DNA from: Pseudofrankia saprophytica
GTDB taxonomy: Bacteria > Actinomycetota > Actinomycetes > Frankiales > Frankiaceae
Length of the DNA stretch: 64,000 nt
Reading direction: 5' to 3'
Assembly (NCBI RefSeq): GCF_000235425.2
Contig: NZ_KI912266.1
Coordinates: forward strand, 7,831,130-7,895,129
Below the pieces are notes generated by a model. The model was not told the origin of the DNA. It worked only from the letters and a program-made list of their open reading frames with translations, and ran no database searches. Positions 1 to 64,000 of the stretch are shown one piece after another (the stretch's first letter is position 1; each line of letters opens with the position of its first letter). The translations under genes and the position numbers were made by a program.

Positions 1-486
1 CGTGATCCAGGCGACCCAGTAATGGGTGACGGTGAAGAAGAACCGGAAGCGGTACCACTGCGCGATGTTCGCTATTCCGGTGGCCAGCTGGAACAGGGCA
101 CCCGCGATGAGCGGCACGATCGTCACCCGTTCCAGCGCATGGGCCGCCGAACGCACCGGCGGCCATTCCCACAGCCGCGGATACACCGTCCACAGCTTTA
201 CCAGCAACAGCGGAACACTCGCCAGCCCGGTGGCCACGTGCAGACCCTGGGTCAGCCGGTACAACCAGACCGGACGGGCCGGCCAGTCCAGCCACGACGG
301 CGGATGCTGCATGAAATGCGAAAACAGACCCGTCAGGAAACACACCCCGAACGCGATCCCGAGCCAGATGCCGAGCAGCGCGGCCACCCGCGGATCGTGC
401 AGGCGGCTCGGGAAAGCGCCCTCGCGCAGCGGGCCCCGCCGTAGGAAAGCGGGTGGATGCGGGAATCGTCTGGTCAGCGCGCGCAC
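1..486 (-). CDS. Molybdopterin-dependent oxidoreductase, N-terminal membrane part (partial)
   Basis: The minus strand reads 162 codons without a stop from a GTG at 486 to the window edge, so the gene continues to the left. The translation has a short basic start, then hydrophobic helices with HFMQHPPSWLDWP, RLTQGLHVATGLA, LLLVKLWTVYPRLWEWPP and TGIANIAQWYRFRFFF. These segments match my memory of the cytochrome b561-like membrane module that precedes the sulfite-oxidase-type Mo-cofactor domain in actinobacterial oxidoreductases; conserved histidines would ligate haem. The catalytic domain lies outside the window, so substrate and activity cannot be judged. An AGGAG lies about 15 bases upstream of the GTG, rather far; an in-frame TGA directly precedes the GTG, so no earlier start is possible. 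The gene is divergent from the glycosyltransferase at 600. Confidence 0.75.
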   Translation of the reverse strand, partial: MRALTRRFPHPPAFLRRGPLREGAFPSRLHDPRVAALLGIWLGIAFGVCFLTGLFSHFMQHPPSWLDWPARPVWLYRLTQGLHVATGLASVPLLLVKLWTVYPRLWEWPPVRSAAHALERVTIVPLIAGALFQLATGIANIAQWYRFRFFFTVTHYWVAWIT

Positions 487-599
487 TCACGCACCGTAGG
501 TCTCCTAGACCGGGCATAACGAGTCGCGAAGCCTTACGGAACGGAGAAACCCGGCCCCGGCCTGCCCGCGGCGCCCGGATTGGCTGCCACGCTCGCTAC

Positions 600-2234
600 A
601 TGCCGACCGCCGTCACCACCTCCCAGAGCCAGCGCGTTCCCGCGCCGCCGGCGACGCGGTCGGGGCCGTGGCGCGGGCGGCGCTCGGCGGCGCTGGTCGG
701 GGCCGGCGTCGGGCTCGCGGGCCTGTTCGCCGTCCAGGTGGTCGTGCTGCGCCAGCCGGGCTACCTGGTCAGCCGTCCCGCCCTGCTGTACCTGACGATG
801 CTGTGGTGGGCGCTCGCTCTGATCACGGCCACCCTGCTCGTGCTGGCCGCGCCCCGCCGGCTCGCGCTTGTCCTGCTGCTCGCCGCCACCGTCGCGATCC
901 CCACCGTGGCCCTCACGCACGGCCCGCGGCTGTCCGACGATCTCTACCGCTACGCCTGGGACGGCAGGGTGCAGGCCGCCGGCATCGACCCCTACCGCTA
1001 CGGTCCGCTCGACCCCGAGCTCACCGGAGTCCGGGACGGCTGGCTGTTCCCCGACTCGGCCGGCTGCACCGCCGACCACCCCCGCCCGCACTGCACCCGG
1101 CTGAACTACCCCCGGGCGCACACCATCTACCCGCCGGTGGCGCAGGCCTACTTCACCGCGGTCCACGTCCTGCCCGGGCCCCCACGCGAGCACAAGCTGC
1201 AGCTCTATGCGTCGCTCACCTCGCTGGCCCTGGTCGGCCTCCTCATGGCGATGCTGGCGGCGCGGGGCCGGGACCCGCGCCTCGCCGCCTTCTACGCGCT
1301 GACGCCGCTCGCCGGCGTCGACATCGGCTCCGACGCGCACGTCGATGTCCTCGGCGCGCTGCTCGCGCTCGGCGCCATCGCCGTCCTGACCTCGAGTGGG
1401 TCCCGGGAGGACGCGGCACCGTCCGCGGCCACGCCGTCCTCCGCGCCCGCGCCGCTGCCCCGGCGGCGGGCGTGGCTGGCGGGCGCGCTGCTCGGCGCGG
1501 CCGTGGCGGTCAAGCTCTACCCGGTGCTGCTGCTGCCCGCGCTGGTGGGGCGCGGCCGCCGCCTCCGGCCCGTCAGCCTGCTGTGCGCGGCCGGCGCGGT
1601 CGTCGGGTTGAGCTACCTCCCCCACGTCCTGGCGGTGGGAACGGGCGTCCTCGGCTTCCTCCCGCAGTACCTCAACGTCGAGGGATACGACCAGGGCAGC
1701 CGGTTCCTGCTGCTCGCCGGGCTCGGCCTGCACGGCAGCGCAGCCAAGGCCGTCGCGGCCGGCGTTCTCGCCACGGTCACCGTCGCGGTGCTGCGGGCCG
1801 ACCCGGATCGCGTGCCGGTCGAACGGGCCGCGCTGTGGCTCGTCGGCGCCGCCTTCCTGACCGCCACGCCGGCCCAGCCCTGGTACGGCGTCCTGCTGGC
1901 CGTCCTCGCCGTCGTCGCCGGCAGGCCGGAATGGCTCGCCGTGGCGGCCGCCGGCCATTCCCTGTACATCTCGCTGTTCACCGACCTGCCCGGCGACGCC
2001 TGGACGCTGCGGGTCAGCTCCTACGCCGTCGCCGCGGCCATCGTGCTCGCCGCCACCGTCGCCCGTTCCGCCCGGCGCCGGACATGCCAAGATCGGCCGT
2101 CGACCCAGCAGCGGGGCCCGACCCGGCCAGACCCGGTCGCGCGACTCCCGGACGGGAGCGGCGATGGGTCACCTGGCCGGTCTCACCCTGCGAGCGGGAA
2201 CGGTGAGTCTGTGGCCGGGCCCGGCCCCGCCTAG
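600..2234 (+). CDS. Polytopic GT-C-type glycosyltransferase (GT87/mannosyltransferase-like)
   Basis: This 544-residue protein has about ten hydrophobic helices. An acidic extracytoplasmic loop after the early helices carries SDDLYRYAWDGRVQAAGIDPY, followed by NYPRAHTIYPPVAQAY. That layout is typical of actinobacterial polyprenyl-phosphate-dependent mannosyl- or arabinosyl-transferases (DUF2029/GT87 group), in which the first acidic pair is catalytic. Such enzymes extend lipoglycans or other envelope glycans outside the membrane. I chose the ATG at 600; the frame is open back to 453 but the upstream residues are low-complexity and unlike a membrane protein start. No clear Shine-Dalgarno is visible. 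The last 45 or so residues are Pro/Gly-rich and may be disordered. The exact sugar and acceptor cannot be told. Confidence 0.75.
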   Translation: MPTAVTTSQSQRVPAPPATRSGPWRGRRSAALVGAGVGLAGLFAVQVVVLRQPGYLVSRPALLYLTMLWWALALITATLLVLAAPRRLALVLLLAATVAIPTVALTHGPRLSDDLYRYAWDGRVQAAGIDPYRYGPLDPELTGVRDGWLFPDSAGCTADHPRPHCTRLNYPRAHTIYPPVAQAYFTAVHVLPGPPREHKLQLYASLTSLALVGLLMAMLAARGRDPRLAAFYALTPLAGVDIGSDAHVDVLGALLALGAIAVLTSSGSREDAAPSAATPSSAPAPLPRRRAWLAGALLGAAVAVKLYPVLLLPALVGRGRRLRPVSLLCAAGAVVGLSYLPHVLAVGTGVLGFLPQYLNVEGYDQGSRFLLLAGLGLHGSAAKAVAAGVLATVTVAVLRADPDRVPVERAALWLVGAAFLTATPAQPWYGVLLAVLAVVAGRPEWLAVAAAGHSLYISLFTDLPGDAWTLRVSSYAVAAAIVLAATVARSARRRTCQDRPSTQQRGPTRPDPVARLPDGSGDGSPGRSHPASGNGESVAGPGPA

Positions 2235-2318
2235 GCTCCGGTTCGTGGAAGCATGATCATGATGTGGCCTACGCCGGGGGACGCCGGGCGGGCCGCGCGA
2301 GGCGCGTTTCCGAAACCG

Positions 2319-3194
2319 TCAGTAGACCAGGACGGTCGTGCCGATCGCGGCATTGGCGGAGGACCAGAACCAGTCCATCGCCGCGTTGGTCACCCGGATA
2401 CAGCCGTGGGAGGCCGCCCGGGCCGGCACCGACGCATAGCCGTGGATGGCGATGCCGTCGGTGTGGAAGTACTTCGGCCGGTAGAGGTCGCCGAGGCTGC
2501 CGTGGTCGACCCCGTCCACCTGCCGGTAGATGTGCCAGGTACCCGGCGGGGTGTCGGCCAGGTACTGGACACCGTCGTGGTAGTAGATCTCCTCCGTGCC
2601 GCTGGAGGTGTTGAAGATGGTCTCCACCTGGCCGTCGCGCACGACCATCAGCAACTGCCTGCCCTTGTCCACCTCCAGGACCAGACCCTGCGTGCTGCGT
2701 CCCGCTGGCCGTGTGCCGCGGTCGATCGCGGCTCGGGTGGCCGGGCCGACCATCCCGTCCAGCTCTATTCCCGCGGCCTTCTGCACGGCGAGCACCGCCT
2801 GCTGGGTGAGCTGCCCGAACGTCCCGTCCGCGGTTCCCAGCCAGTAGCCGGCCGCCGACAGCTGATGCTGCAGTAGCTCGATCTCCGGTCCGGTCGCGCC
2901 CGGCCGCAGGACCGGCACACCGCTTGGCGACGGCGGGACAGGCTGGGACGCAGACGGCTGAGCCGTCGAGCCGGGCTCCGTGGTCCGCGGCGAACTCGGC
3001 GTGTCCGTTGGGAATCCCGGGCCACCCGAAGCCGACGGGAAGCCCGAAGCCGACGGGGAGAGAGATGTCGGCGGCACCGACGATGCCTCGCCGTCCGGGC
3101 CGCATGCCACCGCCAACGGCGCGCCGACCAGCAGCGACAGGAGCATCATCCAGCGCGCGATCCGGGGTCGACAGATGGCAGACATATACACCAT
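2319..3194 (-). CDS. L,D-transpeptidase lipoprotein (peptidoglycan-binding + YkuD domains)
   Basis: A 291-residue exported enzyme that should make 3-3 crosslinks in peptidoglycan or attach proteins to it. The N-terminus has a basic stretch, a hydrophobic core and a lipobox ending LAVAC near residue 31, so it is probably a lipoprotein. A Ser/Pro-rich linker follows, then a peptidoglycan-binding type 1 domain (LRPGATGPEIELLQHQLSAA, FGQLTQQAVLAVQ, about residues 95-160). The C-terminal YkuD domain has the catalytic motif IHGY...SHGCIRV, with the active Cys in HGC, near residues 250-270. The ATG at 3194 is preferred; an in-frame ATG three codons downstream is possible. It stands alone, convergent with the glycosyltransferase. 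Confidence 0.9.
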   Translation of the reverse strand: MVYMSAICRPRIARWMMLLSLLVGAPLAVACGPDGEASSVPPTSLSPSASGFPSASGGPGFPTDTPSSPRTTEPGSTAQPSASQPVPPSPSGVPVLRPGATGPEIELLQHQLSAAGYWLGTADGTFGQLTQQAVLAVQKAAGIELDGMVGPATRAAIDRGTRPAGRSTQGLVLEVDKGRQLLMVVRDGQVETIFNTSSGTEEIYYHDGVQYLADTPPGTWHIYRQVDGVDHGSLGDLYRPKYFHTDGIAIHGYASVPARAASHGCIRVTNAAMDWFWSSANAAIGTTVLVY

Positions 3195-3270
3195 TTGACC
3201 ACGAGCCGGTCGCGCAACCTGGTTTCGGCCAGCCGCGGGACGCCGCAGATGCTCACCGCGTTACCTGCTG

Positions 3271-4497
3271 TCATGAGGCGTCGGGGCCCCACAGGTCGGT
3301 GTGGTGGGCTTGGACGAGAGCGTGGATACGGGTGAGGACGTCGTCGGCGGACCACGGGCCGAGGCGGCGTCCGTCGCGCAGGCGCAGGGCCATCTGGCCG
3401 TCGGCGGCTTCCTTGGCGCCGACGACCCCCTGGTAGGGGACCAGGCGAGCCTCCCGGATGCGCGCGCCCAGACTGCCACGTTCCGGGCCGGCGACCTCGG
3501 CGCGCAGCCCCAGGTCGAGGCAGCGTCTGGCCAGGGCCGAGGCGTTCGGCGCCTCGGCCTCGGAGATCGGGAGAATCACCAGCTGGGTGGGGGCGAGCCA
3601 GGCGGGGAACGCCCCGCCGTGCTGCTCGACGAGATGCGCGATCGCCCGTTCCACGCTGCCGATGACGCTGCGGTGGACCATGACCGGCCGGTGCTTGGCA
3701 CCGTCCGCGCCGACGTAGTGCAGGTCGAACCGCTCGGGCTGGTGGAAGTCGACCTGGACGGTGGACAGGGTGGACTCCCTGCCGGCGCTGTCGGTGACCT
3801 GGACGTCGATCTTCGGTCCGTAGAAGGCAGCCTCTCCCTCAGCGGCCTCGTAGCGCAGTCCGACGCGATCCAGGACCTCAGCCAGCAGCGCGGTGGAGCG
3901 CCGCCACAGCTCGGGCGCCGCGACGTACTTGCCGCCTGGGCCCGGGAGGGAGAGCCGGTAGCGGGTCGCAACGATGCCCAACGCCTGGTACGCCCGGCGG
4001 ATCATCTCCAGCGCCGCGCATGCTTCGTCGGCGACCTGTTCCAGGGTGCAGAAGATGTGCGCGTCGTTGAGCTGGATGGCCCGCACGCGGGTCAGGCCGC
4101 CAAGTACGCCCGACAGCTCCGAGCGGTACATGCCGCCCAGCTCGGCGATCCGCAGAGGCAGCTCGCGGTAGCTGTGGGAACTGGAACGGTAGATCACCGC
4201 GTGATGTGGGCACAGACTCGGCCGTAGGACGACCTGCTCACCTCCCAGATCCATGGGCGGGAACATGTCCTCGCTGTAGTGCGACCAGTGCCCGGAAATC
4301 TCGTACAACTCCCGCTTGCCAAGCACCGGTGAGTACACGTGCCGGTAGCCCGCCCGCCGCTCCTGGTCGCGGATGTACTCCTCCAAGGTGTGCCGTACGG
4401 TCGCGCCGTCGGGCAGCCAGTACGGCAGCCCCGCGCCGATCAACGGATCGGTGCCGAACAGGCCCAGCTCACGGCCGAGCTTGCGGTGGTCATGCAT
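3271..4497 (-). CDS. thrS: Threonyl-tRNA synthetase paralogue lacking TGS and editing domains
   Basis: This 408-residue class II synthetase aligns with the catalytic and anticodon-binding part of ThrRS only; ordinary bacterial ThrRS is about 640-690 residues. Visible motifs are SLCPHH (zinc Cys, equivalent to NCPGH), motif 2 MYRSELSGVLGGLTRVRAIQ followed by NDAHIFC (zinc His), and motif 3 MVHRSVIGSVERAIAH. FPAWLAPTQLVILPIS opens the anticodon-binding domain. It should charge tRNA-Thr but cannot edit Ser-tRNA-Thr by itself. Start is the ATG at 4497, with GGAG eight bases upstream. The 5' leader carries a leader peptide and terminator hairpin (separate entries). A second housekeeping ThrRS probably exists elsewhere; such spare copies are known as stress or antibiotic-resistance forms. 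Confidence 0.93.
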   Translation of the reverse strand: MHDHRKLGRELGLFGTDPLIGAGLPYWLPDGATVRHTLEEYIRDQERRAGYRHVYSPVLGKRELYEISGHWSHYSEDMFPPMDLGGEQVVLRPSLCPHHAVIYRSSSHSYRELPLRIAELGGMYRSELSGVLGGLTRVRAIQLNDAHIFCTLEQVADEACAALEMIRRAYQALGIVATRYRLSLPGPGGKYVAAPELWRRSTALLAEVLDRVGLRYEAAEGEAAFYGPKIDVQVTDSAGRESTLSTVQVDFHQPERFDLHYVGADGAKHRPVMVHRSVIGSVERAIAHLVEQHGGAFPAWLAPTQLVILPISEAEAPNASALARRCLDLGLRAEVAGPERGSLGARIREARLVPYQGVVGAKEAADGQMALRLRDGRRLGPWSADDVLTRIHALVQAHHTDLWGPDAS

Positions 4498-4537
4498 GGT
4501 GGTCTCCTCGCGGATCGCGGGCGAGTGACCACAAGCA

Positions 4538-4567
4538 GAAGCCCCGGGGCACTCGCCCCGGGGCTTC
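4538..4567 (-). terminator. Attenuator hairpin in the ThrRS leader
   Basis: On the minus strand, GAAGCCCCGGGGC, loop GAGT, GCCCCGGGGCTTC form a perfect 13-bp stem with a 4-base loop, 40 bases before the ThrRS start. The downstream sequence (TGCTTGTGG) is only mildly T-rich, which is common for actinobacterial terminators. It lies between the Thr-rich leader ORF and the synthetase, the position expected of an attenuator. Confidence 0.8.
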
Positions 4568-4582
4568 GCATTACGACAACTG

Positions 4583-4633
4583 TCAGCGCGCCGGGACACA
4601 CTCCGGCGTCGTCGTCACAGCGGCGCGCTTCAT
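4583..4633 (-). CDS. Threonine leader peptide of ThrRS attenuator
   Basis: A 16-codon minus-strand ORF reads MKRAAVTTTPECVPAR and ends in TGA. It holds three consecutive ACG Thr codons at 4607-4615, just upstream of a gene for threonyl-tRNA synthetase. The RNA just after the Thr codons can fold as CGCCGG/CCGGCG with an eight-base loop, and its 3' arm (CCCGG) can instead pair with CCGGG in the 5' arm of the terminator stem. A ribosome stalled on Thr codons would cover the first arm and favour the antiterminator. The ATG lies eight bases after a likely -10 box, so translation may be leaderless. Confidence 0.75.
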   Translation of the reverse strand: MKRAAVTTTPECVPAR

Positions 4634-4640
4634 GCCGACC

Positions 4641-4668
4641 ACGGTAGCAGAGACAGGGTGGCTGTCCC
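4641..4668 (-). promoter_or_regulatory. Putative promoter of the ThrRS leader
   Basis: On the minus strand there is a GGGACA (-35, 4663-4668), a 16-base spacer and TACCGT (-10, 4641-4646). The predicted transcription start falls on or next to the leader ATG at 4633. The assignment rests on consensus resemblance only. Confidence 0.45.
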
Positions 4669-4825
4669 ACCCGCTTGTTCCGCCGACCCGCCCGTTCGCG
4701 GACCCGGGAAACACCGTCGACGGAACGGTCCCGCGGCGGCGGTGAGCGTTGAGCTGCCACGCCCCGTGTCGGCCATCAGATAGCTCTCGTGTCTGCCTTT
4801 GACGGCATGAATCGCCACCCGTAGC

Positions 4826-6703
4826 GTGCGCGGCATGGACCCGTGGACGCCGGATCCGGCCGAAAACCGTTCATGGGCAGACAGGGGGTACGAGTCGGAG
4901 AACTCAGCCGACCCGGACGCTGAGTACGACGACGCGGAGTACGACACGGCGTCCGAGGGGCAGAACCCGCCCCCCTCGGACACGAGGCGCGAGTGGCAGG
5001 ACGCGCCTCGCCCGGTCAGGCGCCACCGAAGCCGCAGGTCGCGGAAGTTCATCACGCTCGTGACGACCGTGGCCGTGGTCCTCCTGGTCGGCGTCACCGC
5101 GACCATCGTGAGCGTGGTCGCGCCAGGCAAGAAGAGCCATCCCGTCGTCGGGTTCGTGCCGACGGGGGCCTCCCCCGAGCAGGACGGCGAGCAGATCACC
5201 ACCGCGTTCCTGAATGCGTGGGGGGCCGGCAGCCTCGGGTTGGCGGCCAGCTACACCGACAGCCCGCAGGCCGCCGAGGCGGCGCTCGCCGCGTACCGTG
5301 CGGGCCTCCATCTCGGGACGCTGAGCGGCTCGCCCACCGGCGCCACACAGCTGACCGGCAGTGTGCCTACAGACAGCGCGCCGCCCGAGTCCCCGTCGAC
5401 GCCGCGGGTCAAGGTCACCATCGCGGTGAACGCCCTGGTCGCGGCCGCGGCAGGCACCGGGACGATCAGTGGTTCCTGGAGCTACCACTCGTCGCTGGTC
5501 GCCTACCAGAAGCCGGACTCGCCAGCGTGGTCCATCGCGTGGGCACCTGCCAACCTCGCGCCGAACCTCACCGCGACCACCCACCTCGCCGCCGTCCCGG
5601 TGGCGCCGAAGGCGACATCCGTCCTCGACTCCAGCGGCAACAGCCTCACCTCGTATCAGGACCCGGGCCTGAACACGATCGCGGGAGTACTGAAGGACAG
5701 CCCACCCAAGGACCTGGGGCAACCGGGACTCGCCGTCGAGATCCAGTCCGCCGACGGCACACCGGTCAAGGGCACCCAGGCAGCAATCACCGCGCCGGTC
5801 GACGCCACTCTGGCCACTACCATCAACCCCAAGGCGGAGCAGGCCGCGCGCAGCGCCGTCGCGGAGCACCCGCAAAGTTCGATCGTCGCCATCCAGCCGT
5901 CCACCGGCCAGATCCTGGCTATCGCCAACAACGCCGGCTACAACGACTTCGCGCTCACCGCCGCGGTGGCACCAGGCTCGACCGCTAAGATCATCTCGGC
6001 CGCGGCGCTGATCACCCACGGGGTCCTCACCGCGAGCACCCCGGTCGCCTGCCCAGCCGTCTACACGGTGCAGGGCATCAGCTACCACAACGACAAGGAC
6101 GAGTCCGAGCCGGCGTCGACGCCTTTCTCCTACGACTTCGCCCAGTCCTGCAACAACGCGTTCAGCCAGTGGTGGCAGCAGGAGAGCGACGGCCGCCTCG
6201 CCTCGGTGGCCAAGGAGTACTTCGGCCTCAACCAGCCCTGGGACATCGGCCTCGGCGAACCCGCCACCTACTACAAGCAGTCGCCAAGCGCGAGCGGCTC
6301 CGAGCTGGCCCAGAACATGTTCGGCCAGGGCCACATCACCGCGTCTCCGCTCGCGATCGCCTCAGTCGCGGCCACCGTCGCGGCCGGGACCTTCAAGCAG
6401 CCCATCCTGCTGCCCGGAGCCTCGCAGATCGCCGCGACGCCCCTGCCCGCCAGCGTCGACGCGCAGCTGAAGACCATGATGCGCGATGTGGTCACCGAGG
6501 GCACGGCCGCCGGGCTCGGGTTCGGCCCGACCGTCTACGCCAAGACGGGGACCGCGGACGTCGACAACCAGGGGCAGCCCAACAGCTGGTTCGTGGCCTT
6601 CGACCCAGCCCGGGACGTCGCCGTCGCCTGCCTTGTCCTCAACGCAGGGTACGGCGCCCAGTTCGCCGCCCCGGAAGTTCAGCACTTCCTGGCCAGCTAC
6701 TAG
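4826..6703 (+). CDS. Penicillin-binding transpeptidase (class B-like, MecA_N-type domain)
   Basis: A 625-residue cell-wall D,D-transpeptidase. The N-terminal 70 residues are acidic and cytoplasmic. One membrane anchor (about residues 73-95, LVTTVAVVLLVGVTATIVSV) is followed by an NTF2/MecA_N-like region (about 115-215) and a transpeptidase domain (about 330-625). All three penicillin-binding motifs are visible: STAK near residue 385 with the acylated Ser, SCN near 441, and KTGT near 573. It should crosslink peptidoglycan at the outer face of the membrane. The start is a GTG at 4826; an ATG three codons on is an alternative. It is monocistronic and divergent from the ThrRS transcript. Confidence 0.92.
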   Translation: MRGMDPWTPDPAENRSWADRGYESENSADPDAEYDDAEYDTASEGQNPPPSDTRREWQDAPRPVRRHRSRRSRKFITLVTTVAVVLLVGVTATIVSVVAPGKKSHPVVGFVPTGASPEQDGEQITTAFLNAWGAGSLGLAASYTDSPQAAEAALAAYRAGLHLGTLSGSPTGATQLTGSVPTDSAPPESPSTPRVKVTIAVNALVAAAAGTGTISGSWSYHSSLVAYQKPDSPAWSIAWAPANLAPNLTATTHLAAVPVAPKATSVLDSSGNSLTSYQDPGLNTIAGVLKDSPPKDLGQPGLAVEIQSADGTPVKGTQAAITAPVDATLATTINPKAEQAARSAVAEHPQSSIVAIQPSTGQILAIANNAGYNDFALTAAVAPGSTAKIISAAALITHGVLTASTPVACPAVYTVQGISYHNDKDESEPASTPFSYDFAQSCNNAFSQWWQQESDGRLASVAKEYFGLNQPWDIGLGEPATYYKQSPSASGSELAQNMFGQGHITASPLAIASVAATVAAGTFKQPILLPGASQIAATPLPASVDAQLKTMMRDVVTEGTAAGLGFGPTVYAKTGTADVDNQGQPNSWFVAFDPARDVAVACLVLNAGYGAQFAAPEVQHFLASY

Positions 6704-6738
6704 GCGCTGAGCGAGCACGTTGATCGTCGCCACCGCGG

Positions 6739-8292
6739 TCACCGCGGCTCAGGTGTGATGCGCGGGCGGGCGAGGTTGATCGACATGGAGTCGTCGTAGT
6801 GCTGCCAGCGGCCTCGGCCGTGCCGTTTGGCGCTGTACATGGCCGTGTCGGCCGCACGCACGAGTTCATCGGCGTTGGAGGCCATCGGTCCGGTCGTTGC
6901 GATGCCGATGCTGGCGGTCACCGTGATGCCCTGTCTGCCGCTGCTCCGGAGCGCCGCGACGCCGGTGATGATCCGGTCGGCGATGGCTTCGACCGCCGCG
7001 CTGGACGTGACGTTCCTGCAGAGCACGGCGAACTCGTCACCGGCGAGGCGGGCGACGGTGTCGTCGGGACGGACCACCCGCCGCAGCAGCGCGGCGACCT
7101 CGCGAAGCAGGTCGTCGCCGGCCTGATGGCCGAGGGTGTCGTTCACACTCTTGAACCCGTCGAGATCGATGAAGAGGAATCCGACCGGCGCACGCTCATG
7201 GCGCGACTCGGTGATCAGCTGGCCGAGCCGCTCGAAGATCGCCGCTCTGTTGGGCAGCTCCGTCAGGGCGTCATGCAGGGCGCGGTGGCGGGCGTCGGAG
7301 GCCATCGTCCGCTCCAGCTCGGCGGCACGGGCGATGGTCGTCGCGGCTGTGATCTGGGTTGCCGCGAGGGTGAGGAAGGTGCGGTAGTCGTCGTCCACCG
7401 GCAGTCGGTCGCTGATTCCGGTGACGAGCAACCCGAGCTGTGGGGCGCCACCTCCCTCCATGAGCGGGATGACGATCGCCGACTCCGACGGCGGGGCCGC
7501 GGAGGTCCGGCGCAGTGAGAGACGTTCCAGGACCTGGCTGACGACCGCGGTCCGACCGGTCGCCAAGGGGTCCATGAGCTCGGGGACGGCGCCGAGGTCG
7601 AGGCCGCCAGGATGGTCGACGGCCTGCGACGCCGGGGCCAGTCCGCTGCTCGCGGCGACGGTCATCGCCCGCGGGGTCCCCGGGTCGGGCACCGCGATCA
7701 GGCAGTAGGGAATGTCCGCCGGGTATCGGCCGAGGACCTGCGCGGCCTCGGCGAAGGCCTCCCCCGGGCTCCGTCTGCTTGCCGTGGTGCTGGCGAGATC
7801 GCGCAGGCAGGACAGCCGGCGCGTGCCGAGTACCTGCCGGGTGGTCTCCTGCGTCGCGGTCAGCACTCCGACGACGTCGGCGCCGGGGTGCCGGCGGATG
7901 GGACCGAAGGAGAAGGTGAAGTAACACTCCTCCAGAAATCCGTGCCGGTTGAGCAGGAGAAGACAGTCCTTCGACCAGGTGGCGCCGTTGCCGGCCAGCA
8001 CCCGGTCCAGCATCGGAACATAGTCGTCCTCAAGTTCCGGAAATGCCTCCCGGAACGGAACACCGAGACACGGGTGTTTTTGACCAATGTGGGTAATGAG
8101 CGCGTCGTTGTAGACCTGGGAAAAATCCTTTCCCCAGAGGACCTCCAACGCGAACCGGGACTCGAGGCATATGCTGACGGCCGTGCGCAGAGTGGGGCAC
8201 CATTCGCGCACCGGACCAAGCGCCGTCGCGGACCAGTCCATGTCGGCCATCAGCCGGCCCACGACGCCACCGGCCGCGAACACCCGATCCAT
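6739..8292 (-). CDS. PAS/GAF-regulated diguanylate cyclase (GGDEF)
   Basis: About 517 residues. The N-terminal region, including MDWSATALGPVREWCPTLR, is a PAS-like sensor, followed by a GAF-like domain (about 165-325) and a C-terminal GGDEF domain (about 355-510). The GGDEF core reads LHDALTELPNRAAIFERL, FIDLDGFKSVNDTLGHQAGD and LAGDEFAVLC. The signature is AGDEF, a substitution compatible with activity in many cyclases. It should make cyclic di-GMP in response to an unknown cytoplasmic or redox signal. I prefer the ATG at 8292 because the PAS domain begins just after it; an ATG at 8394 would add 34 low-complexity residues. No EAL domain is present. Confidence 0.85.
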   Translation of the reverse strand: MDRVFAAGGVVGRLMADMDWSATALGPVREWCPTLRTAVSICLESRFALEVLWGKDFSQVYNDALITHIGQKHPCLGVPFREAFPELEDDYVPMLDRVLAGNGATWSKDCLLLLNRHGFLEECYFTFSFGPIRRHPGADVVGVLTATQETTRQVLGTRRLSCLRDLASTTASRRSPGEAFAEAAQVLGRYPADIPYCLIAVPDPGTPRAMTVAASSGLAPASQAVDHPGGLDLGAVPELMDPLATGRTAVVSQVLERLSLRRTSAAPPSESAIVIPLMEGGGAPQLGLLVTGISDRLPVDDDYRTFLTLAATQITAATTIARAAELERTMASDARHRALHDALTELPNRAAIFERLGQLITESRHERAPVGFLFIDLDGFKSVNDTLGHQAGDDLLREVAALLRRVVRPDDTVARLAGDEFAVLCRNVTSSAAVEAIADRIITGVAALRSSGRQGITVTASIGIATTGPMASNADELVRAADTAMYSAKRHGRGRWQHYDDSMSINLARPRITPEPR

Positions 8293-8635
8293 CTCGTCCA
8301 CAGCACCGCCTTGGCGACCCAAAGAATCGGCGGCACCACCCGGCGTGACCCGCACGTTTGGCGGTTGTGTTCGAGGTGCCCCAGTGCCCCCCATTGGTCC
8401 ATGTCCCAGAACTCATACCGCCGATCACAGCGGCGGCGATCCACCTGTGCCGCGGCAGTCCGCCGCGACCGCCACAGGAGGCCGGCCCTTTACTTCCCCT
8501 GACATGTCCCGTCCAAACTGGATGGGGCCGATATCAGAATCGCCCATCGCACCACCAGCCTCGTTTAGCGGACATCCGGCCGCCAGGGGCTCGAACCCAA
8601 TGCCGCGGATTAAGAGGGGTAGAACGCTCGTTCGG
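8293..8635. other. Intergenic stretch
   Basis: No convincing gene is visible here. The only recognisable structure is the possible tRNA fragment near its right end (8577-8616). If the GGDEF gene starts at 8394, the stretch is shorter. Confidence 0.5.
8577..8616 (-). pseudogene. Possible 3' half of a tRNA-Lys(CTT) gene (attachment-site scar)
   Basis: The minus strand reads CTCTTAATCCGCGG, which looks like a Lys anticodon loop (CTT) plus stem, then GGGTTCGAGCCC as a T-arm, then a GC-rich acceptor-like strand. The 5' half of a tRNA is missing, and the T-stem has one mismatch with a 4-base variable loop. Elements that integrate in tRNA genes typically leave such a 3' fragment. It could be chance or a badly decayed gene. 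Confidence 0.35.
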
Positions 8636-9259
8636 TCACCGCTCGACGGAGGCTTGGGCGTGGTGGTTGTGGCTGATCCGGGTGAGGGCGGTCTCCGCCA
8701 CGATGGCCGCCGCGTTCCACGCCATAACCCAGAGCACCGCGGCGACGACGAGTTGCGTCCAACCTGGCTTGGGGACCAAACCTCGACGGCGCAGGGCGCG
8801 CATTAGCAGGTAGAGCCAGGGCCCGAGGAGTGCCCAGACCCAGGGCGCCGGGGCCCAGCCGGCCGCTTGAAGCTGGCGGGTGTCGACGACCCCGAGAGCC
8901 AGGGAGGCCAGCCAGCCGGCCAGGACTCCGAGGAACGGGCTGATCGCGACGAACACGATGTTGTGGGAGGCCACGGCGGCGATCACTACCACGACGCCGA
9001 TGACGGGTGTGCACGCGATCGCCCAGGGAAGCACCGGGCTCGTCGGCGCGCCCGGCAGGAACCTGGCGGGCGGGTAGCCATACGCGGGATGGCCCGGTGC
9101 GGGGTGCCCCGGTGGCGGTGGGTAGCTCGCGGGCTGGCCGAAGCGCGGGCCGGCCTGCGTGGTCGGTGCTTCCTGGGCGGCACTCCACACCCGGCCGTCC
9201 GACCAGCGGCGCAGCGACGGGTTGCTCGGATCTGGGTACCAACCCGGGGGTGTCGTCAT
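8636..9259 (-). CDS. DUF2510 membrane protein
   Basis: A 207-residue protein. Residues 3-28 form a DUF2510 motif (PPGWYPDPSNPSLRRWSDGR), a small tryptophan-rich domain common at the N-terminus of actinobacterial membrane proteins. A Pro/Gly/Tyr-rich linker follows to about residue 70. Four hydrophobic segments then span about residues 80-195 (for example VIGVVVVIAAVASHNIVFVA and WVWALLGPWLYLLM). Function is unknown; related proteins sit in the cell membrane. Its end lies 20 bases from the possible tRNA fragment. Confidence 0.8.
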   Translation of the reverse strand: MTTPPGWYPDPSNPSLRRWSDGRVWSAAQEAPTTQAGPRFGQPASYPPPPGHPAPGHPAYGYPPARFLPGAPTSPVLPWAIACTPVIGVVVVIAAVASHNIVFVAISPFLGVLAGWLASLALGVVDTRQLQAAGWAPAPWVWALLGPWLYLLMRALRRRGLVPKPGWTQLVVAAVLWVMAWNAAAIVAETALTRISHNHHAQASVER

Positions 9260-9396
9260 TTGCCTACATAGTGGTGCGCCTCGACGCCACCGGCCAGTCC
9301 CAGCGACGTACCGCTCTTCGGCAGCGCCTTTTCATTACTGATCCGAATTCCCCGGCTGTGGATGAGCGGCAGGGCCCTCCCGGGACTCGTCGCAGG

Positions 9397-9408
9397 GGGC
9401 CTGTTGCA
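9397..9408. repeat. Solo IS6-type terminal sequence
   Basis: GGGCCTGTTGCA matches the GGnnCTGTTGCA terminus seen on the intact IS6-family elements in this window. No partner end is visible nearby, so this is probably the scar of a deletion. It lies about 70-140 bases before the truncated LuxR gene. Confidence 0.45.
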
Positions 9409-9460
9409 TCGACCGTCGACACCATGCCGTCATGATCCTTGATGTGCTGTTCGACCAGCT

Positions 9461-9490
9461 CAGCGCCCCTGACCGTCCAGTTGCACCCCA
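9461..9490 (-). repeat. Dispersed 30-bp repeat, copy 1
   Basis: The minus strand matches 18092-18121 (plus strand) at 27 of 30 positions. Both copies encode GVQ(L/V)DGQGR in one frame, so they are probably remnants of the same mobile-element protein. Confidence 0.5.
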
Positions 9491-9538
9491 CAGGCCCGCG
9501 GCGACTGGGCGGCTGGCCGTGAACGGCTCGCGGCGCGG

Positions 9539-10441
9539 GTGGCGATGATCGCCGAGCAGGGCCTGTCTGGGCAGGTGGCGTACGTGCGGGCGCACCTGGC
9601 CGAGCTGGTGCTGGGCGCCGGCGACCCGGCCCGGGCGCAGCGCCTGCTGGACGCGACGTTGGCTGATCTCGCGGCGCAGCCGGCACCGTCGGTGCAGGCC
9701 TGGTGCCTGCTGCTGCGCGCGGACGCCCGCCTGCGGCTGGTCGGCCCGGACGACGCCGCGGACGATGTCGCCGCCGCCCGCCGGGAGGGCGCCGCCTGCG
9801 GCAACCTCTGGCAGCAGGCCCTCGCCGACCACATCGCCGGCCGCATCGCCCAGGCCCGCGGCGACCTGAACCAGGCGGCGGCGCTGCTGCGACGGGCTCT
9901 GGTCCTGCGCGTGGAGGCCGGCTACCGGCCCGACGCCGCCGACTCGCTCGAAGCGCTGGCCAGCGTCCACGCCGCGCGCCGGGAGGACGCCGCGGCGGCA
10001 CGCCTGCTCGCCGCCGCCGCGGCCGTGTGGGACGAGATCGGATGGTGCCGCCGTCCCGTAGACCAGGCGGACCACGAGGCCGGCGAGCGGACCGTGCGGG
10101 ACCGGCTGGGGGACGACGCTGTAGCGGCGACGCTCGCCGAGGCCAGGGCCGCAGGCGCGGACGCGTCGCTGGCCGCGGCGGCCACCGCAGCCAACCGCAC
10201 CCCCGCACACCGCACGCCGCACACTCCCGAAGGCTGGGACGGCCTCACACCGCTCGAGCGCGACGTCGTGCGGCTGGTCGCACAGGGGCTGTCCAACCCG
10301 GAGATCGCGCGGCGCCTGTTCATGGCCCGCGCCACAGTGAAGGTGCACCTGACGCACGTGTTCGCCAAGCTCGGCATCGCCAGCCGCGCCGAACTCGCGG
10401 CCGAAGCCGGCCGCCGCGAACACCTCGGCACCTCCTCGTAG
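9539..10441 (+). pseudogene. LuxR-type (LAL-like) regulator, 5'-truncated
   Basis: A 300-codon frame ending in a LuxR HTH (LTPLERDVVRLVAQGLSNPE, RATVKVHLTHVFAKLG at residues 235-285), preceded by TPR-like helices. It resembles the last third of large ATP-binding LuxR (LAL) regulators, which are near 900 residues with an N-terminal P-loop ATPase. No ATPase part exists here. The frame stays open upstream to about 9490, where it meets mobile-element debris and an IS6-type end, so the gene was probably cut by an insertion or deletion. If expressed from the GTG at 9539 it could still bind DNA, unregulated. Confidence 0.7.
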
Positions 10442-10886
10442 GCCCGCCTACCGCGCCGTCCCGGCCAACCCGACCGCGCCTGATGCGAGCCGAAGCCCGC
10501 GACGCCGGACAGGCCGCGGGCGCTGTTCTCCGAGGGCTGCGCCAACCGCGCGACGCCATCGCAGGCCGCGAGCTCAGGATGGCCTGCCAGACGCCGCCAG
10601 CGGCCTGGGTAGCCAGGTGGCCATGCATGTGGCCGACGACCGGCCGTCCTGTGGATATAGCCAGGTGACGTATACATCCGGCGGCCGGTCATGCGGCACG
10701 CTGACGGCGAACCTTGGCTGCCGTGGCCCGCTCGCCGACCGAACCACTCCGTGAAACTCCGCCTTGGCGTTGACATTCCTGCGGTTTCGGGGAGCAGCCG
10801 ACAGGGCTGACGGCCGTCCAGAGCGCATGGCCAGGTCGAAGGGACGACATCCGGCCTTTCCACGGCATAGCACGGAGGGTTTGTTC
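10442..10886. other. Intergenic stretch
   Basis: No gene recognised. Several frames are open by GC bias, but none has a domain or a ribosome-binding site. It probably contains the promoter of the small ORF at 10887. Confidence 0.5.
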
Positions 10887-10997
10887 ATGAATCCCACCCC
10901 GCCCATGAATGAGAGTCGCCTGCCCAGAGGACGCCTGGCGGATGTGCGGAACGACGCCGCCGACGGGCGGGCGTCCAGCATTCCCCTGGATAACTGA
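10887..10997 (+). CDS. Small ORF (36 aa) preceding a secreted trefoil-like protein
   Basis: ATG at 10887 follows GGAGG by eight bases, a strong ribosome-binding site. The peptide begins MNPTPPMNESRLPRG and ends ASSIPLDN; it is polar, with no signal peptide. Its TGA overlaps the GAGGAG that serves the next gene, which starts 12 bases later, so translation is probably coupled. It may be a leader ORF, a small partner protein or a peptide precursor. I do not recognise the family. Confidence 0.5.
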   Translation: MNPTPPMNESRLPRGRLADVRNDAADGRASSIPLDN

Positions 10998-11009
10998 GGA
11001 GAACCTGAC

Positions 11010-11609
11010 GTGGAACTTGGGGCGGGCCCTGCGGGCCCGATAGACGGCAGGGGCTGGCGCCGCCGCGCCAGGCGACTGGCGCTGCTGGCCGCCGCGACGT
11101 TGTGCCTGACGGCGGGCGGGATCGCGTCCGCCAGCCAGGCGAGCGCCGACACGGCGGTATCCGGGCCACCGAGCGGTATTTTCAGACTCCACGCCACTTT
11201 TCGCACCGTGGATACCTGTCTCGACGACCCGCGCAACAGCACCGGAACCGACAACGTCATCTACGGGGTTACGACCTGCAACGGCACCGCCGCCCAGAAT
11301 TTCTACCTGATTCCTGGTGCCAGTCCCGGCCTGTATCGCATCAGGCATGGCGGGGCCATCAGATGCCTCGTGCCAGACATCCACAACCCCAGTGTCATCG
11401 TCCAGCACGACTGCGAGGCCAACGGTCCTCTGTCGGATTTCGACTGGCAGTATGACTTTACCGTCATCGACACCCAGGTCTATGAACTGCGCAACATATA
11501 TTATGGGGAATGTCTTGCGGTAAGTCACGCCGACTATCCACGAGTTACGCTGGCTCCGTGCACTTCCGCCATACTGAACGATGCGCTCTGGTTCGCCACG
11601 GCGCCCTAG
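11010..11609 (+). CDS. Secreted ricin-B/beta-trefoil-like protein
   Basis: 199 residues beginning at a GTG with GAGGAG eight bases upstream. Arginines (RRRARR, about residues 16-21) precede a hydrophobic core and a signal-peptidase site near ASASQASA (residues 40-47). The mature part has repeated features of a ricin-type lectin fold: TCLDDPRNSTGTDN, TAAQNFYLIP, IRCLVPD, GECLAVS and a final ALWF. These form three weak trefoil units of about 45 residues with paired cysteines. It is probably exported and may bind carbohydrate. The family call rests on pattern only. It is translationally coupled to the 36-codon ORF upstream. Confidence 0.6.
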   Translation: MELGAGPAGPIDGRGWRRRARRLALLAAATLCLTAGGIASASQASADTAVSGPPSGIFRLHATFRTVDTCLDDPRNSTGTDNVIYGVTTCNGTAAQNFYLIPGASPGLYRIRHGGAIRCLVPDIHNPSVIVQHDCEANGPLSDFDWQYDFTVIDTQVYELRNIYYGECLAVSHADYPRVTLAPCTSAILNDALWFATAP

Positions 11610-11613
11610 GCAG

Positions 11614-11867
11614 TCACCACCGAAAGTGAGACAGAGCCGATCTTGAAACGGGCCCCCAGTCCCGCCGCCCGCGACCGGCGAGTCGGCGGCCCCGGCGGAA
11701 GAAGTCGACGGCGTCGGCGACGGAGTGCGACTTGTCCCAGGTGAGGAACGCCCCGAAGGGCGCGTTCCAGAACCCGTCCTCGGTGGGCGGCGGTGGCGCC
11801 GGCGGGCCGACGTAGAGGTAGGGCTGGGCGACGTACTCGTCGCCGGGCGACGCGCCATAGTTGATGT
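11614..11867 (-). pseudogene. DUF5996-like protein, C-terminal remnant
   Basis: Minus-strand codons entering from the miniature element at 11868 read GDEYVAQPYLYVGPPAPPP and FWNAPFGAFLTWDK, then ADAVDFFRRGRRL. This resembles the C-terminal part of DUF5996 proteins (about 300 residues). The N-terminal part is absent on the far side of the element, so the gene was truncated when the element or a larger IS inserted and deleted DNA. Not expected to be functional. Confidence 0.55.
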
Positions 11868-12050
11868 GGCACTGTTGCATCGAGCCAAGCCTGGCGATCT
11901 TGGCTGTGAATTTTCCTGCGACCGGACGCTCAAGTGGCCGCGTAGTCCGGCCTCGCACGGCGCTTGCGGCGTCTGCTTGGCCTCTGTGAGGTGTCCAGAC
12001 AGGAAGACTCGCGGTGAAGATCGCTGGGCTTCGCTCGATGCAACAATGCC
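11868..12050. mobile_element. 183-bp miniature IS6-derived element (MITE-like), copy 1
   Basis: The left end reads GGCACTGTTGCATCGAGCCA and the right end, on the other strand, reads GGCATTGTTGCATCGAGCGA. The imperfect terminal inverted repeats extend about 50 bases (both continue GCGATCTT and later TCTTCCTG or TTTTCCTG). There is no transposase frame inside. GGCACTGTTGCA is the typical IS6-family end. No 8-bp target duplication is visible (gttgatgt versus gtcggtgg). A related copy lies at 25770-25941. Confidence 0.7.
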
Positions 12051-12079
12051 GTCGGTGGTTCGGTTGGCGGTCAGCGGCC

Positions 12080-13081
12080 CTAGTGACGCAGGCCGTGCAG
12101 CCCGGCCGGCTGGCCCGTCCGATCCTCGACTGGGTTGGTTGAGCTGCACCCCTGGCAGCCTCGCTGTTGGCAGGTGGCCGAGCCGGTTGCTGGAGGGAAC
12201 AGCCGGTTCGCAGTTTCAGCCAGCTGTGCTACCTGTGCGGCAGTCAGCCGTGGCTTGCGGCGCAACACATGGGGCACGACCTCACGCAGCCCCAGGAGGG
12301 TCACTCCGTCGATGGTGCCGTCCCGCCAGAGCACGTCGGCGTCGACCGCCACGAGAATCGGCTCCACGGCCGGCGGAGGCGACAGGACGGAGAGGTGGTG
12401 GGCGACCTCGGCGGCGAGCGCGGCGGTGGTGGCGAGTACTCCCCGCAGCGGAAGCGAATCCAACCAGGCGCCGTCGCGGCGGTAACGCACCTCGCCACCT
12501 CCATCCTGGTCGGTCACCACCTGCACACCGGACGGGCCGATAACGAGATGGTGAAGAACCAGGGTGGCTCCGGGCACCGTACGGTCGTGGAGCACCACGT
12601 GACCCGACCGCACCAACTGCCCGAGTACGCGGGCGGTGCGCCGTTGCGCCTCCGTCGCTCGCCGCCACCCCTCGATCTCCGGCACTGTCGCATAGAACCG
12701 CCGAGCGCCGTCCAGCATCCCCGTCACCGCGACCAGGCCACCGACGACCAACGCGGCCGGCAATGGGGCTTGTAGCCCGCTTGCAAACAGCAGGCCCATG
12801 AGCATCCCGGACGTGGCGGCCACCACGGCCGTCGCCGTGATCACGTATGTGTGACGGTCCCGACGCTCGGCCTTATACGCGACCTTCTCCCGCAGGTACG
12901 CCTCGTACGCCGACCCGCCTGGGGTGCCGCCGGGTTCCGCGGTCCGGCGCTGGCGCATTCTGCTGCCGGCTGCGTTCTGTCGCACCCCATCACACAGGGG
13001 TTGGACGGCCGCCGATCCAGGCCCGTGGATGGCATCACCGACACTGACCTCGTCCTTGCGCTTCCCCACTGCATCGGCCAT
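12080..13081 (-). CDS. Membrane protein with NERD-like domain
   Basis: 333 residues. Two membrane helices around residues 80-125 (YVITATAVVAATSGMLMGLL and PLPAALVVGGLVAVTGML) precede a NERD-like nuclease-related domain: GQLVRSGHVVLHDRTVPG, LVLHHLVIGPSGVQVVTDQD and LVAVDADVLWRDGTIDGV. NERD domains resemble restriction-endonuclease folds and occur in actinobacterial membrane proteins of unknown role. The acidic and Lys residues of an active nuclease are not all evident here (VVTDQD could be part), so activity is uncertain. The C-terminal 30 residues are unlike the family and may have been rebuilt next to the miniature element. Confidence 0.65.
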   Translation of the reverse strand: MADAVGKRKDEVSVGDAIHGPGSAAVQPLCDGVRQNAAGSRMRQRRTAEPGGTPGGSAYEAYLREKVAYKAERRDRHTYVITATAVVAATSGMLMGLLFASGLQAPLPAALVVGGLVAVTGMLDGARRFYATVPEIEGWRRATEAQRRTARVLGQLVRSGHVVLHDRTVPGATLVLHHLVIGPSGVQVVTDQDGGGEVRYRRDGAWLDSLPLRGVLATTAALAAEVAHHLSVLSPPPAVEPILVAVDADVLWRDGTIDGVTLLGLREVVPHVLRRKPRLTAAQVAQLAETANRLFPPATGSATCQQRGCQGCSSTNPVEDRTGQPAGLHGLRH

Positions 13082-13258
13082 GCAGGGAGCATGGCCCGAC
13101 CGCGCTCGGCTACATCAGCGTCGTGAGCCGCCGGGGCAGCGGACAATAGGTCCTGCCGGCCAAGGTCGGATGGCCCGAATCCACATCGACAGAATCAGCT
13201 TCCGCTCCTCCTTTGCGGGAAGCGCACGCCGGGCGACCGACGGGTACGGCGTGAGCCA

Positions 13259-13444
13259 GTGGTCTTCGTCGCTCATCGGCTGTGCACGGAGCGGGCCGCC
13301 GATCGGATCATCCTGATGGACGAGGGCGGGGTGCGGGCGATCGGCACCGGCGACGAAGTGCTGCACATCGACGAGCTCCACGCCCTGCTCACACAGGGCC
13401 AGCTCCTCGCCGGCCCGCCCTGGACGGGCGCGGCGCACGCCTGA
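13259..13444 (+). pseudogene. ABC exporter ATPase, C-terminal remnant
   Basis: The frame reads VFVAHRLCTERAADRIILMD, then GTGDEVLHIDELHALLTQGQL. This matches the H-loop (AHRL) and C-terminal tail of ABC exporter ATPases, which typically read VAHRLST followed by a DRI(V/I)V(L/M)DxG strand. Walker A, signature and Walker B are absent upstream, so only the last 60 codons of a roughly 600-residue gene remain. Low-complexity flanks show no partner. Confidence 0.7.
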
Positions 13445-13637
13445 CCAGGCCTGGTCCGCGCGGCGCCGATCCGGCCGCCCAGCGGGTACGGCCGGCCGGA
13501 GACCGGACATCGTGGCGGTGCGGCCACCGCCGCGATGTCCGTCCACCGGCCCGCAGCCAGCGCGGGCAGGGCATTCGCCGGGGTGGCCGAACGTGTCGAC
13601 GCGGTCTCCGACCTGTGTTCGACTCTGTTCGGCGTGA

Positions 13638-14720
13638 TCACGGCGTGGTCGGGGCTTTGCAGGGGGATGACGTGTCGAGGACGATCGATCCGTCAGGTCG
13701 TTGGCGCAGCACGCCGTGTTGGAACCACTGCACGGTGTCGTCACCGCAGGCCAGCACGTTTGACGTCGGGAAGCCCAACCGGCTCGTCGGACCGCCGAAA
13801 TCGCCCTCGTAGACGCGCCAGAACGGCGGGGTAACCCACACGCAGGCCGCAGCGTTCGGCGCACGAATCATGGCGTTCGCGCCGGGCAGCGCCCCGCCGG
13901 GAAGGTGGATGACCCGGCCGCCGTTCACCTCCTCCACGGGCCTGTCCATGACCCCCCGTTGCACGGTGATGGTGTATCCGTCCAGGACATCGGTCAGGCA
14001 CCGGAGATCATCGGGGAGCAGGGCGAATGCGTGGGCTGGGTCCGGTGCGACGATCGCCGCGTCCCGGCCGCTCGGCGTTCTGAACTGTTGCTGTGCGCCG
14101 CCACCGACGGCCACGACGTTGTTCGTCGCGCAGCCGAGCGTCGCCTGGCCTCCGGCCAGGTCATAGGCGTTGCGAATCGACCGGGTATAGGCGGGGATGC
14201 CGAAGCCGGGCGCGCTGGCACACGCCAGTGCCGCACTCGCGCTGATTTCTGGGCTTCCCTCGGAAGCCGGTAGCACCGGCTTGGTCACGGACTGGCCGGT
14301 CTCGGGGCTCCGCTGAGCAGCGGGAATCGTCGGGACGTCGTCGGTCCAGATGGGAAGGCAGGCCAGCGTTACCGCCACGGCCACCGCTGTGAGAATCGCC
14401 GCCGCCGGTCGCCAGCCGGGTAGACGGCGGGCGACCTGCCGGCCGCCGAACGCGGAATTTTCCGGATTCTCTCGCCGAGCCACAGCGAGGAGCGCGACAC
14501 GCCCTCCCTGCTGCAGGCCGTTGCAAAGCTCCTCGGCGACGGTTCCCCAGTACAGCCGGGCAGACTGCCGTCCGTCGCCCATGGGTAGGTCGATCACGGG
14601 CAGACCGGCCCGTTGCAGCAGGCCACGGGCCGCGGGCAACGAGCCGTAACTGGCCGCGAGCGCCGCGATCTCCAGCTCGGAAAGCTGCTCCGTGAAGTCC
14701 GCCGTCGAGGCGCTATCCAT
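13638..14720 (-). CDS. EAD-like domain, membrane helix and LGFP-type exterior domain
   Basis: 360 residues. Residues 13-91 look like an effector-associated domain (EAD): LSELEIAALAASYG, ARGLLQRAGLP, LYWGTVAEELCNG, VALLAVARRENPENSAF. EADs are small adaptor domains thought to pair homotypically in bacterial conflict and signalling systems. One helix follows (about 108-130, AAAILTAVAVAVTLACLPIW). The rest has LGFP-repeat features (GGPTSRLGFPTSNVLACGDD, VQWFQHGVLRQRPDG), expected outside the cell. The layout suggests a surface receptor with a cytoplasmic adaptor. The ATG at 14720 is chosen over 14759. It lies 41 bases after the GYWLV-repeat gene in the same direction, likely one operon. The same domain heads the STAND protein at 36103. 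Confidence 0.65.
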   Translation of the reverse strand: MDSASTADFTEQLSELEIAALAASYGSLPAARGLLQRAGLPVIDLPMGDGRQSARLYWGTVAEELCNGLQQGGRVALLAVARRENPENSAFGGRQVARRLPGWRPAAAILTAVAVAVTLACLPIWTDDVPTIPAAQRSPETGQSVTKPVLPASEGSPEISASAALACASAPGFGIPAYTRSIRNAYDLAGGQATLGCATNNVVAVGGGAQQQFRTPSGRDAAIVAPDPAHAFALLPDDLRCLTDVLDGYTITVQRGVMDRPVEEVNGGRVIHLPGGALPGANAMIRAPNAAACVWVTPPFWRVYEGDFGGPTSRLGFPTSNVLACGDDTVQWFQHGVLRQRPDGSIVLDTSSPCKAPTTP

Positions 14721-14761
14721 GTCTCGCCGATTCCGCGCCGCAGCGCGCCGCCAGATCACTA

Positions 14762-15859
14762 CTACCCGAACGTGACGATGCCGACGACATCGGTAAGCCC
14801 TGTCGGCGTGTCCGCCGCGATCCGCGGTGCGGCTCCGAAGGGATACACGGCACCGGTTTCGTCGGCCAGCCAGTAGCCGTCGCCGAATGCGGTCGGCGCG
14901 AGCCCGACCACCTTGGCGACGGGAGGATGCTCGCCGAGCGAGCCGTAGAACTTCACTGCGGCCGGGTCGGTGGTGTTCGTTGGATACGAGAAGACGCCAC
15001 CGTCGCCGGCGACGAGCCAGTACCCCGACCGGCTGTCCACGGCGGCGATTCCGGTGACGTCCTCGTTCAGCCGACCTGTCACGGTCTCGTACTGCGTCGC
15101 GTCGCCGAATGCGTGCGCGCTGCCCTGGGTGTCCGCGATCCAGTACCCCCGGCCCGACATGGTCGACACGATTCCCGCCGCCGGGCCTGTGTGCCGGACC
15201 GCGGCGAGCGTTCCGAACACGGGGGCGCTCCCGCGGCCGAGCACGTCACCGTCATCGGTGAGCAACCACATCCCGGGCGGGCGGTCGTCGTCCTCGGCAA
15301 GCCCAACGATGCCGGCCGCTATGACGGGACGACGGGCTACCGGGCCCGACAGGCGCAGAGCATCCCCGAACGGCAGGAGTTCGCCGCCACGGGTGACAAG
15401 CCAGTAGCCTTCGGCCGTCGCTGTCGGCACCAGCGCGACGATCTCGGCACCGCTGTCCGCCGACGAACCCAAGTGGGGCGCGGCCCCGCACGACATCACC
15501 GCACCGCCGGCGGTGACGAGCCAGTATCCGGCGCCGCGGGCGCTCGTGCTGACCTCCGTCGCAGCCGACTCGCTCGCCTGCGGCGTTGAGGTGGTCGATG
15601 GGGTGGTCGCCGCGGTGGCGTCCACGTCCGGGGACGATTCGGCTGTAGGACCGCCGGACGCCTCCGCCCCGTCCCCGGGCGACTGGCCCACCGCCCAGCG
15701 GATCGCGAAGAAGGCCATCGCGCCGACTCCGGCGGTCAGCAGCGCGCGTCGCCCCGCCCGGGCGGCGGGCTCGAGCCGGTAGCGACGGCCGGCGAGCCAG
15801 AGCGTCGCGCCGACAATGAACGCGGCGGCCAACACGCTGGCAAATACCTCGGCAATCAT
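14762..15859 (-). CDS. Membrane-anchored GYWLV-repeat protein
   Basis: 365 residues. A first helix (residues 3-23), a second helix (about 38-58, ALLTAGVGAMAFFAIRWAV) and a Thr/Ser-rich stalk (60-105) precede at least five repeats of about 45 residues. These read GYWLVTAGGAVMSCGAAPHL, GYWLVTRGGELLPFGDA, GMWLLTDDGDVLG, GYWIADTQGSAHAFGDA, GYWLVAGDGGVFSY and GYWLADETGAVYPFGAAP. Such GYW-G-FGDA repeats are known in secreted mycobacterial and actinobacterial proteins and probably form a beta-propeller outside the cell. The ligand is unknown. It is upstream of, and probably co-transcribed with, the EAD-TM-LGFP gene. Confidence 0.75.
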   Translation of the reverse strand: MIAEVFASVLAAAFIVGATLWLAGRRYRLEPAARAGRRALLTAGVGAMAFFAIRWAVGQSPGDGAEASGGPTAESSPDVDATAATTPSTTSTPQASESAATEVSTSARGAGYWLVTAGGAVMSCGAAPHLGSSADSGAEIVALVPTATAEGYWLVTRGGELLPFGDALRLSGPVARRPVIAAGIVGLAEDDDRPPGMWLLTDDGDVLGRGSAPVFGTLAAVRHTGPAAGIVSTMSGRGYWIADTQGSAHAFGDATQYETVTGRLNEDVTGIAAVDSRSGYWLVAGDGGVFSYPTNTTDPAAVKFYGSLGEHPPVAKVVGLAPTAFGDGYWLADETGAVYPFGAAPRIAADTPTGLTDVVGIVTFG

Positions 15860-15978
15860 CGGTGAATTACTCCCGCAGCCCGAGAAGCCACGTCCGGGCC
15901 ATCACGGCGACCGGTATTGCCGGCGTTGCGCGCACCGCCGGCGACCGCGGCGAGGTGTCGTGCCACCCAGGCCGTCAT
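15856..15978 (-). CDS. Possible small ORF overlapping the GYWLV-repeat gene
   Basis: A 40-codon frame starting MTAWVARHLAAVAGGARN ends with ATGA overlapping the start of the GYWLV-repeat gene at 15859. Such overlap suggests translational coupling. The frame is open further upstream to about 16035 through GLFGRRWSAM. The IS6 element lies 160 bases upstream, so the 5' part may have been lost. No family recognised; it may be a chance frame. Confidence 0.3.
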   Translation of the reverse strand: MTAWVARHLAAVAGGARNAGNTGRRDGPDVASRAAGVIHR

Positions 15979-16140
15979 AGCGCTCCATCGCCGCCCGAAA
16001 AGTCCATGCCGCACCCGTACCACTAGTGGAACGCCGAACGGCCATGGTCGGTTGCGCCGCCATGCCCGTGACCTGCGATTTTGAGCTCCGCGTGACCCGA
16101 TGACCGTTTTAGACCGAATCGATTCCGGCAGCGCAGGCGC

Positions 16141-16963
16141 GGGACTGTTGCAGCTGGCCATCGAGCTGGTCTGCGCCGCGAGCCGGCATGATCGTGTAGT
16201 GGCTCGAGATGTCGTGCGCCCACCGGTCCCGGCGTCGGAGTTCGTCGGGTTCCGGTTCCCGCCGGAGGTCATCACGCTGGCGGTTCGCTGGTACTTGCGA
16301 CTTGCGTTGTCGTATAGGGACGTCGAGGAGCTACTGGCCCAACGTGGCCTCGACGTTGATCACGTCACGATCTTCCGGTGGGTGCAACGGTTCACGCCGC
16401 TACTGGTCGTGGCGGCCCGGCCGCGCCGCCACGGCCCAGGCGACAGATGGCATGTCGACGAGACCTACATCAAGATCGCCGGTCGGTGGCGGTACCTGTA
16501 CCGTGCCGTTGACCAGCACGGCCAGGTCATCGACGCACTCGCCAGCGAACGACGCGACCAGGTCGCGGCCCGTCGGTTCTTCCACCAGGCATTGGCCCAC
16601 GGCCGTCGACCGGTCGAGGTCACCACCGATAGGGCACCGGTCTACCCGCGAGTCCTCGATGAGCTGCTGCCCGCGGCCTGTCACGTCGATGCCCGGTGGG
16701 AGAACAACCGCATCGAGTCCGACCACAGCAGACTCAAAGCCCGGCTGCGACCGATGCGCGGGCTGAAACGCCTACGGTCCGCCCAGACGATCAGCACAGG
16801 GCACGCGCTCGTCCAGAACATCGGCCGCGGCCACTACGAACTCGGAACCGACGTCGAACCCCGGCGCCGACTTGCCGCAGCGTTCACCGAGCTCTCCCAC
16901 GCCATCTGATCACCAGGCCAGTAGCGGCTCGGCATGCCCGACTCCTCACGATGCAACAGTCCC
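16141..16963 (+). mobile_element. IS6-family insertion sequence (intact)
   Basis: An 823-bp element. The left end GGGACTGTTGCA (16141) and right end TGCAACAGTCCC (ending 16963) are 12-bp inverted repeats of the IS6/IS26 type. It carries one transposase gene that fills most of it. The 8 bases on each side (gcaggcgc, gcttggct) differ, so no target duplication is seen; IS6 elements often lose it through replicon fusion and recombination. Confidence 0.85.
16199..16909 (+). CDS. IS6-family DDE transposase
   Basis: 236 residues, the usual size for IS6 transposases. Early residues read ASEFVGFRFPPEVITLAVRW, then LSYRDVEELLAQRGLDVDH and IFRWVQRF. The catalytic triad is visible in HVDETYIK (first Asp), TTDRAPVY (second Asp) and NRIESDHSRLK (Glu), followed by RPMRGLKRLRSA. 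The start must lie inside the element; I chose the GTG at 16199. It catalyses replicative co-integrate formation. The copy at 39157 has a frameshift, so this one is the likely active source. Confidence 0.85.
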   Translation: MARDVVRPPVPASEFVGFRFPPEVITLAVRWYLRLALSYRDVEELLAQRGLDVDHVTIFRWVQRFTPLLVVAARPRRHGPGDRWHVDETYIKIAGRWRYLYRAVDQHGQVIDALASERRDQVAARRFFHQALAHGRRPVEVTTDRAPVYPRVLDELLPAACHVDARWENNRIESDHSRLKARLRPMRGLKRLRSAQTISTGHALVQNIGRGHYELGTDVEPRRRLAAAFTELSHAI

Positions 16964-17590
16964 GCTTGGCTCACGTCCATGGCTGCCGGCCTACCGGACG
17001 ACCCGCCTATTAAGAGACAGCCCTATTAAATGCCAGAACATGCCGAATGATGACGGAAAATGTTTGTACCGCCACGGTTCTCGAATTCCTTGTCGGAGCT
17101 TTCCGATATCGGCCCTCGATCCGTGCCGGTCGGTGTCGGGGCGTCCACGCCCACCTCACGCCCACAACGATCATGGCCAGCGCGGGGCTGCCCCATCCGC
17201 CGCGTGCGCACATCAGGAACAGCGGCAGCCGACCACACGCGGTCTGCGCCCTCCCCTACGCGACATCGCCTGGCAGCTCGATCAGACGCATCACCCACCT
17301 CGCCAGCCTCCTCCACGAATATCAACAAGCCGCGGCTCGGGCACTGACCAGAGAAATCGCATACTTGCACCCCTCGGAGCCGCGCCGGCTTGCCCTGCCC
17401 ACCGATGACACGATCATGCCCGACTGGCCTGCCAGCCTTGCCCCCCAGCCAATGCGACCGTGCGGGGCTGATCGAAGCCCAGCCGCGACGACGGGGTGCC
17501 CACCAATCCGCCTCCCGACCACAGACGGCGAGTCGACGCGACTAGTGATAGGGTTGGCTCCGTTGCAGTTAAGGTTCCTCGAACGTACCG
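16964..17590. other. Degraded mobile DNA between IS6 and the cold-shock gene
   Basis: A lower-GC patch at 17010-17110 and scattered coding scraps. The only recognisable piece is the integrase tail at 17279-17336. No complete gene is seen. The promoter of the cold-shock gene may lie near 17540-17560. Confidence 0.5.
17279..17336 (+). pseudogene. Integrase-core transposase, C-terminal scrap
   Basis: Codons read SIRRITHLASLLHEYQQAA, resembling the RRxDxLGGLIHEYxRAA ending of IS481/IS3-like transposases. Similar scraps occur at 18090-18263 and 22793-23043. The rest of the gene is unrecognisable. Confidence 0.45.
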
Positions 17591-17617
17591 ACGCCCGCGG
17601 ATTCTGGCAGCGGGCGT
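17591..17617 (+). promoter_or_regulatory. Stem-loop upstream of the cold-shock gene
   Basis: ACGCCCGC and GCGGGCGT form a perfect 8-bp stem around an 11-base loop, followed by TTGTCGTG. It lies 100 bases before the cold-shock start. It could be part of the long structured 5' leader typical of cold-shock genes, or a terminator for upstream debris. Confidence 0.4.
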
Positions 17618-17716
17618 TTGTCGTGTTCCGGCCAGTTCGGCAGTGGGAGCGATCGCACCGCAGCACCCCGGCCCGCGCCAGGCGGTCCCGGTTCAACTCC
17701 CACGAAGGAGAAGCAC

Positions 17717-17920
17717 ATGGCTCAGGGCACCGTTAAGTGGTTCAACGGCGAAAAAGGCTTCGGTTTCATCGCGCAGGACGGCGGCGGTCCGGACGTTTTC
17801 GTTCACTACTCGGCGATCGACAGCGCGGGTTTCCGCAGCCTGGACGAGAACCAGCGGGTGGAGTTTGACGTCACGCAGGGCCAAAAGGGCCCCCAGGCGG
17901 AGCACGTCCGCCCGGTCTGA
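17717..17920 (+). CDS. cspA: Cold-shock protein (CspA family)
   Basis: 67 residues, one cold-shock OB-fold domain. RNA-binding motifs RNP1 (KGFGFI) and RNP2 (VFVHYSAI) are intact, preceded by [14 protein letters not shown]. It binds single-stranded RNA and DNA and acts as an RNA chaperone in the cytoplasm. The ATG at 17717 is preceded by AAGGAG at good spacing. It stands alone within mobile debris. Confidence 0.95.
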
Positions 17921-17938
17921 CGCACACCTCTGACGTCT

Positions 17939-17974
17939 GCGCCTCGAGCGCCTCGAGCGCCTCGAGCGCCTCGG
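17939..17974. repeat. 9-bp tandem repeat (about 4 copies)
   Basis: The unit GCGCCTCGA repeats four times with the last unit altered to end in GG. It lies just after the cold-shock gene and just before the terminator-like hairpin. It may have arisen by slippage. Confidence 0.7.
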
Positions 17975-17999
17975 CGTTGATCTTATCGTAAAAACCTGA

Positions 18000-18036
18000 A
18001 CAGCTGTGCGGGTTGGTATCCGACCCGCACAGCTGT
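18000..18036 (-). terminator. Strong hairpin, 14-bp perfect stem
   Basis: ACAGCTGTGCGGGT and ACCCGCACAGCTGT enclose a 9-base loop. On the minus strand the stem is followed by TTCAGGTTTTTACG, a T-run, so it is a canonical terminator for leftward transcripts from the two-component genes. It can also end the cold-shock transcript from the other side. Confidence 0.75.
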
Positions 18037-18089
18037 CCCTGCGTCCGTGCTGTCGGTTTTGCCGCGTCGCGGACGATGAACCCTATGGG

Positions 18090-18263
18090 TGTGGGGTGCA
18101 GGTGGACGGTCAGGGGCGCCGAGCTTGGTCGGGTGACCCGGGGGCGCGATCCCCCGGGCAGCCCCCAACCCACGACCCCGCCACCGTCACCCCACCGGGC
18201 GGTTCGATCCACCACCGCAAGATCCTCGGAGGCGTCATCAACGAGTACCACCGCGCCGCCTGA
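18090..18263 (+). pseudogene. Integrase/transposase C-terminal remnant
   Basis: A short frame ends GGSIHHRKILGGVINEYHRAA-stop; the LGGVINEYHRAA part is the tail pattern of integrase-core transposases. Its beginning (GVQVDGQGRRAWSG) repeats the sequence at 9461-9490. No catalytic residues remain. Confidence 0.5.
18092..18121 (+). repeat. Dispersed 30-bp repeat, copy 2
   Basis: 27 of 30 bases match the minus strand of 9461-9490. It belongs to the transposase remnant that ends at 18263. Confidence 0.5.
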
Positions 18264-18456
18264 CCGAGCTGCAAAACCGCAGGCCAAGCCCCCGAATCGG
18301 GTTCTGGCGCCCTACAGGCGTGCGCCGGCGCGTTCGGCTGGCGCTCGCCGCGCTCGCGGAGGTGGGGGCGCTGCAATCGCGGCCGCCCGCCGGTGCTCGC
18401 TGTCGCCTTCGCCGAGGTGCGGGCCGGTAAACCACTCAGGTGCCCTCGGGAGCAAG

Positions 18457-19122
18457 TCATCGCTCGGCGTCGGGGAAATCGGCCTGCTGAACGAGCAACG
18501 CGACCTGCACGCGGTTGGCGGCTTGCAGCTTGTCCAGCAGTCGGGACACGTAGGCCTTCACGGTGGCGGTGCTCATGTAGGCGATGTGGGCGACCTCCGC
18601 GTTGGACAGGCCTTTGCCGAGCGCGAGCGCGACCTCGAACTCTCGCTCGGTGAGAGCGGAGAGTCGGGCACGGGCGGCGTCCCGAGCGCTGGTGCCGGCG
18701 CGGGCGCCGGCGAGGTCCATCAGGCGTCGGGTGACCGACGGCGAGAGCATCGGGTCGCCGTTGGCGACCCTCTCGATGGCGTGGACGATGTCGGCCGGTG
18801 GGGTGTCCTTAAGCAGGAACCCGGCGGCTCCGGCTGCCAGCGCCGCGAATACCTCCTCGTCGGCGTCGAAGGTGGTGAGCACGAGCACCTTCGGGGGTTG
18901 CGGCATGGCGTGCAATGCGCGCGTCGCGGCGATGCCGCCGACCCGGCACATGCGAAGGTCCATCAGTACGACGTCCGGACGTAGCGAAGCCACGGCAGCC
19001 ACCACCTCGTCTCCGTCGGCGGCTTCGCCCTGCACCTCGATGCCTGGCGCGGCTCGGAGCATGAAGGTCAGTCCGCTGCGGACCAAGGCGTCGTCGTCGA
19101 CGATCAACACGCGGATGGTCAT
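18457..19122 (-). CDS. NarL/LuxR-type response regulator
   Basis: 221 residues. The receiver domain (residues 1-120) has the acidic pair VDDDA, the phosphoacceptor in DVVLMDLRM, Thr in LVLTTFD and Lys in FLLKDTPP. A LuxR HTH follows (about 155-215): LTEREFEVALALGKGLSNAE and STATVKAYVSRLLDKLQ. Its ATG overlaps the kinase TGA (ATGA at 19119-19122), so it is translationally coupled to its kinase. It should bind DNA as a phosphorylated dimer. A likely target is the divergent membrane-protein gene at 20444 (inference). Confidence 0.92.
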   Translation of the reverse strand: MTIRVLIVDDDALVRSGLTFMLRAAPGIEVQGEAADGDEVVAAVASLRPDVVLMDLRMCRVGGIAATRALHAMPQPPKVLVLTTFDADEEVFAALAAGAAGFLLKDTPPADIVHAIERVANGDPMLSPSVTRRLMDLAGARAGTSARDAARARLSALTEREFEVALALGKGLSNAEVAHIAYMSTATVKAYVSRLLDKLQAANRVQVALLVQQADFPDAER

Positions 19123-20288
19123 GTCGTTCCCTGTTCCGTGGTGGCGCACGGCAGCCAGGCGCGGACCTGGTAGCCGTCGTCGGCGACCGGTTGGTACTCG
19201 ATCCGGCCGCCGCTGAGGCTCACGCGTTCCCGGAGCCCGGTGAGCCCGGTCCCGGAGCCCGGTGGCGCCGCGCCCGTGGGGGTGACGGGGGAGGCGTGGT
19301 TGCGGACCGACAGCTCGATGCCGTCGTCGGTGTCGTGCATCTCGATGCGGACCCGCGCTTGTGGGGCGTGTTTGCGAACGTTCGTGAGGGCTTCCTGCAC
19401 GACTCGGTAGAGGGCGCCGCCGGTCGAGGTGGGGCTGTGCTCGACGTGCTGGAGCACTCGCGGCGACACCGTGCAGGAGATCTCGAGCCCGGCGCTGCGG
19501 GACTCCTCCAGCAGGGCTGGCAGGTCGGCCAGTGTGGGTTGGGGCAGCTGTCCTGCGAGTGTGGTCGCCCGTAGGAGGTTGATGACCTGGCGCAGTTCGT
19601 TCAGCGCCTCGTGGCTGTTGCTGCGGATGATCGCCGCTATGGTGACGACCTCCTCGGCCGAGGCGCCGCGGTGGTACTCCAGGGCGCCGGCGTGCACGGC
19701 CAGGAGCGAGAGGCGATGCGCCAGGACGTCGTGCATCTCGCGGGCGATCCGTTCGCGTTCCGCGCGTCGGGCGGCCGCGGCGCGTTCGATGGCCCGGTAC
19801 TCGGCGTCGCGCACCTGTCGGCGCATGGAGTCCAGGAGCTGACGGCGCGCCCGGACGAACATCCCCCAGCCGGTGACCGCGAACGTTGCCAGCGCGCCGA
19901 CGGTGAAGGCGCGGACGGCGTGCGGAACCGGGTACAGCGCCAGCGCGGGCACGATGCTGATTACGGCCAGGGCGCCGACCGCGACCGCGGTACGCCAGTG
20001 CCGGTGCTCCGCGACGGTGAACGCACAGATAAGTCCGATCCCGCCGGCCAGCGTGGACACGACGCCGATCGCGATGGCCGCCGCGGCGAACGCCACCGGG
20101 CGGCGGCGCCGCCAGATCCAGATCCCGGCGAAGCAGCCCGCACCCAGGAGCACGTCCGCCGCCCGCAGGGCGACCGGGCGATCGGTGCCGCCGTAGAGGA
20201 CGTTTTGCTCACTGGTCAGGCCGACCGCCAGGGCCGCGACGGCCAGCCCGGCGTTGATCGCTGCCTCTCGTCGCGGGGCTGTGCTCAC
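19119..20288 (-). CDS. Sensor histidine kinase (HisKA_3, DesK/NarX type)
   Basis: 389 residues. Five or six membrane helices fill residues 10-150. The dimerisation box ERIAREMHDVLAHRLSLL (about 205-225) has the phosphorylated His. The HATPase domain carries VVQEALTNVRKHAP (N box) and GTGLTGLRERV (G box). It has no large extracellular sensor, so it may sense membrane state. The ATG at 20288 starts close to the divergent gene at 20444, leaving a 155-bp shared promoter region. Confidence 0.92.
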   Translation of the reverse strand: MSTAPRREAAINAGLAVAALAVGLTSEQNVLYGGTDRPVALRAADVLLGAGCFAGIWIWRRRRPVAFAAAAIAIGVVSTLAGGIGLICAFTVAEHRHWRTAVAVGALAVISIVPALALYPVPHAVRAFTVGALATFAVTGWGMFVRARRQLLDSMRRQVRDAEYRAIERAAAARRAERERIAREMHDVLAHRLSLLAVHAGALEYHRGASAEEVVTIAAIIRSNSHEALNELRQVINLLRATTLAGQLPQPTLADLPALLEESRSAGLEISCTVSPRVLQHVEHSPTSTGGALYRVVQEALTNVRKHAPQARVRIEMHDTDDGIELSVRNHASPVTPTGAAPPGSGTGLTGLRERVSLSGGRIEYQPVADDGYQVRAWLPCATTEQGTT

Positions 20289-20443
20289 CCGGTCAATGTA
20301 TGAGTCTCGGGTGGACGGGATCGGAGTAGTGGACGACCATCGACCGAAGTCGACGCCCCGACGTCGAAGTGTCGACCGAAGGACACCCGGAAGCGCCGCC
20401 TGGCCGCAGCGGCCGGGCTGCCGTCCTTGGCACGGTCGTAGCC

Positions 20444-21145
20444 ATGACCACTACTGACCGCTTCGCCTTTGCCGCTGCGGACCGGAAACTCACCGGCACG
20501 TGCGCCCTGCTGGTGTGCACCCTGTCGCTGGTGATGGTGCCGCTGTACTTCGTGTACTCCGGGCCTCCCCCTGCGAGCAACGTGTTGGTCCGGGCCCTGA
20601 TCACAGTCGTGGTCTTCACGCTTTTCCTGGTCTTCACGACCGGACTGAGGCGGGTGCTCGGCCGTGGCGCCGGACTCGCCGGTGAGATCGCGTGTACGTC
20701 CGGTCTCGTGTACGCCGTGATGACCATGGTCGCCGCCTCGCTCGAGTCCGGTGTCGCGCTCGAGTACCCCGACGGGTCCAAGGACCCCACCATCGACGGC
20801 CCCCTCGCCAACGGGATGGCGCTGCTGCACGGCCCGATCGCCCGTCTGCTGGTCGCCACGTTCTTGATCGCGCTGGCCGGCGCCGTGCATCGCACGCATT
20901 CCCTGCCGCGTCGGATCCGCAACGGGTCGGTCCTGCTTGCCGTGGTCAACCTCGCCTTCGTGCCCTCGCTGTTCTTCGGCATGGACCCGGCGAACTTCTA
21001 CGCCGCCAACGGCTGGGGAAGCACCGCCAGCATCGGCGCCGTGAACATGTTGTGGACCGGTGCGATCGGTGCCGCGATCCTGCGCCAAGGGCACGCCCCT
21101 GCCGACATTCGCGGCCGCGCGCACACCGCCATGTCCGCCGGCTGA
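20444..21145 (+). CDS. Polytopic membrane protein, family not recognised
   Basis: 233 residues with six or so hydrophobic helices (for example LTGTCALLVCTLSLVMVPLY, LITVVVFTLFLVFTTGL, LLVATFLIALAGAVH). The ATG at 20444 begins MTTTDRFAFAAADRKLTG; an ATG at 20369 would add a polar 25-residue tail and is less likely. It is divergent from the two-component pair and may be its target or an input partner. It resembles DUF4386-type integral membrane proteins in general layout, but this is not a firm family call. Confidence 0.65.
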   Translation: MTTTDRFAFAAADRKLTGTCALLVCTLSLVMVPLYFVYSGPPPASNVLVRALITVVVFTLFLVFTTGLRRVLGRGAGLAGEIACTSGLVYAVMTMVAASLESGVALEYPDGSKDPTIDGPLANGMALLHGPIARLLVATFLIALAGAVHRTHSLPRRIRNGSVLLAVVNLAFVPSLFFGMDPANFYAANGWGSTASIGAVNMLWTGAIGAAILRQGHAPADIRGRAHTAMSAG

Positions 21146-21568
21146 TCGCGGCCGACCGGTGCCATCGACAGCCCAACGGCATTCGACGGCCGACGCGCAC
21201 ACATCACACCGCCGACACGACAAAGAGAAGACGTATATGGGAAACCAGACGAAACCAACGCGTTCGAGCAAGCCGGTCTGGGCGATCGCGTTGTCCACAT
21301 CCGGGCCGCGGGGACCCGCCGTGGCGATGAGGCGTGCGCCGTCGCGGACCGAAAGTATCGCTCGGCGCAGGCTCCGGGCATTCCAGGCCAGGAAATCTCG
21401 CCACTCCTCACCCTCGGCCGGGATCCGGTCGGTGTGCCAGCACTCGAGGACCTCCGCCGCCACCTCGGCCAGAAGCGCGTCCTTCTCGCCGGAGACCGTA
21501 TGCCCAGCCATGCTTATCGCTGATTACTTTCCTTTCCGGCTGCAACGGAACCCGACTCGGAGGAACCC
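21146..21568. other. Stretch with TetR remnant
   Basis: Apart from the TetR C-terminal scrap on the minus strand (21254-21511), nothing is recognised. The GGAGG before 21569 belongs to the small gene there. Confidence 0.5.
21254..21511 (-). pseudogene. TetR-family regulator, ligand-domain remnant
   Basis: The minus strand reads KDALLAEVAAEVLE, then WRDFLAWNARSLRRAILSVR and DGARLIATAGP. That is the ligand-binding half of a TetR-class repressor. The HTH domain (about 50 residues) that should precede it is missing, and the frame after VGF is unrelated. Both ends are therefore lost. Not functional. Confidence 0.6.
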
Positions 21569-21772
21569 ATGAGCGACGAGACTGCGTGGAGCGCGGTGGT
21601 GGTGAAGAAGTCCCGTGCGCTGTTGGACGGATCGAACCTGTACCGGCGAGTGACGATCCGGCACGACGGCGGACACGAGGAGAAGATCCGAGTCAGCCGT
21701 GCCATCTGGAAGCAGGTCAAGGCCGGCGACCGGATGGTCAAGGAGACGGGACAGGACCCGCGTCCCGTGTGA
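21569..21772 (+). CDS. Small conserved-looking protein (67 aa)
   Basis: Begins MSDETAWSAVVVKKSRALLD and includes GSNLYRRVTIRHDGGHEEKI. It starts nine bases after GGAGGAAC, a good ribosome-binding site. The alternating hydrophobic pattern suggests a small beta-barrel. It may belong to the short actinobacterial family now called DUF7489, but I am not sure. It is flanked by gene remnants on both sides. Confidence 0.6.
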   Translation: MSDETAWSAVVVKKSRALLDGSNLYRRVTIRHDGGHEEKIRVSRAIWKQVKAGDRMVKETGQDPRPV

Positions 21773-21837
21773 CGCCGGCGGAGTCACCACGCCGTGTCCT
21801 GGCCACCACGTGGTGAGGACCAGCAGCCGGCCCGGCG

Positions 21838-22092
21838 CGTGTCCGCGAGCTCGCGGACGCCGCCGACGGCGACACCTACGTCTTCGGCGGCTCTCAGACC
21901 GTGGCCGCGCTCGGCGCAGCCGGACTGATCGACGAGTACCAGGTCTTCATCCACCCCGTGCTGCTCGGGACGGGCCGACCGCTATACCCGCAGCTGCCCG
22001 CTCGAGCTCAGATGGTGCTCGTCGATTCACGTGTCTTCGACGGCAGCGTCGTCGGTTCTCGGTACGCCCGCAACCAGCAGGAGTCTCCATGA
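21838..22092 (+). pseudogene. RibD/dihydrofolate-reductase-like protein, C-terminal remnant
   Basis: Codons read VRELADAADGDTYVFGGSQT, ALGAAGLIDEYQVFIHPVLL and GTGRPLYPQL. This is the C-terminal half of a dihydrofolate-reductase-family (RibD_C) protein. The N-terminal half is missing, with a frame break near 21838. It is followed by an intact paralogue at 22177. Confidence 0.7.
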
Positions 22093-22176
22093 CTGAATCA
22101 AGCCGGCTGCGCACGACGGTTCAGGGGTGAGGCCGCCACAAGGCGCGGCGCGACCAACTTCCCGCAAGGAGACACC

Positions 22177-22773
22177 ATGACTGCCACGTACACCTTCGAC
22201 ATCTTCTCCACGCTCGACGGCTTCGCCAACCACAACGGCGACTGGGGCGGCTACTGGGGCAAGCAGGGCCCCGAATTCCTCGCGCATCGCGCCGCTGCCT
22301 ACCGCGACCCGCTGCGCATGGTGCTCGGGGCCAAAACCTACTCGTCGAACGCGCCGTTCCTTAACGCGGGCTTCGACCGCAGCCTGTTCGACGGGTGGAT
22401 CACGCGCATGTTCGACTCCCCCGTCACGGTGCTCTCCAGCCGGCTGACCGAGCCGCTCGAGTGGCCGGACACGACCATCGAGTCCGGCGATCCTGTCGAG
22501 GTGGTCACGCGCCTCAAGGCCGAATCCGAGGTGCCGCTGCGCTCCCACGGCAGCCTGACGCTCAACCGGGCGCTGCTGAACGCCGGCCTGATCGACACCA
22601 TCGAGGTGACGGTCTTCCCAGTGATCTCCGGGACGACCGGCGTGGACCGGATCTTCGACGGTGCGGACGACTTCGACCTCGAGCTGCTCGAGGCCCGGAC
22701 CTTCGACGGCCACACGCAGGTGCTGACCTATCAGCCGACCCGGCACAGTCGATCGGCGACGGGGCGGCGTTGA
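22177..22773 (+). CDS. Dihydrofolate-reductase-family (RibD C-terminal) protein
   Basis: 198 residues starting at an ATG with AAGGAG seven bases upstream. Features of the RibD_C fold: FDIFSTLDGFANHNGDWGGY, MVLGAKTYS, SPVTVLSSRL, LRSHGSLTLNRALLNAGLID and VFPVISGTTG. Members are NADPH-dependent reductases of unknown substrate, common in actinobacteria. The usual glycine motif is HGS here. It follows a broken paralogue, suggesting duplication then decay. Confidence 0.85.
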   Translation: MTATYTFDIFSTLDGFANHNGDWGGYWGKQGPEFLAHRAAAYRDPLRMVLGAKTYSSNAPFLNAGFDRSLFDGWITRMFDSPVTVLSSRLTEPLEWPDTTIESGDPVEVVTRLKAESEVPLRSHGSLTLNRALLNAGLIDTIEVTVFPVISGTTGVDRIFDGADDFDLELLEARTFDGHTQVLTYQPTRHSRSATGRR

Positions 22774-22792
22774 GCCATGCCGGGATCCGCGC

Positions 22793-23043
22793 GCGAACGC
22801 CTTCGCCGAACGCTGGGTGCGCACCATCCGCGCCGAGCGCCTCGACTGGGCCTTGATCTGGAACCGGCGCCACGCCCAACAGGTCCTGTCGATCTACGTC
22901 GAGCACTACAACACCGCCCGACCCCACCGCGGCCTCGACCTCGACATCCCCCGACCTGCGGACCCCATCCGGCGATCCGGGCGGCCCGATCAGGCGCATC
23001 GACCGCCTCGACGGCCTCCTCCACGAATATCAACGAGCCGCCT
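22793..23043 (+). pseudogene. IS481/IS3-like transposase, C-terminal remnant
   Basis: Reads ERWVRTIRAERLDWALIWNR, then VLSIYVEHYNTARPHRGL, the tail of an integrase-core transposase. A frame change near 22960-22980 is followed by RRIDRLDGLLHEYQRAA-stop. The catalytic Asp residues lie in the missing upstream part. It immediately follows the RibD-like gene. Confidence 0.8.
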
Positions 23044-23073
23044 GACGGCCGACGCCAAGTACAGGCGCGTGGT

Positions 23074-25635
23074 TTACCAAGGAGGCATGGGGAGCGCTTG
23101 GCCTACGGCGGCGCCTTGGGCGAGGTCGCAGTCCAGCGCTCGGATCGCGTCCAGCTCGGAGGGCGTGTTGACGCCTCGTGCGGCTACGTCCAAGTGCAGT
23201 AGGTGTGCGAAGCACACGACGCCGGCGAGTACCGCCGCGGTGGCGTCGCTGTGATCTACGCCGTGTACGTACTGCTCGCTGAGGCTGACGCCGTGAAGCC
23301 CAGATGGCAGCTGGCCTGCGGCCATTGCTCGCAGCGGTGTGGTCTCGGTGAAGTCGAGGCGGACCGCGACGCCGGCGTCGGCGAGTTGATCGATGGCGGT
23401 GTCGATCTCCCGGCGGTCCTGTGCCCTGAGCTTGTCGGGGATCACGATGCAGAGAGTGAGGCCGTGTCCCGCGGCCGGCGCCGATCCGGTGGTTCGCGCG
23501 ATGATTCTCTTGCGCAGAGCGGGGTCGCCGAAGCTGCGGGCGGAGAGCCGAATCCACATCTCCCTGGGTGATGTCTTGCGGCTCTCGTCCTGCTGTTTGT
23601 CGCCTCTGATCGTGAGGGTCGACGCGGTCATCGGCGTCTGCGCACCCGCGGCGTCGTGCGCATAGCGGATCGCGCTGTCAACGAGCCAGAGGTCGAGGTC
23701 GCTGGAGAGTCCTGCGTCGACTGCGATCGGTTCGATGTCTTCGGGTGCCAGCGCACGCCGGGCTGGATGAGGCCAGCAGGGGATCGCCTCCACCGCGACG
23801 ATCGGGCCGACCTGGCGGGCGATCGGCAGGAACCGCAGGACAAGTCGCCGCTCGCACAGCGCATGTTGTAAGGCGGTGACGTTGCGCAGTCGGGCGGCGT
23901 GTACAGCGCGGACTGGTTCGTCGTAACGGACGAGGCATCCGCCGCCTTGCCGCTTGGCTTCGTACATCGCCACGTCGGCGGCAGTGATCAGCCTTTCGGC
24001 GTCGGTGAGGCCGGGGCCGGACAGCGCGGCGCCGACGCTCGCGCTCACGTTGACCGGCCGGCGCAGTTCGACGGTGGGCTCGAGAGCCTGGATGACCCGC
24101 TCCCCGATGGATTGCAGGTCATCCAGGCTGCCGACGCCCTCGCACAAGACGGCGAATTCGTCGCCCGCGAGCCGGCCGGCGACATCCCCGGGCCGCACCG
24201 CGCGGCGGAGCCGGGTGGCGACGGTCGTGAGTAGCTTGTCGCCGGCCTGATGCCCGAGTGTGTCGTTGACCGCTTTGAAGCCGTCGAGATCGACGAACAG
24301 GACGCCGGTCCGGGTCTGGTTTCGCCCGGTCCGGCTCAGGCTGCGTCGTAGTGCGTCGAGCAGCGCCGCCCGGTTGGGCAGTCCGGTCAGGGGGTCGTGC
24401 AGGGAGCGGAACTGTGCGTCCTGCTCCATGCGGATCCGCAGTACCGCCGATCCGAGGATCGCGGACACGGAGCGGATGAAGGCGGCGTCATCAGAGGTCC
24501 GTCGACGCCCGGCTCCACGGAGGCAGATCGTCGCAACCGGCTCGTCTGCGGGTCCTACCGGCACCCGCATGACGGTGCAGGAACGCTCTGTCGCCGGCAT
24601 CGTGGCGCCGCTATCTGAGAGGACCTGACCCTGCAGTCCGACGTCGTAGTTCAGGTGGGCTGGGATCGTCGGGCTGTATGGGGCCGATGGGTCGGTGCCG
24701 ACGCCCACGCCTGCGGAATCGTCCGAAGCAGCCCATGCGCCGGGGTGCCGATCCGGCGCGGGCCGACCGCGCACGATCATCACCTCGGCACTGATCTGCT
24801 CGGTGAGGGTCCGGGTTCCCCGATCCCACAGCACGTCCTCATCGGCGACTTCCAAAGCCTGCTGCGCAAGATCCGCGAGTGCCGTCTGGCGACTGGTACG
24901 GACTCGTAGTTCCGCGCTCGCGCGTTCGTGCTCGGTGACGTCGCTGGCGACGCCCGCGACCGACGGACGCTGCGCCGCGGCACCGGGCAGCGGAACAAGA
25001 TGGACGTCATACCAGTGTCCACCCGCCGCCAGGACCTCATGGACACGCTCGCCCCGCAGCGACCGACGCACCATTGCCAGCACAGCCGGATGGTCACGGA
25101 ACGCGGTGAAGACGCTGGAGCCGGTCACCTGTCTAAGCCTTGCTGCAGGCAACTGGTGGGCAGCGCCGCCGCTGGTGAGCACCCGCCCGTCGTGGTCGAG
25201 AAGGAAGACCGAGACCGGCGTGTTGTCCAAAACAAGCTGAAGCTGACGATGCGTCGAGACAAGCTCCGTTATGTCCTGAATCTGGCTGAGAAAGCAGCGG
25301 TCGCCGTCGATGGTTACCTTGCTCCCGAAGGCTAGGACATGGGTGATCTGGCCGTCGGGCCGGACGAAACGGACCGTGCGCTGCCGCCAGTCGAGGCGTC
25401 CGGCCAGAACATCCCCTGGGTCGATAGCACGCAGTTCTTCGACTTGCATCGGGTCGACGAGTTCGTGCCAATTCCTGCCAACGACTTCGCGGGCATCTCG
25501 GCCCAACAACTGGCAGGCGAACTCGTTGACCCGTCGCACCCTGCCATCGTCGATACTAGTCAGGGTCAGACCCATCCGGAGAAGGTCGAACAAGTCGGAG
25601 AAACCCAGCCCGCCGCGAGGTTCGCTCTCCGACAC
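23074..25635 (-). CDS. PAS-PAS-GAF-GGDEF-(degenerate EAL) signalling protein
   Basis: 853 residues. Two PAS domains (about 10-130 and 135-245), a GAF-like region (about 260-410), a GGDEF domain (about 420-580) and an EAL-like domain (about 590-850). The cyclase core reads FVDLDGFKAVNDTLGHQAGD and RLAGDEFAVLCEG (AGDEF), so cyclase activity is plausible. The EAL domain lacks its key residues: the first motif reads VEAIPCW and the metal-binding DDFGTG region reads LDFTETTPLRAM. It is probably not a phosphodiesterase and may be a regulatory shell. Cytoplasmic, with no membrane helix. Confidence 0.85.
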   Translation of the reverse strand: MSESEPRGGLGFSDLFDLLRMGLTLTSIDDGRVRRVNEFACQLLGRDAREVVGRNWHELVDPMQVEELRAIDPGDVLAGRLDWRQRTVRFVRPDGQITHVLAFGSKVTIDGDRCFLSQIQDITELVSTHRQLQLVLDNTPVSVFLLDHDGRVLTSGGAAHQLPAARLRQVTGSSVFTAFRDHPAVLAMVRRSLRGERVHEVLAAGGHWYDVHLVPLPGAAAQRPSVAGVASDVTEHERASAELRVRTSRQTALADLAQQALEVADEDVLWDRGTRTLTEQISAEVMIVRGRPAPDRHPGAWAASDDSAGVGVGTDPSAPYSPTIPAHLNYDVGLQGQVLSDSGATMPATERSCTVMRVPVGPADEPVATICLRGAGRRRTSDDAAFIRSVSAILGSAVLRIRMEQDAQFRSLHDPLTGLPNRAALLDALRRSLSRTGRNQTRTGVLFVDLDGFKAVNDTLGHQAGDKLLTTVATRLRRAVRPGDVAGRLAGDEFAVLCEGVGSLDDLQSIGERVIQALEPTVELRRPVNVSASVGAALSGPGLTDAERLITAADVAMYEAKRQGGGCLVRYDEPVRAVHAARLRNVTALQHALCERRLVLRFLPIARQVGPIVAVEAIPCWPHPARRALAPEDIEPIAVDAGLSSDLDLWLVDSAIRYAHDAAGAQTPMTASTLTIRGDKQQDESRKTSPREMWIRLSARSFGDPALRKRIIARTTGSAPAAGHGLTLCIVIPDKLRAQDRREIDTAIDQLADAGVAVRLDFTETTPLRAMAAGQLPSGLHGVSLSEQYVHGVDHSDATAAVLAGVVCFAHLLHLDVAARGVNTPSELDAIRALDCDLAQGAAVGQALPMPPW

Positions 25636-25769
25636 CGCTCGCTACACCCCCATGACCATCAGCGCGGGGACGCGGCCGGGCACCGTCGGCCACGTCGCCG
25701 CCGTTCGCCCATCACTCGTACCCGACACCTCGCTCACCAACCTGATAGCCAGCAGACCGAGCGGGCAGG

Positions 25770-25941
25770 GGCACTGTTGCATTGAGCCAAGGCAGCCGGT
25801 CTTGACCGTAGATCTTCTTGCGATCAAGTCGCCCAGTGGCTCGACCGGCTGCTCTCCGGGGCCCCGCCGACTCTCCTCAAGGCCTCAAGACCGAAAGATT
25901 TACGGCCGAGATCACTCGACTTGGCTCAATGCAACAGTGCC
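25770..25941. mobile_element. 172-bp miniature IS6-derived element (MITE-like), copy 2
   Basis: The left end GGCACTGTTGCATTGAGCCA equals the right end on the opposite strand. The inverted repeats extend with mismatches over about 45 bases. Nothing inside codes for a transposase. It shares its ends and size with the element at 11868-12050. Flanking octamers differ. It cuts a minus-strand coding frame (25942-26229). Confidence 0.75.
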
Positions 25942-26229
25942 CGCCAGCGCCTTGGACTCGGCGCGCTGGTCGGCAACAATACGGGCTTCATCTTCGCGCG
26001 CTTCGGACACGATCTGTGCTGCACGGGCGAGCGCGGCGTCGGCGAACGTCTCGGCGTCGACGCGCAGTTGTTCGGCTTCCTGCCGGGTTTCCCGGGCGGC
26101 GCTGAGGATCTCCGCAGCTTGGAACTCGGCGTTGCGAACTTCGAGTTCGGCAGTGTGCCGGGCGATTGCCACGATCTCTTCGGCATGATGCCGTGCCGCG
26201 TCGACCACGAGGGCAGACTCCCAGCTCAA
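25942..26229 (-). pseudogene. Coiled-coil protein truncated by the miniature element
   Basis: The minus strand encodes a long amphipathic helix: AARHHAEEIVAIARHTAELE, RNAEFQAAEILSAARE, REDEARIVADQRAESKALAG. This Ala/Glu/Arg heptad pattern resembles DivIVA- or scaffold-like coiled-coil proteins. The frame enters the miniature element at 25941 and stops at 25912, within its end. The continuation beyond the element is not recognisable. The start (TTG at 26229) is uncertain. Confidence 0.55.
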
Positions 26230-26261
26230 GGCAGGTGGCCGAGTTCTGGAACCCCATAGGG

Positions 26262-28670
26262 TCAGCGCGGGAGGACGGCGAGAAGGCCGGTCCGGCCGTC
26301 GGGGAGCAGGGTGGTGATATGACCGGCGGCGATCCCGGTGGCGAGAACCGTGCCGCCGGTCGGCCAGACGGCCAGCGCGGCCGGGGCGGCCAACGCCGCC
26401 CGGCCGCGGTCGACCGCGGCCGGCGGGGTCGTGACGCCGCCGCCCGGCCCGGCGTGGAGTGGCAGGGTCACGACCCGGCCGGTCATGGGGTCCGCGACGA
26501 GCACCAGGCCGTCGGGCAGGACGACGAGTGACGTGGGCGCCCGCAGCCGCGACGCGGCGGAGCTCGGGCTGGCCGCGGGCTGGTATCGGCCGCCCGCCAG
26601 CGGGGTGATCTGCCCAGATGGCGCGACGGCTCGCACGCGGCCGTTGCCTGTGTCGGCGACGAGGACTCGCCCGTCGCGCAGCGCGGCCACGCCGGCCGGT
26701 CGCAGTAGCCGGGCGCGGACGGCCGCGCCGCCGTCACCGGCGTCCCCCGGCTGCCCGGTGCCGGCCAGGCGCCGGGCCTCGCTCGCGCCCGGGCGGCCGG
26801 GGTCGGTCGGCTGGGCGAGGGTGAGCCGCAGGACGCGGTGGTTGCCGGTGTCGGCGACCAGCAGACGGCCCTCGGGATCGAGCGCGACGGCGCGGGGTCC
26901 GCGCAGCACGAGCTCGGCGGGACTGAGCTCGGTCCAGCCGGCAGGCTCGGCGCGGACCGGCCCGGAGTGGTGGCGACCGGCGGTGAGCTGCCCACTGCTG
27001 GCTCCGGCGACCGTCTCGACAAGATCGGCTGCCGCATCCACTCGGCGGATCAAGCCATTGCCGCTGTCCGCGACATAGAGCGCACCGTCGGGACCGCACC
27101 CGAGGCCGTACGGGGTGTCGACCCGGGAGTGCCGCCCGGACCCCACCTCGCCGGAGTACCCGGCCTCGCCGGTGCCGAGGACGGGCACCGCGGGGCCGTC
27201 GGGATCGACGCGCAGGACGAGGTGACGGGTGGGCACGCTGACGTAGACCGTGCCGTCCGGCCCGACGGCGATTCCGTGCGCGCCGGGCACGGCGACCGGG
27301 GTCGGCTCGGCGCGTCGCCGGCCGGGAATCCGCGACACGCTGGTAGGACCAGTCGTCGTCCCATCCAGCCCGAGGTGCCGGCCGTCGGGCAGCAGCGCCA
27401 CGAACCGGGCGGCGGGCGGCCGCGTCGCGACCGGAGCGTGGGGCGGCGGCACCGGGACGGCGGCGGGTGCCCGGGCCGTGGGGGCCGTGGGGACTGCCGG
27501 AGCGGACTGCGCCGAGGGAAGGAGCGGGGTCGACGGGGCAGGGGCAGGCGCCTTGGCGGCCCGGCCGCGGAAACGGCGGCCGGCCGGCGCGGCGGGTGGC
27601 GGCCGGTCGGGCGGCGAGCTGATCACGGTGCCGGCGTCGGCCACGACGGTCCATGGCGCGGTCGCGGTCCCGTCCGGCGCGAGCGCCGGAAGGGCGACGG
27701 CTGTCGGCGGCGGTGCTGGAGCAGGAACGGCTGTCGAGGAGTCGGCCGGGGGCCGGTCGCCGGCGGGCGGCCCCAGCTGGCGGCCGCGCAGCTGTTCGTC
27801 GATGTAGACCGGCACGGCGCAGCGAGCCACCCAGTCGGGGCCGTAAAGGTGGGCGGCCGCGGCGAAGAGCGCGACCGCGAACTCGCGGCCAGTCTGGTAA
27901 CGCCCGGCCGGATCCTTGTGCAGCGCGCGCAGGACGACCTCGGCGATCGGGTCCGGCACCCGGCCGGTGAGCGGCGGGGGCGCGAGCTCGCGGTGGGCGT
28001 GATGCAGCTGTTCGAGGGCGCCGCGGAACGGCGGCGCCCCGGTGAGAATCTCGTAGAGGGTGATCCCCAGGGCGTAGACGTCGGCCGCGGGGGTGATCGG
28101 CGAGCCGTCGAGCTGTTCCGGCGGGGCGTAGACCGGGGTTGCGATGTTGGTGGCAGGGCTGAGCTCGTCGCCGAGGATCTTGGCGACGCCGAAGTCGGCG
28201 ACCTTGACCGTGCCGTCGGCGGCGACCAGCACGTTCTGCGGTTTGATGTCGCGGTGCACGATGCGCCGGGCGTGCGCGGCCCCGAGTGCGGCGCCGATCG
28301 CCACCCCTGCGGCGCAGGCGTCGAGGATCGACCGGCTGCTGGCCTGGCCGAAGTAGCGGCCCAGGGTGCCGTCGAGCCGCTCCATGACGAGCAGGTGCAG
28401 CTCGCCGTCGGTCTCGTAGTTGTAGACCTCGACCAGGTGCGGGTGGCGCAGGCTGGTCAGCATCCGGGCTTCCGCGCGCAGCCGGGCGGCCAGGTCGGCC
28501 CGGGCTGCCGGGGTCAGGCCGGGGCGGGCGGTGTCGATCCGCTTGATGGCGACGCGCTGGTCGATGTCGCGGTGACGACCGCCGAGGACGATGCCGAAGC
28601 CGCCGCTCCCGAGCACCTCGGTGATCTCGTAGACCCCGTGGAGGAGCGCTTCCTCGCGTTCGAACGCCAC
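26262..28670 (-). CDS. Ser/Thr protein kinase with C-terminal NHL-type beta-propeller
   Basis: 802 residues. The kinase domain (about 13-275) has the Gly loop LGSGGFGIVLGG, the Lys in VAIKRI, catalytic HRDIKPQNVL and DFGVAK. A Pro/Ala-rich linker (about 290-440) follows. The C-terminal part (about 450-800) has NHL-like repeats such as GIAVGPDGTVYVSVPT, GPDGALYVADSGNGLIRRV, EGRLLVADTGNHRVLRL and DGRVLVADTGNGRVRAV, expected to fold as a propeller. No membrane helix is seen, so it is probably cytoplasmic. It starts 18 bases after the STAND gene stop, likely one operon, so the STAND protein may be a substrate or partner (inference). Confidence 0.92.
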   Translation of the reverse strand: MAFEREEALLHGVYEITEVLGSGGFGIVLGGRHRDIDQRVAIKRIDTARPGLTPAARADLAARLRAEARMLTSLRHPHLVEVYNYETDGELHLLVMERLDGTLGRYFGQASSRSILDACAAGVAIGAALGAAHARRIVHRDIKPQNVLVAADGTVKVADFGVAKILGDELSPATNIATPVYAPPEQLDGSPITPAADVYALGITLYEILTGAPPFRGALEQLHHAHRELAPPPLTGRVPDPIAEVVLRALHKDPAGRYQTGREFAVALFAAAAHLYGPDWVARCAVPVYIDEQLRGRQLGPPAGDRPPADSSTAVPAPAPPPTAVALPALAPDGTATAPWTVVADAGTVISSPPDRPPPAAPAGRRFRGRAAKAPAPAPSTPLLPSAQSAPAVPTAPTARAPAAVPVPPPHAPVATRPPAARFVALLPDGRHLGLDGTTTGPTSVSRIPGRRRAEPTPVAVPGAHGIAVGPDGTVYVSVPTRHLVLRVDPDGPAVPVLGTGEAGYSGEVGSGRHSRVDTPYGLGCGPDGALYVADSGNGLIRRVDAAADLVETVAGASSGQLTAGRHHSGPVRAEPAGWTELSPAELVLRGPRAVALDPEGRLLVADTGNHRVLRLTLAQPTDPGRPGASEARRLAGTGQPGDAGDGGAAVRARLLRPAGVAALRDGRVLVADTGNGRVRAVAPSGQITPLAGGRYQPAASPSSAASRLRAPTSLVVLPDGLVLVADPMTGRVVTLPLHAGPGGGVTTPPAAVDRGRAALAAPAALAVWPTGGTVLATGIAAGHITTLLPDGRTGLLAVLPR

Positions 28671-28688
28671 CGCGACCTCGGCTGTCGG

Positions 28689-31600
28689 CTAGCTGGTGGA
28701 CGCCGGCGCCCGGCCGCACGGCGCGCGGTAGGGAACGTCGTCCAGGTAGGTTTCCCATTCCTGCTCGGTGACGGGGTCGCCGATGTTGGCGCACAGGCGC
28801 TCAACGTTGCGTTCGATGTTGAGATCGACGAGCACCGTGTAGGGATCAACTCCGGGGAAGGCGAAGGCGGCCATGAGGTAGTCGCCCGCGCCCTGGAACG
28901 CGCCCGTGAGGATGACCCCGGCCAGCGTGGGGAACGACAGGAACCATTGGGGGCTGCGTGGCTGGGACACGTCCCAGATCCGGGTCTGCAGCGAACCGCC
29001 GGCGACGAGGCGCCGCCCGTCCGCGCTGAAGGCGAGCACGTTGGCCCCCGAAGCCTGCCTGGTGGTGGTGCCGACGACCCGCGGCCTGGCCGGGTCGGAC
29101 ACGTCGACCAGCCGGATCTGGCCGTCCTCACCGCCCAGCGCGACGATGTGGCCATCGGGGCGGAACACCGGCGGCGAGACGAGCTCGTCGCCGAGGTTGA
29201 GCGTGCCCTCGGGGCCGCCGGTGAGATTCCCGGCCACCGGCCACACCTTGAGGGTCTGGTCGTTGCTGGTCGCCGCGAGCCGCGTCCCGTCCGGGCTGAA
29301 GGCCACCTGCGCCGCCCCGGTTGGTTTGAAGGCATTGGGCTGCGTGCCCAGCATCGTCGGAGCCCGGGGATTCGTGATGTCCCACAGTTCCACCCCGCCG
29401 AAGTCGCCGATCGCCAGGCGGCGCCCGTCGGCGTTGACGGCGACGCTGACCGTCTGGTCCACCTCCCGCGGCAGGACAGCCAGGGGGGCGATCGTCGGTG
29501 GCGGCTTGGTCGGGTCATAGCGCGGCCAGCCGGCGATCGCCCGGTCGGACACGTCCCAGATACTGATCTTGTCGCTGGTGTTGACGGCGAGGATCCCCCC
29601 AGAGAGCGAGAGGCTGGCGCCCGCGACGGCGTACGGCTCGTCAGGAAGATCGAGCGTCACGGCTGCCCGCAACCGCTGGTCCGGCGGGAGGCCAGCCTTG
29701 ATCACGTCGTCGTGGACGAACAGATCGCGCAGTTCGGTGATGGTGATCGTGGAGCTGGCGGAGCGGGGAAGAATCGCCACGGGCGTGGTCCGTCGGAACG
29801 TGGGCGACGGCGTCGAGTGGAGCCAGCGCAGCGCCCCGTCGGAGCCGCTGACGACGATCCAGGACCGGTCGGTTGGATCGACCGCGAGCGACCAGGGCGT
29901 GGCCCGCAGGCCTATCTCCTCGAGCGTGCTGGACGCGTCGTCCGTGTTGTCGCCGGCCGTCTGGACGCCGATCGGGAGGGTGGCGACCTCGTTGGCGGCG
30001 GACGCGACGGCGAGCACGTGCGGCGAGAGGTAGGTGACCGCGGTCAGCTGGGAGTCCAGCGTCGTCTGCCGTCCGATGCGGGTCGCCGTGCCGTTCTTGA
30101 CGGCGTACCGGATGAGCGCGTCGTAGATGGTCTCGACCACGAGTTCGTCGCCGGCCGGGCTGAACGCGAGCGCCCGGATCTGCGTGGTCTGCGCGAGGTC
30201 TTCCCGCGGGGTGTAGAGCACCTGGGGCAGGCCCGGTGCCGCCGGGTTGGTGACGTGCCAGAGCAGCGCACGGCCGTCCTCACCGCCGGTCGCCAGCAGG
30301 GTGCCGTCCGGGCTGAAGGCAACGGCGCGTACCGAGGCGCCGGCGTCCAGCGCGCCGGCGATCCGTGGCGCGCCGGGAACCGACACGTCGAAGAGCGCGA
30401 CCGCGTTCCCGTAGCCACCGGCGGCGAGCAGGTCGGCCTTCGGGCTGAAGGCCAGTCCGAACACGCCGCCGGCGGCGAGCGGCGCCGGCAGCAGCGTGTC
30501 CCGAACCCGGGGCGCCGCTCGGTTCGTCACGTCATAGATCCGCACCTCGCCGTTCGAGGTACCGACGGCCATCAGGCGCCCGCTGCGGTCGAACGTCACC
30601 GCCTTGACGGCATGTGCCTGCGTCGCGGTGCCCTGGCGCAGCGGCGCGCCCACCGGCCGTGCCGCGGCCGAGGTGCCGACGGTGACGTCCCACAGCTTGA
30701 CGACGCCGTCGTCGGAGCCGCTGGCTACCGTCCGGCCGTCCGGGTTCCACGCGACCGTCCCGATCGAGCCCTGGTGCGCGTGCAACAGCCGGGACGGAGT
30801 CTGGGCACCGAGGACCGCGGTCCGCGCCTCCGGCGTGTCGGCGATGCGCTCCGCGACGAGCGCCATCTGCGCGCCGACCTCCGAGTTGTCGCCGGAGATG
30901 CTGTCGGCGATGTCGGCGACGTGGGCCGACGAGGCCCTGTTCTCCGCAGCTGTCGCGCTGTTCTTCGCGGCTGTCGCCCCCGCGCGGCTGACGAACGCGA
31001 CGGTGGTCATGCCGGCGGCGACGAGGGCGACGGCGGTGAGCGCGGCGACCAGCGCCAGCAGCCGACGTGTCCGCCGGCGCATCTGGTCGGCTTCGGCCCG
31101 CTCGCGGGCGACGGAGGCGTCGTAGTAGTCGGCCGCCGGGCTCGGCAGCGGCCGGCGGCGCCCGCCAGGCTCGGCCCACTCCCGGGCCGCGGCGAGCCGC
31201 TGGCCGCGCAGCAGCAGCGCCGGGTCACGACCGTTGTCCTCCCAGTCCTGGCCGCCGTCATCGAGCCGCTGCCGGACCAACGCCCCCGCCCGGTCCAGTT
31301 CCAGCCACTCCCGCAACCGCGGCCACGCCCGCAGCAACGCCTCATGGGTGATCTGCACCCGGTCCTCGTCGGCCTCCACCAACCGCAGCTCACCGATCAA
31401 CTGGTCGAGAACCCCGGCCGCCCCCGGCGCCTGCACCTCGGCCAGCAACGCCGCCCGCTGCCGTGGCCGCCGGGTCGTCTCCCCCAGCTCACCCACCCGC
31501 ACCAGCCCGAGCAGCAACGCCCGTGCGCTCTCCTGCGCCGCCGCGTCCAATCCGGTGAACCAGTCGTCGGCGGTCTTCGTCAACGCCCCGGCCAGCCGAC

Positions 31601-33353
31601 CCACCCGCCGGTAGGCGTCGACGGTGAGCGTCCCGGAGGCACGGAGCTCCCAGGTTGCCCGCAGCGCGTGCGCGAGCAGCGGCAACGACCCGGAGCCGGA
31701 CCCGGCCATGCTCTCGTCGAAGAGGTCGTCGAGGACCAGCTCGACCAGGGCCGGCTCGACGGCCAGGCCAACCGCGCCCGCCGGGCGGACGACCACTTCC
31801 CGGATGTCCTCGGGCCGCATCGGACCGATGACCACCTGCCCCCGGGCCAGCGCCTGCGCGAGCAGCGGATGGTCCACACACGGCAGGTAGAAATCACCCC
31901 GCACGGTGATCAACACGACGGCCGGCCCGGGTCTGCCGTCCGGCCCCGGCGTCGCCAGCGACACCAGCGCCTCGATGAACGCCGCCCGCTCCCCCTCATC
32001 GGCACAGAGGGTGAACGTCTCCTCGAACTGGTCGACCGCCACGACAAGGCGCCGGACCACGGCCGCGCCGCCGATGGTCGGCTCCACCGGCGTGGACGTG
32101 AGGTCCAGCGAGGTCATGGCCGGGCCGCGCAGCGCGCGGTGGGCCAGCAACTCGCCGACGAGACTGGCGAAGCGCGCCGGCTCGTCGCGGACGGTCTGCA
32201 GGATCGCGCCGCTCAGTCCAGGGGCCGAGATCTCCTCGAGCACCCGGGTAGTCAGCACTGCCAGCGGGTGGTATCCGGGAGTGAGTACCACCTGGACATG
32301 ATCCGCGGACAGGCCGGGCAGCTCGCCCCGACGCAGCGCCGGCAGTACGCCGGCCCGCAGCACCGAAGACTTCCCAGCCCCCGAGGCGCCGACCAGCACC
32401 AGCGGCCCGGCGTCCACCGGCCGGAACCGAAGCGCGCCGAGCACATCGTCGACGGTCTCCGACCGGCCGAAGAAGAACTGCCGGGAGTCGGCGTCGAACG
32501 ACGCCAGGCCCGGGTAGGGGGAGCGCGCCCCGGCGCCGGTCGTGGCCAGACCCGAGGCTGCCGGGACCGGACCGCTGGCCCCGCGGTCGGGCAGCACCAC
32601 CGTCGGCTCGGCCCTGGCCGGGTCGGTCGGGGTCAGCCTCGCGATGTTGCGCGCGATCGGCGTGTCCGCCGCACTGCCTGCCAGGTATGCCGCGCGCACC
32701 CCGTCGGTCGGGTCGAGCAAGGTCTGGGTCGCCGCCAGAACGCCGCCGACCGTAAGCGATTCGGGGCCGTTCGGGTCGCCGCTCGCCAGCAGTCGGCCCA
32801 GGCCGGCGACCGCGGGTGGGAGGGGGCCCGCGGCGAACACCGGCTCCGCCTCACTCACCGCGACCAGGAGCTCCAGCCCGCCGTCCTGACGGGCAGCCGC
32901 TGTGAGGAGCGCGTCCGCGACATCGTGGCCGGCGCCGTTCGCGCGCCAGCCGTCGACGAACACGACCCGATGCCGGGCCGGGGACGCCGCGACGAGCGCG
33001 AGCAACTGGCTGAAACGCAGCGCGCCCGCCTGGCCGCCCGCAGTCGGGTCACCGACCAGCAGCGGCTCCCCACCCGAGGCGCCGAGCAGACCCAGCCAGC
33101 AGACCAGCAGCAGCTCCGTGGGGACAGTACCGGCGCGGGTCAGCGCCAGCGCGACGTCGACTGCGGCACGCGGCCCGTCGAGGATCTCCACCCGGCTATC
33201 GACCAGGCCGCCGGGGCCGGTCAGATACCGACGCAAAGCATCCGCGCCGCGCCGCGCGACCGCCGCGCCCCCGTTGCCGACCCCACCATCCGGGCAGATG
33301 ATCAAGCCGAAGGAATCTGCCGGCAAGCCTGCCGACGCGAGTTGATCTGACAT
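28689..33353 (-). CDS. Degenerate caspase-like, STAND NTPase, WD40 protein
   Basis: 1554 residues. Residues 15-215 look like a caspase-type fold without its catalytic pair: the usual SGHG position reads CWLGLLG (about 87-93) and the usual DCC position reads FVDGWRA (134-140). A STAND NTPase (about 280-700) opens PYPGLASFDADSRQFFFGRS, with Walker A GASGAGKSS (324-332) and Walker B VVAVDQFEE (near 440). A membrane helix (near 760) follows. WD40 repeats fill the rest (SGSDDGVVKLWDV, AFSPDGTLLATGGEDGRALL), ending EQEWETYLDDVPYRAPC. The ATG at 33353 has GAGG seven bases upstream; a GTG two codons earlier is possible. Probably a signal-responsive scaffold in a conflict or stress system. Confidence 0.88.
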   Translation of the reverse strand: MSDQLASAGLPADSFGLIICPDGGVGNGGAAVARRGADALRRYLTGPGGLVDSRVEILDGPRAAVDVALALTRAGTVPTELLLVCWLGLLGASGGEPLLVGDPTAGGQAGALRFSQLLALVAASPARHRVVFVDGWRANGAGHDVADALLTAAARQDGGLELLVAVSEAEPVFAAGPLPPAVAGLGRLLASGDPNGPESLTVGGVLAATQTLLDPTDGVRAAYLAGSAADTPIARNIARLTPTDPARAEPTVVLPDRGASGPVPAASGLATTGAGARSPYPGLASFDADSRQFFFGRSETVDDVLGALRFRPVDAGPLVLVGASGAGKSSVLRAGVLPALRRGELPGLSADHVQVVLTPGYHPLAVLTTRVLEEISAPGLSGAILQTVRDEPARFASLVGELLAHRALRGPAMTSLDLTSTPVEPTIGGAAVVRRLVVAVDQFEETFTLCADEGERAAFIEALVSLATPGPDGRPGPAVVLITVRGDFYLPCVDHPLLAQALARGQVVIGPMRPEDIREVVVRPAGAVGLAVEPALVELVLDDLFDESMAGSGSGSLPLLAHALRATWELRASGTLTVDAYRRVGRLAGALTKTADDWFTGLDAAAQESARALLLGLVRVGELGETTRRPRQRAALLAEVQAPGAAGVLDQLIGELRLVEADEDRVQITHEALLRAWPRLREWLELDRAGALVRQRLDDGGQDWEDNGRDPALLLRGQRLAAAREWAEPGGRRRPLPSPAADYYDASVARERAEADQMRRRTRRLLALVAALTAVALVAAGMTTVAFVSRAGATAAKNSATAAENRASSAHVADIADSISGDNSEVGAQMALVAERIADTPEARTAVLGAQTPSRLLHAHQGSIGTVAWNPDGRTVASGSDDGVVKLWDVTVGTSAAARPVGAPLRQGTATQAHAVKAVTFDRSGRLMAVGTSNGEVRIYDVTNRAAPRVRDTLLPAPLAAGGVFGLAFSPKADLLAAGGYGNAVALFDVSVPGAPRIAGALDAGASVRAVAFSPDGTLLATGGEDGRALLWHVTNPAAPGLPQVLYTPREDLAQTTQIRALAFSPAGDELVVETIYDALIRYAVKNGTATRIGRQTTLDSQLTAVTYLSPHVLAVASAANEVATLPIGVQTAGDNTDDASSTLEEIGLRATPWSLAVDPTDRSWIVVSGSDGALRWLHSTPSPTFRRTTPVAILPRSASSTITITELRDLFVHDDVIKAGLPPDQRLRAAVTLDLPDEPYAVAGASLSLSGGILAVNTSDKISIWDVSDRAIAGWPRYDPTKPPPTIAPLAVLPREVDQTVSVAVNADGRRLAIGDFGGVELWDITNPRAPTMLGTQPNAFKPTGAAQVAFSPDGTRLAATSNDQTLKVWPVAGNLTGGPEGTLNLGDELVSPPVFRPDGHIVALGGEDGQIRLVDVSDPARPRVVGTTTRQASGANVLAFSADGRRLVAGGSLQTRIWDVSQPRSPQWFLSFPTLAGVILTGAFQGAGDYLMAAFAFPGVDPYTVLVDLNIERNVERLCANIGDPVTEQEWETYLDDVPYRAPCGRAPASTS

Positions 33354-34207
33354 TCCCACCCTCGGACCTGTGCATCCCTGTTATATCGCGGCGAACATCA
33401 ACGCCACAAACCTGGAGCCGACCGCGCTGCATGCAGATCCTACTGTGTGGGCGCACAATAAACCGCCGATGACCTGGTGCGGTGAAGCCGGTCCAGACCC
33501 GGAATTGTTGTCAGTTTCAAAGAAGCGGTAAAGACGCGAGGAGAAAGTCGCGTAGCTGACAGCGCACCGGCACCGTGCGGAATCTGAACGCACGGGTGCG
33601 GGCGCTTTTCAGCGGCCGACGCGCGACGGTACCGCCGACCTGTCCGCCGGGCGACACCGCCGGAATCCCAGCGCCGGATCGCGCGGCCGTATACTCCCCC
33701 TCCCACGGAGGCGCACCGGCTTCTTCCGGCACGGTTGCGTTCGCCGGGCGGAGCGGCTGGGGTGACCGGTCGGGCATGATCGACTGAGGCGCCGTCGTCG
33801 TGTTCGTCTGCCAGTCCGACCACCGACCGCGTCCGACGTACGGGCGGTCCTCGACGCGGCGAACGAACAGCGCAACGCGGCCCGGTGGTCGATCGCACTG
33901 GCGCAGCAGCCAAAACCCCAGGTCAGCGCCCACGATCGAATATCGGGCACCCACAGGGTGCCGATCAGGGTGCACAACCCAAGACAGTGGGCCTGGTCAG
34001 CGAGCGCGGTCTCGACCTGGCCCGCGAGCAGGTGCTGCTGGAGGCGGGCGAGGACCTGGTGAGCCTCGGCGACCCGCAGGCTGGCGCTCAGCGGCGTGAG
34101 ATCGGACCACTCGAGCACGCTGGCCTTGTGGACGGTGGGGCGGTGCCGTCCTCACGGCGTCGGGCGTTGGGCAGCCGTCTTCCCCTGGCGCTGCGCGGTC
34201 GCGGTCG
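33354..34207. other. Large intergenic stretch
   Basis: No confident gene in 850 bases. The left 200 bases are lower in GC and probably hold the promoter of the STAND/kinase operon. A minus-strand frame from 34118 to 33609 begins LTPLSASLRVAEAHQVLARL and has amphipathic helices, but it changes character near 33900 and matches nothing I know. It may be a decayed gene. Confidence 0.45.
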
Positions 34208-35056
34208 TCAGCTGGGCAGGAAGTCTGTGCGGTGGGTTTCGATCCAGGAGCGGAAAGATCGGGCGGGGTGACCGGTGATTCGTTCAACTGTGTTGGTGAC
34301 CGGGGCGGTCTGGCCGATGCTGGCCGCGGCGACGTCGAGCAGGGTTTCCACAATCGGGCGGGGCATTCGACCCTGCTCGCGTTCGAGTGCCTGGTCGCGG
34401 GTCAGATCGTCGACGGGGAGCTCGACGCCGAGCACGTCGCCGATGGTCGCGACCGCCTCCCGCAGGCGCAACGGCTGCGGTCCGGTGAGGATCTGCATCC
34501 GGGCGCGGAAAGTGTCGCGGGTGAGCAGGTCCGCCGCGACCTGTGCGATGTCGTCGGGATGAATCGGCGTGACGGAGGCGTCCCCGAAAGCCATCGCGAC
34601 TCGGCCGGTGGTACGGATCTGGTCGGCCCAGTCGCGCTGGGCGTTGGTCGCGAGCCAGCTCGGGTAGAGCACGGTGTGTTGCAGGCCGGAGCTGGCGACG
34701 GCCCGCTCGACCGCGCGGTGGACCAGCCCGATGGGCCGGGCGAACTCGCCGGCCTCGTAGGCCGACGGCGAGGACAGCAGCACCAGGTAGCGCACGCCGG
34801 CCTTCGCGGCCGCTTCCAGGAAGCCGTCGATAGGGCCGCGGACCGGATAGAGGAAGACGGCCTCGACGCCGCGCAGCGCGTCCGCCGCGGCCGGCCCTGG
34901 GTCGGTGAGGTCGAGTTCGGCCGCCTCGGCGCCGGCGGGTAGCCGTAGGGTCGTGGCGTCGCGGGCAGAGCCCCGAACCGGCCGTCCGGCCGTAGCCAGG
35001 GCGGTGAGCAGGCGCGATCCGACGTTCCCGCGCGCGCCGGTGACAAGGATGGTCAC
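34208..35056 (-). CDS. NmrA-like NAD(P)-binding protein
   Basis: 282 residues of the atypical short-chain dehydrogenase group. The N-terminal dinucleotide motif is MTILVTGARGNVGSRLL; a later VLLSSPSAYE carries the family Ser-rich strand, and FARPIGLVHRAVERAVASSG follows. The canonical YxxxK is not conserved, so it may be a redox-sensing or quinone-reductase-like protein rather than a classical dehydrogenase. It is divergent from a MarR gene, with twin palindromes between them; it is the probable target of that repressor. Confidence 0.88.
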   Translation of the reverse strand: MTILVTGARGNVGSRLLTALATAGRPVRGSARDATTLRLPAGAEAAELDLTDPGPAAADALRGVEAVFLYPVRGPIDGFLEAAAKAGVRYLVLLSSPSAYEAGEFARPIGLVHRAVERAVASSGLQHTVLYPSWLATNAQRDWADQIRTTGRVAMAFGDASVTPIHPDDIAQVAADLLTRDTFRARMQILTGPQPLRLREAVATIGDVLGVELPVDDLTRDQALEREQGRMPRPIVETLLDVAAASIGQTAPVTNTVERITGHPARSFRSWIETHRTDFLPS

Positions 35057-35093
35057 GACACTCCAGAGTGAGTCGACGAGACAGGGATATTGC

Positions 35094-35124
35094 CTTTGCT
35101 AGCAAAGCATCTTTGCATGCAAAG
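35094..35124. promoter_or_regulatory. Twin palindromic operator for MarR
   Basis: CTTTGCTAGCAAAG (35094-35107) and CTTTGCATGCAAAG (35111-35124) are both perfect 14-bp palindromes. They share CTTTGC/GCAAAG arms and are centred 17 bp apart. They lie between the divergent NmrA-like and MarR genes, where a MarR dimer should bind to repress both. Confidence 0.8.
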
Positions 35125-35145
35125 CAAAATATGGCGAGGAGGGTG

Positions 35146-35628
35146 ATGTCAACCCAGCCCGGGCGCGGGGGCGAACTTGATGTGGACGAGGCCGTCCGTG
35201 CGCTGTTGCTGCTGATGCCGCAGCTGATCGGGCGGGCGAAGCGGACGCCGCCGCCAGCCGAGCTGGCCGGGTTGGCCCTCGGCCCGCGGCACCTGTCGCT
35301 GCTGTCTTACCTGCTGTTCGACGGGCCCATGACCGTCAATGAGCTGGCTGCGCGGCTGGAGGTGGCGCCGACGACGGTCAGCCTCATGACTGCCGACCTC
35401 GGCCGGGGCGGGGTCGTGGAACGTCGCGAGGACCCCGACGACCGCCGGCGACGGATCGTGAGCATCACCGACGCCGGCCGACCGGCGATCGAGGGATGGC
35501 TCGGCCCAGGCGCCGCCGCCTGGCGGGAGGCCCTCGGGCCCCTGACCTCGGCCGAGCGCCAGCTGGTCGTCGACACCCTGCGCGCCTACGAACGCGCCGC
35601 CAGCGAGCGGTCCTCACCCGCAAGCTAA
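35146..35628 (+). CDS. MarR-family transcriptional regulator
   Basis: 160 residues. Winged-helix region: LSLLSYLLFDGPMTVNELAA, RLEVAPTTVSLMTADLGRGG and VERREDPDDRRRRIVSITDA (the wing). It should repress its own gene and the divergent NmrA-like gene through the palindromes just upstream, releasing DNA on binding a phenolic or oxidised ligand. The ATG at 35146 follows AGGAGG closely; the GTG directly before it is an alternative start. Confidence 0.92.
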   Translation: MSTQPGRGGELDVDEAVRALLLLMPQLIGRAKRTPPPAELAGLALGPRHLSLLSYLLFDGPMTVNELAARLEVAPTTVSLMTADLGRGGVVERREDPDDRRRRIVSITDAGRPAIEGWLGPGAAAWREALGPLTSAERQLVVDTLRAYERAASERSSPAS

Positions 35629-36102
35629 ACGCGCGTCCACCGTCCCCTGCCGGCCGGTGGCCGGTCGGGACGGTCGACATTGAATTTCGACACGGCTTGT
35701 CGACGCCTCGCAAGGGGTCTATGGGTAACCGTCGGGTGGTGTCGACAGACGACCGTTTGCCGACAAGATCGAAAGATGCATCTGGCTACTGGGTGCTGGT
35801 CGGGCAGGCGTTCCGGTACGGCTCGTCGGCCAGGTAGCGGGTTCATTCCTGCTCGTCCAGGCCCCGGCCGGCGCGTTGGCAGCCCACCTGGACAGCGGCG
35901 TTCCACAGGTCTTGGAGCACGCCAACGTCCCACAGCCACGCGGTGCCGTCGTCGCTGCCGGAGGCCAGCAGGCCGCAAGATCTCGCGTGGTCGTCACCGG
36001 CGCCCAAGTAGTGCCGTTCTGGGGTGGGGCGGGGTGGGATGATGTTCGCCTGCGCGACGGGTCGTACCGTTCGGGTGGGCTCGGGCTACCGGGGGGTGCC
36101 GC
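35629..36102. other. Intergenic stretch with WD40 debris
   Basis: Holds the WD40 remnant at 35786-36020 on the minus strand. Nothing else recognised; the promoter of the EAD-STAND gene should lie near 36040-36100. Confidence 0.5.
35786..36020 (-). pseudogene. WD40 protein C-terminal remnant with nonsense codon
   Basis: The minus strand reads LLASGSDDGTAWLWDVGVLQ, then AGRGLDEQE, a TGA at 35843-35845, then TRYLADEPYRNACPTSTQ and stop. The family ending is EQEW-x-x-YLxxxPYRxxC, as in the intact WD40 protein ending at 28689 (EQEWETYLDDVPYRAPC). A Trp TGG has become TGA. Upstream repeats are lost. It shows a second STAND-WD40 type gene once stood here. Confidence 0.65.
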
Positions 36103-38484
36103 GTGAGCGAGAGTTTGTCGGCTGGAGAGATCACCGCGTTTGCTGAAGTCTTCGCTGATCCGGTCTCGGCGCGAGAGGTGCTGGAGGCAGCCGGGTTGTC
36201 CCGGAGTCGCCATCCGTCGTGGGATTCGGACGCGCGTGGGTACTGGTCTGGGGTATCGCGTCTCCTGACGTTCGGCGCGCTAGTCGATGGGCGGGGCGCC
36301 TTGCTGGCTGTGGCACATGCATTGTTCCCGGCAAATCTAGTGTTCGCGTCGGGTTCGGGAGATGGTCTGGCCGGTGGCGGCGAAGTGGTTCTGCCGGTGT
36401 GGGAAGTGCCATGGCCGCGTAACCCGAACTTCGTCGGCAGAGGGGAGGAACTGGAGGGGTTGCGGCGCCGCCTGACTGGGGTCGGGTCCGCTTCGGTGCT
36501 GCCGCAGGCGCTACACGGTCTGGGCGGGGTCGGCAAAACGCAGCTCGCGGTGGAGTACGCCTACCGGTGGCGGGACGAGTACGACGTGGTGTGGTGGGTG
36601 GCCGCCGAGCAGCCGGGTGAACTAATAGCGGGGCTCGCGGAGCTCGCGGGTGCTCTGGGTGTGGCGGTGGTGGGCGCGGCGGCCGAGTCGGCCTCGAGGG
36701 CAGTGGGGCTACTGAAAGCGCGGCAGGTGGCTCGCCAGTGGTTGGTAGTGGTCGACAACGCGGGGGCGCCGTCGGGTCTGCATGGTTTGCTGGGCGCGGC
36801 CGGGGCTGGCGGGCACGTTCTGGTGACCTCGCGGGATCCCGACTGGGCGGGGCTGGCGGCGGCGGTCGCGGTCGACGTGCTGCCGCGTGCCGACGCGGTG
36901 GGTCTTCTGCGTCGCCGGGCGTCGCGGCTGACCGAACCGGAGGCGGACACCGTGGCGGAGCTTCTCGGGGATCTTCCGCTGGCGGTGGAGCAGGCGGGGG
37001 CATGGCTGGGCCAGACGTCGATGACGGTGGCCGACTACTGCGGGCTGGTGACCGAGCGGGCTCGGGAGATCCTCGCGGAGGGTACGCCCGTGGGCTACCC
37101 GTTGCCAGTCGCGGCGACGTGGACAGTGGCGGTGGACCGATTGGACGATCCGGCGGCGGTGTGGCTGCTGCGGCTCTGGGCGTACTGCGGGCCGGAACCG
37201 ATCCCGCCAAGCCTGGTCGTCCGAGAGGTAGCCGCGCTGCTACCAGCGCCGTTGGAGGCGGTGGTGACGGACCCAGTCCGGTTCGGACGGCTGGTGCGGA
37301 AAGTGACCGCGCTCGGGCTGGTTCGTCTCACCACCGACGGGGTGGTGGTACACCGTCTGGTGCAGGCGGTGCTGCGCAATCACACCCCGCAACACGACCG
37401 GGAGGCGGTACGGCGGACCGTGCATCGGCTGCTGGCCGCGGCCGACCCCGGCTCCCCGGACCATCCGGACTGCTGGGCGCGATACGCGGCGCTGCGTCCC
37501 CACGTTTCCGCCACAGGTATGGCGGACAGCGGCGACGAGGTGTGCCGGCGTCTGGTGTGGCGGCTGGCCTGGTACCTGAACGCCGCCGGCGACTACCCGA
37601 CCAGCCTCGCCCTCGCCGGCGAAACTCACTCCCGCTGGCGTGTCCGCCTTGGAGAGGACCACCCAGACACGCTGACCGTGGCCGCCCACCTCGCTGCCAC
37701 GGCGCGGGCTATGGGTGATTACCCGGCCGCCCGCAGCCTCGAGGAAATGGTCTTGTCCCGGCGTCGGGAGATTCTTGGTGAGAATCATCCGGATACGCTG
37801 ACGGCGGCCGCCAGCCTCGCCGCCACGCTTTGGGCTATGGGTGACTACCCAGCCGCCCGCAGCCTCGAGGAGATCGTTTTATCCCGGCGTCGGGAGATTC
37901 TTGGTGAGAATCATCCGGACACGCTAACAGCGGCCGCCAGCCTCGCCGCCACAGTACGGGCCATGGGTGAATACGCCGCCGCCCGGAAGCTGTTCGAGAG
38001 CGTGCTGGCCCGGCGCCGGGAGATCCTCGGCGAGGACCACCCGGCCACGCTAACCGTGGCCGCCAACCTCGCTGCCACAGTACGGGCCATGGGTGAATAC
38101 GCCGCCGCCCGGAGCCTGGAAGAAATGGTCTTGGCCCGAAGCCGAGAGATCCTCGGGGAGGACCACCCGGACACGCTAACGGCGGCCGCTAACCTCGCTG
38201 CCACGCTTTGGGCTATGGGTGACTACCCAGCCGCCCGCAGCCTCGAGGAAACGGTCTTGACCCGAAGCCGAGAGATCCTCGGCGAGGACCACCCGGACAC
38301 GCTAACAGCGGCCGCCAGCCTCGCCGCCACAGTACGGGCCATGGGTGAATACGCCGCCGCCCGGGAACTGTTCGAGAGCGTGCTGGCCCGGCGCCGGGAG
38401 ATCCTCGGCGAGGACCACCCGGCCACGGTCGCGGTTCGTCGTGCCCTCACTAACCCTCTAATGACCCGCCAGTTCGACGAGTGA
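36103..38484 (+). CDS. EAD-NB-ARC-TPR STAND protein
   Basis: 793 residues starting at a GTG. Residues 5-81 form an EAD-like domain: [57 protein letters not shown]. The NB-ARC ATPase (about 105-420) has [17 protein letters not shown] (Walker A), WLVVVDNAG (Walker B), HVLVTSRD and [15 protein letters not shown]. The C-terminal third has six near-identical 42-residue TPRs (515-767) plus a partial seventh. STAND proteins sense ligands with such repeats, oligomerise with ATP, and recruit effectors by adaptor domains. The matching EAD in the 13638-14720 protein makes that a candidate partner. Confidence 0.88.
37648..38403 (+). repeat. Six 126-bp tandem repeats in the TPR region
   Basis: Each unit encodes LGE(D/N)HP(D/A)TLT followed by a 32-residue helical hairpin. 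Units are highly similar at the DNA level, and unit types alternate ([10 protein letters not shown] versus EYAAAR-LFES). Expect copy-number variation between strains and assembly errors here. Confidence 0.9.
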
Positions 38485-38560
38485 CCACAGACGGTCTCGC
38501 CCCTGGCAGGCCAGGCGGATCGGGCTGCCCGGTGCGGCGGTCACGGACCAGGCGGCTATC

Positions 38561-38700
38561 TCAGAGCGGGGGGTGGGCGTCGATGTTGCCGCTGCGGATG
38601 ACGAGCAGGTCTGGGCGGGTGGGGTAGAACGGGGTGGAGCGTCGTTCGATCTCGGGAATGCGGTCTGCGGGCCAGCGGGTGGTGAGTTGGGACCTGTGGG
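38561..38700 (-). pseudogene. Unidentified C-terminal coding remnant
   Basis: The minus strand reads TRWPADRIPEIERRSTPF, then YPTRPDLLVIRSGNIDAHPP and a stop. The residue mix is protein-like, but no start or domain is seen, and an in-frame stop lies upstream. The parent family is unknown. Confidence 0.35.
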
Positions 38701-38771
38701 GTGCGGAAAGTCAGCCTGGACCCGTGAGCTGGGCCGATGCGCCGGGCCGGCCGTCGGCATGATGGTCACCT

Positions 38772-39156
38772 ATGTCCGTACACCTGCTCTACCTGATCTT
38801 CGCTCGGGTGTGTGGCTGGCTCGTCCTGCTCAGCCGGTCGTCCGCCTCGAAGGACATCGAACTGCTCGTGCTTCGCCACGAGGCCGCGGTACTGCGCCGT
38901 ACCCAGCCATCGCCGAGATGGGACTGGGCCGACCGGACCCTGCTCGCCGCCCTGATCCGGCTCCTGCCGCGAAGGCTTCGACTGCACCGGCTGATCACCC
39001 CTGGCACGGTTCCACGATGGCATCGACGCCTGGTCACCAGGAAGTGGACCTACGCGCACCGGACCGGACGACCGCCGCTCGCCCCGGAGATCGCCGCGCT
39101 GATCGAACGGCTCGCGACCGAGAACCGAACCTGGGGGTACAGGCGGATCCAAGGCG
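38772..39156 (+). pseudogene. Integrase-core transposase (IS481-like), 3'-truncated by IS6
   Basis: Starts MSVHLLYLIFARVCGWLVLL, then KDIELLVLRHEAAVLRR and TWGYRRIQGGL, the N-terminal HTH half of an IS481/IS3-like transposase (about 330-370 residues when whole). The frame is cut at 39157 by the IS6 element; the catalytic domain is absent beyond it. Not functional. Confidence 0.8.
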
Positions 39157-39981
39157 GGCTTTGTTGCGTTGGCGGGACACAGCGGTCGAGCCATCCGCTC
39201 AGGCATGATCGAGTAGTGCATCGTCGGCGTGTACAAGCTGTCGTCCCGGCCTCGGAGTTTGCCGGGTTCCGCTTCCGCCAGAGGTGATCGTTCTGGGCGT
39301 CCGCTGGTACCTGCGGTTCGCCCTGTCGTGCCGCGACGTCGAGGAACTGTTGGCCGAACGCGGCCTCGACGTCGATCACGTCACGATCTTCCGGTGGGTG
39401 CAGCGGTTCACGCCGCTGTTGATCGACGCGGCCCGGCCGTGCCGCCACAGCCCGAGCGACAGGTGGTTCACCGATGAGACGTATGTGAAGGTCGCCGGGC
39501 GCTGGACGTACGTGTACCGGGCGATCGACCAGTTCGGCCAGGTCATCGACGTCCTCGCCTCCGAAAGACGCGATCTGGCGGCGGCGCGCCGGTTCTTCAC
39601 CCGGGCACTGGCACACGGGTGGCGGCCGGTCGAGGTGACCACCGACCGAGCCGCCGCCTACCCGCGAGTCCTCGACGAGCAGCTCCCCGCCGCCCACCAC
39701 GTGGATGCCCGGTACGCGAACAACAAGGTCGAAGCCGATCACGGCCGGCTCAAGGCCCGGCTGCGGCCGATGCGAGGGCTCAAACGGCTACGCTCCGCCC
39801 TAGCGATCGGCGCCGGGCACGCCTTCGCCCAGAATCTCCGCCGCCGCCACGACGAACTCGGTACCGACGCCGAAACCCATCACCGACTCGCAACAGCGTT
39901 CACCGAACTCGCCCTGGCTCTGTGACCACGCAACCAGCCCGCCCGAGCCTTACCCCGGACCAGCTCAATGCAACAGAGCCC
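39157..39981 (+). mobile_element. IS6-family insertion sequence (frameshifted transposase)
   Basis: 825 bp. The left end is GGGCTTTGTTGCG and the right end is CAACAGAGCCC. The ends match the IS6 pattern with mismatches. The transposase is broken. Flanks (tccaaggc, ggcgaggt) show no target duplication. It is inserted within the IS481-like transposase, so IS elements are nested here. Confidence 0.8.
39216..39925 (+). pseudogene. IS6-family transposase, 1-bp frameshift
   Basis: The first 23 codons (ASEFAGFRF then RQR-stop) and the remaining frame from 39284 are separate. Compared with the intact copy, ttcccgcc has become ttccgcc near 39271-39279, one C lost. The rest is complete: FTDETYVK, TTDRAAAYPRVL and NNKVEADHGRLK hold the DDE residues. 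Translation from an internal ATG (39284) would lack about 25 N-terminal residues. Confidence 0.85.
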
Positions 39982-40197
39982 GGCGAGGTCCCTGAGCGTC
40001 GGCCCGGCACGGCCGACGCGCAGGATCGGGGTGACATCACGGTCACGACCGCTGCGGAGGACCATGGCGTGTCGCTGTCCCGCTGGCCGGCCTCGACCGA
40101 CCACTACCAGCCGGTGGTTGTCGATGAGTCGTTCGATGTACGGCTGGTTCAGGGCGACGCCCTGCCCGAGGCCGCCGATCGCCCCGGCTCCGACTAG
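39982..40197 (-). other. Possible coding fragment next to IS6
   Basis: One minus-strand frame reads GAGAIGGLGQGVALNQPYI, then ERLIDNHRLVVVGRG. It looks protein-like but has a stop just before it and the IS6 end after it. No family assigned. Confidence 0.2.
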
Positions 40198-40869
40198 CTA
40201 CCGGGTGTCGTGGCGCAGTAGGCCGTGTTGATAGGCGAAGATGACGGCCTGAACCCGGTCGCGTAGGTCGAGTTTGGCGAGAATGCGGGTGATATGAGTC
40301 TTGACGGTCGCCTCGGATAGCACCAGGCGCTGCGCGATCTCCGCATTGTTCAGCCCGGCCGCGATCTCGAGGAGCACTTCCCGCTCCCGCCGGGTGAGCG
40401 CGTCCGTCGGGTCGGCTTCCGTTGTGGCTTCGTCGCCGAGGCGCAGGCTGGCCGCGTGCTGGTTGAGAAGTTCTCTGGTGACCCGGGGAGAGACAACCGC
40501 GTCGCCGGCGGCGATGGCCCGCACGGCGTCGAGGAGTTCCTCCGGGCGCACGTCCTTGAGGAGGAATCCGCTTGCGCCGGCCCTGAGCGCGGCGAACGCG
40601 TATTCGTCGAGGTCGAACGTGGTTAGGACCAGGACCCGGCTGGCGGTCGCGTCCGCGCAGATCCGGCGGGTGGCCGCCACGCCGTCCGTGCCGGGCATCC
40701 GGATGTCCATGAGCACGACATCCGGCGCGAGCTCCTTGGTGATGGTCACCCCGGTGGCCCCGTCACCGGCCTCGCCGACCACCTGGATGTCGGGGCTGGC
40801 GTTGAGCAGCATCCGGAAACCCATCCGTATCAGCGGCTGGTCGTCCACGAGGACGACGGTGATGGTCAC
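40198..40869 (-). CDS. NarL/LuxR-type response regulator
   Basis: 223 residues from a GTG whose GTGA overlaps the kinase stop. Receiver: VLVDDQPLIRMGFR, phosphoacceptor DVVLMDIRMPG, LVLTTFD and FLLKDVRPEE. LuxR HTH: LTRREREVLLEIAAGLNNAE and SEATVKTHITRILAKLDLRD. It should be phosphorylated by the upstream kinase and control the ABC transporter of the same cassette (inference). Confidence 0.92.
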   Translation of the reverse strand: MTITVVLVDDQPLIRMGFRMLLNASPDIQVVGEAGDGATGVTITKELAPDVVLMDIRMPGTDGVAATRRICADATASRVLVLTTFDLDEYAFAALRAGASGFLLKDVRPEELLDAVRAIAAGDAVVSPRVTRELLNQHAASLRLGDEATTEADPTDALTRREREVLLEIAAGLNNAEIAQRLVLSEATVKTHITRILAKLDLRDRVQAVIFAYQHGLLRHDTR

Positions 40870-42044
40870 GCCGCCGCCCGGTCCAGTCGCATGGTGGCGC
40901 GCAGCTCCCAGCCGCGCGGCCATGCAGGCCCCCAGGTCAGGCTGCCGTCGTACAGGGTGACGCGTTCGACCATGCCCCGCAGCCCGTGGCCGCCGGGCGT
41001 CGTCCCGACCGCCCGCGGCACCCCGTCGTCGCGGACCGTGATGCCCACCTCGTCGGGCTGCCAGCACAGCTCGACGTCGACGTGGGTCGCGTGCACGGCG
41101 TGCTTGATGACGTTCGTGACGCTCTCCTGGACGAGACGGAAGATGGTGGCCTCGGCCGTGTCCAGCAGCTGGGGCGGGGTGCCTGTCGTGACGAGCCGGA
41201 TGGGAAGCCCGGTGGCGCGAATGTCGTCAAGCAGTTTCTCCAGCTGGTCCAGCCGAGGCAGCGGCGCCAGGTCGATGACGGGGGGCGCGCCCGACGGGGT
41301 CGGCTCTCGCAGGACGCCGAGTAGTCGGCGGACCTCGGTGAGCGCCTGGCGACTGGTGGTCGCCACCTGTTCCATGGCGGTGTTCGCCTCGCCGTGGTCG
41401 GTCCCGTTGACGGCGACGGCGGCGTCCGCCAGCCGGATCACCACGGACAGACTGTGCGCGATGACATCGTGCATCTCCCGGGCAATGCGAGTCCGTTCGG
41501 CGACCGCGGCGAGCTGCGCCTGCTGGTCACGCTCCAGCTCCGCCCGCCGCGCCCGGTCCTCCAGCGAAATCTGGTATCGACGGCGGTTGCGCACGGTCGT
41601 GCCGAGAAAGAACGCCGCGGCGACGATGCTGTTGAGGAACACCAGGGAGCCGACCAGGCTTCCGCCGAGCGGCCTGAGCTGGATCGACGCGACGACGACG
41701 ACGGATTCGACCAGCACCGCGCTCGCCGCCCGGAAGCGATCTCTTCCGTGCGTGCCGATCGTGTAGACCGCGACGAGCAGCGCGTAGGCCGCCGTCAGAT
41801 GCACCCGGGTCAGGTCCTGGACGACGACCAACGCGGCGATGACGGTGAACACCGCCAATGGGTGGCGCCGACGCAGGAGCAGCGGCATGATCAGCGCCTG
41901 TGCCAGCAGCCAGGCCCACCAGGGAAATCGGTGCTGGACCCAGTCGGCGATGGTGTCGAGCTCGAGGAACCCCAGGATGGCGACGTCGGTGAGCCACGGC
42001 CACCGTCTCTGCGCGGTCGCCCACCACCTCGCCCCGCCGTCCAT
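40866..42044 (-). CDS. Sensor histidine kinase (HisKA_3 type)
   Basis: 392 residues. About five or six membrane helices lie in residues 15-150 with short loops, so there is no large extracellular sensor. The dimerisation box ERTRIAREMHDVIAHSLSVV holds the phosphorylated His. The ATPase domain has LVQESVTNVIKHAV and GGHGLRGMVERV. The ATG at 42044 follows AAGGGG; an ATG at 42092 would add 16 residues. It is adjacent to ABC permease and ATPase genes. Such cassettes often sense cell-wall antibiotics through the transporter (family knowledge). Confidence 0.9.
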   Translation of the reverse strand: MDGGARWWATAQRRWPWLTDVAILGFLELDTIADWVQHRFPWWAWLLAQALIMPLLLRRRHPLAVFTVIAALVVVQDLTRVHLTAAYALLVAVYTIGTHGRDRFRAASAVLVESVVVVASIQLRPLGGSLVGSLVFLNSIVAAAFFLGTTVRNRRRYQISLEDRARRAELERDQQAQLAAVAERTRIAREMHDVIAHSLSVVIRLADAAVAVNGTDHGEANTAMEQVATTSRQALTEVRRLLGVLREPTPSGAPPVIDLAPLPRLDQLEKLLDDIRATGLPIRLVTTGTPPQLLDTAEATIFRLVQESVTNVIKHAVHATHVDVELCWQPDEVGITVRDDGVPRAVGTTPGGHGLRGMVERVTLYDGSLTWGPAWPRGWELRATMRLDRAAA

Positions 42045-42113
42045 CCGAAACCCCTTCTGAGTCGGCCCTAGCGGGCGACCATCCGCCGGCACGTCAGACC
42101 GCCGCCGAGCAGC

Positions 42114-42932
42114 CTATGCGTCGCGCTTGCGCAGCAGCAGGGCTGCCGTGACGGACGCGACGACCATCCATACACAGAGTGTGACGAACCCAGCTCCCGC
42201 AGACAGAGAGTTGTCATACGGGTGCATCGCGTAGGCAGCGTTGCCGGCGTTGGTCGGCAGGAACGGCAGGAGCTCGTTTTGCCAGCTCTGCGGGAGCACC
42301 GCTCCCAGAACAGGAAGCACCAGAAGCAGCCCGAGGACGGCGGCGATGCCCCCAGCGGTCGAGCGGACGATGAAGCCGACCGCGCCTGCGAACACAGTGA
42401 TCGACATGAGGTAGAACGCGGAACCGAGCAACGATCTCACGGCGTCCGAGCCGTCCAGCGCGCCGTGCGAGCCCAGCAGCGCCTTGCCGACCAGCAGCGC
42501 CACGATGCCACCGGCGACACTGACCGCCACCGAGAGCGCCCCCGCCACGACGAGCTTGGCCGCCAGCATCTTGAGCCGGCGCGGAACGGCCGACAACGAG
42601 GACCGGATCATCCCGGTGGAGTACTCACCGGTCACCAGCAGCACACCGAGGACCGAGATAATCATCTGGGCGAGCGCGACGCCGGTGAGGCTGGTGTCGA
42701 CGGCGCTGAACGTGGCCCGGTTCGCGGCGCTCATAGAACCCCAGTGGGCGGCGCCGACCGCGGCGGCGATCGCCCCGATCCCGACCATCCCGATGACGGT
42801 CGCGACGAGCACGTACCACGTCGAACGCAGCGTCGATATTTTCACCCATTCCGAATGAATGACGTGCTGGATCCGGACAGGCTTGACGGGAACGGGCCTC
42901 CCGACTCTTCCGGTGATGGTCTGAGCGGTCAC
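42114..42932 (-). CDS. ABC-2 type transporter permease
   Basis: 272 residues with six membrane helices (VLVATVIGMVGIGAIAAAVG, MIISVLGVLLVTGEYSTGMI, ITVFAGAVGFIVRSTAGGIA, GFVTLCVWMVVASVTAALLL). The GEYSTGMIRSSL loop is characteristic of ABC-2 permeases of drug or lantibiotic export systems. It pairs with the ATPase at 42929-43909; the start ATG overlaps the ATPase stop by four bases. Confidence 0.9.
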   Translation of the reverse strand: MTAQTITGRVGRPVPVKPVRIQHVIHSEWVKISTLRSTWYVLVATVIGMVGIGAIAAAVGAAHWGSMSAANRATFSAVDTSLTGVALAQMIISVLGVLLVTGEYSTGMIRSSLSAVPRRLKMLAAKLVVAGALSVAVSVAGGIVALLVGKALLGSHGALDGSDAVRSLLGSAFYLMSITVFAGAVGFIVRSTAGGIAAVLGLLLVLPVLGAVLPQSWQNELLPFLPTNAGNAAYAMHPYDNSLSAGAGFVTLCVWMVVASVTAALLLRKRDA

Positions 42933-43909
42933 TTCTTTGCCTTTCGGTGAGCCGGGAGGCGAACGCCGATGCGCCGAGCTCTGGCATGCTGAGCGTTGGT
43001 GTTCTGCGCACCGGCGTGAAAGTCCGTGGCGTCGGCTGTGAGCCTCAGGAAGACTTCCTCAAGAGTTTCTCGCCGGGGTGTCAGCTCGTCGAGGACCAGG
43101 CCGAGGCTGGCCGCGGTCTTGCCGATCTGGTGCGAGGTGAGCCCGGCGATCTCAAGCACCTGGCGCTCGCTCGACGTCACCGTCACGCCCGGCCCGGCGA
43201 CGGCCTGGCGCAGCCGTTCGGCGTCCGCGGTACGGACCAGCACATCGTCGGTCGCGGCCGCGCGGTGCATCTCCTCCATGGACATGTCGGCCAGCAGCCG
43301 GCCGCGGCCCACGATGATCAGATGGTCGGCGGTCAGCTCCATCTCGCTCATGAGGTGGCTCGACAGCAGCACCGTGCGGCCCTCCTTCGCGAGGTCGCGC
43401 AGCAGGCTCCGAACCCAGCGCACGCCCTCGGGGTCGAGCCCGTTGACCGGCTCGTCGAGCATGATCACGGCGGGATCGGCGAGCAGCGCGGAGGCGATGC
43501 CGAGCCGTTGGCCCATGCCCAGCGAGAACGCTCCGGCGCGCTTGTGCGCGACCTCGCTCAAGCCGACCTGGTCGATCACCTCCGAGACCCGCCAATCCGG
43601 GATGGCGTGTGTCGCGGCCAGCGCCCGGAGGTGGTTGTAGGCGGACCGTGAGGTGTGCACGGCCCGTGCCTCCAACAGCGCGCCGAGCTGCTTCAGCGGC
43701 GTTGGGTGCTCGACGTAGGGCCGGCCGTTGACCGTCACGGTGCCGGACGTGGGGTGGTCCAACCCGAGGATGAGGCGCATCGTCGTCGACTTCCCGGCGC
43801 CGTTCGGCCCGAGGAAGCCGGTGACTCGGCCTGGCCGGGCGGTGAACGAGAGGTTATCGACGACCATCTTCTCGCCATACCGTTTACTTAGCCCGCTGGC
43901 TTCGATCAC
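42929..43909 (-). CDS. ABC transporter ATPase (BcrA/CcmA-like)
   Basis: 326 residues. Walker A FLGPNGAGKSTTMRLI, signature FSLGMGQRLGIA, Walker B VIMLDEPVNGLDP and an H-loop in LLSSHLMSEME. The C-terminal extension of about 100 residues is usual for the bacitracin/lantibiotic exporter ATPase family. The GTG at 43909 is preferred because GGAGG lies five bases upstream. First gene of the cassette ATPase-permease-kinase-regulator, with a four-base overlap to the permease; the HK gene follows about 70 bases after the permease. Confidence 0.92.
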   Translation of the reverse strand: MIEASGLSKRYGEKMVVDNLSFTARPGRVTGFLGPNGAGKSTTMRLILGLDHPTSGTVTVNGRPYVEHPTPLKQLGALLEARAVHTSRSAYNHLRALAATHAIPDWRVSEVIDQVGLSEVAHKRAGAFSLGMGQRLGIASALLADPAVIMLDEPVNGLDPEGVRWVRSLLRDLAKEGRTVLLSSHLMSEMELTADHLIIVGRGRLLADMSMEEMHRAAATDDVLVRTADAERLRQAVAGPGVTVTSSERQVLEIAGLTSHQIGKTAASLGLVLDELTPRRETLEEVFLRLTADATDFHAGAQNTNAQHARARRIGVRLPAHRKAKK

Positions 43910-44041
43910 CGAATCCTCCGCTGCCTGTCTTCGCATCCGTCTTTTTCGTGCGGCTGCTCCATTAACGCCCAGCCGCGACAGACCCCGCGTGGTCCGGAGG
44001 GCTGATTTCCTGCGGCCGCGTACGACTTCCGATGTACCTGC

Positions 44042-45003
44042 TCAGGGCAGGATCGACACGCCAGCGCTGGACAAGCTCGTATGCAGCTCTAGCCGTTGGA
44101 GCGTGGTCTGCTCGGGAACGTCGAAGCCGAGCGTGCCGTTGATGAGCCGGGGCTCACCGGTCTCCAGATCGTCTCGCCGGGCTCGTACAAGCGTGCCGCG
44201 AAGTCGGCCGTGTGCCGGCCGCCCGCCGAGTCGAAGCCGTACTGGTCGGAGCTCCGCAGCTGCGGGGCGGCGGAGTCGACGTCGCGGGCTGTCACGGCGA
44301 CGAGACAGAACTGGCCGTTGGGACGCCAGGCCAGGAAGCCCTCGCCGAGTTGCGTTACCCCGCACTCGACCTTGTCCACCGTGAATTCCAGCGGCCCGTC
44401 CTGGAAGGCGCCGGCCGGCGCTGTCGCGCTCGGCGCCGCGCCGGCCGGCGTGAGCCTCGGGCTGGCCGACGGGCTCGCCGCTTCCCTGGTGGGCGCGTTC
44501 GAGGGCCGGCCGCCCAGCGCGATGGCGGACAGCCAGCAGGCCGCCATCGCCAGCACCAGCAGAGCGCCCACCAGCGCGCGGCGACGCCAACGTCGCCTGT
44601 CCGGTCCGACAGGCGGGGCGGGCAGCGCAGGCTCGGGCTTCTGAACTTCTCCGCACGCCGTACGACTGCCGCTGTACAGCGCACGCGGTAGCGGTCCGGG
44701 ACCGGCGCGAGCAACACGTTGGGCCTGCTGGAAGAACTGCTCCCGAGAACAGGTGGGCAGTCTCCGGCAAGACTCCGAGATCGGCTTCAGCGCGCCCTGG
44801 CCCGGCCGGATCGTCCGCTGGTCCAGGAACACCGCATACTGGTCGCCCGGCCGGGCCCGCGTTCCGAAGGTCCAGGTCACCGCAAGCGGCAGCGTCGATA
44901 CCGTCGACGAGGCGTTCAGGCTGTTGATGTGCAGCTGACTCCCGCCGTGGACAAGGCCGGAGACCCGGCAACCGGTCAGGGCCCACCGCGGCCAGGCGTC
45001 GCG
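44042..45003 (-). pseudogene. Decayed chimera: lipoprotein-like N part and DUF4352-like C part
   Basis: The N-terminal reading starts LTGCRVSGLVHGG with no start codon and continues RPGDQYAVFLDQRTIRPGQ and ESCRRLPTCSREQFFQQAQ. This closely matches the intact lipoprotein at 54135-54671. It then passes into a membrane helix (ALVGALLVLAMAACWLSAIA) and a DUF4352-like domain (FTVDKVECGVTQLGEGFLAW, GFDSAGGRHTADFAARLY). A frameshift near 44150 separates its last strand (NGTLGFDVPEQTTLQRLELH). It lacks an N-terminal signal. Two genes were joined and inactivated. Confidence 0.65.
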
Positions 45004-45135
45004 ACTCGGTGATCATCGATCACGGCCGGGGCTACGAAGGCCCAGCCCGAGCAGTGCTCACCTCGCATCAGCACGACCGGCGGCCACTCGGTGCGGGATC
45101 CGGGTTCGCGCGGCCGGCGCGTGCGCTTCGGCCAG

Positions 45136-45852
45136 TCAGTCCGGCAACCGTGCCGGAGCGGCCGGCTGCCGGCAGGGCGCTGCTAGGCCGCCCGCGAGGA
45201 ACTCGACCAGATCGCCGAGGAGGTCCCGGACCGACGCCTGCGCCGTATCCGTGCGCATGCTGATCTGGTAGCGGGACAGCGTGTGGACGGTCGTCGTCAT
45301 CACGAGCATCCAGCGTTCGTCCAGAACGGGCCGTTCATGTCCGGGCAGTAGCTCGTACAGCAGGCTCGTGAACGCCTCGACCGTGGTCGGGGAGACCACT
45401 CCCTCGAGGCCGGCGTACCCGCCGCGCTCCACGATGTAGCGTGAGAGGAACCCGAGGTAGTGATTGTCCTCCTCGACGTGACCGGCCAGCGACCGGACGA
45501 ACGCGTCGACGAGGTCGTGAACCTGCGGCTTCCCGTCGCCGGCCAGCAGATCGGCGAGTGCCCTGACTCGACTCGCCTCGCTCGCCGCGGCGCGGTACGA
45601 GGTGATCTCGCGTAGCAGGCTTTCGCGATCACCAAAGTAGTACTGGACCGCGGCGTTGTTCCGCTGGCCTGCGGCGACAGCCACGTCGCGCAACGGGACC
45701 ATCGCGATTCCGTGCTCGGCAAACAACCGCTCGGCCGTCTCCAGTAGCACCTGGCGGGTCGCGGAGCCCTTGGCGTTGAGCCGGTCTCGGCCGCCCGGCC
45801 GTCTCTCCCCCGAGATCGGACCGCTCGAGATTCGACGTCGAGGTTCTGGCAT
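45136..45852 (-). CDS. TetR-family regulator
   Basis: 238 residues. The HTH lies at about 30-75: TRQVLLETAERLFAEHGI, MVPLRDVAVAAGQRNNAAVQ and YYFGDRESLLREI. The ligand domain follows. It is divergent from the SRPBCC gene and the catabolic operon, so it is a likely regulator of that cluster. The ATG at 45852 has GGGA about seven bases upstream. A 24-bp palindrome lies at 46068-46091 in the intergenic region. Confidence 0.9.
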   Translation of the reverse strand: MPEPRRRISSGPISGERRPGGRDRLNAKGSATRQVLLETAERLFAEHGIAMVPLRDVAVAAGQRNNAAVQYYFGDRESLLREITSYRAAASEASRVRALADLLAGDGKPQVHDLVDAFVRSLAGHVEEDNHYLGFLSRYIVERGGYAGLEGVVSPTTVEAFTSLLYELLPGHERPVLDERWMLVMTTTVHTLSRYQISMRTDTAQASVRDLLGDLVEFLAGGLAAPCRQPAAPARLPD

Positions 45853-46067
45853 CGCACATTCCCAGACAGTTGAACGGACGACTCGGCGCGGCCGCAGCGT
45901 ATCAGGCCGCCATTTGCCGACGATGTTCAGACGCTCTTCGCCCGGCGACGAGCACCAGGCCCCCTCGACTGCCGCGCGGGTTCTGGGGCGGCGCCCGGCG
46001 CCCCTAGAGTACCGCCTGCCGCGACCGGCGGGCGCACCTGGCGTCGGCCGATCCGTGCGCCACCGTG

Positions 46068-46091
46068 CTCTTAAAGCTCGACGCTTAAGAG
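46068..46091. promoter_or_regulatory. Palindrome, putative TetR operator
   Basis: CTCTTAA at 46068-46074 and TTAAGAG at 46085-46091 are exact inverted arms separated by ten bases. It lies directly upstream of the -35 box of the promoter at 46095. A TetR regulator is encoded divergently. Confidence 0.5.
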
Positions 46092-46094
46092 TTG

Positions 46095-46123
46095 TTGACA
46101 CTCCGATCGGCGGCGCCTAAGGT
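46095..46123 (+). promoter_or_regulatory. Sigma-70-type promoter
   Basis: TTGACA (46095-46100), 17-base spacer, TAAGGT (46118-46123). It points at the SRPBCC gene, 360 bases away, so the transcript would have a long leader or an unannotated ORF. Confidence 0.6.
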
Positions 46124-46481
46124 CCATCTCATCGGGTCAGCGCCACCAGCGGCATCTGTTTCCGGCCGATACCAGCCCCGCTCGGCGGGCCGAGCCGAAA
46201 CGCCCCGCCGTGCACGGACAGCACCCTCGACCCCGCCATATATGATCTTGATGACCGCCTGGAGTCGGCCTGAACGCATGACGTGGACGCGCTTCGATCG
46301 AATCGAGGTCTCATTTTCCGGCCCCATTTCCGGGCATATCCGCACAGCTGGATTTGGTTTCTCGGAAAAGAGAATCTGGCGTGCGACCGATTGCCGCCGC
46401 GCCGCCAGGAAGGCGACCGACGTCGACGCCCGGCTCGGCCGGGCAGCGTTTCCCGTCCAGACGACAGCAACGGAGCGAAAC
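46124..46481 (+). other. Long untranslated leader
   Basis: Between the promoter and the SRPBCC start. The 46290-46380 part is lower in GC. One frame is open from 46092 through the SRPBCC start without a family match in the upstream part. No gene called. Confidence 0.4.
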
Positions 46482-46907
46482 ATGGGAAGCATCTACTTCG
46501 AGGCGGTCCTCGATATCCCCGCCGAGCTGGTGTGGGACTTCGTGGATCGCTACACCCGCTCCGAGGTCCATGTCTTCTCAGCCTGCGTGGCCGAGCGGCG
46601 GGAGGGCGAGTACCGCGTTGTCACGATCCCCGGCGGGGAGGAGGTGTGGGAGCGCAACCTCACCGTGGACCCGGTACGCCGCCGGGCGTCGTACACCGTG
46701 CCCGCGCTGAGTGGCGCCGAGTACCACCATGCGGAGATGCGGGTCGACGCCGTCGGTACTCGGTCGGCCCGGCTGACCTGGGTTACCGACTACCTGCCGC
46801 ACCGGCTCGTCGACGAGCGGGCGGAGGTCTACCAGGTGATGTTCGAAGAGCTGGTCGCGGCCGTCACCTCGCACGCCACCAGTCAGGCCGGGGCCGGGTC
46901 CTCCTGA
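46482..46907 (+). CDS. SRPBCC-family protein (polyketide cyclase/START-like)
   Basis: 141 residues with a START-like helix-grip pattern: EAVLDIPAELVWDFVDRYT, then VTIPGGEEVWERNLTVDP and ARLTWVTDYLPHRLVDE. Such folds bind hydrophobic small molecules and act as cyclases, hydrolases or carriers. The ATG at 46482 follows GGAGCGAAAC. It sits between the TetR gene and the amidohydrolase operon and may handle the same ligand. Confidence 0.8.
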   Translation: MGSIYFEAVLDIPAELVWDFVDRYTRSEVHVFSACVAERREGEYRVVTIPGGEEVWERNLTVDPVRRRASYTVPALSGAEYHHAEMRVDAVGTRSARLTWVTDYLPHRLVDERAEVYQVMFEELVAAVTSHATSQAGAGSS

Positions 46908-46912
46908 CGGTC

Positions 46913-46938
46913 GGGGCGCCCGCGGCCGCGGGCGCCCC
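46913..46938 (+). terminator. 26-bp perfect palindrome after SRPBCC
   Basis: GGGGCGCCCGC and GCGGGCGCCCC flank GGCC, six bases after the SRPBCC stop. No T-run, but the stem is very strong. It should end the SRPBCC transcript, implying a separate promoter for the next gene. Confidence 0.7.
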
Positions 46939-47164
46939 GGGACCAAACCGATAGATCGTTCACTTTGGCAGCCGTCGACCGTAACCCAGACGCTAATGGC
47001 AACCGCCCGAGGCTCGACTAGAGGTCAGACGAGCCTCAGGCACACCCGGCCACCGGTGGAGAACGCATTTCCACATCGACGCTCCATGCCCGATTCGGCT
47101 CTCCCATGCCGGGGTCCGACACGACTCCCGCGACACTCGGGCCATCCGCCGCCAGGAGTACCCA

Positions 47165-48415
47165 GTGAATGTTGATGATCTCATTCTTGTGAGTGTCGAC
47201 GATCATGTCGTCGAACCGGCTCATCTTTTCCGCGGCCGGTTGCCCCGGAAATATTCGGACAAGGCGCCGCTTTTCGTCCGCCGCGACGACGGCACGATGG
47301 CCTGGCGCTACGAGGGCCTGGAGATCCCGAACGTCGCGCTCAACGCGGTGGCCGGCCGCCCGATGGACGAGTACGGCCGGGAGCCGACCACGATCGAGGA
47401 GATCCGGTCCGGCTGCTATGACATCGGCGCCCGGGTGCTCGACATGAACGCCAACGGCGTGCTCGCATCGATGTGCTTCCCGTCGTTCCCGCGGTTCTGT
47501 GGCCAGCTGTTCGCCGAGGCCGGCTCGGACCGCGACCAGGCTGCGGCGATGGTGCGTGCCTACAACGACTGGCATGTCGACGAGTGGGCTGGGACCTATC
47601 CGGGCCGGATCCTTCCGCTGGGCCTGCCGATGATGTGGGACGCACAGGCCTCGGCCGAGGAGGTCCGCCGGCTCGCTCACAAGGGCTGCCACGCGGTTAC
47701 GTTCTCCTCCAACCCGCACGCTCTCGGCCTGCCCAGCCTCTACACCGACTACTGGGACCCGTTCTTCGCCGCCTGCGAGGAGGAGGGAACGGTCGTCTGC
47801 ATGCATCTGGGCTCGTCCTCCACGGTGCCCACGACCTCGCCGGACGCCCCTATCGAGTGCGTCTACTCGCTATCCCCCGTCAACCTGATCGAGGCGGCGG
47901 CAGACCTCGTCTGGAGCCCGCTGTTCCGGAAGTTCCCCGCGCTGCGGGTTGCGCTCTCCGAGGGCGGCATCGGCTGGATCCCCTACTTCACCGAGCGCAT
48001 CGACTACATCTACCGGCATACCCGGCACTGGTCGGGGATGGACCTGCGCGACGCGCTCCCGTCCGAGATCTTCAACGAGCATGTCATCCTCTGCTTCATC
48101 GACGACCGCGTCGGCGTCGAGAACCGACACCATCTGAACCTCGACAACATCACCTGGGAGTGCGACTACCCGCACTCGGACACCACCTGGCCGCACTCAC
48201 CCGAGCGCGCCATGGAATACCTCGGCGGCCTAGCCGACGACGAGATCAACAAGATCACCCACCTGAACGCGCTGCGCCACTTCGGATTCGACGCGTTCTC
48301 CCACGTTCCGCGCGACCGGGCGACCGTCGGCGCGCTGCGGGAGCAGGCCGCCGGCTGGGACGTCAGCATAAGGTCGACCAGGCAGCTGCGGGCCGGCGCC
48401 CGGAGCGGGTTCTAG
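47165..48415 (+). CDS. Amidohydrolase 2-family TIM-barrel enzyme
   Basis: 416 residues. The first metal-site strand reads VSVDDHVVEPAHLF (HxxE variant of DxHxxE), later CMHLGSSSTVPT gives a histidine, and ECDYPHSDTTWPHSP has the terminal Asp region. These are features of the decarboxylase/hydrolase branch (5-carboxyvanillate or ACMSD type), often metal dependent. It probably opens or decarboxylates a cyclic intermediate. GTG start with AGGAG seven bases upstream. Its TAG shares one base with the next gene start (TAGTG). Confidence 0.88.
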   Translation: MNVDDLILVSVDDHVVEPAHLFRGRLPRKYSDKAPLFVRRDDGTMAWRYEGLEIPNVALNAVAGRPMDEYGREPTTIEEIRSGCYDIGARVLDMNANGVLASMCFPSFPRFCGQLFAEAGSDRDQAAAMVRAYNDWHVDEWAGTYPGRILPLGLPMMWDAQASAEEVRRLAHKGCHAVTFSSNPHALGLPSLYTDYWDPFFAACEEEGTVVCMHLGSSSTVPTTSPDAPIECVYSLSPVNLIEAAADLVWSPLFRKFPALRVALSEGGIGWIPYFTERIDYIYRHTRHWSGMDLRDALPSEIFNEHVILCFIDDRVGVENRHHLNLDNITWECDYPHSDTTWPHSPERAMEYLGGLADDEINKITHLNALRHFGFDAFSHVPRDRATVGALREQAAGWDVSIRSTRQLRAGARSGF

Positions 48416-49623
48416 TGCGCGAGGTCCTGCGCGGCGTCAAGGTGGTCGAGGTCGCGCAGTGGTGGCTCGCGCCGTCCGCCGCGACGCTGCTCGCCGAGTG
48501 GGGCGCCGATGTCGTCAAGATCGAGCACCCGCTGCACGGTGACCCCCTGCGCGGTCTGACGACCTCGGGCATCCTGCCCGGCGAGTTCGGGATCAACTTC
48601 ATGTTCGAGCAGGCGAACCACAACAAGCGCAGCTTCGGGGTCGACCTGGCCCAGCCGGAGGGGCGCGAGCTGCTGGATGGCCTTATCCGCGAGGCGGACG
48701 TCTTCGTGACGAGCTTCCTCCCGCAGGTCCGCAAGCGCCTACGGCTCGACGTCGATGACGTGCGCGCGACCAACCCTGGCATCATCTACGCCCGGGCGCA
48801 CGGCGCTGGCGACCGCGGAGCGGAGCGCGAACGCGGCGGTTACGACTCAGCGCTGTTCTGGGCACGCGGCGGGATCGCGCATCACCTCACGCCGCCGGGC
48901 GCGACGGCGCCCGTCGGACCGCGCCCGTCGTTCGGCGACGGGATCAGCGGCCTGTCGCTGGCGGGCGCGATCGCCGCGGCGCTGTTCGGCCGGGAGCGGA
49001 ACGGTGAGCCGTCGGTCATCGACGTGTCTCTGCTAGGTACCGCCGCCTGGGTGATGGGACCGGACATCGGCGCCGCGGCGCTCACCGGTGACGGCCTGCC
49101 GCCACTGCGCCGGCAGGAGGCGGTCAACCCACTCAGTAGCTGTTTCCAGACGGCCGACGGGCGCTGGATCTGGTTCGCCATGCTGCAGGCCAACCGCTAC
49201 TGGCCCGAGTTCTGCGCATGCCTGGACCGGCCCGACCTGGCCGAGGACAGCCGTTTCATCACGGCTTCGGACCGGGCGGCCAACGTCGGGGCGTGCATGG
49301 CCGAGCTGGACGAGGTGTTCGCCTCCCGTCCGCTGCACGAGTGGCGCGCGCGCCTCGACGGCCTGACCGGCGTCTGGGCGGTCGTGCAGTCGGCCTCGGA
49401 GCTGCTCGACGATCCGCAGATCGTGGCGAACGGCTATCTCCCGGAGGTCGACTACGGATCGGCCCGGCATCGGCTCGTCGCTGGTCCGGCCCAGTTCGAC
49501 GAGCAGCCGCCGAGCCTCTCGCCGGCGCCCGCGGCCGGGGAGCACACCGACGAGATCCTGGCGGCGCTCGGTGCCGACTGGGATCGCGTCGTGCACCTCA
49601 AGATCAAGGGCGTTGTCAACTGA
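48415..49623 (+). CDS. Family III CoA-transferase (CaiB/BaiF)
   Basis: 402 residues. VEVAQWWLAPSAATLLAEWG, ADVVKIEHPLHGDPLR, NKRSFGVDLAQPEGRELL and the later DGRWIWFAML are typical CaiB/BaiF segments. The catalytic Asp should lie near the middle of the protein (a candidate is GGYDSALFWARGG). It would activate an acid with CoA taken from another thioester, the entry step of CoA-dependent catabolism. GTG start is coupled to the amidohydrolase stop. Confidence 0.9.
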   Translation: MREVLRGVKVVEVAQWWLAPSAATLLAEWGADVVKIEHPLHGDPLRGLTTSGILPGEFGINFMFEQANHNKRSFGVDLAQPEGRELLDGLIREADVFVTSFLPQVRKRLRLDVDDVRATNPGIIYARAHGAGDRGAERERGGYDSALFWARGGIAHHLTPPGATAPVGPRPSFGDGISGLSLAGAIAAALFGRERNGEPSVIDVSLLGTAAWVMGPDIGAAALTGDGLPPLRRQEAVNPLSSCFQTADGRWIWFAMLQANRYWPEFCACLDRPDLAEDSRFITASDRAANVGACMAELDEVFASRPLHEWRARLDGLTGVWAVVQSASELLDDPQIVANGYLPEVDYGSARHRLVAGPAQFDEQPPSLSPAPAAGEHTDEILAALGADWDRVVHLKIKGVVN

Positions 49624-49772
49624 CGTGCCGTGCGCAGACGGCCGGTCCACGGCGGAGGTGACAGCGATGCCAGGTCCAGCCCTGCCTGCCGGGCGACGCA
49701 GGAGGGCGCCCGGCCCGCCGGCGGCGGCGCCTTCGGCCACTTATCGAACTCCTAGCGAAGGAGTCATGTGAC

Positions 49773-50219
49773 GTGACACAGCAGACGGCGGTCGGTTCCG
49801 GGGCCGCTCGCCCGGTCCCGCGGCCCGACGAGATCTCGCGCTTCTTCTGGGAAGGGGCGGCAGCCGGCCGGCTTGTTTTACAGCGGTGCGTGGCGTGCCG
49901 GAAACTACAGTATCCGCCGGACGTGTGCTGCCTGCGCTGCCAGTCCGAGAAGCTCGAGCACACCGACGTCAGCGGTAGGGGCTTCCTTTACTCGTACGCG
50001 GTCGTCGCCCGCCCGCTGCACACGGGCTTCGTCGGCGCGGTTCCCTACGTCGTCGCGCTCGTCGAGCTCGTCGAACAGGCCGGCCTGCGGCTGGTCGCCA
50101 ACTTGGTGGACGTGCCGGAATCAGCACCGCTGACCTGCGGGCTGCCGGTCGAGGTCGTCTTCGAATGGCGTCTCACAGTCTCCCTGCCGCAGTTCCGGCT
50201 CGCGACGGCGGCCCGGTGA
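49773..50219 (+). CDS. Zn-ribbon OB-fold protein (DUF35, ChsH2-like)
   Basis: 148 residues. The Zn-ribbon CVACRKLQYPPDVCCLRC (about 39-56) is followed by an OB-fold (GRGFLYSYAVVARPLH, VPYVVALVELVEQAGLRLVA). DUF35 proteins partner thiolase-like or hydratase-like proteins in steroid and acyl-CoA pathways. Start GTG has GGAG nine bases upstream. The stop overlaps the thiolase start (GTGA at 50216-50219), which fits a two-protein complex. Confidence 0.9.
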   Translation: MTQQTAVGSGAARPVPRPDEISRFFWEGAAAGRLVLQRCVACRKLQYPPDVCCLRCQSEKLEHTDVSGRGFLYSYAVVARPLHTGFVGAVPYVVALVELVEQAGLRLVANLVDVPESAPLTCGLPVEVVFEWRLTVSLPQFRLATAAR

Positions 50220-51373
50220 GCTCGCTGGCTCGTGACGTCGCGGTCGTCGGTGTCGGATACTCCGGGCTGTCGAGGGCTGGCGAGCCGGAGCCTGCGTCGC
50301 TGCTGCTGGGCGCGGTGACCAGCGCTCTGGCCGACGCGGGGCTCACCAGCGCGGACGTCGACGGCATCTTCGAGTACAAGTTCGGGCCGGAGTCCCCCGG
50401 CGCCCAGGACGCCGCCCGGATGCTGGGCATCCCCGATCTCGCCGCGTTCGCCGACATCATGCCGACGAACCCGTCCGGCCTGGGCGGCGTGCTCGCCGGC
50501 GTCATGGCCGTCGCGTCGGGTGCCTGCGAGACGGCCCTGGTCTTCCGGTGCCTGACTAAAGCGGCCGGGCACACCGGCGGGGTCGCCGACGGGCCGCGGG
50601 AGATTCCCGGCCGCAACCAGTTCCTCACCCCTTACGGATATCTTGGCGGCATCCTCGTCGAGATGGCGCTGAAGAAGCGGCGCTGGCTGGCCGAGTACGG
50701 CCGGTCGGAGGCGGACTTCGGGCACATCGCGGTCAACGCCCGGCGGTGGTCGGCGCTCAACCCGCGGGCGGTGCTTCGTGAGCCGATCACCATGGATGAC
50801 TACCTGTCGTCGCGGGCCGTCGTCGAGCCACTGCGCCTGCTGGACTGCGACTACCCGATCAACGGCACGGTCGCCACGGTCATCACCACCGCCGAACGGG
50901 CCGCGGACCTACGCCAGACCCCGGTGCTCATCGACGCGATGTCGTACGGAACCGGGCGCGGCGCGGACTGGACGTTCCACACCGACTACCTCTACGGCGG
51001 CACCTTCGACTGTGCGCACCGCCTCTGGCAGCGTTCGTCGGTCACGCTCGACGACGTCGACGTCGCCCAGGTCTACGACGGCTTCACATCGGTGACGCTG
51101 TCCTGGCTCGAGGCGCTCGGCGTCTGCGGCCGCGGCGAGTTCGGCGAGTGGATCGGCGACGGCTCACGCGTCGGGCCGGGCGGCGACTTTCCAATGAACA
51201 CCGCCGGGGGCCAGCTCGCCGAGGGACGGCTGCACGGGGTCAGCTTCCTCAACGAGGCGGTGCTGCAGCTGCGCGGGCAGTGCGGCGAGCGGCAGGTGCC
51301 GGACGCCAAGGTCGCAGTCGTGGCCAGCGGCCTCTACCTCCAGTGCGGAGCCATGATTCTCACCCGCGGGTGA
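50216..51373 (+). CDS. Thiolase-like lipid-transfer/acetyltransferase protein
   Basis: 385 residues. SSLARDVAVVGVGYSGLSRA, SALADAGLTSADVDGIFEYK and VDVAQVYDGFTSVTLSWLE match the thiolase-like SCP2/Ltp2 group. That group cleaves aldol or retro-thiolase bonds with a DUF35 partner. A nucleophilic Cys of classical thiolases is not obvious at the usual place, consistent with the lyase branch. GTG start overlaps the DUF35 gene stop by four bases. It probably cleaves or condenses an acyl-CoA here. Confidence 0.88.
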   Translation: MSSLARDVAVVGVGYSGLSRAGEPEPASLLLGAVTSALADAGLTSADVDGIFEYKFGPESPGAQDAARMLGIPDLAAFADIMPTNPSGLGGVLAGVMAVASGACETALVFRCLTKAAGHTGGVADGPREIPGRNQFLTPYGYLGGILVEMALKKRRWLAEYGRSEADFGHIAVNARRWSALNPRAVLREPITMDDYLSSRAVVEPLRLLDCDYPINGTVATVITTAERAADLRQTPVLIDAMSYGTGRGADWTFHTDYLYGGTFDCAHRLWQRSSVTLDDVDVAQVYDGFTSVTLSWLEALGVCGRGEFGEWIGDGSRVGPGGDFPMNTAGGQLAEGRLHGVSFLNEAVLQLRGQCGERQVPDAKVAVVASGLYLQCGAMILTRG

Positions 51374-51497
51374 CCGGGCGGAGCTGGGACCTAGGCCTTC
51401 CCTGCCTGGAGCGGAGTCACCACCGCCGGTCGGGCAGGTGTGACCGGCGGACACGTCGAGCGGCTCGGCCAGCCGGGACCGCGTAAGGAGGATCTGC

Positions 51498-52259
51498 ATG
51501 GACGTGGCGGGCAAAATCGCGGTCGTGACCGGTTCGGGAAACGGCATCGGCGAGGCGATCGCGCGACGGCTGGCCGCCGACGGCGCCCAGGTCGTCGTCA
51601 CCGACATCGAGCCCGAGAGCGTCGAGCGGGTGGCCAGCGAGATCGGGACCGTCGGCCTCGCCACGGACCTGAAGTCGGAGGCCAACGTCAAGGCCGTCGC
51701 ACAACTCGCGCGCGACACCTACGGGCGCATCGACATCTGGCACTCGAACGCCGGCATCGCGGGCCCGCCGCCGCCGGACAGCCTCCAGAATGACGGCCTC
51801 TGGAACACCATGTGGCAGCTGCACGTGCTGGCCCACCTCTACGCCGCCCGCGAGGTACTGCCCGAGATGGTCGCGCGTGGGGACGGCTACCTGCTCCAGA
51901 CGGCGTCCTCCGTCGCGCTGTCCACCCAGCCGGAGAAGGCGGAGTACGCGGTCACCAAGCACGCCGCGCTCGCGCTGTCGGAATGGCTGGCCGTCCGCTA
52001 CCGGCCCCAGGGCGTGAAGGTCTCGTGCTTCTGCCCGGGCGCGATGCTGACCCGCATGCTGGCCGAGAGCGGCTTTCCCGAGGACCACCCGGTGATGAAG
52101 ATGGCGCTCACGCCGGAGCAGGTCGCGGAGGTTGTCGTACGCGGCCTGGCGGACGAGCGGTTCCTCATTCTGACCGATCCCGCGGACGCCCAGTCGCTGG
52201 TCGACAAGGGGACCGACTACGACGAGTGGGTGGCGCGCCTCTCCCGCCCCATCCGCTAG
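51498..52259 (+). CDS. Short-chain dehydrogenase/reductase
   Basis: 253 residues, classical SDR. VVTGSGNGIGEAIARRLA is the cofactor motif (TGxxxGIG), VVTDIEPES has the Asp typical of NAD preference, HSNAGIAG the NAG motif, LLQTASSVA the catalytic Ser and EYAVTKHA the YxxxK. It probably oxidises a hydroxy group in the same pathway. GGAGG lies about seven bases upstream of the ATG. A 124-base gap separates it from the thiolase. Confidence 0.93.
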   Translation: MDVAGKIAVVTGSGNGIGEAIARRLAADGAQVVVTDIEPESVERVASEIGTVGLATDLKSEANVKAVAQLARDTYGRIDIWHSNAGIAGPPPPDSLQNDGLWNTMWQLHVLAHLYAAREVLPEMVARGDGYLLQTASSVALSTQPEKAEYAVTKHAALALSEWLAVRYRPQGVKVSCFCPGAMLTRMLAESGFPEDHPVMKMALTPEQVAEVVVRGLADERFLILTDPADAQSLVDKGTDYDEWVARLSRPIR

Positions 52260-52284
52260 GTCCGGGCGTCACCGGGGAAACCGA

Positions 52285-52312
52285 GGCGGGGATCGCGGCC
52301 GCGATCCCCGCC
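52285..52312. terminator. 28-bp perfect palindrome, bidirectional terminator
   Basis: GGCGGGGATCGC and GCGATCCCCGCC flank GGCC. It lies 25 bases after the SDR stop and 60 bases after the convergent membrane-protein stop, so it can terminate both transcripts. Confidence 0.75.
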
Positions 52313-52374
52313 GGTCCCGGCTCCGAGCGCGCGGCTCATCCCGCGTGTCTCATCCAGGGGATGGCGTAACCGCG

Positions 52375-53436
52375 TCACCGCGCCGTGGTCAGGCCGAGTC
52401 CGGCAAGCGCCGCGGTCAGGCCGCCGGCCACCGTCCACCAGATCCCCACGCGCAGCGGACCAACGAACTGGTCGACGACGGCGGACGCCGCGCCACGCAG
52501 ATCGCCGTCGGACACGTTGCTCACCATGAGCGATCGGCCCACCGTCAGCAGCAGCGCGAGAGCACCGGCCGTGAGCATCACCGCGACGCCCACGACGATC
52601 AGCATCCTGAGACGGTTGACCGCGCAGACGACCGCGCCAGCCAGGACGACAACGGTGAGCAGGGGCAGCCCGACGGCCGCGCGAGCCAGCCACAGCGCGG
52701 CCTCGCGGGCCCGCCCGATCCCGGGGATGGACCCGACAGTCATTTTCACCGAGATCTCGTCCAGCTGATCGCTGGCCAGCCCCAGGCCGGACAGCTGCTG
52801 CGCGACAGCCACGATGACCGGGCTCAGTTCAAGGGTCAGCGTGCCGTCTCCACCGACCGAGAGGATGCTGCCGGGCCTGCCCTTGAGCGCGGCCACCAGC
52901 TGCGCGTGCGCCGTCCTGTTGATATCTATCCAGACCGTTCTGAACGCGCCACTTTTCACGAAGCTCAGAACAACCTGGTAGCTCACCTTCTCGACGCCGG
53001 TTCCGAGAATCTCGGAAATGGTACCGCGCGACTTCCCGTCTTTTTCCTGGCCGATCTGCTCGCCCAGAGCCCTGGATACCTGGTGGGCAATAGCCTCCTG
53101 CACATCGGTGTTACTCGCCAGCGGTGCGATGCTCTTCACATACTGGTTGGTGTTGAGGATCTCGCCGTCCAGCCAGCGCGCGCCGAGCGACACGGCACAC
53201 AGGAAGCAACCCAGGAGACAGAGTATGACGGCGCCGATTCGCCGGCCCAGGCCGCGGCGCTTGGGCGCGGCGCCGTTGCGGTCCTCCACGGGTGCGGCGG
53301 CCGGCCGGTCGGGGTGCGTCAGTGGCAACGGAAGGGGTCTGATCTTCAGCGGGACCGTTTCTGCATCCCGCGGCCTGCTGTCGACCGTCGTAACCGGCGG
53401 CCTCACTGTCGGGCGCTGATCGTCGACGTCGGCCAC
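52375..53436 (-). CDS. Actinobacterial membrane protein, function unknown
   Basis: 353 residues. The first 60 residues are polar and Pro-rich. A membrane helix (about 68-88, AVILCLLGCFLCAVSLGARW) leads to an extracytoplasmic region with LNTNQYVKSIAPLASNTDV, a motif I recall from a family of uncharacterised actinobacterial membrane proteins. Three more helices are at the C-terminus (LLTVVVLAGAVVCAV, IVVGVAVMLTAGALALLLTV, GIWWTVAGGLTAALAGLGL). It is convergent with the catabolic operon; no evident link. Confidence 0.75.
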   Translation of the reverse strand: MADVDDQRPTVRPPVTTVDSRPRDAETVPLKIRPLPLPLTHPDRPAAAPVEDRNGAAPKRRGLGRRIGAVILCLLGCFLCAVSLGARWLDGEILNTNQYVKSIAPLASNTDVQEAIAHQVSRALGEQIGQEKDGKSRGTISEILGTGVEKVSYQVVLSFVKSGAFRTVWIDINRTAHAQLVAALKGRPGSILSVGGDGTLTLELSPVIVAVAQQLSGLGLASDQLDEISVKMTVGSIPGIGRAREAALWLARAAVGLPLLTVVVLAGAVVCAVNRLRMLIVVGVAVMLTAGALALLLTVGRSLMVSNVSDGDLRGAASAVVDQFVGPLRVGIWWTVAGGLTAALAGLGLTTAR

Positions 53437-54134
53437 TCTGGTTCCTCTCTCACGGGTACACCCGCGTCTTCGTGGCCGTAGGTCGAGTGGTCGAACGAGG
53501 TCGAGATCCAGGTACGCACCACGCGGGCCACGAAGAAAAGGAATCCTGGGATCTCACCCGATCCGCATTGACCTGACCGCTCCCGGTCCCGAGAAAAACT
53601 CGTTTTGACCAGGCCATTAACGCCCACCGGCAGTGAGGCGTACATCAGACCGCGGGCTGATCTATTGTGGGAGCGTAAGACCAGCGCTGTAGGCGTCCTG
53701 GCGGTTCAGCCACGGCGCTGGTCAGTCGTCGATCCACGGTGCCGCGGAGCCACCGATCCAGCGGCCGCCACGGATACGCGTGGTCGGCGATGGCCGATCA
53801 GTTATCCGTCCGGCGAGGTCGAAGACCGCGGGGATCTCGAAGGCGGCCGGCTCCGGCTTCAACTGCCGCGGCAGCACCGCCCCGGCGCGGACTGTGTGGG
53901 TGACGCCGTCGGCCGGCGGCCCGTCGGTCGTCAGATGGGACGGGACAGGTAGGAGCCCGACGGAACCGCCGCCAGGAACTCGGTCAGCAGATCATCGCCG
54001 CCGCCGTGGCCTGCTCCGACGACAGCGCGCGGCGATCGGAGCCGGGCCTTCCTCACGCGTGACCGCGCCGGCCGTGATCCCTTCTTACGGCGAGGCGGCC
54101 GGGCGGCGTGGCGTTGGGGCGCGAGTATCCGTGG
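53437..54134. other. Intergenic stretch with small decayed frames
   Basis: No complete gene. A minus-strand scrap at about 53930-54005 reads DDLLTEFLAAVPSGSYLSRP, like the C-terminal part of DUF574-type SAM methyltransferases. Another frame (53730-53930) has protein-like residues but no family. These are probably remnants. Confidence 0.35.
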
Positions 54135-54671
54135 TCAGAAGTTGATGACTCCTCGTTGGTAGATGAAGTCGATCGAGGCGAACTGCTCTCCGAGCCGTTT
54201 CAGGGACTGGTCCACGAGCACGATGGTCACCGAGTGGTATTCGCGGTTGTCGCCGATCGGGTTCGCCCGAGGAATGCTGTCCAGGACCAGCGCGGGGCTT
54301 TTCGTGACCCACACCTTCGCCTGTCTGAGGAACTGCTCGCGGGAGCAGGTGGGTAGGTTTCGGCAGGACTCCGGGACGAGCTTCAGCACGTTCTGGCCCG
54401 GCCGGATGGTTGGCTGGTCCAGGAATACCGCGAACTGGTCGCCCGGCCGCGCCAGGTTCCCCGCGGTCCACGTGATCTTCATGGGCAGTTCCGACACCGT
54501 CGACGAGGCGCCCGGGCTGGTGATGCGGATCTGCCCGGCGGTGAAGACCAGACCGGTGACGCGGCAGCCGGTGAGGACACCGGCCGCCACGACCAGCGCG
54601 AGAGCCAGGGCGGAAGCCCTGATGCGCGACCGCGCGTTCCGGTGGATATCTGTCTGCTGTCGTGCCGTCAT
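54135..54671 (-). CDS. Lipoprotein of unknown function (SREQF family, paralogue of 44-45 kb relic)
   Basis: 178 residues. Basic N-terminus, hydrophobic stretch and lipobox VLTGC near residue 40. Then RPGDQFAVFLDQPTIRPGQ, ESCRNLPTCSREQFLRQAK and a C-terminal NREYHSVTIVLVD. The N-terminal 100 residues match the decayed gene at 44042-45003. No known domain is recognised. It lies 84 bases downstream of the ABC transporter operon and may be part of it. The ATG at 54671 is chosen; the frame is open up to 54755. Confidence 0.7.
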   Translation of the reverse strand: MTARQQTDIHRNARSRIRASALALALVVAAGVLTGCRVTGLVFTAGQIRITSPGASSTVSELPMKITWTAGNLARPGDQFAVFLDQPTIRPGQNVLKLVPESCRNLPTCSREQFLRQAKVWVTKSPALVLDSIPRANPIGDNREYHSVTIVLVDQSLKRLGEQFASIDFIYQRGVINF

Positions 54672-54755
54672 GCCGTCGCACTCCCGCGCCTGGAGGTCGT
54701 GTCGCGCTGCGTCGCCGTCGGGCGGATCCGCCCTTGCGTCGGGTTTCGTGTTCAT

Positions 54756-57623
54756 CTAGACGGTCGGGGCGATCGCCGTGGAGGGCTGCTCGGAGGCGGT
54801 CTCGACCGCGGCCGGTCGGGGTACCGACGACGAACGGTGGAGCACGGTCGCGCTGGCCCCGAGATAGGCGTCTATCACGAGCGGATCGGCTTGGACCTCG
54901 TCCGGTGATCCGTCCGCGATCACCGTTCCGACATCCATGACGACGACCCGGTCAGCCATGCCCATGATGAGCGGGATGTCGTGCTCGATGACCAGCATGG
55001 TCAGGTCTAGTTCGTCCTTGAGCCGGCGAAGGAGGACGCCGAGCGCTTCGGTCTCGCGCTGGGCGACGCCGGAGGACGGCTCGTCCAACAGCAGCAGCGT
55101 CGGCGCCAGGGCGATCATGCAGGCCAGCTCGGTGATCCGCCGAGTGCCGGTCGACAGTTCCTGGATCTGCTTGGCCCGGTAGGACCCGAGCCCCATGATG
55201 TCCACCAGGTCGCTCGCTCGTCGGGCCTTCTCCTTTTCCGTCCCGGGCAGGCCGAGGACCGAGAGCGAGAAGCTGGTGGCCAGGCGCGGCTCGAACGCGA
55301 GTCGTACCGTCTCGGCGACGGTGAGCGTCGGGAACAGGGCGGCGTCCTGGAAGGAGCGGATGAGTCCCAGCCTGCCCCGCCGCTCGGGGCTTAGCGAGGA
55401 CACGTCGTCGCCGTTGAAGTGGACCTGGCCCTGGTTCGGGCGGGTGAATCCGCTGATCAGCTCGAAGGTGGTCGTCTTGCCGGCACCGTTGGGGCCGATG
55501 AGGCCGACCACCTCTCCCTGGTGGACCGAGAGCGAGACGTCCCGCACGGCGGCGATGCCGCCGAAGCTCTTCCGTAGGCCGCGGACGTCCAGCAGCGCGG
55601 TGTGCGGCCTGGCCGGGGCCTGGCGAGGTTCCACGACCACGGCGAGTCTGCCGGCGCGCGCGCTCTCGGAGAGGATCGGCTTCTCGGTGTCGATGTCGAG
55701 GCCGTGGCGGGCCGCGGCCCACCGGACGTAGCGCGTTCGCAGCGGTTCGAGTCCCTGCGCGATGCCGCCCGGAAGGTAGAGGATGAGGATCAGCCAGCCG
55801 AGGTCGGTCGCGGCGATGCCCGCCGCGTCCAACGGGAGGAAGCGCGGCAGGCCGATGACGTAGAACGCGCCGATCAGCGGTCCGATCAGGAGTCCGACTC
55901 CACCAATGACCGTCATGGCGACGGTATCGATGCTCGCCTGCACCGAGAACGTGGACGCGTCGACGCTGCTCAGCAGGTGTCCGTAGATGGCACCGCCGAA
56001 GCCGGCGATGAATCCGGCCAGCGCGAACCCCTGGATCTTGAGCCGGGTGACCCGCACGGTGAAGGCGCGCGCGTTGCTCTCGTTGTCCCTGACCGCGAGC
56101 AGAGCCCGTCCGAAGGCCAGGCGGCGGACGTTCCAGGCGATCAGCAGCACGATGAGGAAGGCCGCGAGCGCCACGTAGTAGTAGGACCGGCCCGTGTCGA
56201 GGGCCTTCCCGAACACGGCGGGGCGCTCTGGTCGCGTCCCGCCGCCGAGCGCCCAGTTCTGTTCCAGTCCCCAGCCGTTTGCCATGAGGGCGAAGCCGAG
56301 TGTGGTGACGGTCAGCATGAGGCCCTTGAGCCGGAGCGCGGGAATCCCGATGGCCAGGGATATCGCGGCTCCGCCGAGGGCGGCGATGATCAGGGCCAGG
56401 GGGAAGGGCACGCTCGAGTCGAGGTGGAATGACACGACGGCGCCGACGCCGGCCACCGCGAACTGGCCCAGGCTTAGCTGGCCGCTCAGTCCCGTTCCGA
56501 TGCCGACCGACACGCCCACGATGGCATACGCGATCACCGTCGAGAGGGAGACCGCGCTCGCGTTCGACACCAGCAGGGGGAGGAGCAGCGCCACCACCAG
56601 GCCAATCCCGGTGAGTCCCCAGCGGAAGCCTCTGACCTCGGGCAGCCGGGCGACCCTGGCCGGAAGTGGCTTCCAGGACGCGACCGAAGCCCAGCTGCCC
56701 TTTTCCTCTGCCCGTCCGCGCGCGCTTCGCTGGCTCAGGAGGACGACGAGGATCAGGACGTAGAACACCAGGTCGGGCAGGCCGTCGGAGTTGGGGTAGT
56801 TGAACAGGACGACCTGCTGCACGACTCCGATGAGGACGCCGGCGCCGAAGGCGATCGGCAGGCTGTACATCCGGGCGATGACGCCGGCGGTGAGCGCCCG
56901 CAGCAGCAGCGGCGGCCCGAAATCAGTGGACGAGGAGAATCCGGAGGCGGGAATCACCAGCAGCGCGGTCAGCGCGGACAGGACACCGGCCATGACCCAG
57001 GACAGGCTGGACATGTTCTGGGTCGAGATACCGGCCAGCCTGGCCGATTCCGGGTTCGCGGACGAGCATCGGATAGCGAGCCCGAAGCGGCTGTAACGCA
57101 GGAAGAGGGTGAGCGCCGCCACCGTCGCGGGACCGAGGATGAGCATGGCCGTGTAGGCCTCGTCGATACGCAGGTCGCCCAGGTTGATCACCGGCATTCC
57201 GGGAGGGCTTGGCAGGGTCACCCCGCTGAAGGCGCTGGAGTCCACCACCGAGGCGACCTCGGTCAGGAACGCGCCGACGCCCAGTGTCGCGACGATGCTC
57301 ATGACCGGAGTGGTGTTCCGTAGACGGCGTATGACCACGAGCTCGGTTGCCCCCGCGGCCAGGCCGCCGGCCGCCAGTCCAGGGATCAGCGCCACATAGT
57401 AGGGCACATGGTATTTGTGGGTGAGCAGGCTCAGGACCGCGACGCCGAAGGCACCCATCTGGCCGTGCGCGAAGTTGATGATGCGGCTCGTCCGGTAGAT
57501 GAGGACCAGGCCCACGGCCAGGAGGCCGAACGTCAGTCCGGAGAGCATGCCGAGCACGACAGCCGACAGCGGCAGGTGGAACCCGTGGACCGCTACGTCC
57601 GGCAGTGCAGAGATCGATGTCAT
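54756..57623 (-). CDS. LivH-LivM-LivG fusion (branched-chain-type ABC transporter)
   Basis: 955 residues joining three normally separate Liv proteins. LivH-type permease (about 1-310) has TSRIINFAHGQMGAFGVAVL. LivM-type permease (about 340-640) has AVRDNESNARAFTVRVTRLK. LivG-type ATPase (about 680-925) has Walker A GPNGAGKTTTF, Q-loop LIRSFQD, signature LSTGTRR, Walker B LLLLDEPSSG and H-loop VIEHDI. The signature deviates from LSGGQ. With the MFS-LivF fusion and binding protein it forms a complete uptake system. The start overlaps the MFS-LivF stop by four bases. Confidence 0.93.
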   Translation of the reverse strand: MTSISALPDVAVHGFHLPLSAVVLGMLSGLTFGLLAVGLVLIYRTSRIINFAHGQMGAFGVAVLSLLTHKYHVPYYVALIPGLAAGGLAAGATELVVIRRLRNTTPVMSIVATLGVGAFLTEVASVVDSSAFSGVTLPSPPGMPVINLGDLRIDEAYTAMLILGPATVAALTLFLRYSRFGLAIRCSSANPESARLAGISTQNMSSLSWVMAGVLSALTALLVIPASGFSSSTDFGPPLLLRALTAGVIARMYSLPIAFGAGVLIGVVQQVVLFNYPNSDGLPDLVFYVLILVVLLSQRSARGRAEEKGSWASVASWKPLPARVARLPEVRGFRWGLTGIGLVVALLLPLLVSNASAVSLSTVIAYAIVGVSVGIGTGLSGQLSLGQFAVAGVGAVVSFHLDSSVPFPLALIIAALGGAAISLAIGIPALRLKGLMLTVTTLGFALMANGWGLEQNWALGGGTRPERPAVFGKALDTGRSYYYVALAAFLIVLLIAWNVRRLAFGRALLAVRDNESNARAFTVRVTRLKIQGFALAGFIAGFGGAIYGHLLSSVDASTFSVQASIDTVAMTVIGGVGLLIGPLIGAFYVIGLPRFLPLDAAGIAATDLGWLILILYLPGGIAQGLEPLRTRYVRWAAARHGLDIDTEKPILSESARAGRLAVVVEPRQAPARPHTALLDVRGLRKSFGGIAAVRDVSLSVHQGEVVGLIGPNGAGKTTTFELISGFTRPNQGQVHFNGDDVSSLSPERRGRLGLIRSFQDAALFPTLTVAETVRLAFEPRLATSFSLSVLGLPGTEKEKARRASDLVDIMGLGSYRAKQIQELSTGTRRITELACMIALAPTLLLLDEPSSGVAQRETEALGVLLRRLKDELDLTMLVIEHDIPLIMGMADRVVVMDVGTVIADGSPDEVQADPLVIDAYLGASATVLHRSSSVPRPAAVETASEQPSTAIAPTV

Positions 57624-59899
57624 GCGCCGTTCCCGCCTTGAGAGGCTGCTCCGAGGAACACCGCGCGGAGCAGGTCGTCACGGGCCAGCAGATCCGCCGA
57701 GGACCCGTCGAACCGGACCTGGCCCTTCTCCATGAAGTACGCGTGGTCCACGACACTCAGCGCGAGTGAGATGGACTGCTCGACCAGCACTACCGCGGTG
57801 CCTGCCGCATTGATCTGGCGAACCATGTCCAGGAGCCGGTCGACGACGATCGGCGCCAGCCCGAGCGACAGCTCGTCGATCAGCAGCAGCTGTGGTTTCA
57901 GGATGAAAGCCTTCGAGAGTGCCAGCATCTGTTGCTCGCCGCCGGACAGCGTCAGCGCCGGCTGGTTACGTCGCTCAGCCAGCCTCGGGAACATCTCGAA
58001 ACATTCGTCGATGGCCGCGTCGAGGCGTTTCCTGTCCCGGCCCAGGCTGAAACCCAGACCTCGCAGGTTTTCGGCCACGGTCAGCGGGCCGAATACGGCC
58101 CGGCCGCCCGGTATCTGGGTGATCCCACGGCTGACCCGCTTCTCGGCGTCGACATAGGTGATGTCGTGGCCTCGTAGTCGCACGGAGCCGGCGCTGGGCA
58201 TTCCGAGGCCGGAGATCACCTTCAGCAGGCTCGACTTCCCCGCGCCGTTGACGCCGAGCAGGGCGAGCATCTCGCCGTCGCGCACGGTGAAGTCGACCGC
58301 GAAGAGCACCTGGAGCTGGTCGTACGAGAAGTCGATCCCGCGGCACGCGAGCAGGGGTGCTTTCTGCCGGCCGTTGAGGGCCAGATCGCGAACCCCCTCG
58401 TCCTCGAGGATCTCGCCGACGACCGAGTCCAGGTCTCCGGTCACGCTCTTCGCGCTGCGTCCCAGCAGGGCGGCGGCGCCCAGCGCGGGCACGACCAGCG
58501 CGGCGATCGCCGCGGCGGCCGAGTATCGGGACTCGATGTCGCCGAGGAGGATGGTGCCGCCCTCACCGCCGACCAGCCCGAAGTAGATCGCCCCCAGCGA
58601 CACGGCGATCGACCTGGCCCGTGGCCGGACGATCGACATCATGACCAGGCTCAGCGCCGCGACGGCGACGGCCTCGGAGGCGAACACGATGGAGAAGCCG
58701 GCGAGGCTCACCCAAAGGACGGGGATCACGGCGAGGACGAGGCCGCCCGCGAGGAACACCAGCGCCCAGGCGACCATCCTGACCAACCGGGCTGGTTCCC
58801 GCTGCCAGATCTTCTCTCCTCGACGCGCGTAGTACCACAGCGCTGGCAGCGCCAGAAGCCAGCTCGCGGCGAAGAAGGTCGCGCGCTGGGAGGTCGTCAG
58901 GCTGAACTGTTCCTTCAGCCAGAACCCCTGGTAGGTGACGACCGGGTTGACCGCCACCCCCAGCACGGCCCACACCGACAGCAGCCTCCGCACGGTGCGG
59001 ATCGTCCACACCCGCCGCAGCGCCTCCCAGAACGTCAGCTCGGTGGCGTCCTCCCGACCCGACTGCGGCCCGGACCGGTCGGCCCGCATCAAAGTGGCCA
59101 CCTGGTCGGAGTCGTGGCGTCCGTAGCCGGGCTCGCGAAGGCGCAGGCCAACGAGTGATGCCGCGAGGAAGACGACGCCGGCCACCAACAGGACGCCGCG
59201 CCAGGACAGCCCCACCGGTCCGGCCAGGATCGCGACCAGGGCCGGGCCGAGAATCGCGCCGATGACGCCGGCGCCGCGGTGGAAGCTCAGCGCCCGCAAC
59301 CGCACCGCGGGCGGATACGCATCCATGATCATCGGACGGTGGGCGGAGTAGACCACCGCGGCCCCGGCCCCCGAGCTGCCGATCACGGCCGTCATCGCAG
59401 GCACCCACGTCACGACGCTGCCCAGTACCAGCGACGGGCCATACTGGAATCCCAGGTTCTTGGAGATCATGATGCGCTGGCTGCGCTTGTAGAAGATCGC
59501 CGCGAACTGCAGGGCCGTCAGCCCGACGAAGGTCTGGCGCTGGGTCGCCAGCATGGCGTAGGTGCTGGCGTCGACGCCCAGCGAGCTGCTGATGTCGGGG
59601 CCGAGCGCGGTGACCAGGTACGCCGTCGCCTCGTCGAGCGCCGCGAACAGGCTCAGCGCGATCAGCAGATACCAGCCGGCACCTGAAGCGGTGATGTCGG
59701 CTCCCAGGGGCCGGACCCGCCCGGCCTCACCGCTGGCTCCGGCGATGAGTAGACGTCTTCCCTCGGCTCGCCGTTGGTGCACCTGAGCGATGACGCCCGA
59801 CATGACGTCGGGCGTGTCGCCGTCCGGTGCCGAGTCCGCGGCGGCGGTGGCGTGCTCGGTGTGGGCCGCGCTCACGACGCCTGCGTCGCCCGTCATCAT
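57620..59899 (-). CDS. MFS-like transporter fused to LivF-type ABC ATPase
   Basis: 759 residues. Residues 60-500 hold about twelve membrane helices in MFS style (LSLFAALDEATAYLVTALG, SLGVDASTYAML and others). The C-terminal 240 residues are a LivF ATPase: Walker A LLGVNGAGKSSLLKVI, signature LSGGEQQMLALS, Walker B LLLIDELSLGLAP and VLVEQSISLAL. The MFS half is not a normal ABC partner. Start ATG at 59899 has GGAG seven bases upstream; a start at 60154 would overlap the binding protein and seems less likely. It may join secondary transport or anchoring to LivF function. Confidence 0.88.
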   Translation of the reverse strand: MMTGDAGVVSAAHTEHATAAADSAPDGDTPDVMSGVIAQVHQRRAEGRRLLIAGASGEAGRVRPLGADITASGAGWYLLIALSLFAALDEATAYLVTALGPDISSSLGVDASTYAMLATQRQTFVGLTALQFAAIFYKRSQRIMISKNLGFQYGPSLVLGSVVTWVPAMTAVIGSSGAGAAVVYSAHRPMIMDAYPPAVRLRALSFHRGAGVIGAILGPALVAILAGPVGLSWRGVLLVAGVVFLAASLVGLRLREPGYGRHDSDQVATLMRADRSGPQSGREDATELTFWEALRRVWTIRTVRRLLSVWAVLGVAVNPVVTYQGFWLKEQFSLTTSQRATFFAASWLLALPALWYYARRGEKIWQREPARLVRMVAWALVFLAGGLVLAVIPVLWVSLAGFSIVFASEAVAVAALSLVMMSIVRPRARSIAVSLGAIYFGLVGGEGGTILLGDIESRYSAAAAIAALVVPALGAAALLGRSAKSVTGDLDSVVGEILEDEGVRDLALNGRQKAPLLACRGIDFSYDQLQVLFAVDFTVRDGEMLALLGVNGAGKSSLLKVISGLGMPSAGSVRLRGHDITYVDAEKRVSRGITQIPGGRAVFGPLTVAENLRGLGFSLGRDRKRLDAAIDECFEMFPRLAERRNQPALTLSGGEQQMLALSKAFILKPQLLLIDELSLGLAPIVVDRLLDMVRQINAAGTAVVLVEQSISLALSVVDHAYFMEKGQVRFDGSSADLLARDDLLRAVFLGAASQGGNGA

Positions 59900-60113
59900 G
59901 CCCAGGCTCCGCGCGGCGCCGACGGCGCCGGGCGGAAGCCGGCCTTGGCGGTCCAGGACGATGGCACCGGGCCAAGTGGGGCGGTGCCTAAGGACCAGCT
60001 GTTGCTCATTAGATCTCTCCCGGACGCTCTGTCGCTGCTGGGTGTCGCGGGCATCAGCACGGCGGCGGTCGCCAGCCCGGAACGGGCCGGACGACCGCCG
60101 CCGCCCTGCTGTG

Positions 60114-61586
60114 CTAACTGGTTGCCGTGAACGCGCTGGCCGGTAGTGGCCCACCGCTGTACTGGAAGCACGTGCAGCTGGGCGTGTACTTCAGGAGCTT
60201 GGCGACGGTGACGCCGTCGCGGCGGCCGCCGGAGTAGTCGGGCGGTCCGAGCAGCTCCGCGCTCGGGATGCTCTTCGCCTTCCCAAGTCCCGTCATGGCG
60301 TCCTGAGGCGTGAGCTTTCCACCCGCGTTCACCCCTGCCGTGAAGACCAAGAGCTGGTCGCACATGTTCCAGAAGAAATGGGCCTGTGACGGGCTCGCGC
60401 CCGAGGCCTCCATGATCTTGTTGCACAGGGCGCCCGTGGTGTTGATCGGCGGGTTGACCGTGTCGGCTGACGGGTACCAGCCGACCGCCATCGCGTTCGC
60501 GTACCGGACTTCCTGGTCCGGGTCGGTCTTGTTCCCGGCGTACGCCCGCTGCGCGGGCAGCTCATTGGTCGTGAAGCCCAGCTTCGGGAAGTACTTCTGG
60601 GTCGACGCGCCCTGGGTGAACGGCCGCAGCGTGCCGCCCTGGGTATCCAGGAACAGGACGTGGTCGATCCCCTGCTGCTTGAAGCGAAGTACGGCGCTGC
60701 TGATCGCCTGCTGAGTGGGGCCGATGTCGTTGACTCCCGACGTGGGCTTCACCAGCTGCTGGTCGGTGATCGTGAGGCCGTGGCTGGCGAGCGCGGGCTT
60801 CAGCGACTCGTCGATGGCGCGCGTGAACGGATCGGTGTTGTAGCCCACGAGGCCGATCTTGGAGTTCTGCCCGAAGAAGCCGCCCTGGAACAGGCTGTTC
60901 ACCTGGAGAGCCGCCGCCCGGTTGAGGCTGAGTGCGCCCGCGGTGGCGTACAGCGGGTGCTGTTCGAAGTAGGTGTCGTCCGCGGCGAGGCTTCCGCCGG
61001 CGGCGTCAAAGGCGATGACGTTCGCGGACTGCAGGCAGGAGACGATGGTGTCGGTGTGGTTCGGCAGGTCCATCACGGCGAACACGTGATGGTCCTGAGT
61101 GAACTGGGTGCACATCTCCTGCTCAGAGGAGTCGCCCGCGGCCCTGGTCGCGTCGAGCGGGTAGAACACCGGCTGGATCTTGCGGCCTAACAGCCCGCCG
61201 TGGTTGTTCACATAGTCGGCGAGCGCCCGGTAGTAGGCCTTCGTCTCCTCATCTGTGGGTGCCGCCGCGCCACTCGACCCCAGCGAGCCGCCCAGAAGCT
61301 TGGCTAACGCCTGGAGGTTGGAGGGGAAGGGCATGCCGATCTCGATGGGCGCACCCGAGGCCGCCGACGCGGTCCCGCCCGAGCCCGAGGAGGCGTTCCC
61401 GGACGAGCCGCAGGCGGTCATGGTCACCGCGGCTGCCACCGCGATGGCGAGCGCGCCGGCCTGCCGGCCACGCATTCGTCGGGACCTCGGCCTCCGGGTA
61501 CCGCTCCCGACGGGAGACCGGCGGACCGGGCCGCGCCATCGGCCAAGGCGCCTCTTGGCCTCGCCATTGTTGCCCTGATCAGCCAT
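60114..61586 (-). CDS. ABC substrate-binding lipoprotein (LivK-like)
   Basis: 490 residues. Very basic N-terminus, hydrophobic core and lipobox TMTAC near residue 59. Then a type I periplasmic-binding fold: ALADYVNNHGGLLGRKIQPV, FAVMDLPNHTDTIVSCLQSA and KIGLVGYNTDPFTRAIDESL. LivK-like proteins bind amino acids but in actinobacteria also aromatic or acyl compounds, so the ligand is open. ATG at 61586 has GGACGGAG upstream. The promoter with operator lies at 61631-61660. Confidence 0.9.
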   Translation of the reverse strand: MADQGNNGEAKRRLGRWRGPVRRSPVGSGTRRPRSRRMRGRQAGALAIAVAAAVTMTACGSSGNASSGSGGTASAASGAPIEIGMPFPSNLQALAKLLGGSLGSSGAAAPTDEETKAYYRALADYVNNHGGLLGRKIQPVFYPLDATRAAGDSSEQEMCTQFTQDHHVFAVMDLPNHTDTIVSCLQSANVIAFDAAGGSLAADDTYFEQHPLYATAGALSLNRAAALQVNSLFQGGFFGQNSKIGLVGYNTDPFTRAIDESLKPALASHGLTITDQQLVKPTSGVNDIGPTQQAISSAVLRFKQQGIDHVLFLDTQGGTLRPFTQGASTQKYFPKLGFTTNELPAQRAYAGNKTDPDQEVRYANAMAVGWYPSADTVNPPINTTGALCNKIMEASGASPSQAHFFWNMCDQLLVFTAGVNAGGKLTPQDAMTGLGKAKSIPSAELLGPPDYSGGRRDGVTVAKLLKYTPSCTCFQYSGGPLPASAFTATS

Positions 61587-61630
61587 TTCGCTCCGTCCTC
61601 GCGTCGAAGACCTCTGTCAATGTGATGCCG

Positions 61631-61658
61631 GACACTACAAGTGAGAACTCACTCGGTC
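61631..61658 (-). promoter_or_regulatory. Promoter/operator module, ABC operon side
   Basis: The 28-bp sequence is the exact inverse of 61942-61969. On the minus strand TTGACC (-35, 61655-61660) and TAGTGT (-10, 61632-61637) enclose a 17-base spacer holding AGTGAGTTCTCACT, a 6-2-6 inverted repeat. It drives the binding protein, about 45 bases before its start. Confidence 0.8.
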
Positions 61659-61941
61659 AAGAAGCGCCGGAACTCCATGATCGAAACTGCGAGAGGATTC
61701 ATCCGGCGAACGTCGCATCGCAACCGTGGGCACCGGCGGTGTTACAGCAAGTGCCAATGGCCAAGCTAAGAAATCGTCGTGACGCTCTCCGGCGCCAAGT
61801 TACCCGCGAGCACCTCTCGTAACAGTGGGTAGCGATGTGCTGCACCCCTAGCTGGCAGGGGGCGACGTGGTCTACGTCAGTCCTCCCCCGCGCCATCGGG
61901 ATGCGGCTTCGCGGGGTCCATCAGGTGGATGACACCTCCTC

Positions 61942-61969
61942 GACCGAGTGAGTTCTCACTTGTAGTGTC
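61942..61969 (+). promoter_or_regulatory. Promoter/operator module, glycosidase side
   Basis: Identical inverted copy of the 61631-61658 module. TAGTGT (-10, 61963-61968) is preceded by the spacer with AGTGAGTTCTCACT and a weak -35 (TCGACC). About 28 bases before the GH3 start. The twin sites imply one regulator for both transcripts. Confidence 0.8.
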
Positions 61970-61996
61970 GGGTGTCGTGGACAGATCGGGCAAGCC

Positions 61997-64000
61997 ATGT
62001 CGCGCGAGTCAGGGTTGTCCGTCACCGTGCTGACCACTGCCGAACAGATCGCGTTGAGCAGCGGTGGCGGCATGTGGACGACCAAGGCGGTCGGGCCGGT
62101 GCCATCGCTGTTGCTGGTCGACGGGCCTAACGGACTGCGTGTGTCGACCTCCGAGACGGATGTGCTGGGTGGGCCGACGAGACCCGCGACCTGCTTTCCG
62201 CCGGCCGTAGGACTGGCGCAGACCTGGGACACCGACCTGGTCGGCCGAGTCGGACGGGCGCTGGGCCGCGAAGCCCGCGTAGCTGGGGTCGACGTTCTTC
62301 TGGGCCCCGGGGTCAACATCAAACGAGATCCGCGAGCTGGCCGTAACTTCGAGTACTACTCCGAAGACCCCCTGCTCACAGGCATGCTGGGCGCGGCGTA
62401 TGTGGGCGGCGTGCAGAGCCAGGGTGTGGGCTGCGCCCTGAAGCACTTTGCCGCCTACAACGCGGAGCACGACCGGATGCGTCAGAGTTCGGAGGTCGAT
62501 CCGCGGACCCTGCACGAGATCTACCTGCGGGCGTTCGAGCGGATCGTGCGGGCCGCGCACCCGTGGCTGGTCATGTGTTCGTACAACCGCCTCAACGGGA
62601 CGCCCGTCGCGCAGCATCACGGACTACTCACCGAAGTCCTGCGTGACCAGTGGGGATTCGACGGCGTGGTGGTGAGTGACTGGGGAGCGGTCACCGACCG
62701 GATCGCCTCCCTCGAGGCTGGTCTCGACCTGGCAATGCCCGGCAGTGGCGGCGCTGCGGACGCGCGGGTCTCCACGGCGGTGCGCGAGGGGCGTCTCGCG
62801 CCGGCTGTGGTCGCCCGGGCCGCGGGCCGGGTGGCCGAGCTCGCGGGGAAGGCGAAGGCGGCCGGCGCGCGTGGCGACTATGACGAGGTCGTTGACTACG
62901 ACGATCATCACCGCCTCGCGAGGGAGGTGGCCGGACGCGGCATCGTCCTTCTGCGCAACGAGGGCGATCTGCTGCCCTTGCCCGGCCACCGGCCGATCGC
63001 GGTGATCGGGCAACTCGCCGTCCGTCCTCGTTTTCAGGGTGGCGGCAGCTCGCACGTCAACCCGACCCGCGTCGACCTTCCGCTCGACGAGCTATGCCGT
63101 CTCACCCGCGCCGACGTCGCCTACAGCCCCGGATACGCCCTCGACGGCGGTGGCGACACGCGCACCCTGCGGGCCGAGGCGGCGGGCCAGGCCGCGAGGT
63201 CCGACACTGCCGTCGTGTTCCTCGGGCTGGGCGTCGAACACGAGGCGGAGGGCGGGGACCGCGGCGACCTCGATCTGCCGATCGACCAGATCGAACTGCT
63301 GCGGGCCGTCAGCGCCGCGCAGCCGCGGACTGTCGTCGTGCTGATGCACGGCGGCCTGGCCCGCCTGGCTCCGGTCGTGGCCTGCGCGCCGGCGGTGCTC
63401 GACGCGGCGTTGACGGGCCAGGCCGCCGGCGGTGCCGTCGCCGACGTGCTGCTGGGACGGGTCAATCCCTCAGGAAGGCTGACCGAGACGGTCCCGGCCC
63501 GGCTGTCGGATGTGCCGGCGTTCCTAAACTTCCCCGGTTCCGATCAGACGGTGCTCTACGGCGAGCGCCACTACGTCGGATACCGGTGGTACGACGCGCG
63601 GGACCTGAGCGTGACGTTTCCCTTCGGCCACGGACTGTCTTACACGACGTTCGACTACAGCGACCTCGTTCTCACCGCCGCCACGGACGGGATCACGGTC
63701 TCGGTCACGGTCACGAACACCGGTGCCAGGGCAGGCCGAGAGGTGCTTCAGGTCTATGCCGGCCCACTGGTCTCGCGCGTGGACCGCGCCCCTCACGAGC
63801 TGGGTGCCTTCGCCTGCGTCGACCTGGACGTTGGGGAGTCCCGCAGGGTCGAGACGCGGGTCGACCGGGCCGACCTTGCCTACTGGGACGTCCGGGTCGA
63901 CCGCTGGGTGGTCGAGTCCGGGGACTATGAGGTCGCCGTCGGCGCGTCGAGCCGTGACCTGAGACTGGCCGGGCGGGTCATGGTCGAGGGCGACTCGGTG
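61997..64000 (+). CDS. GH3-family beta-glycosidase (partial)
   Basis: 668 codons, open at the right edge. The N-terminal barrel includes GPGVNIKRDPRAGRNFEYYS, CALKHFAAYNAEHDRMR and MCSYNRLNGTP, with the nucleophile Asp in VVVSDWGAV near residue 228. The second domain includes the probable acid/base Glu in EAEGGDRGDLDLP near 418. A C-terminal fibronectin-like domain (about 560 onwards) follows FPFGHGLSYTTFDY. No signal peptide is seen, so it probably acts in the cytoplasm. It should cleave beta-glucosides or xylosides. It shares an operator with the Liv-type uptake operon, which may import the same glycoside. Confidence 0.93.
   Translation, partial: MSRESGLSVTVLTTAEQIALSSGGGMWTTKAVGPVPSLLLVDGPNGLRVSTSETDVLGGPTRPATCFPPAVGLAQTWDTDLVGRVGRALGREARVAGVDVLLGPGVNIKRDPRAGRNFEYYSEDPLLTGMLGAAYVGGVQSQGVGCALKHFAAYNAEHDRMRQSSEVDPRTLHEIYLRAFERIVRAAHPWLVMCSYNRLNGTPVAQHHGLLTEVLRDQWGFDGVVVSDWGAVTDRIASLEAGLDLAMPGSGGAADARVSTAVREGRLAPAVVARAAGRVAELAGKAKAAGARGDYDEVVDYDDHHRLAREVAGRGIVLLRNEGDLLPLPGHRPIAVIGQLAVRPRFQGGGSSHVNPTRVDLPLDELCRLTRADVAYSPGYALDGGGDTRTLRAEAAGQAARSDTAVVFLGLGVEHEAEGGDRGDLDLPIDQIELLRAVSAAQPRTVVVLMHGGLARLAPVVACAPAVLDAALTGQAAGGAVADVLLGRVNPSGRLTETVPARLSDVPAFLNFPGSDQTVLYGERHYVGYRWYDARDLSVTFPFGHGLSYTTFDYSDLVLTAATDGITVSVTVTNTGARAGREVLQVYAGPLVSRVDRAPHELGAFACVDLDVGESRRVETRVDRADLAYWDVRVDRWVVESGDYEVAVGASSRDLRLAGRVMVEGDSV

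Follow-up and report, generated by a model that had tools for sequence, protein, structure and literature searches.

In many soil bacteria a leader with three threonine codons probably turns on a spare gene for threonyl-tRNA synthetase when Thr-tRNA runs short

Introduction

Why should a second gene for threonyl-tRNA synthetase (ThrRS) stand behind a very short reading frame with three consecutive threonine codons, and how could such a leader act on the gene that follows it? The question is raised by a window of 64,000 nt from Pseudofrankia saprophytica (GCF_000235425.2, NZ_KI912266.1 positions 7,831,130-7,895,129), by which we mean the whole stretch of DNA that was analysed; the element lies on its minus strand throughout. 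The original prediction, made from this DNA alone, was a complete leader-peptide attenuator of the classical kind at 4538-4668. Its central part, a 16-codon ORF with three Thr codons ahead of the ThrRS gene, is confirmed on the minus strand, and the predicted span does cover everything from the promoter to the hairpin; the whole element, however, reaches beyond the hairpin (4538) to the thrS start codon, at 4495.

4633-4583, minus strand: leader ORF of 16 codons (peptide MKRAAVTTTPECVPAR, then stop), ATG 4633 to TGA 4583
4615-4607, minus strand: regulatory codons ACG ACG ACG, the three consecutive Thr codons of the leader ORF
4497-3271, minus strand: auxiliary ThrRS gene, 408 aa, with no TGS or editing domain; 13/13 of its Thr codons are ACC

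The start of the ThrRS ORF was placed at 4497 by reading the sequence for Shine-Dalgarno (SD) spacing. The fold of 4668-4500 has a z of -3.7, and 1 of 200 shuffles folded equally well. From the comparison of this leader with its relatives we suggest that it probably turns the spare ThrRS gene on when Thr-tRNA runs short, and that it is a ribosome-mediated attenuator in which a relay of hairpins ends at the SD of thrS. We give this reading a probability of about 0.6. That ribosome-mediated attenuation of one kind or another operates here seems very likely to us, and for the hairpin relay in its full form we would claim slightly better than even odds.

The promoter and the leaderless start

4649-4641, minus strand: extended -10 element, TGC TACCGT, placed for leaderless translation of the leader
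4668-4663, minus strand: possible -35 element, GGGACA, with a 16-nt spacer; weak, by reading of the sequence

The hexamer TACCGT (4646-4641) stands 7 nt ahead of the leader ATG. This spacing is conserved: TANNNT was found 6-7 nt upstream of an in-frame start in 132/132 leaders with a usable start and in 17/528 control windows shifted 20-50 nt further up, with one start per locus. The count comprises 132 of 134 relatives, L111 and L148 having been left out because the script found no start in them, and where a locus offered several possible starts the one with the TANNNT motif was taken. A consensus TGC just before the -10 is also seen across the leaders (T 80%, G 95%, C 77%). The conserved spacing supports the promoter placement for a leaderless start that had been proposed, and the thrL leader of Streptomyces lividans is also described as leaderless (PMC8079986). 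A consensus promoter scan of the P. saprophytica locus found no promoter.

At 75/132 loci a GAAA box of the WblC/WhiB7 type lies 36-30 nt before the -10, mostly at -33/-32; upstream of the P. saprophytica -10 the exact box is absent. Parts of one study describe a WblC site 3 nt upstream of the -35 and list thrS2 as WblC-activated, and by sequence the position of the GAAA box is compatible with that site (PMC7157823).

Conservation and distribution of the leader

Are the Thr codons and the stems kept in orthologous leaders, as the original prediction implied? Judged by sequence both are, and the leader survives this comparison. It is present at 138 of 141 homologous ThrRS loci (that of P. saprophytica and 140 others), the remaining three being cut by contig ends (L007, L091, and L059, where the cut falls inside the leader and only its 3' part is left). 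The automatic parse passed 134 loci; in L061, L079, L095 and L106 it failed on a leader that is present. Exactly three consecutive Thr codons occur in all 134 parsed leaders, each before a ThrRS gene, and a run of cognate codons is what defines the leaders of ribosome-mediated attenuators. Among the best 80 of a larger set of loci (ThrRS 75-87% identical), a leader containing TTTP was seen at 79, and at the remaining one the contig begins within the leader; the sets of loci may contain the same species twice, as only identical cores were removed. Pairing was scored in an alignment of 125 of the 134 leaders, from which six with long spacers between hairpin T and the SD, two identical cores and the diverged L148 were left out. 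Both ACGACGCCGG and CCGGCGCGC are invariant across it.

Could it be the nascent peptide that is recognized? TTTPESVPAR is common to many leaders, and such a peptide might stall the ribosome, with a drug or alone. However, the residues that follow TTTP are variable, the stretch ahead of TTT has no fixed length, and in 6/134 leaders the frame is shifted after the Thr run. Four of these (L073, L123, L130, L146) retain the RNA block CCCGGCGCGC with the Thr codons in frame, so that here it is the RNA rather than the peptide that is kept. Control by an arrest peptide is highly unlikely in our judgement. We give still less credit to a tRNA-binding element of the T-box or ThrRS-operator type, for which the ORF would be incidental. 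For actinobacterial ileS, parts of a survey propose T-box-like elements that control the initiation of translation (PMC1262725), but the constancy of the three in-frame Thr codons (134/134) speaks against such control here, no Rfam family, the T-box included, reached its gathering score in the window, and at 4400-4800 Rfam gave only three sub-threshold sRNA matches and no T-box at E <= 1.

The enzyme itself has a scattered distribution among whole genomes (4/8 in the genus, 9/35 in the order, 61/393 in the class). We built a covariance model from the leader, hairpin T and the SD hairpin and searched it in the 393 class genomes. There were 58 matches of at least 51 bits, one at a contig end and 57 upstream of, and on the same strand as, a ThrRS of the auxiliary type, at a distance of <=73 nt in 54 cases and of 160-322 nt in three. 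The four enzyme-bearing genomes without a strong match are G007 and G020, at contig ends, and G226 and G218, with diverged copies; the G226 match, of 38.9 bits, lies ahead of the ThrRS2 of that genome, and in G218 the leader was identified by hand. Several matches below 45 bits are the opposite strand of true leaders. Of the weaker matches that were fetched (G256, G340, G388, the second place in G248 and one place in G355), only G256 is a true leader, and tblastn found no ThrRS in the 2-3 kb around the other four. Regulation of other genes by this leader was rejected, since the model has no strong match elsewhere.

One genus (L186 = G355, L187 = G256) has a full-length ThrRS, the sole one found, behind a diverged version of the leader; the model missed the leader of G355, which was found by hand. 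None of 68 further housekeeping thrS has a TTTP leader, and a chance short ORF with TTT or TTP stands upstream of four of them (L244, L245, L246, L248). This survey covered 72 loci and 450 nt upstream (146 nt in L208), with L251 and L253 not located and L186 and L187 counted apart.

Hairpin T and the Shine-Dalgarno sequence

4567-4538, minus strand: hairpin T, 13 bp, loop GAGU; terminator-like, no U-tract
4558-4550, minus strand: segment 4, GGGCGAGUG, the apical part of T, which resembles the SD region
4530-4519, minus strand: segment 5, GGUCACUCGCCC, anti-SD arm, able to pair with segment 4 or 6
4511-4501, minus strand: segment 6, GCGAGGAGACC, containing the thrS SD, sequestered by segment 5 in the predicted fold of this sequence

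At which level would the leader act? The hairpin that had been taken for a 13-bp terminator does exist at 4567-4538 and is conserved, with 93.4% of cells paired in the 125-leader alignment, changes on both sides in 8 of the 13 pairs and 0/500 shuffles as good; a control slid by +1 has 30 double-changed cells against the 25 observed, but only 68.8% of its cells are paired. It has no U-tract, however, and is not supported as a classical terminator. Over the 134 loci thymine accounts for 26% of the 9 nt that follow the stem, a run of three T within 12 nt occurs at 1/134, and a scan found no terminator-like site at the hairpin T of P. saprophytica. Compared with ribosome-mediated leader-peptide attenuators, the stem is present and the U-run is not. 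A role of T as an ordinary terminator was rejected for want of a U-tract. An H-type pseudoknot between T and segment 5 was weighed on paper and would be unlikely at the 9/134 loci with a T stem of 6-8 bp.

Segment 5 can pair with segment 4 as well as with the SD region, since the two are alike, and both helices are preserved. Pairing 4:5 (4558-4550 with 4527-4519) is possible in 93.0% of cells, with changes on both sides in 6/9 pairs and 41 double-changed cells; it was reached by 0/500 shuffles and exceeds all slid controls. For 5:6 the values are 87.8% of cells, 7/9 pairs and 0/500 shuffles; the 18 double-changed cells observed are equalled by one slid control and exceeded by another (20), though in both far fewer cells are paired. 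The 0/500 for T, 4:5 and 5:6 refers to the percentage paired and the number of double-changed cells; on weaker measures, the number of pair types in 4:5 was reached by 46/500 shuffles and the number of pairs in 5:6 by 15/500. Double changes on the same branch of the ThrRS tree number 14 for 4:5 (2.9 expected, 11 compensatory), 14 for 5:6 (4.5 expected, 9 compensatory) and 11 for T (1.6 expected, 7 compensatory), the expected counts ignoring branch length. An alignment-free comparison of 4:5 over the 134 loci gave -18.0 kcal/mol with the locus's own downstream region and -16.4 kcal/mol with permuted ones. At the 54 loci with loops other than GAGU the values were -17.5 and -14.6 kcal/mol (s.d. 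0.31, 0/5000), the cognate pairing being stronger than with the median partner at 46 of them, equal at 3 and weaker at 5.

Translational attenuators hold the SD in a hairpin and have an alternative pairing that frees it, and by sequence both appear to be present, as 4:5 and 5:6 share segment 5 and each shows compensatory changes. The strand that would otherwise hide the thrS SD can pair with the loop of T, and this pairing shows compensatory changes; control by the leader therefore probably reaches translation. The lack of a U-tract together with the evidence for 4:5 and 5:6 favours control at translation initiation, with or without an effect of T on read-through. By reading, the diverged L147 and L148 have their SD within a perfect 7-bp helix of another sequence, GGGCUCC...GGAGCCC.

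The leader hairpin and the proposed order of events

4629-4625 with 4589-4585 and 4607-4603 with 4594-4590, minus strand: leader hairpin P, 96.3% of cells paired
4597-4591, minus strand: segment 2, GUCCCGG, proposed partner of segment 3 (4561-4555)

The conserved leader hairpin P consists of AGCGC:GCGCU plus GCCGG:CCGGC. It is almost invariant (the inner stem entirely so, with one double-changed cell in all in the 125-leader alignment) and therefore tells us little by covariation. Reading of the diverged L146-L148 shows its outer stem altered on both sides; in L147 and L148, whose ThrRS are 54-57% identical, it is CACACC/GGUGUG and CACGCC/GGCGUG. The pause-type hairpin of the original prediction, in which ACGACGAC at the Thr codons pairs with GUUGUCGU, was dropped as a conserved part, as it was not seen on reading the aligned linkers of the relatives. 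Pairing of segment 2 with segment 3 (CCGGGGC) is possible in 97.1% of cells and shows no covariation. Among three masks tried, only the Thr-stall mask gave 2:3 in the minimum-energy folds of the P. saprophytica sequence at 80-90 nt; it was absent with no mask and with the stop-codon mask.

Comparison of the sequences itself shows the leader with its Thr codons, the promoter spacing for a leaderless start, hairpin T, the pairings 4:5 and 5:6 and the codon division described below. From these we infer pairing 2:3 and the following order of events, which would act on translation or at both levels in response to starvation. The leaderless ORF would be translated as the transcript is made. Where ACG is read slowly the ribosome would stop on an ACG codon and cover the 5' half of the leader hairpin, leaving segment 2 free to pair with segment 3, and formation of T would be delayed. 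The loop region of the delayed T (segment 4) would then take segment 5, and the SD would be free; T may also lower read-through. A cell starved for ACG decoding could still translate thrS, because the gene has almost no ACG or ACA codons. With a ribosome footprint of 15 nt, a ribosome halted at ACG1 or ACG2 covers the P stem and leaves segment 2 available, one at ACG3 touches a single nucleotide, and one at the UGA masks segment 2. The full 4:5 helix shares 4 nt with 2:3; its 5-bp core GAGUG:CACUC does not overlap. For the P. saprophytica sequence, the equilibrium energy of T with 5:6 is -45.3 kcal/mol, against -14.4 kcal/mol for 2:3 with the 4:5 core, and once the transcript reaches 92 nt the minimum-energy fold has T in place of 2:3 even with the Thr-stall mask applied, so that the on state must be a kinetic one.

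Would transcription attenuation alone be sufficient, with T as an intrinsic terminator, 2:3 as the antiterminator and the downstream pairings incidental, as originally predicted? T is strongly conserved with compensatory changes, a 1:2, 2:3, 3:4 logic fits the masked folds, and the auxiliary TrpRS of Streptomyces coelicolor is said to be controlled by classical transcription attenuation. Yet T has no U-tract, and 4:5 and 5:6 covary downstream of the point at which transcription would have ended; the authors of the S. lividans study, in the passages concerned, likewise saw no uridine-rich sequence (PMC8079986). We regard this explanation as unlikely. What the comparison upholds among the parts of classical attenuation is the set of mutually exclusive RNA pairings, and what it leaves unsupported is the terminator and the pause stem. 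The original prediction missed the SD-sequestering hairpin with its competing pairing, as it did the division of ACG and ACC codons to which we now turn.

Division of threonine codons between leader and gene

Is there a meaning in the choice of Thr codon? In the 134 leaders ACG accounts for 395 of 402 Thr codons. The 141 ThrRS genes have 1479 Thr codons, of which 95.9% are ACC, 3.3% ACU, 0.5% ACG and 0.3% ACA; ACG and ACA together occur 12 times, all in 11 genes, and the other 130 have none. In the ThrRS gene of P. saprophytica ACG makes up 0/13 Thr codons, and in the other ORFs of its window 31.5%. The ORFs flanking 80 loci use 32.5% ACG and 3.6% ACA, and none of 158 is free of both.

It might be argued that high expression or base composition, and not the leader, keeps ACG out of the ThrRS genes. 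The 30 leaderless housekeeping thrS also prefer ACC, with 20% ACG (3-44% per gene) and as little as 1/29 Thr codons in one of them, though none is free of ACG and ACA. Against this, the same ThrRS genes show normal use of GCG, CCG, TCG and GTG, and ACG is kept at 37% in thrC and 36% in thrB of the class, where no gene of 43 is free of ACG and ACA (30 best loci per search of 60 genomes; 8 thrC and 9 thrB with GC3 <0.85 were dropped). Moreover, the two housekeeping thrS that have the leader (G256, G355) contain ACC in 24/24 and 23/23 cases and ACG or ACA in 0/47, while their neighbours use 26% and 31% ACG, 1 of 30 neighbouring ORFs being likewise without ACG and ACA. As the auxiliary ThrRS genes are related and p-values would overstate the case, these full-length genes, as an independent case in another gene, are the better argument for the division. 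An explanation by expression or composition only is improbable in our view. General Thr starvation as the cause of the purge is unsupported, as the purge is seen in 0/22 thrC and 0/21 thrB. The Thr content of the auxiliary ThrRS is 2.6%, against 3.9% in the matching part of the housekeeping enzyme.

Somewhat tentatively, at a little under even odds, we propose a self-insulated switch partitioned by codon: the leader would read ACG only, the gene is purged of ACG and ACA, and the SD mimic in the loop of T would relay the record of the stall. The leader ACG would be read by tRNA-Thr(CGU/UGU) and the controlled gene would need only tRNA-Thr(GGU), so that the synthetase could be made exactly when ACG is unreadable. 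In a stronger form of this proposal, specificity for the ACG-reading isoacceptor may lie in the stress that induces the gene or in the tRNA preference of the enzyme itself. With the tRNA-Thr genes of the genome (GGU 2, CGU 2, UGU 1) and ACC used about twice as often as ACG, selective-charging theory in its simple form gives no clear reason to expect ACG to be the sensitive codon. Outside the window, G000:C1:4297780-4300378 (L290) of the same genome has 23 tRNA matches within 2.6 kb, separate from the usual dispersed tRNA genes; second genes for tRNA-Thr GGU and CGU were found near it, and judging by these the cluster seems to hold spare isoacceptors.

The auxiliary enzyme

What kind of enzyme is controlled in this way? 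It matches TIGR00418 above cut-off (442 bits), and Pfam finds only the class II core (PF00587) and the anticodon-binding domain (PF03129), in keeping with the editing-less second ThrRS that had been predicted. A further, full-length ThrRS is encoded elsewhere in the genome. Aligned with the E. coli enzyme, Tyr462-Gly463 is kept and Leu489 is replaced by Gln. Gly463 is retained in 141/141 homologues, and position 489 is Gln in 139, Lys in 1 and Leu in 1; the housekeeping ThrRS of P. saprophytica has Met there, by reading of the alignment. By sequence, then, the enzyme shows a change at the fourth-subsite Leu489 (E. coli numbering), as borrelidin-resistant ThrRS do. Mutations of H309 and L489 in E. 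coli ThrRS are described, in the parts of the study concerned, as raising the Ki of borrelidin 300- to 1000-fold (PMC4389257). With this effect of L489 mutations, the Gln at 489 makes it plausible that the auxiliary ThrRS is an inhibitor-resistant reserve enzyme. By analogy with the second ThrRS of Anabaena (PMC4787780, in part), it may instead have a zinc-sparing or stress role. The ThrRS of L106 and L111 have long repetitive N-terminal extensions, Asp/Arg/His-rich and His/Pro-rich.

Relation to known systems

The original prediction knew of no such arrangement for a second ThrRS. A thrL leader, MKRVRPFLETTPGFVPAR before the stop, ahead of a gene for threonine-tRNA ligase had been reported in S. 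lividans TK24 in 2021, so that the attenuator itself is not new (PMC8079986, in part). The two share a leaderless leader and one hairpin without a uridine-rich sequence; thrL has two consecutive Thr codons, as against three in all 134 parsed leaders here (PMC8079986). The S. lividans passages leave termination open, and SD sequestration, conservation and a codon split go unmentioned in them (PMC8079986). The P. saprophytica leader is of the thrL type (leaderless, MKR...TTP...VPAR and stop, hairpin without a U-tract), the peptides having been compared by eye only.

How does it compare with leaders for other amino acids? Vecchione and Sello reportedly found the indolmycin-resistant auxiliary TrpRS1 of S. 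coelicolor to be under ribosome-mediated attenuation; this is said to be a second, inhibitor-resistant enzyme. In translational attenuators such as ermC a relay of alternative hairpins ends at a sequestered SD. Our leader would resemble ermC in this relay, the signal in ermC being a drug-bound ribosome and here, as we propose, slow decoding of Thr codons. Attenuators of Streptomyces trpS and leuS have also been described, in parts of a 2005 survey of actinobacterial amino acid genes, the same parts of which report no conserved RNA structures upstream of threonine operons (PMC1262725). Like TrpRS1, these have the synthetase gene preceded by a leader that contains its cognate codons. They differ in the amino acid, and in the present leader the competing pairing reaches the SD; for Trp, which has one codon, no codon split is possible. 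In the polycysteine leaderless short ORFs of mycobacteria (Canestrari et al., PMC9031893, in part) contiguous cognate codons act on downstream genes, as here; the amino acid is cysteine, and the likeness noted is one of layout.

Compared with what selective-charging theory says of codon choice in attenuators (PMC1183508, in part), the split between leader and gene is here nearly complete, and it is seen in leader-controlled thrS only, with no sign of it in thrB or thrC. ObaO and the ThrRS of the borrelidin producer are likewise second or resistant ThrRS with changes in the inhibitor site, as far as the parts of those studies go (PMC11252418, PMC4389257); the enzymes behind our leader differ in keeping Gly463 (141/141) and in having Gln at 489 (139/141). 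A literature search over titles and the beginnings of abstracts, with subscription papers mostly outside its scope, gave, among the papers listed, none that dealt with how widely this leader is conserved, with a relay to the SD or with a codon split. The attenuator class is known; the proposed relay by an SD mimic, the codon split and the Gln at Leu489 are new.

What would this mean for these bacteria? The tRNA isoacceptor sensed by the leader and the one needed by the induced gene could both be read from sequence alone, and selective-charging theory would become testable in actinobacteria by synonymous changes only. The actinobacteria would have a widespread and possibly inhibitor-resistant ThrRS reserve, found in 61/393 class genomes, which would be relevant to natural ThrRS inhibitors such as borrelidin.
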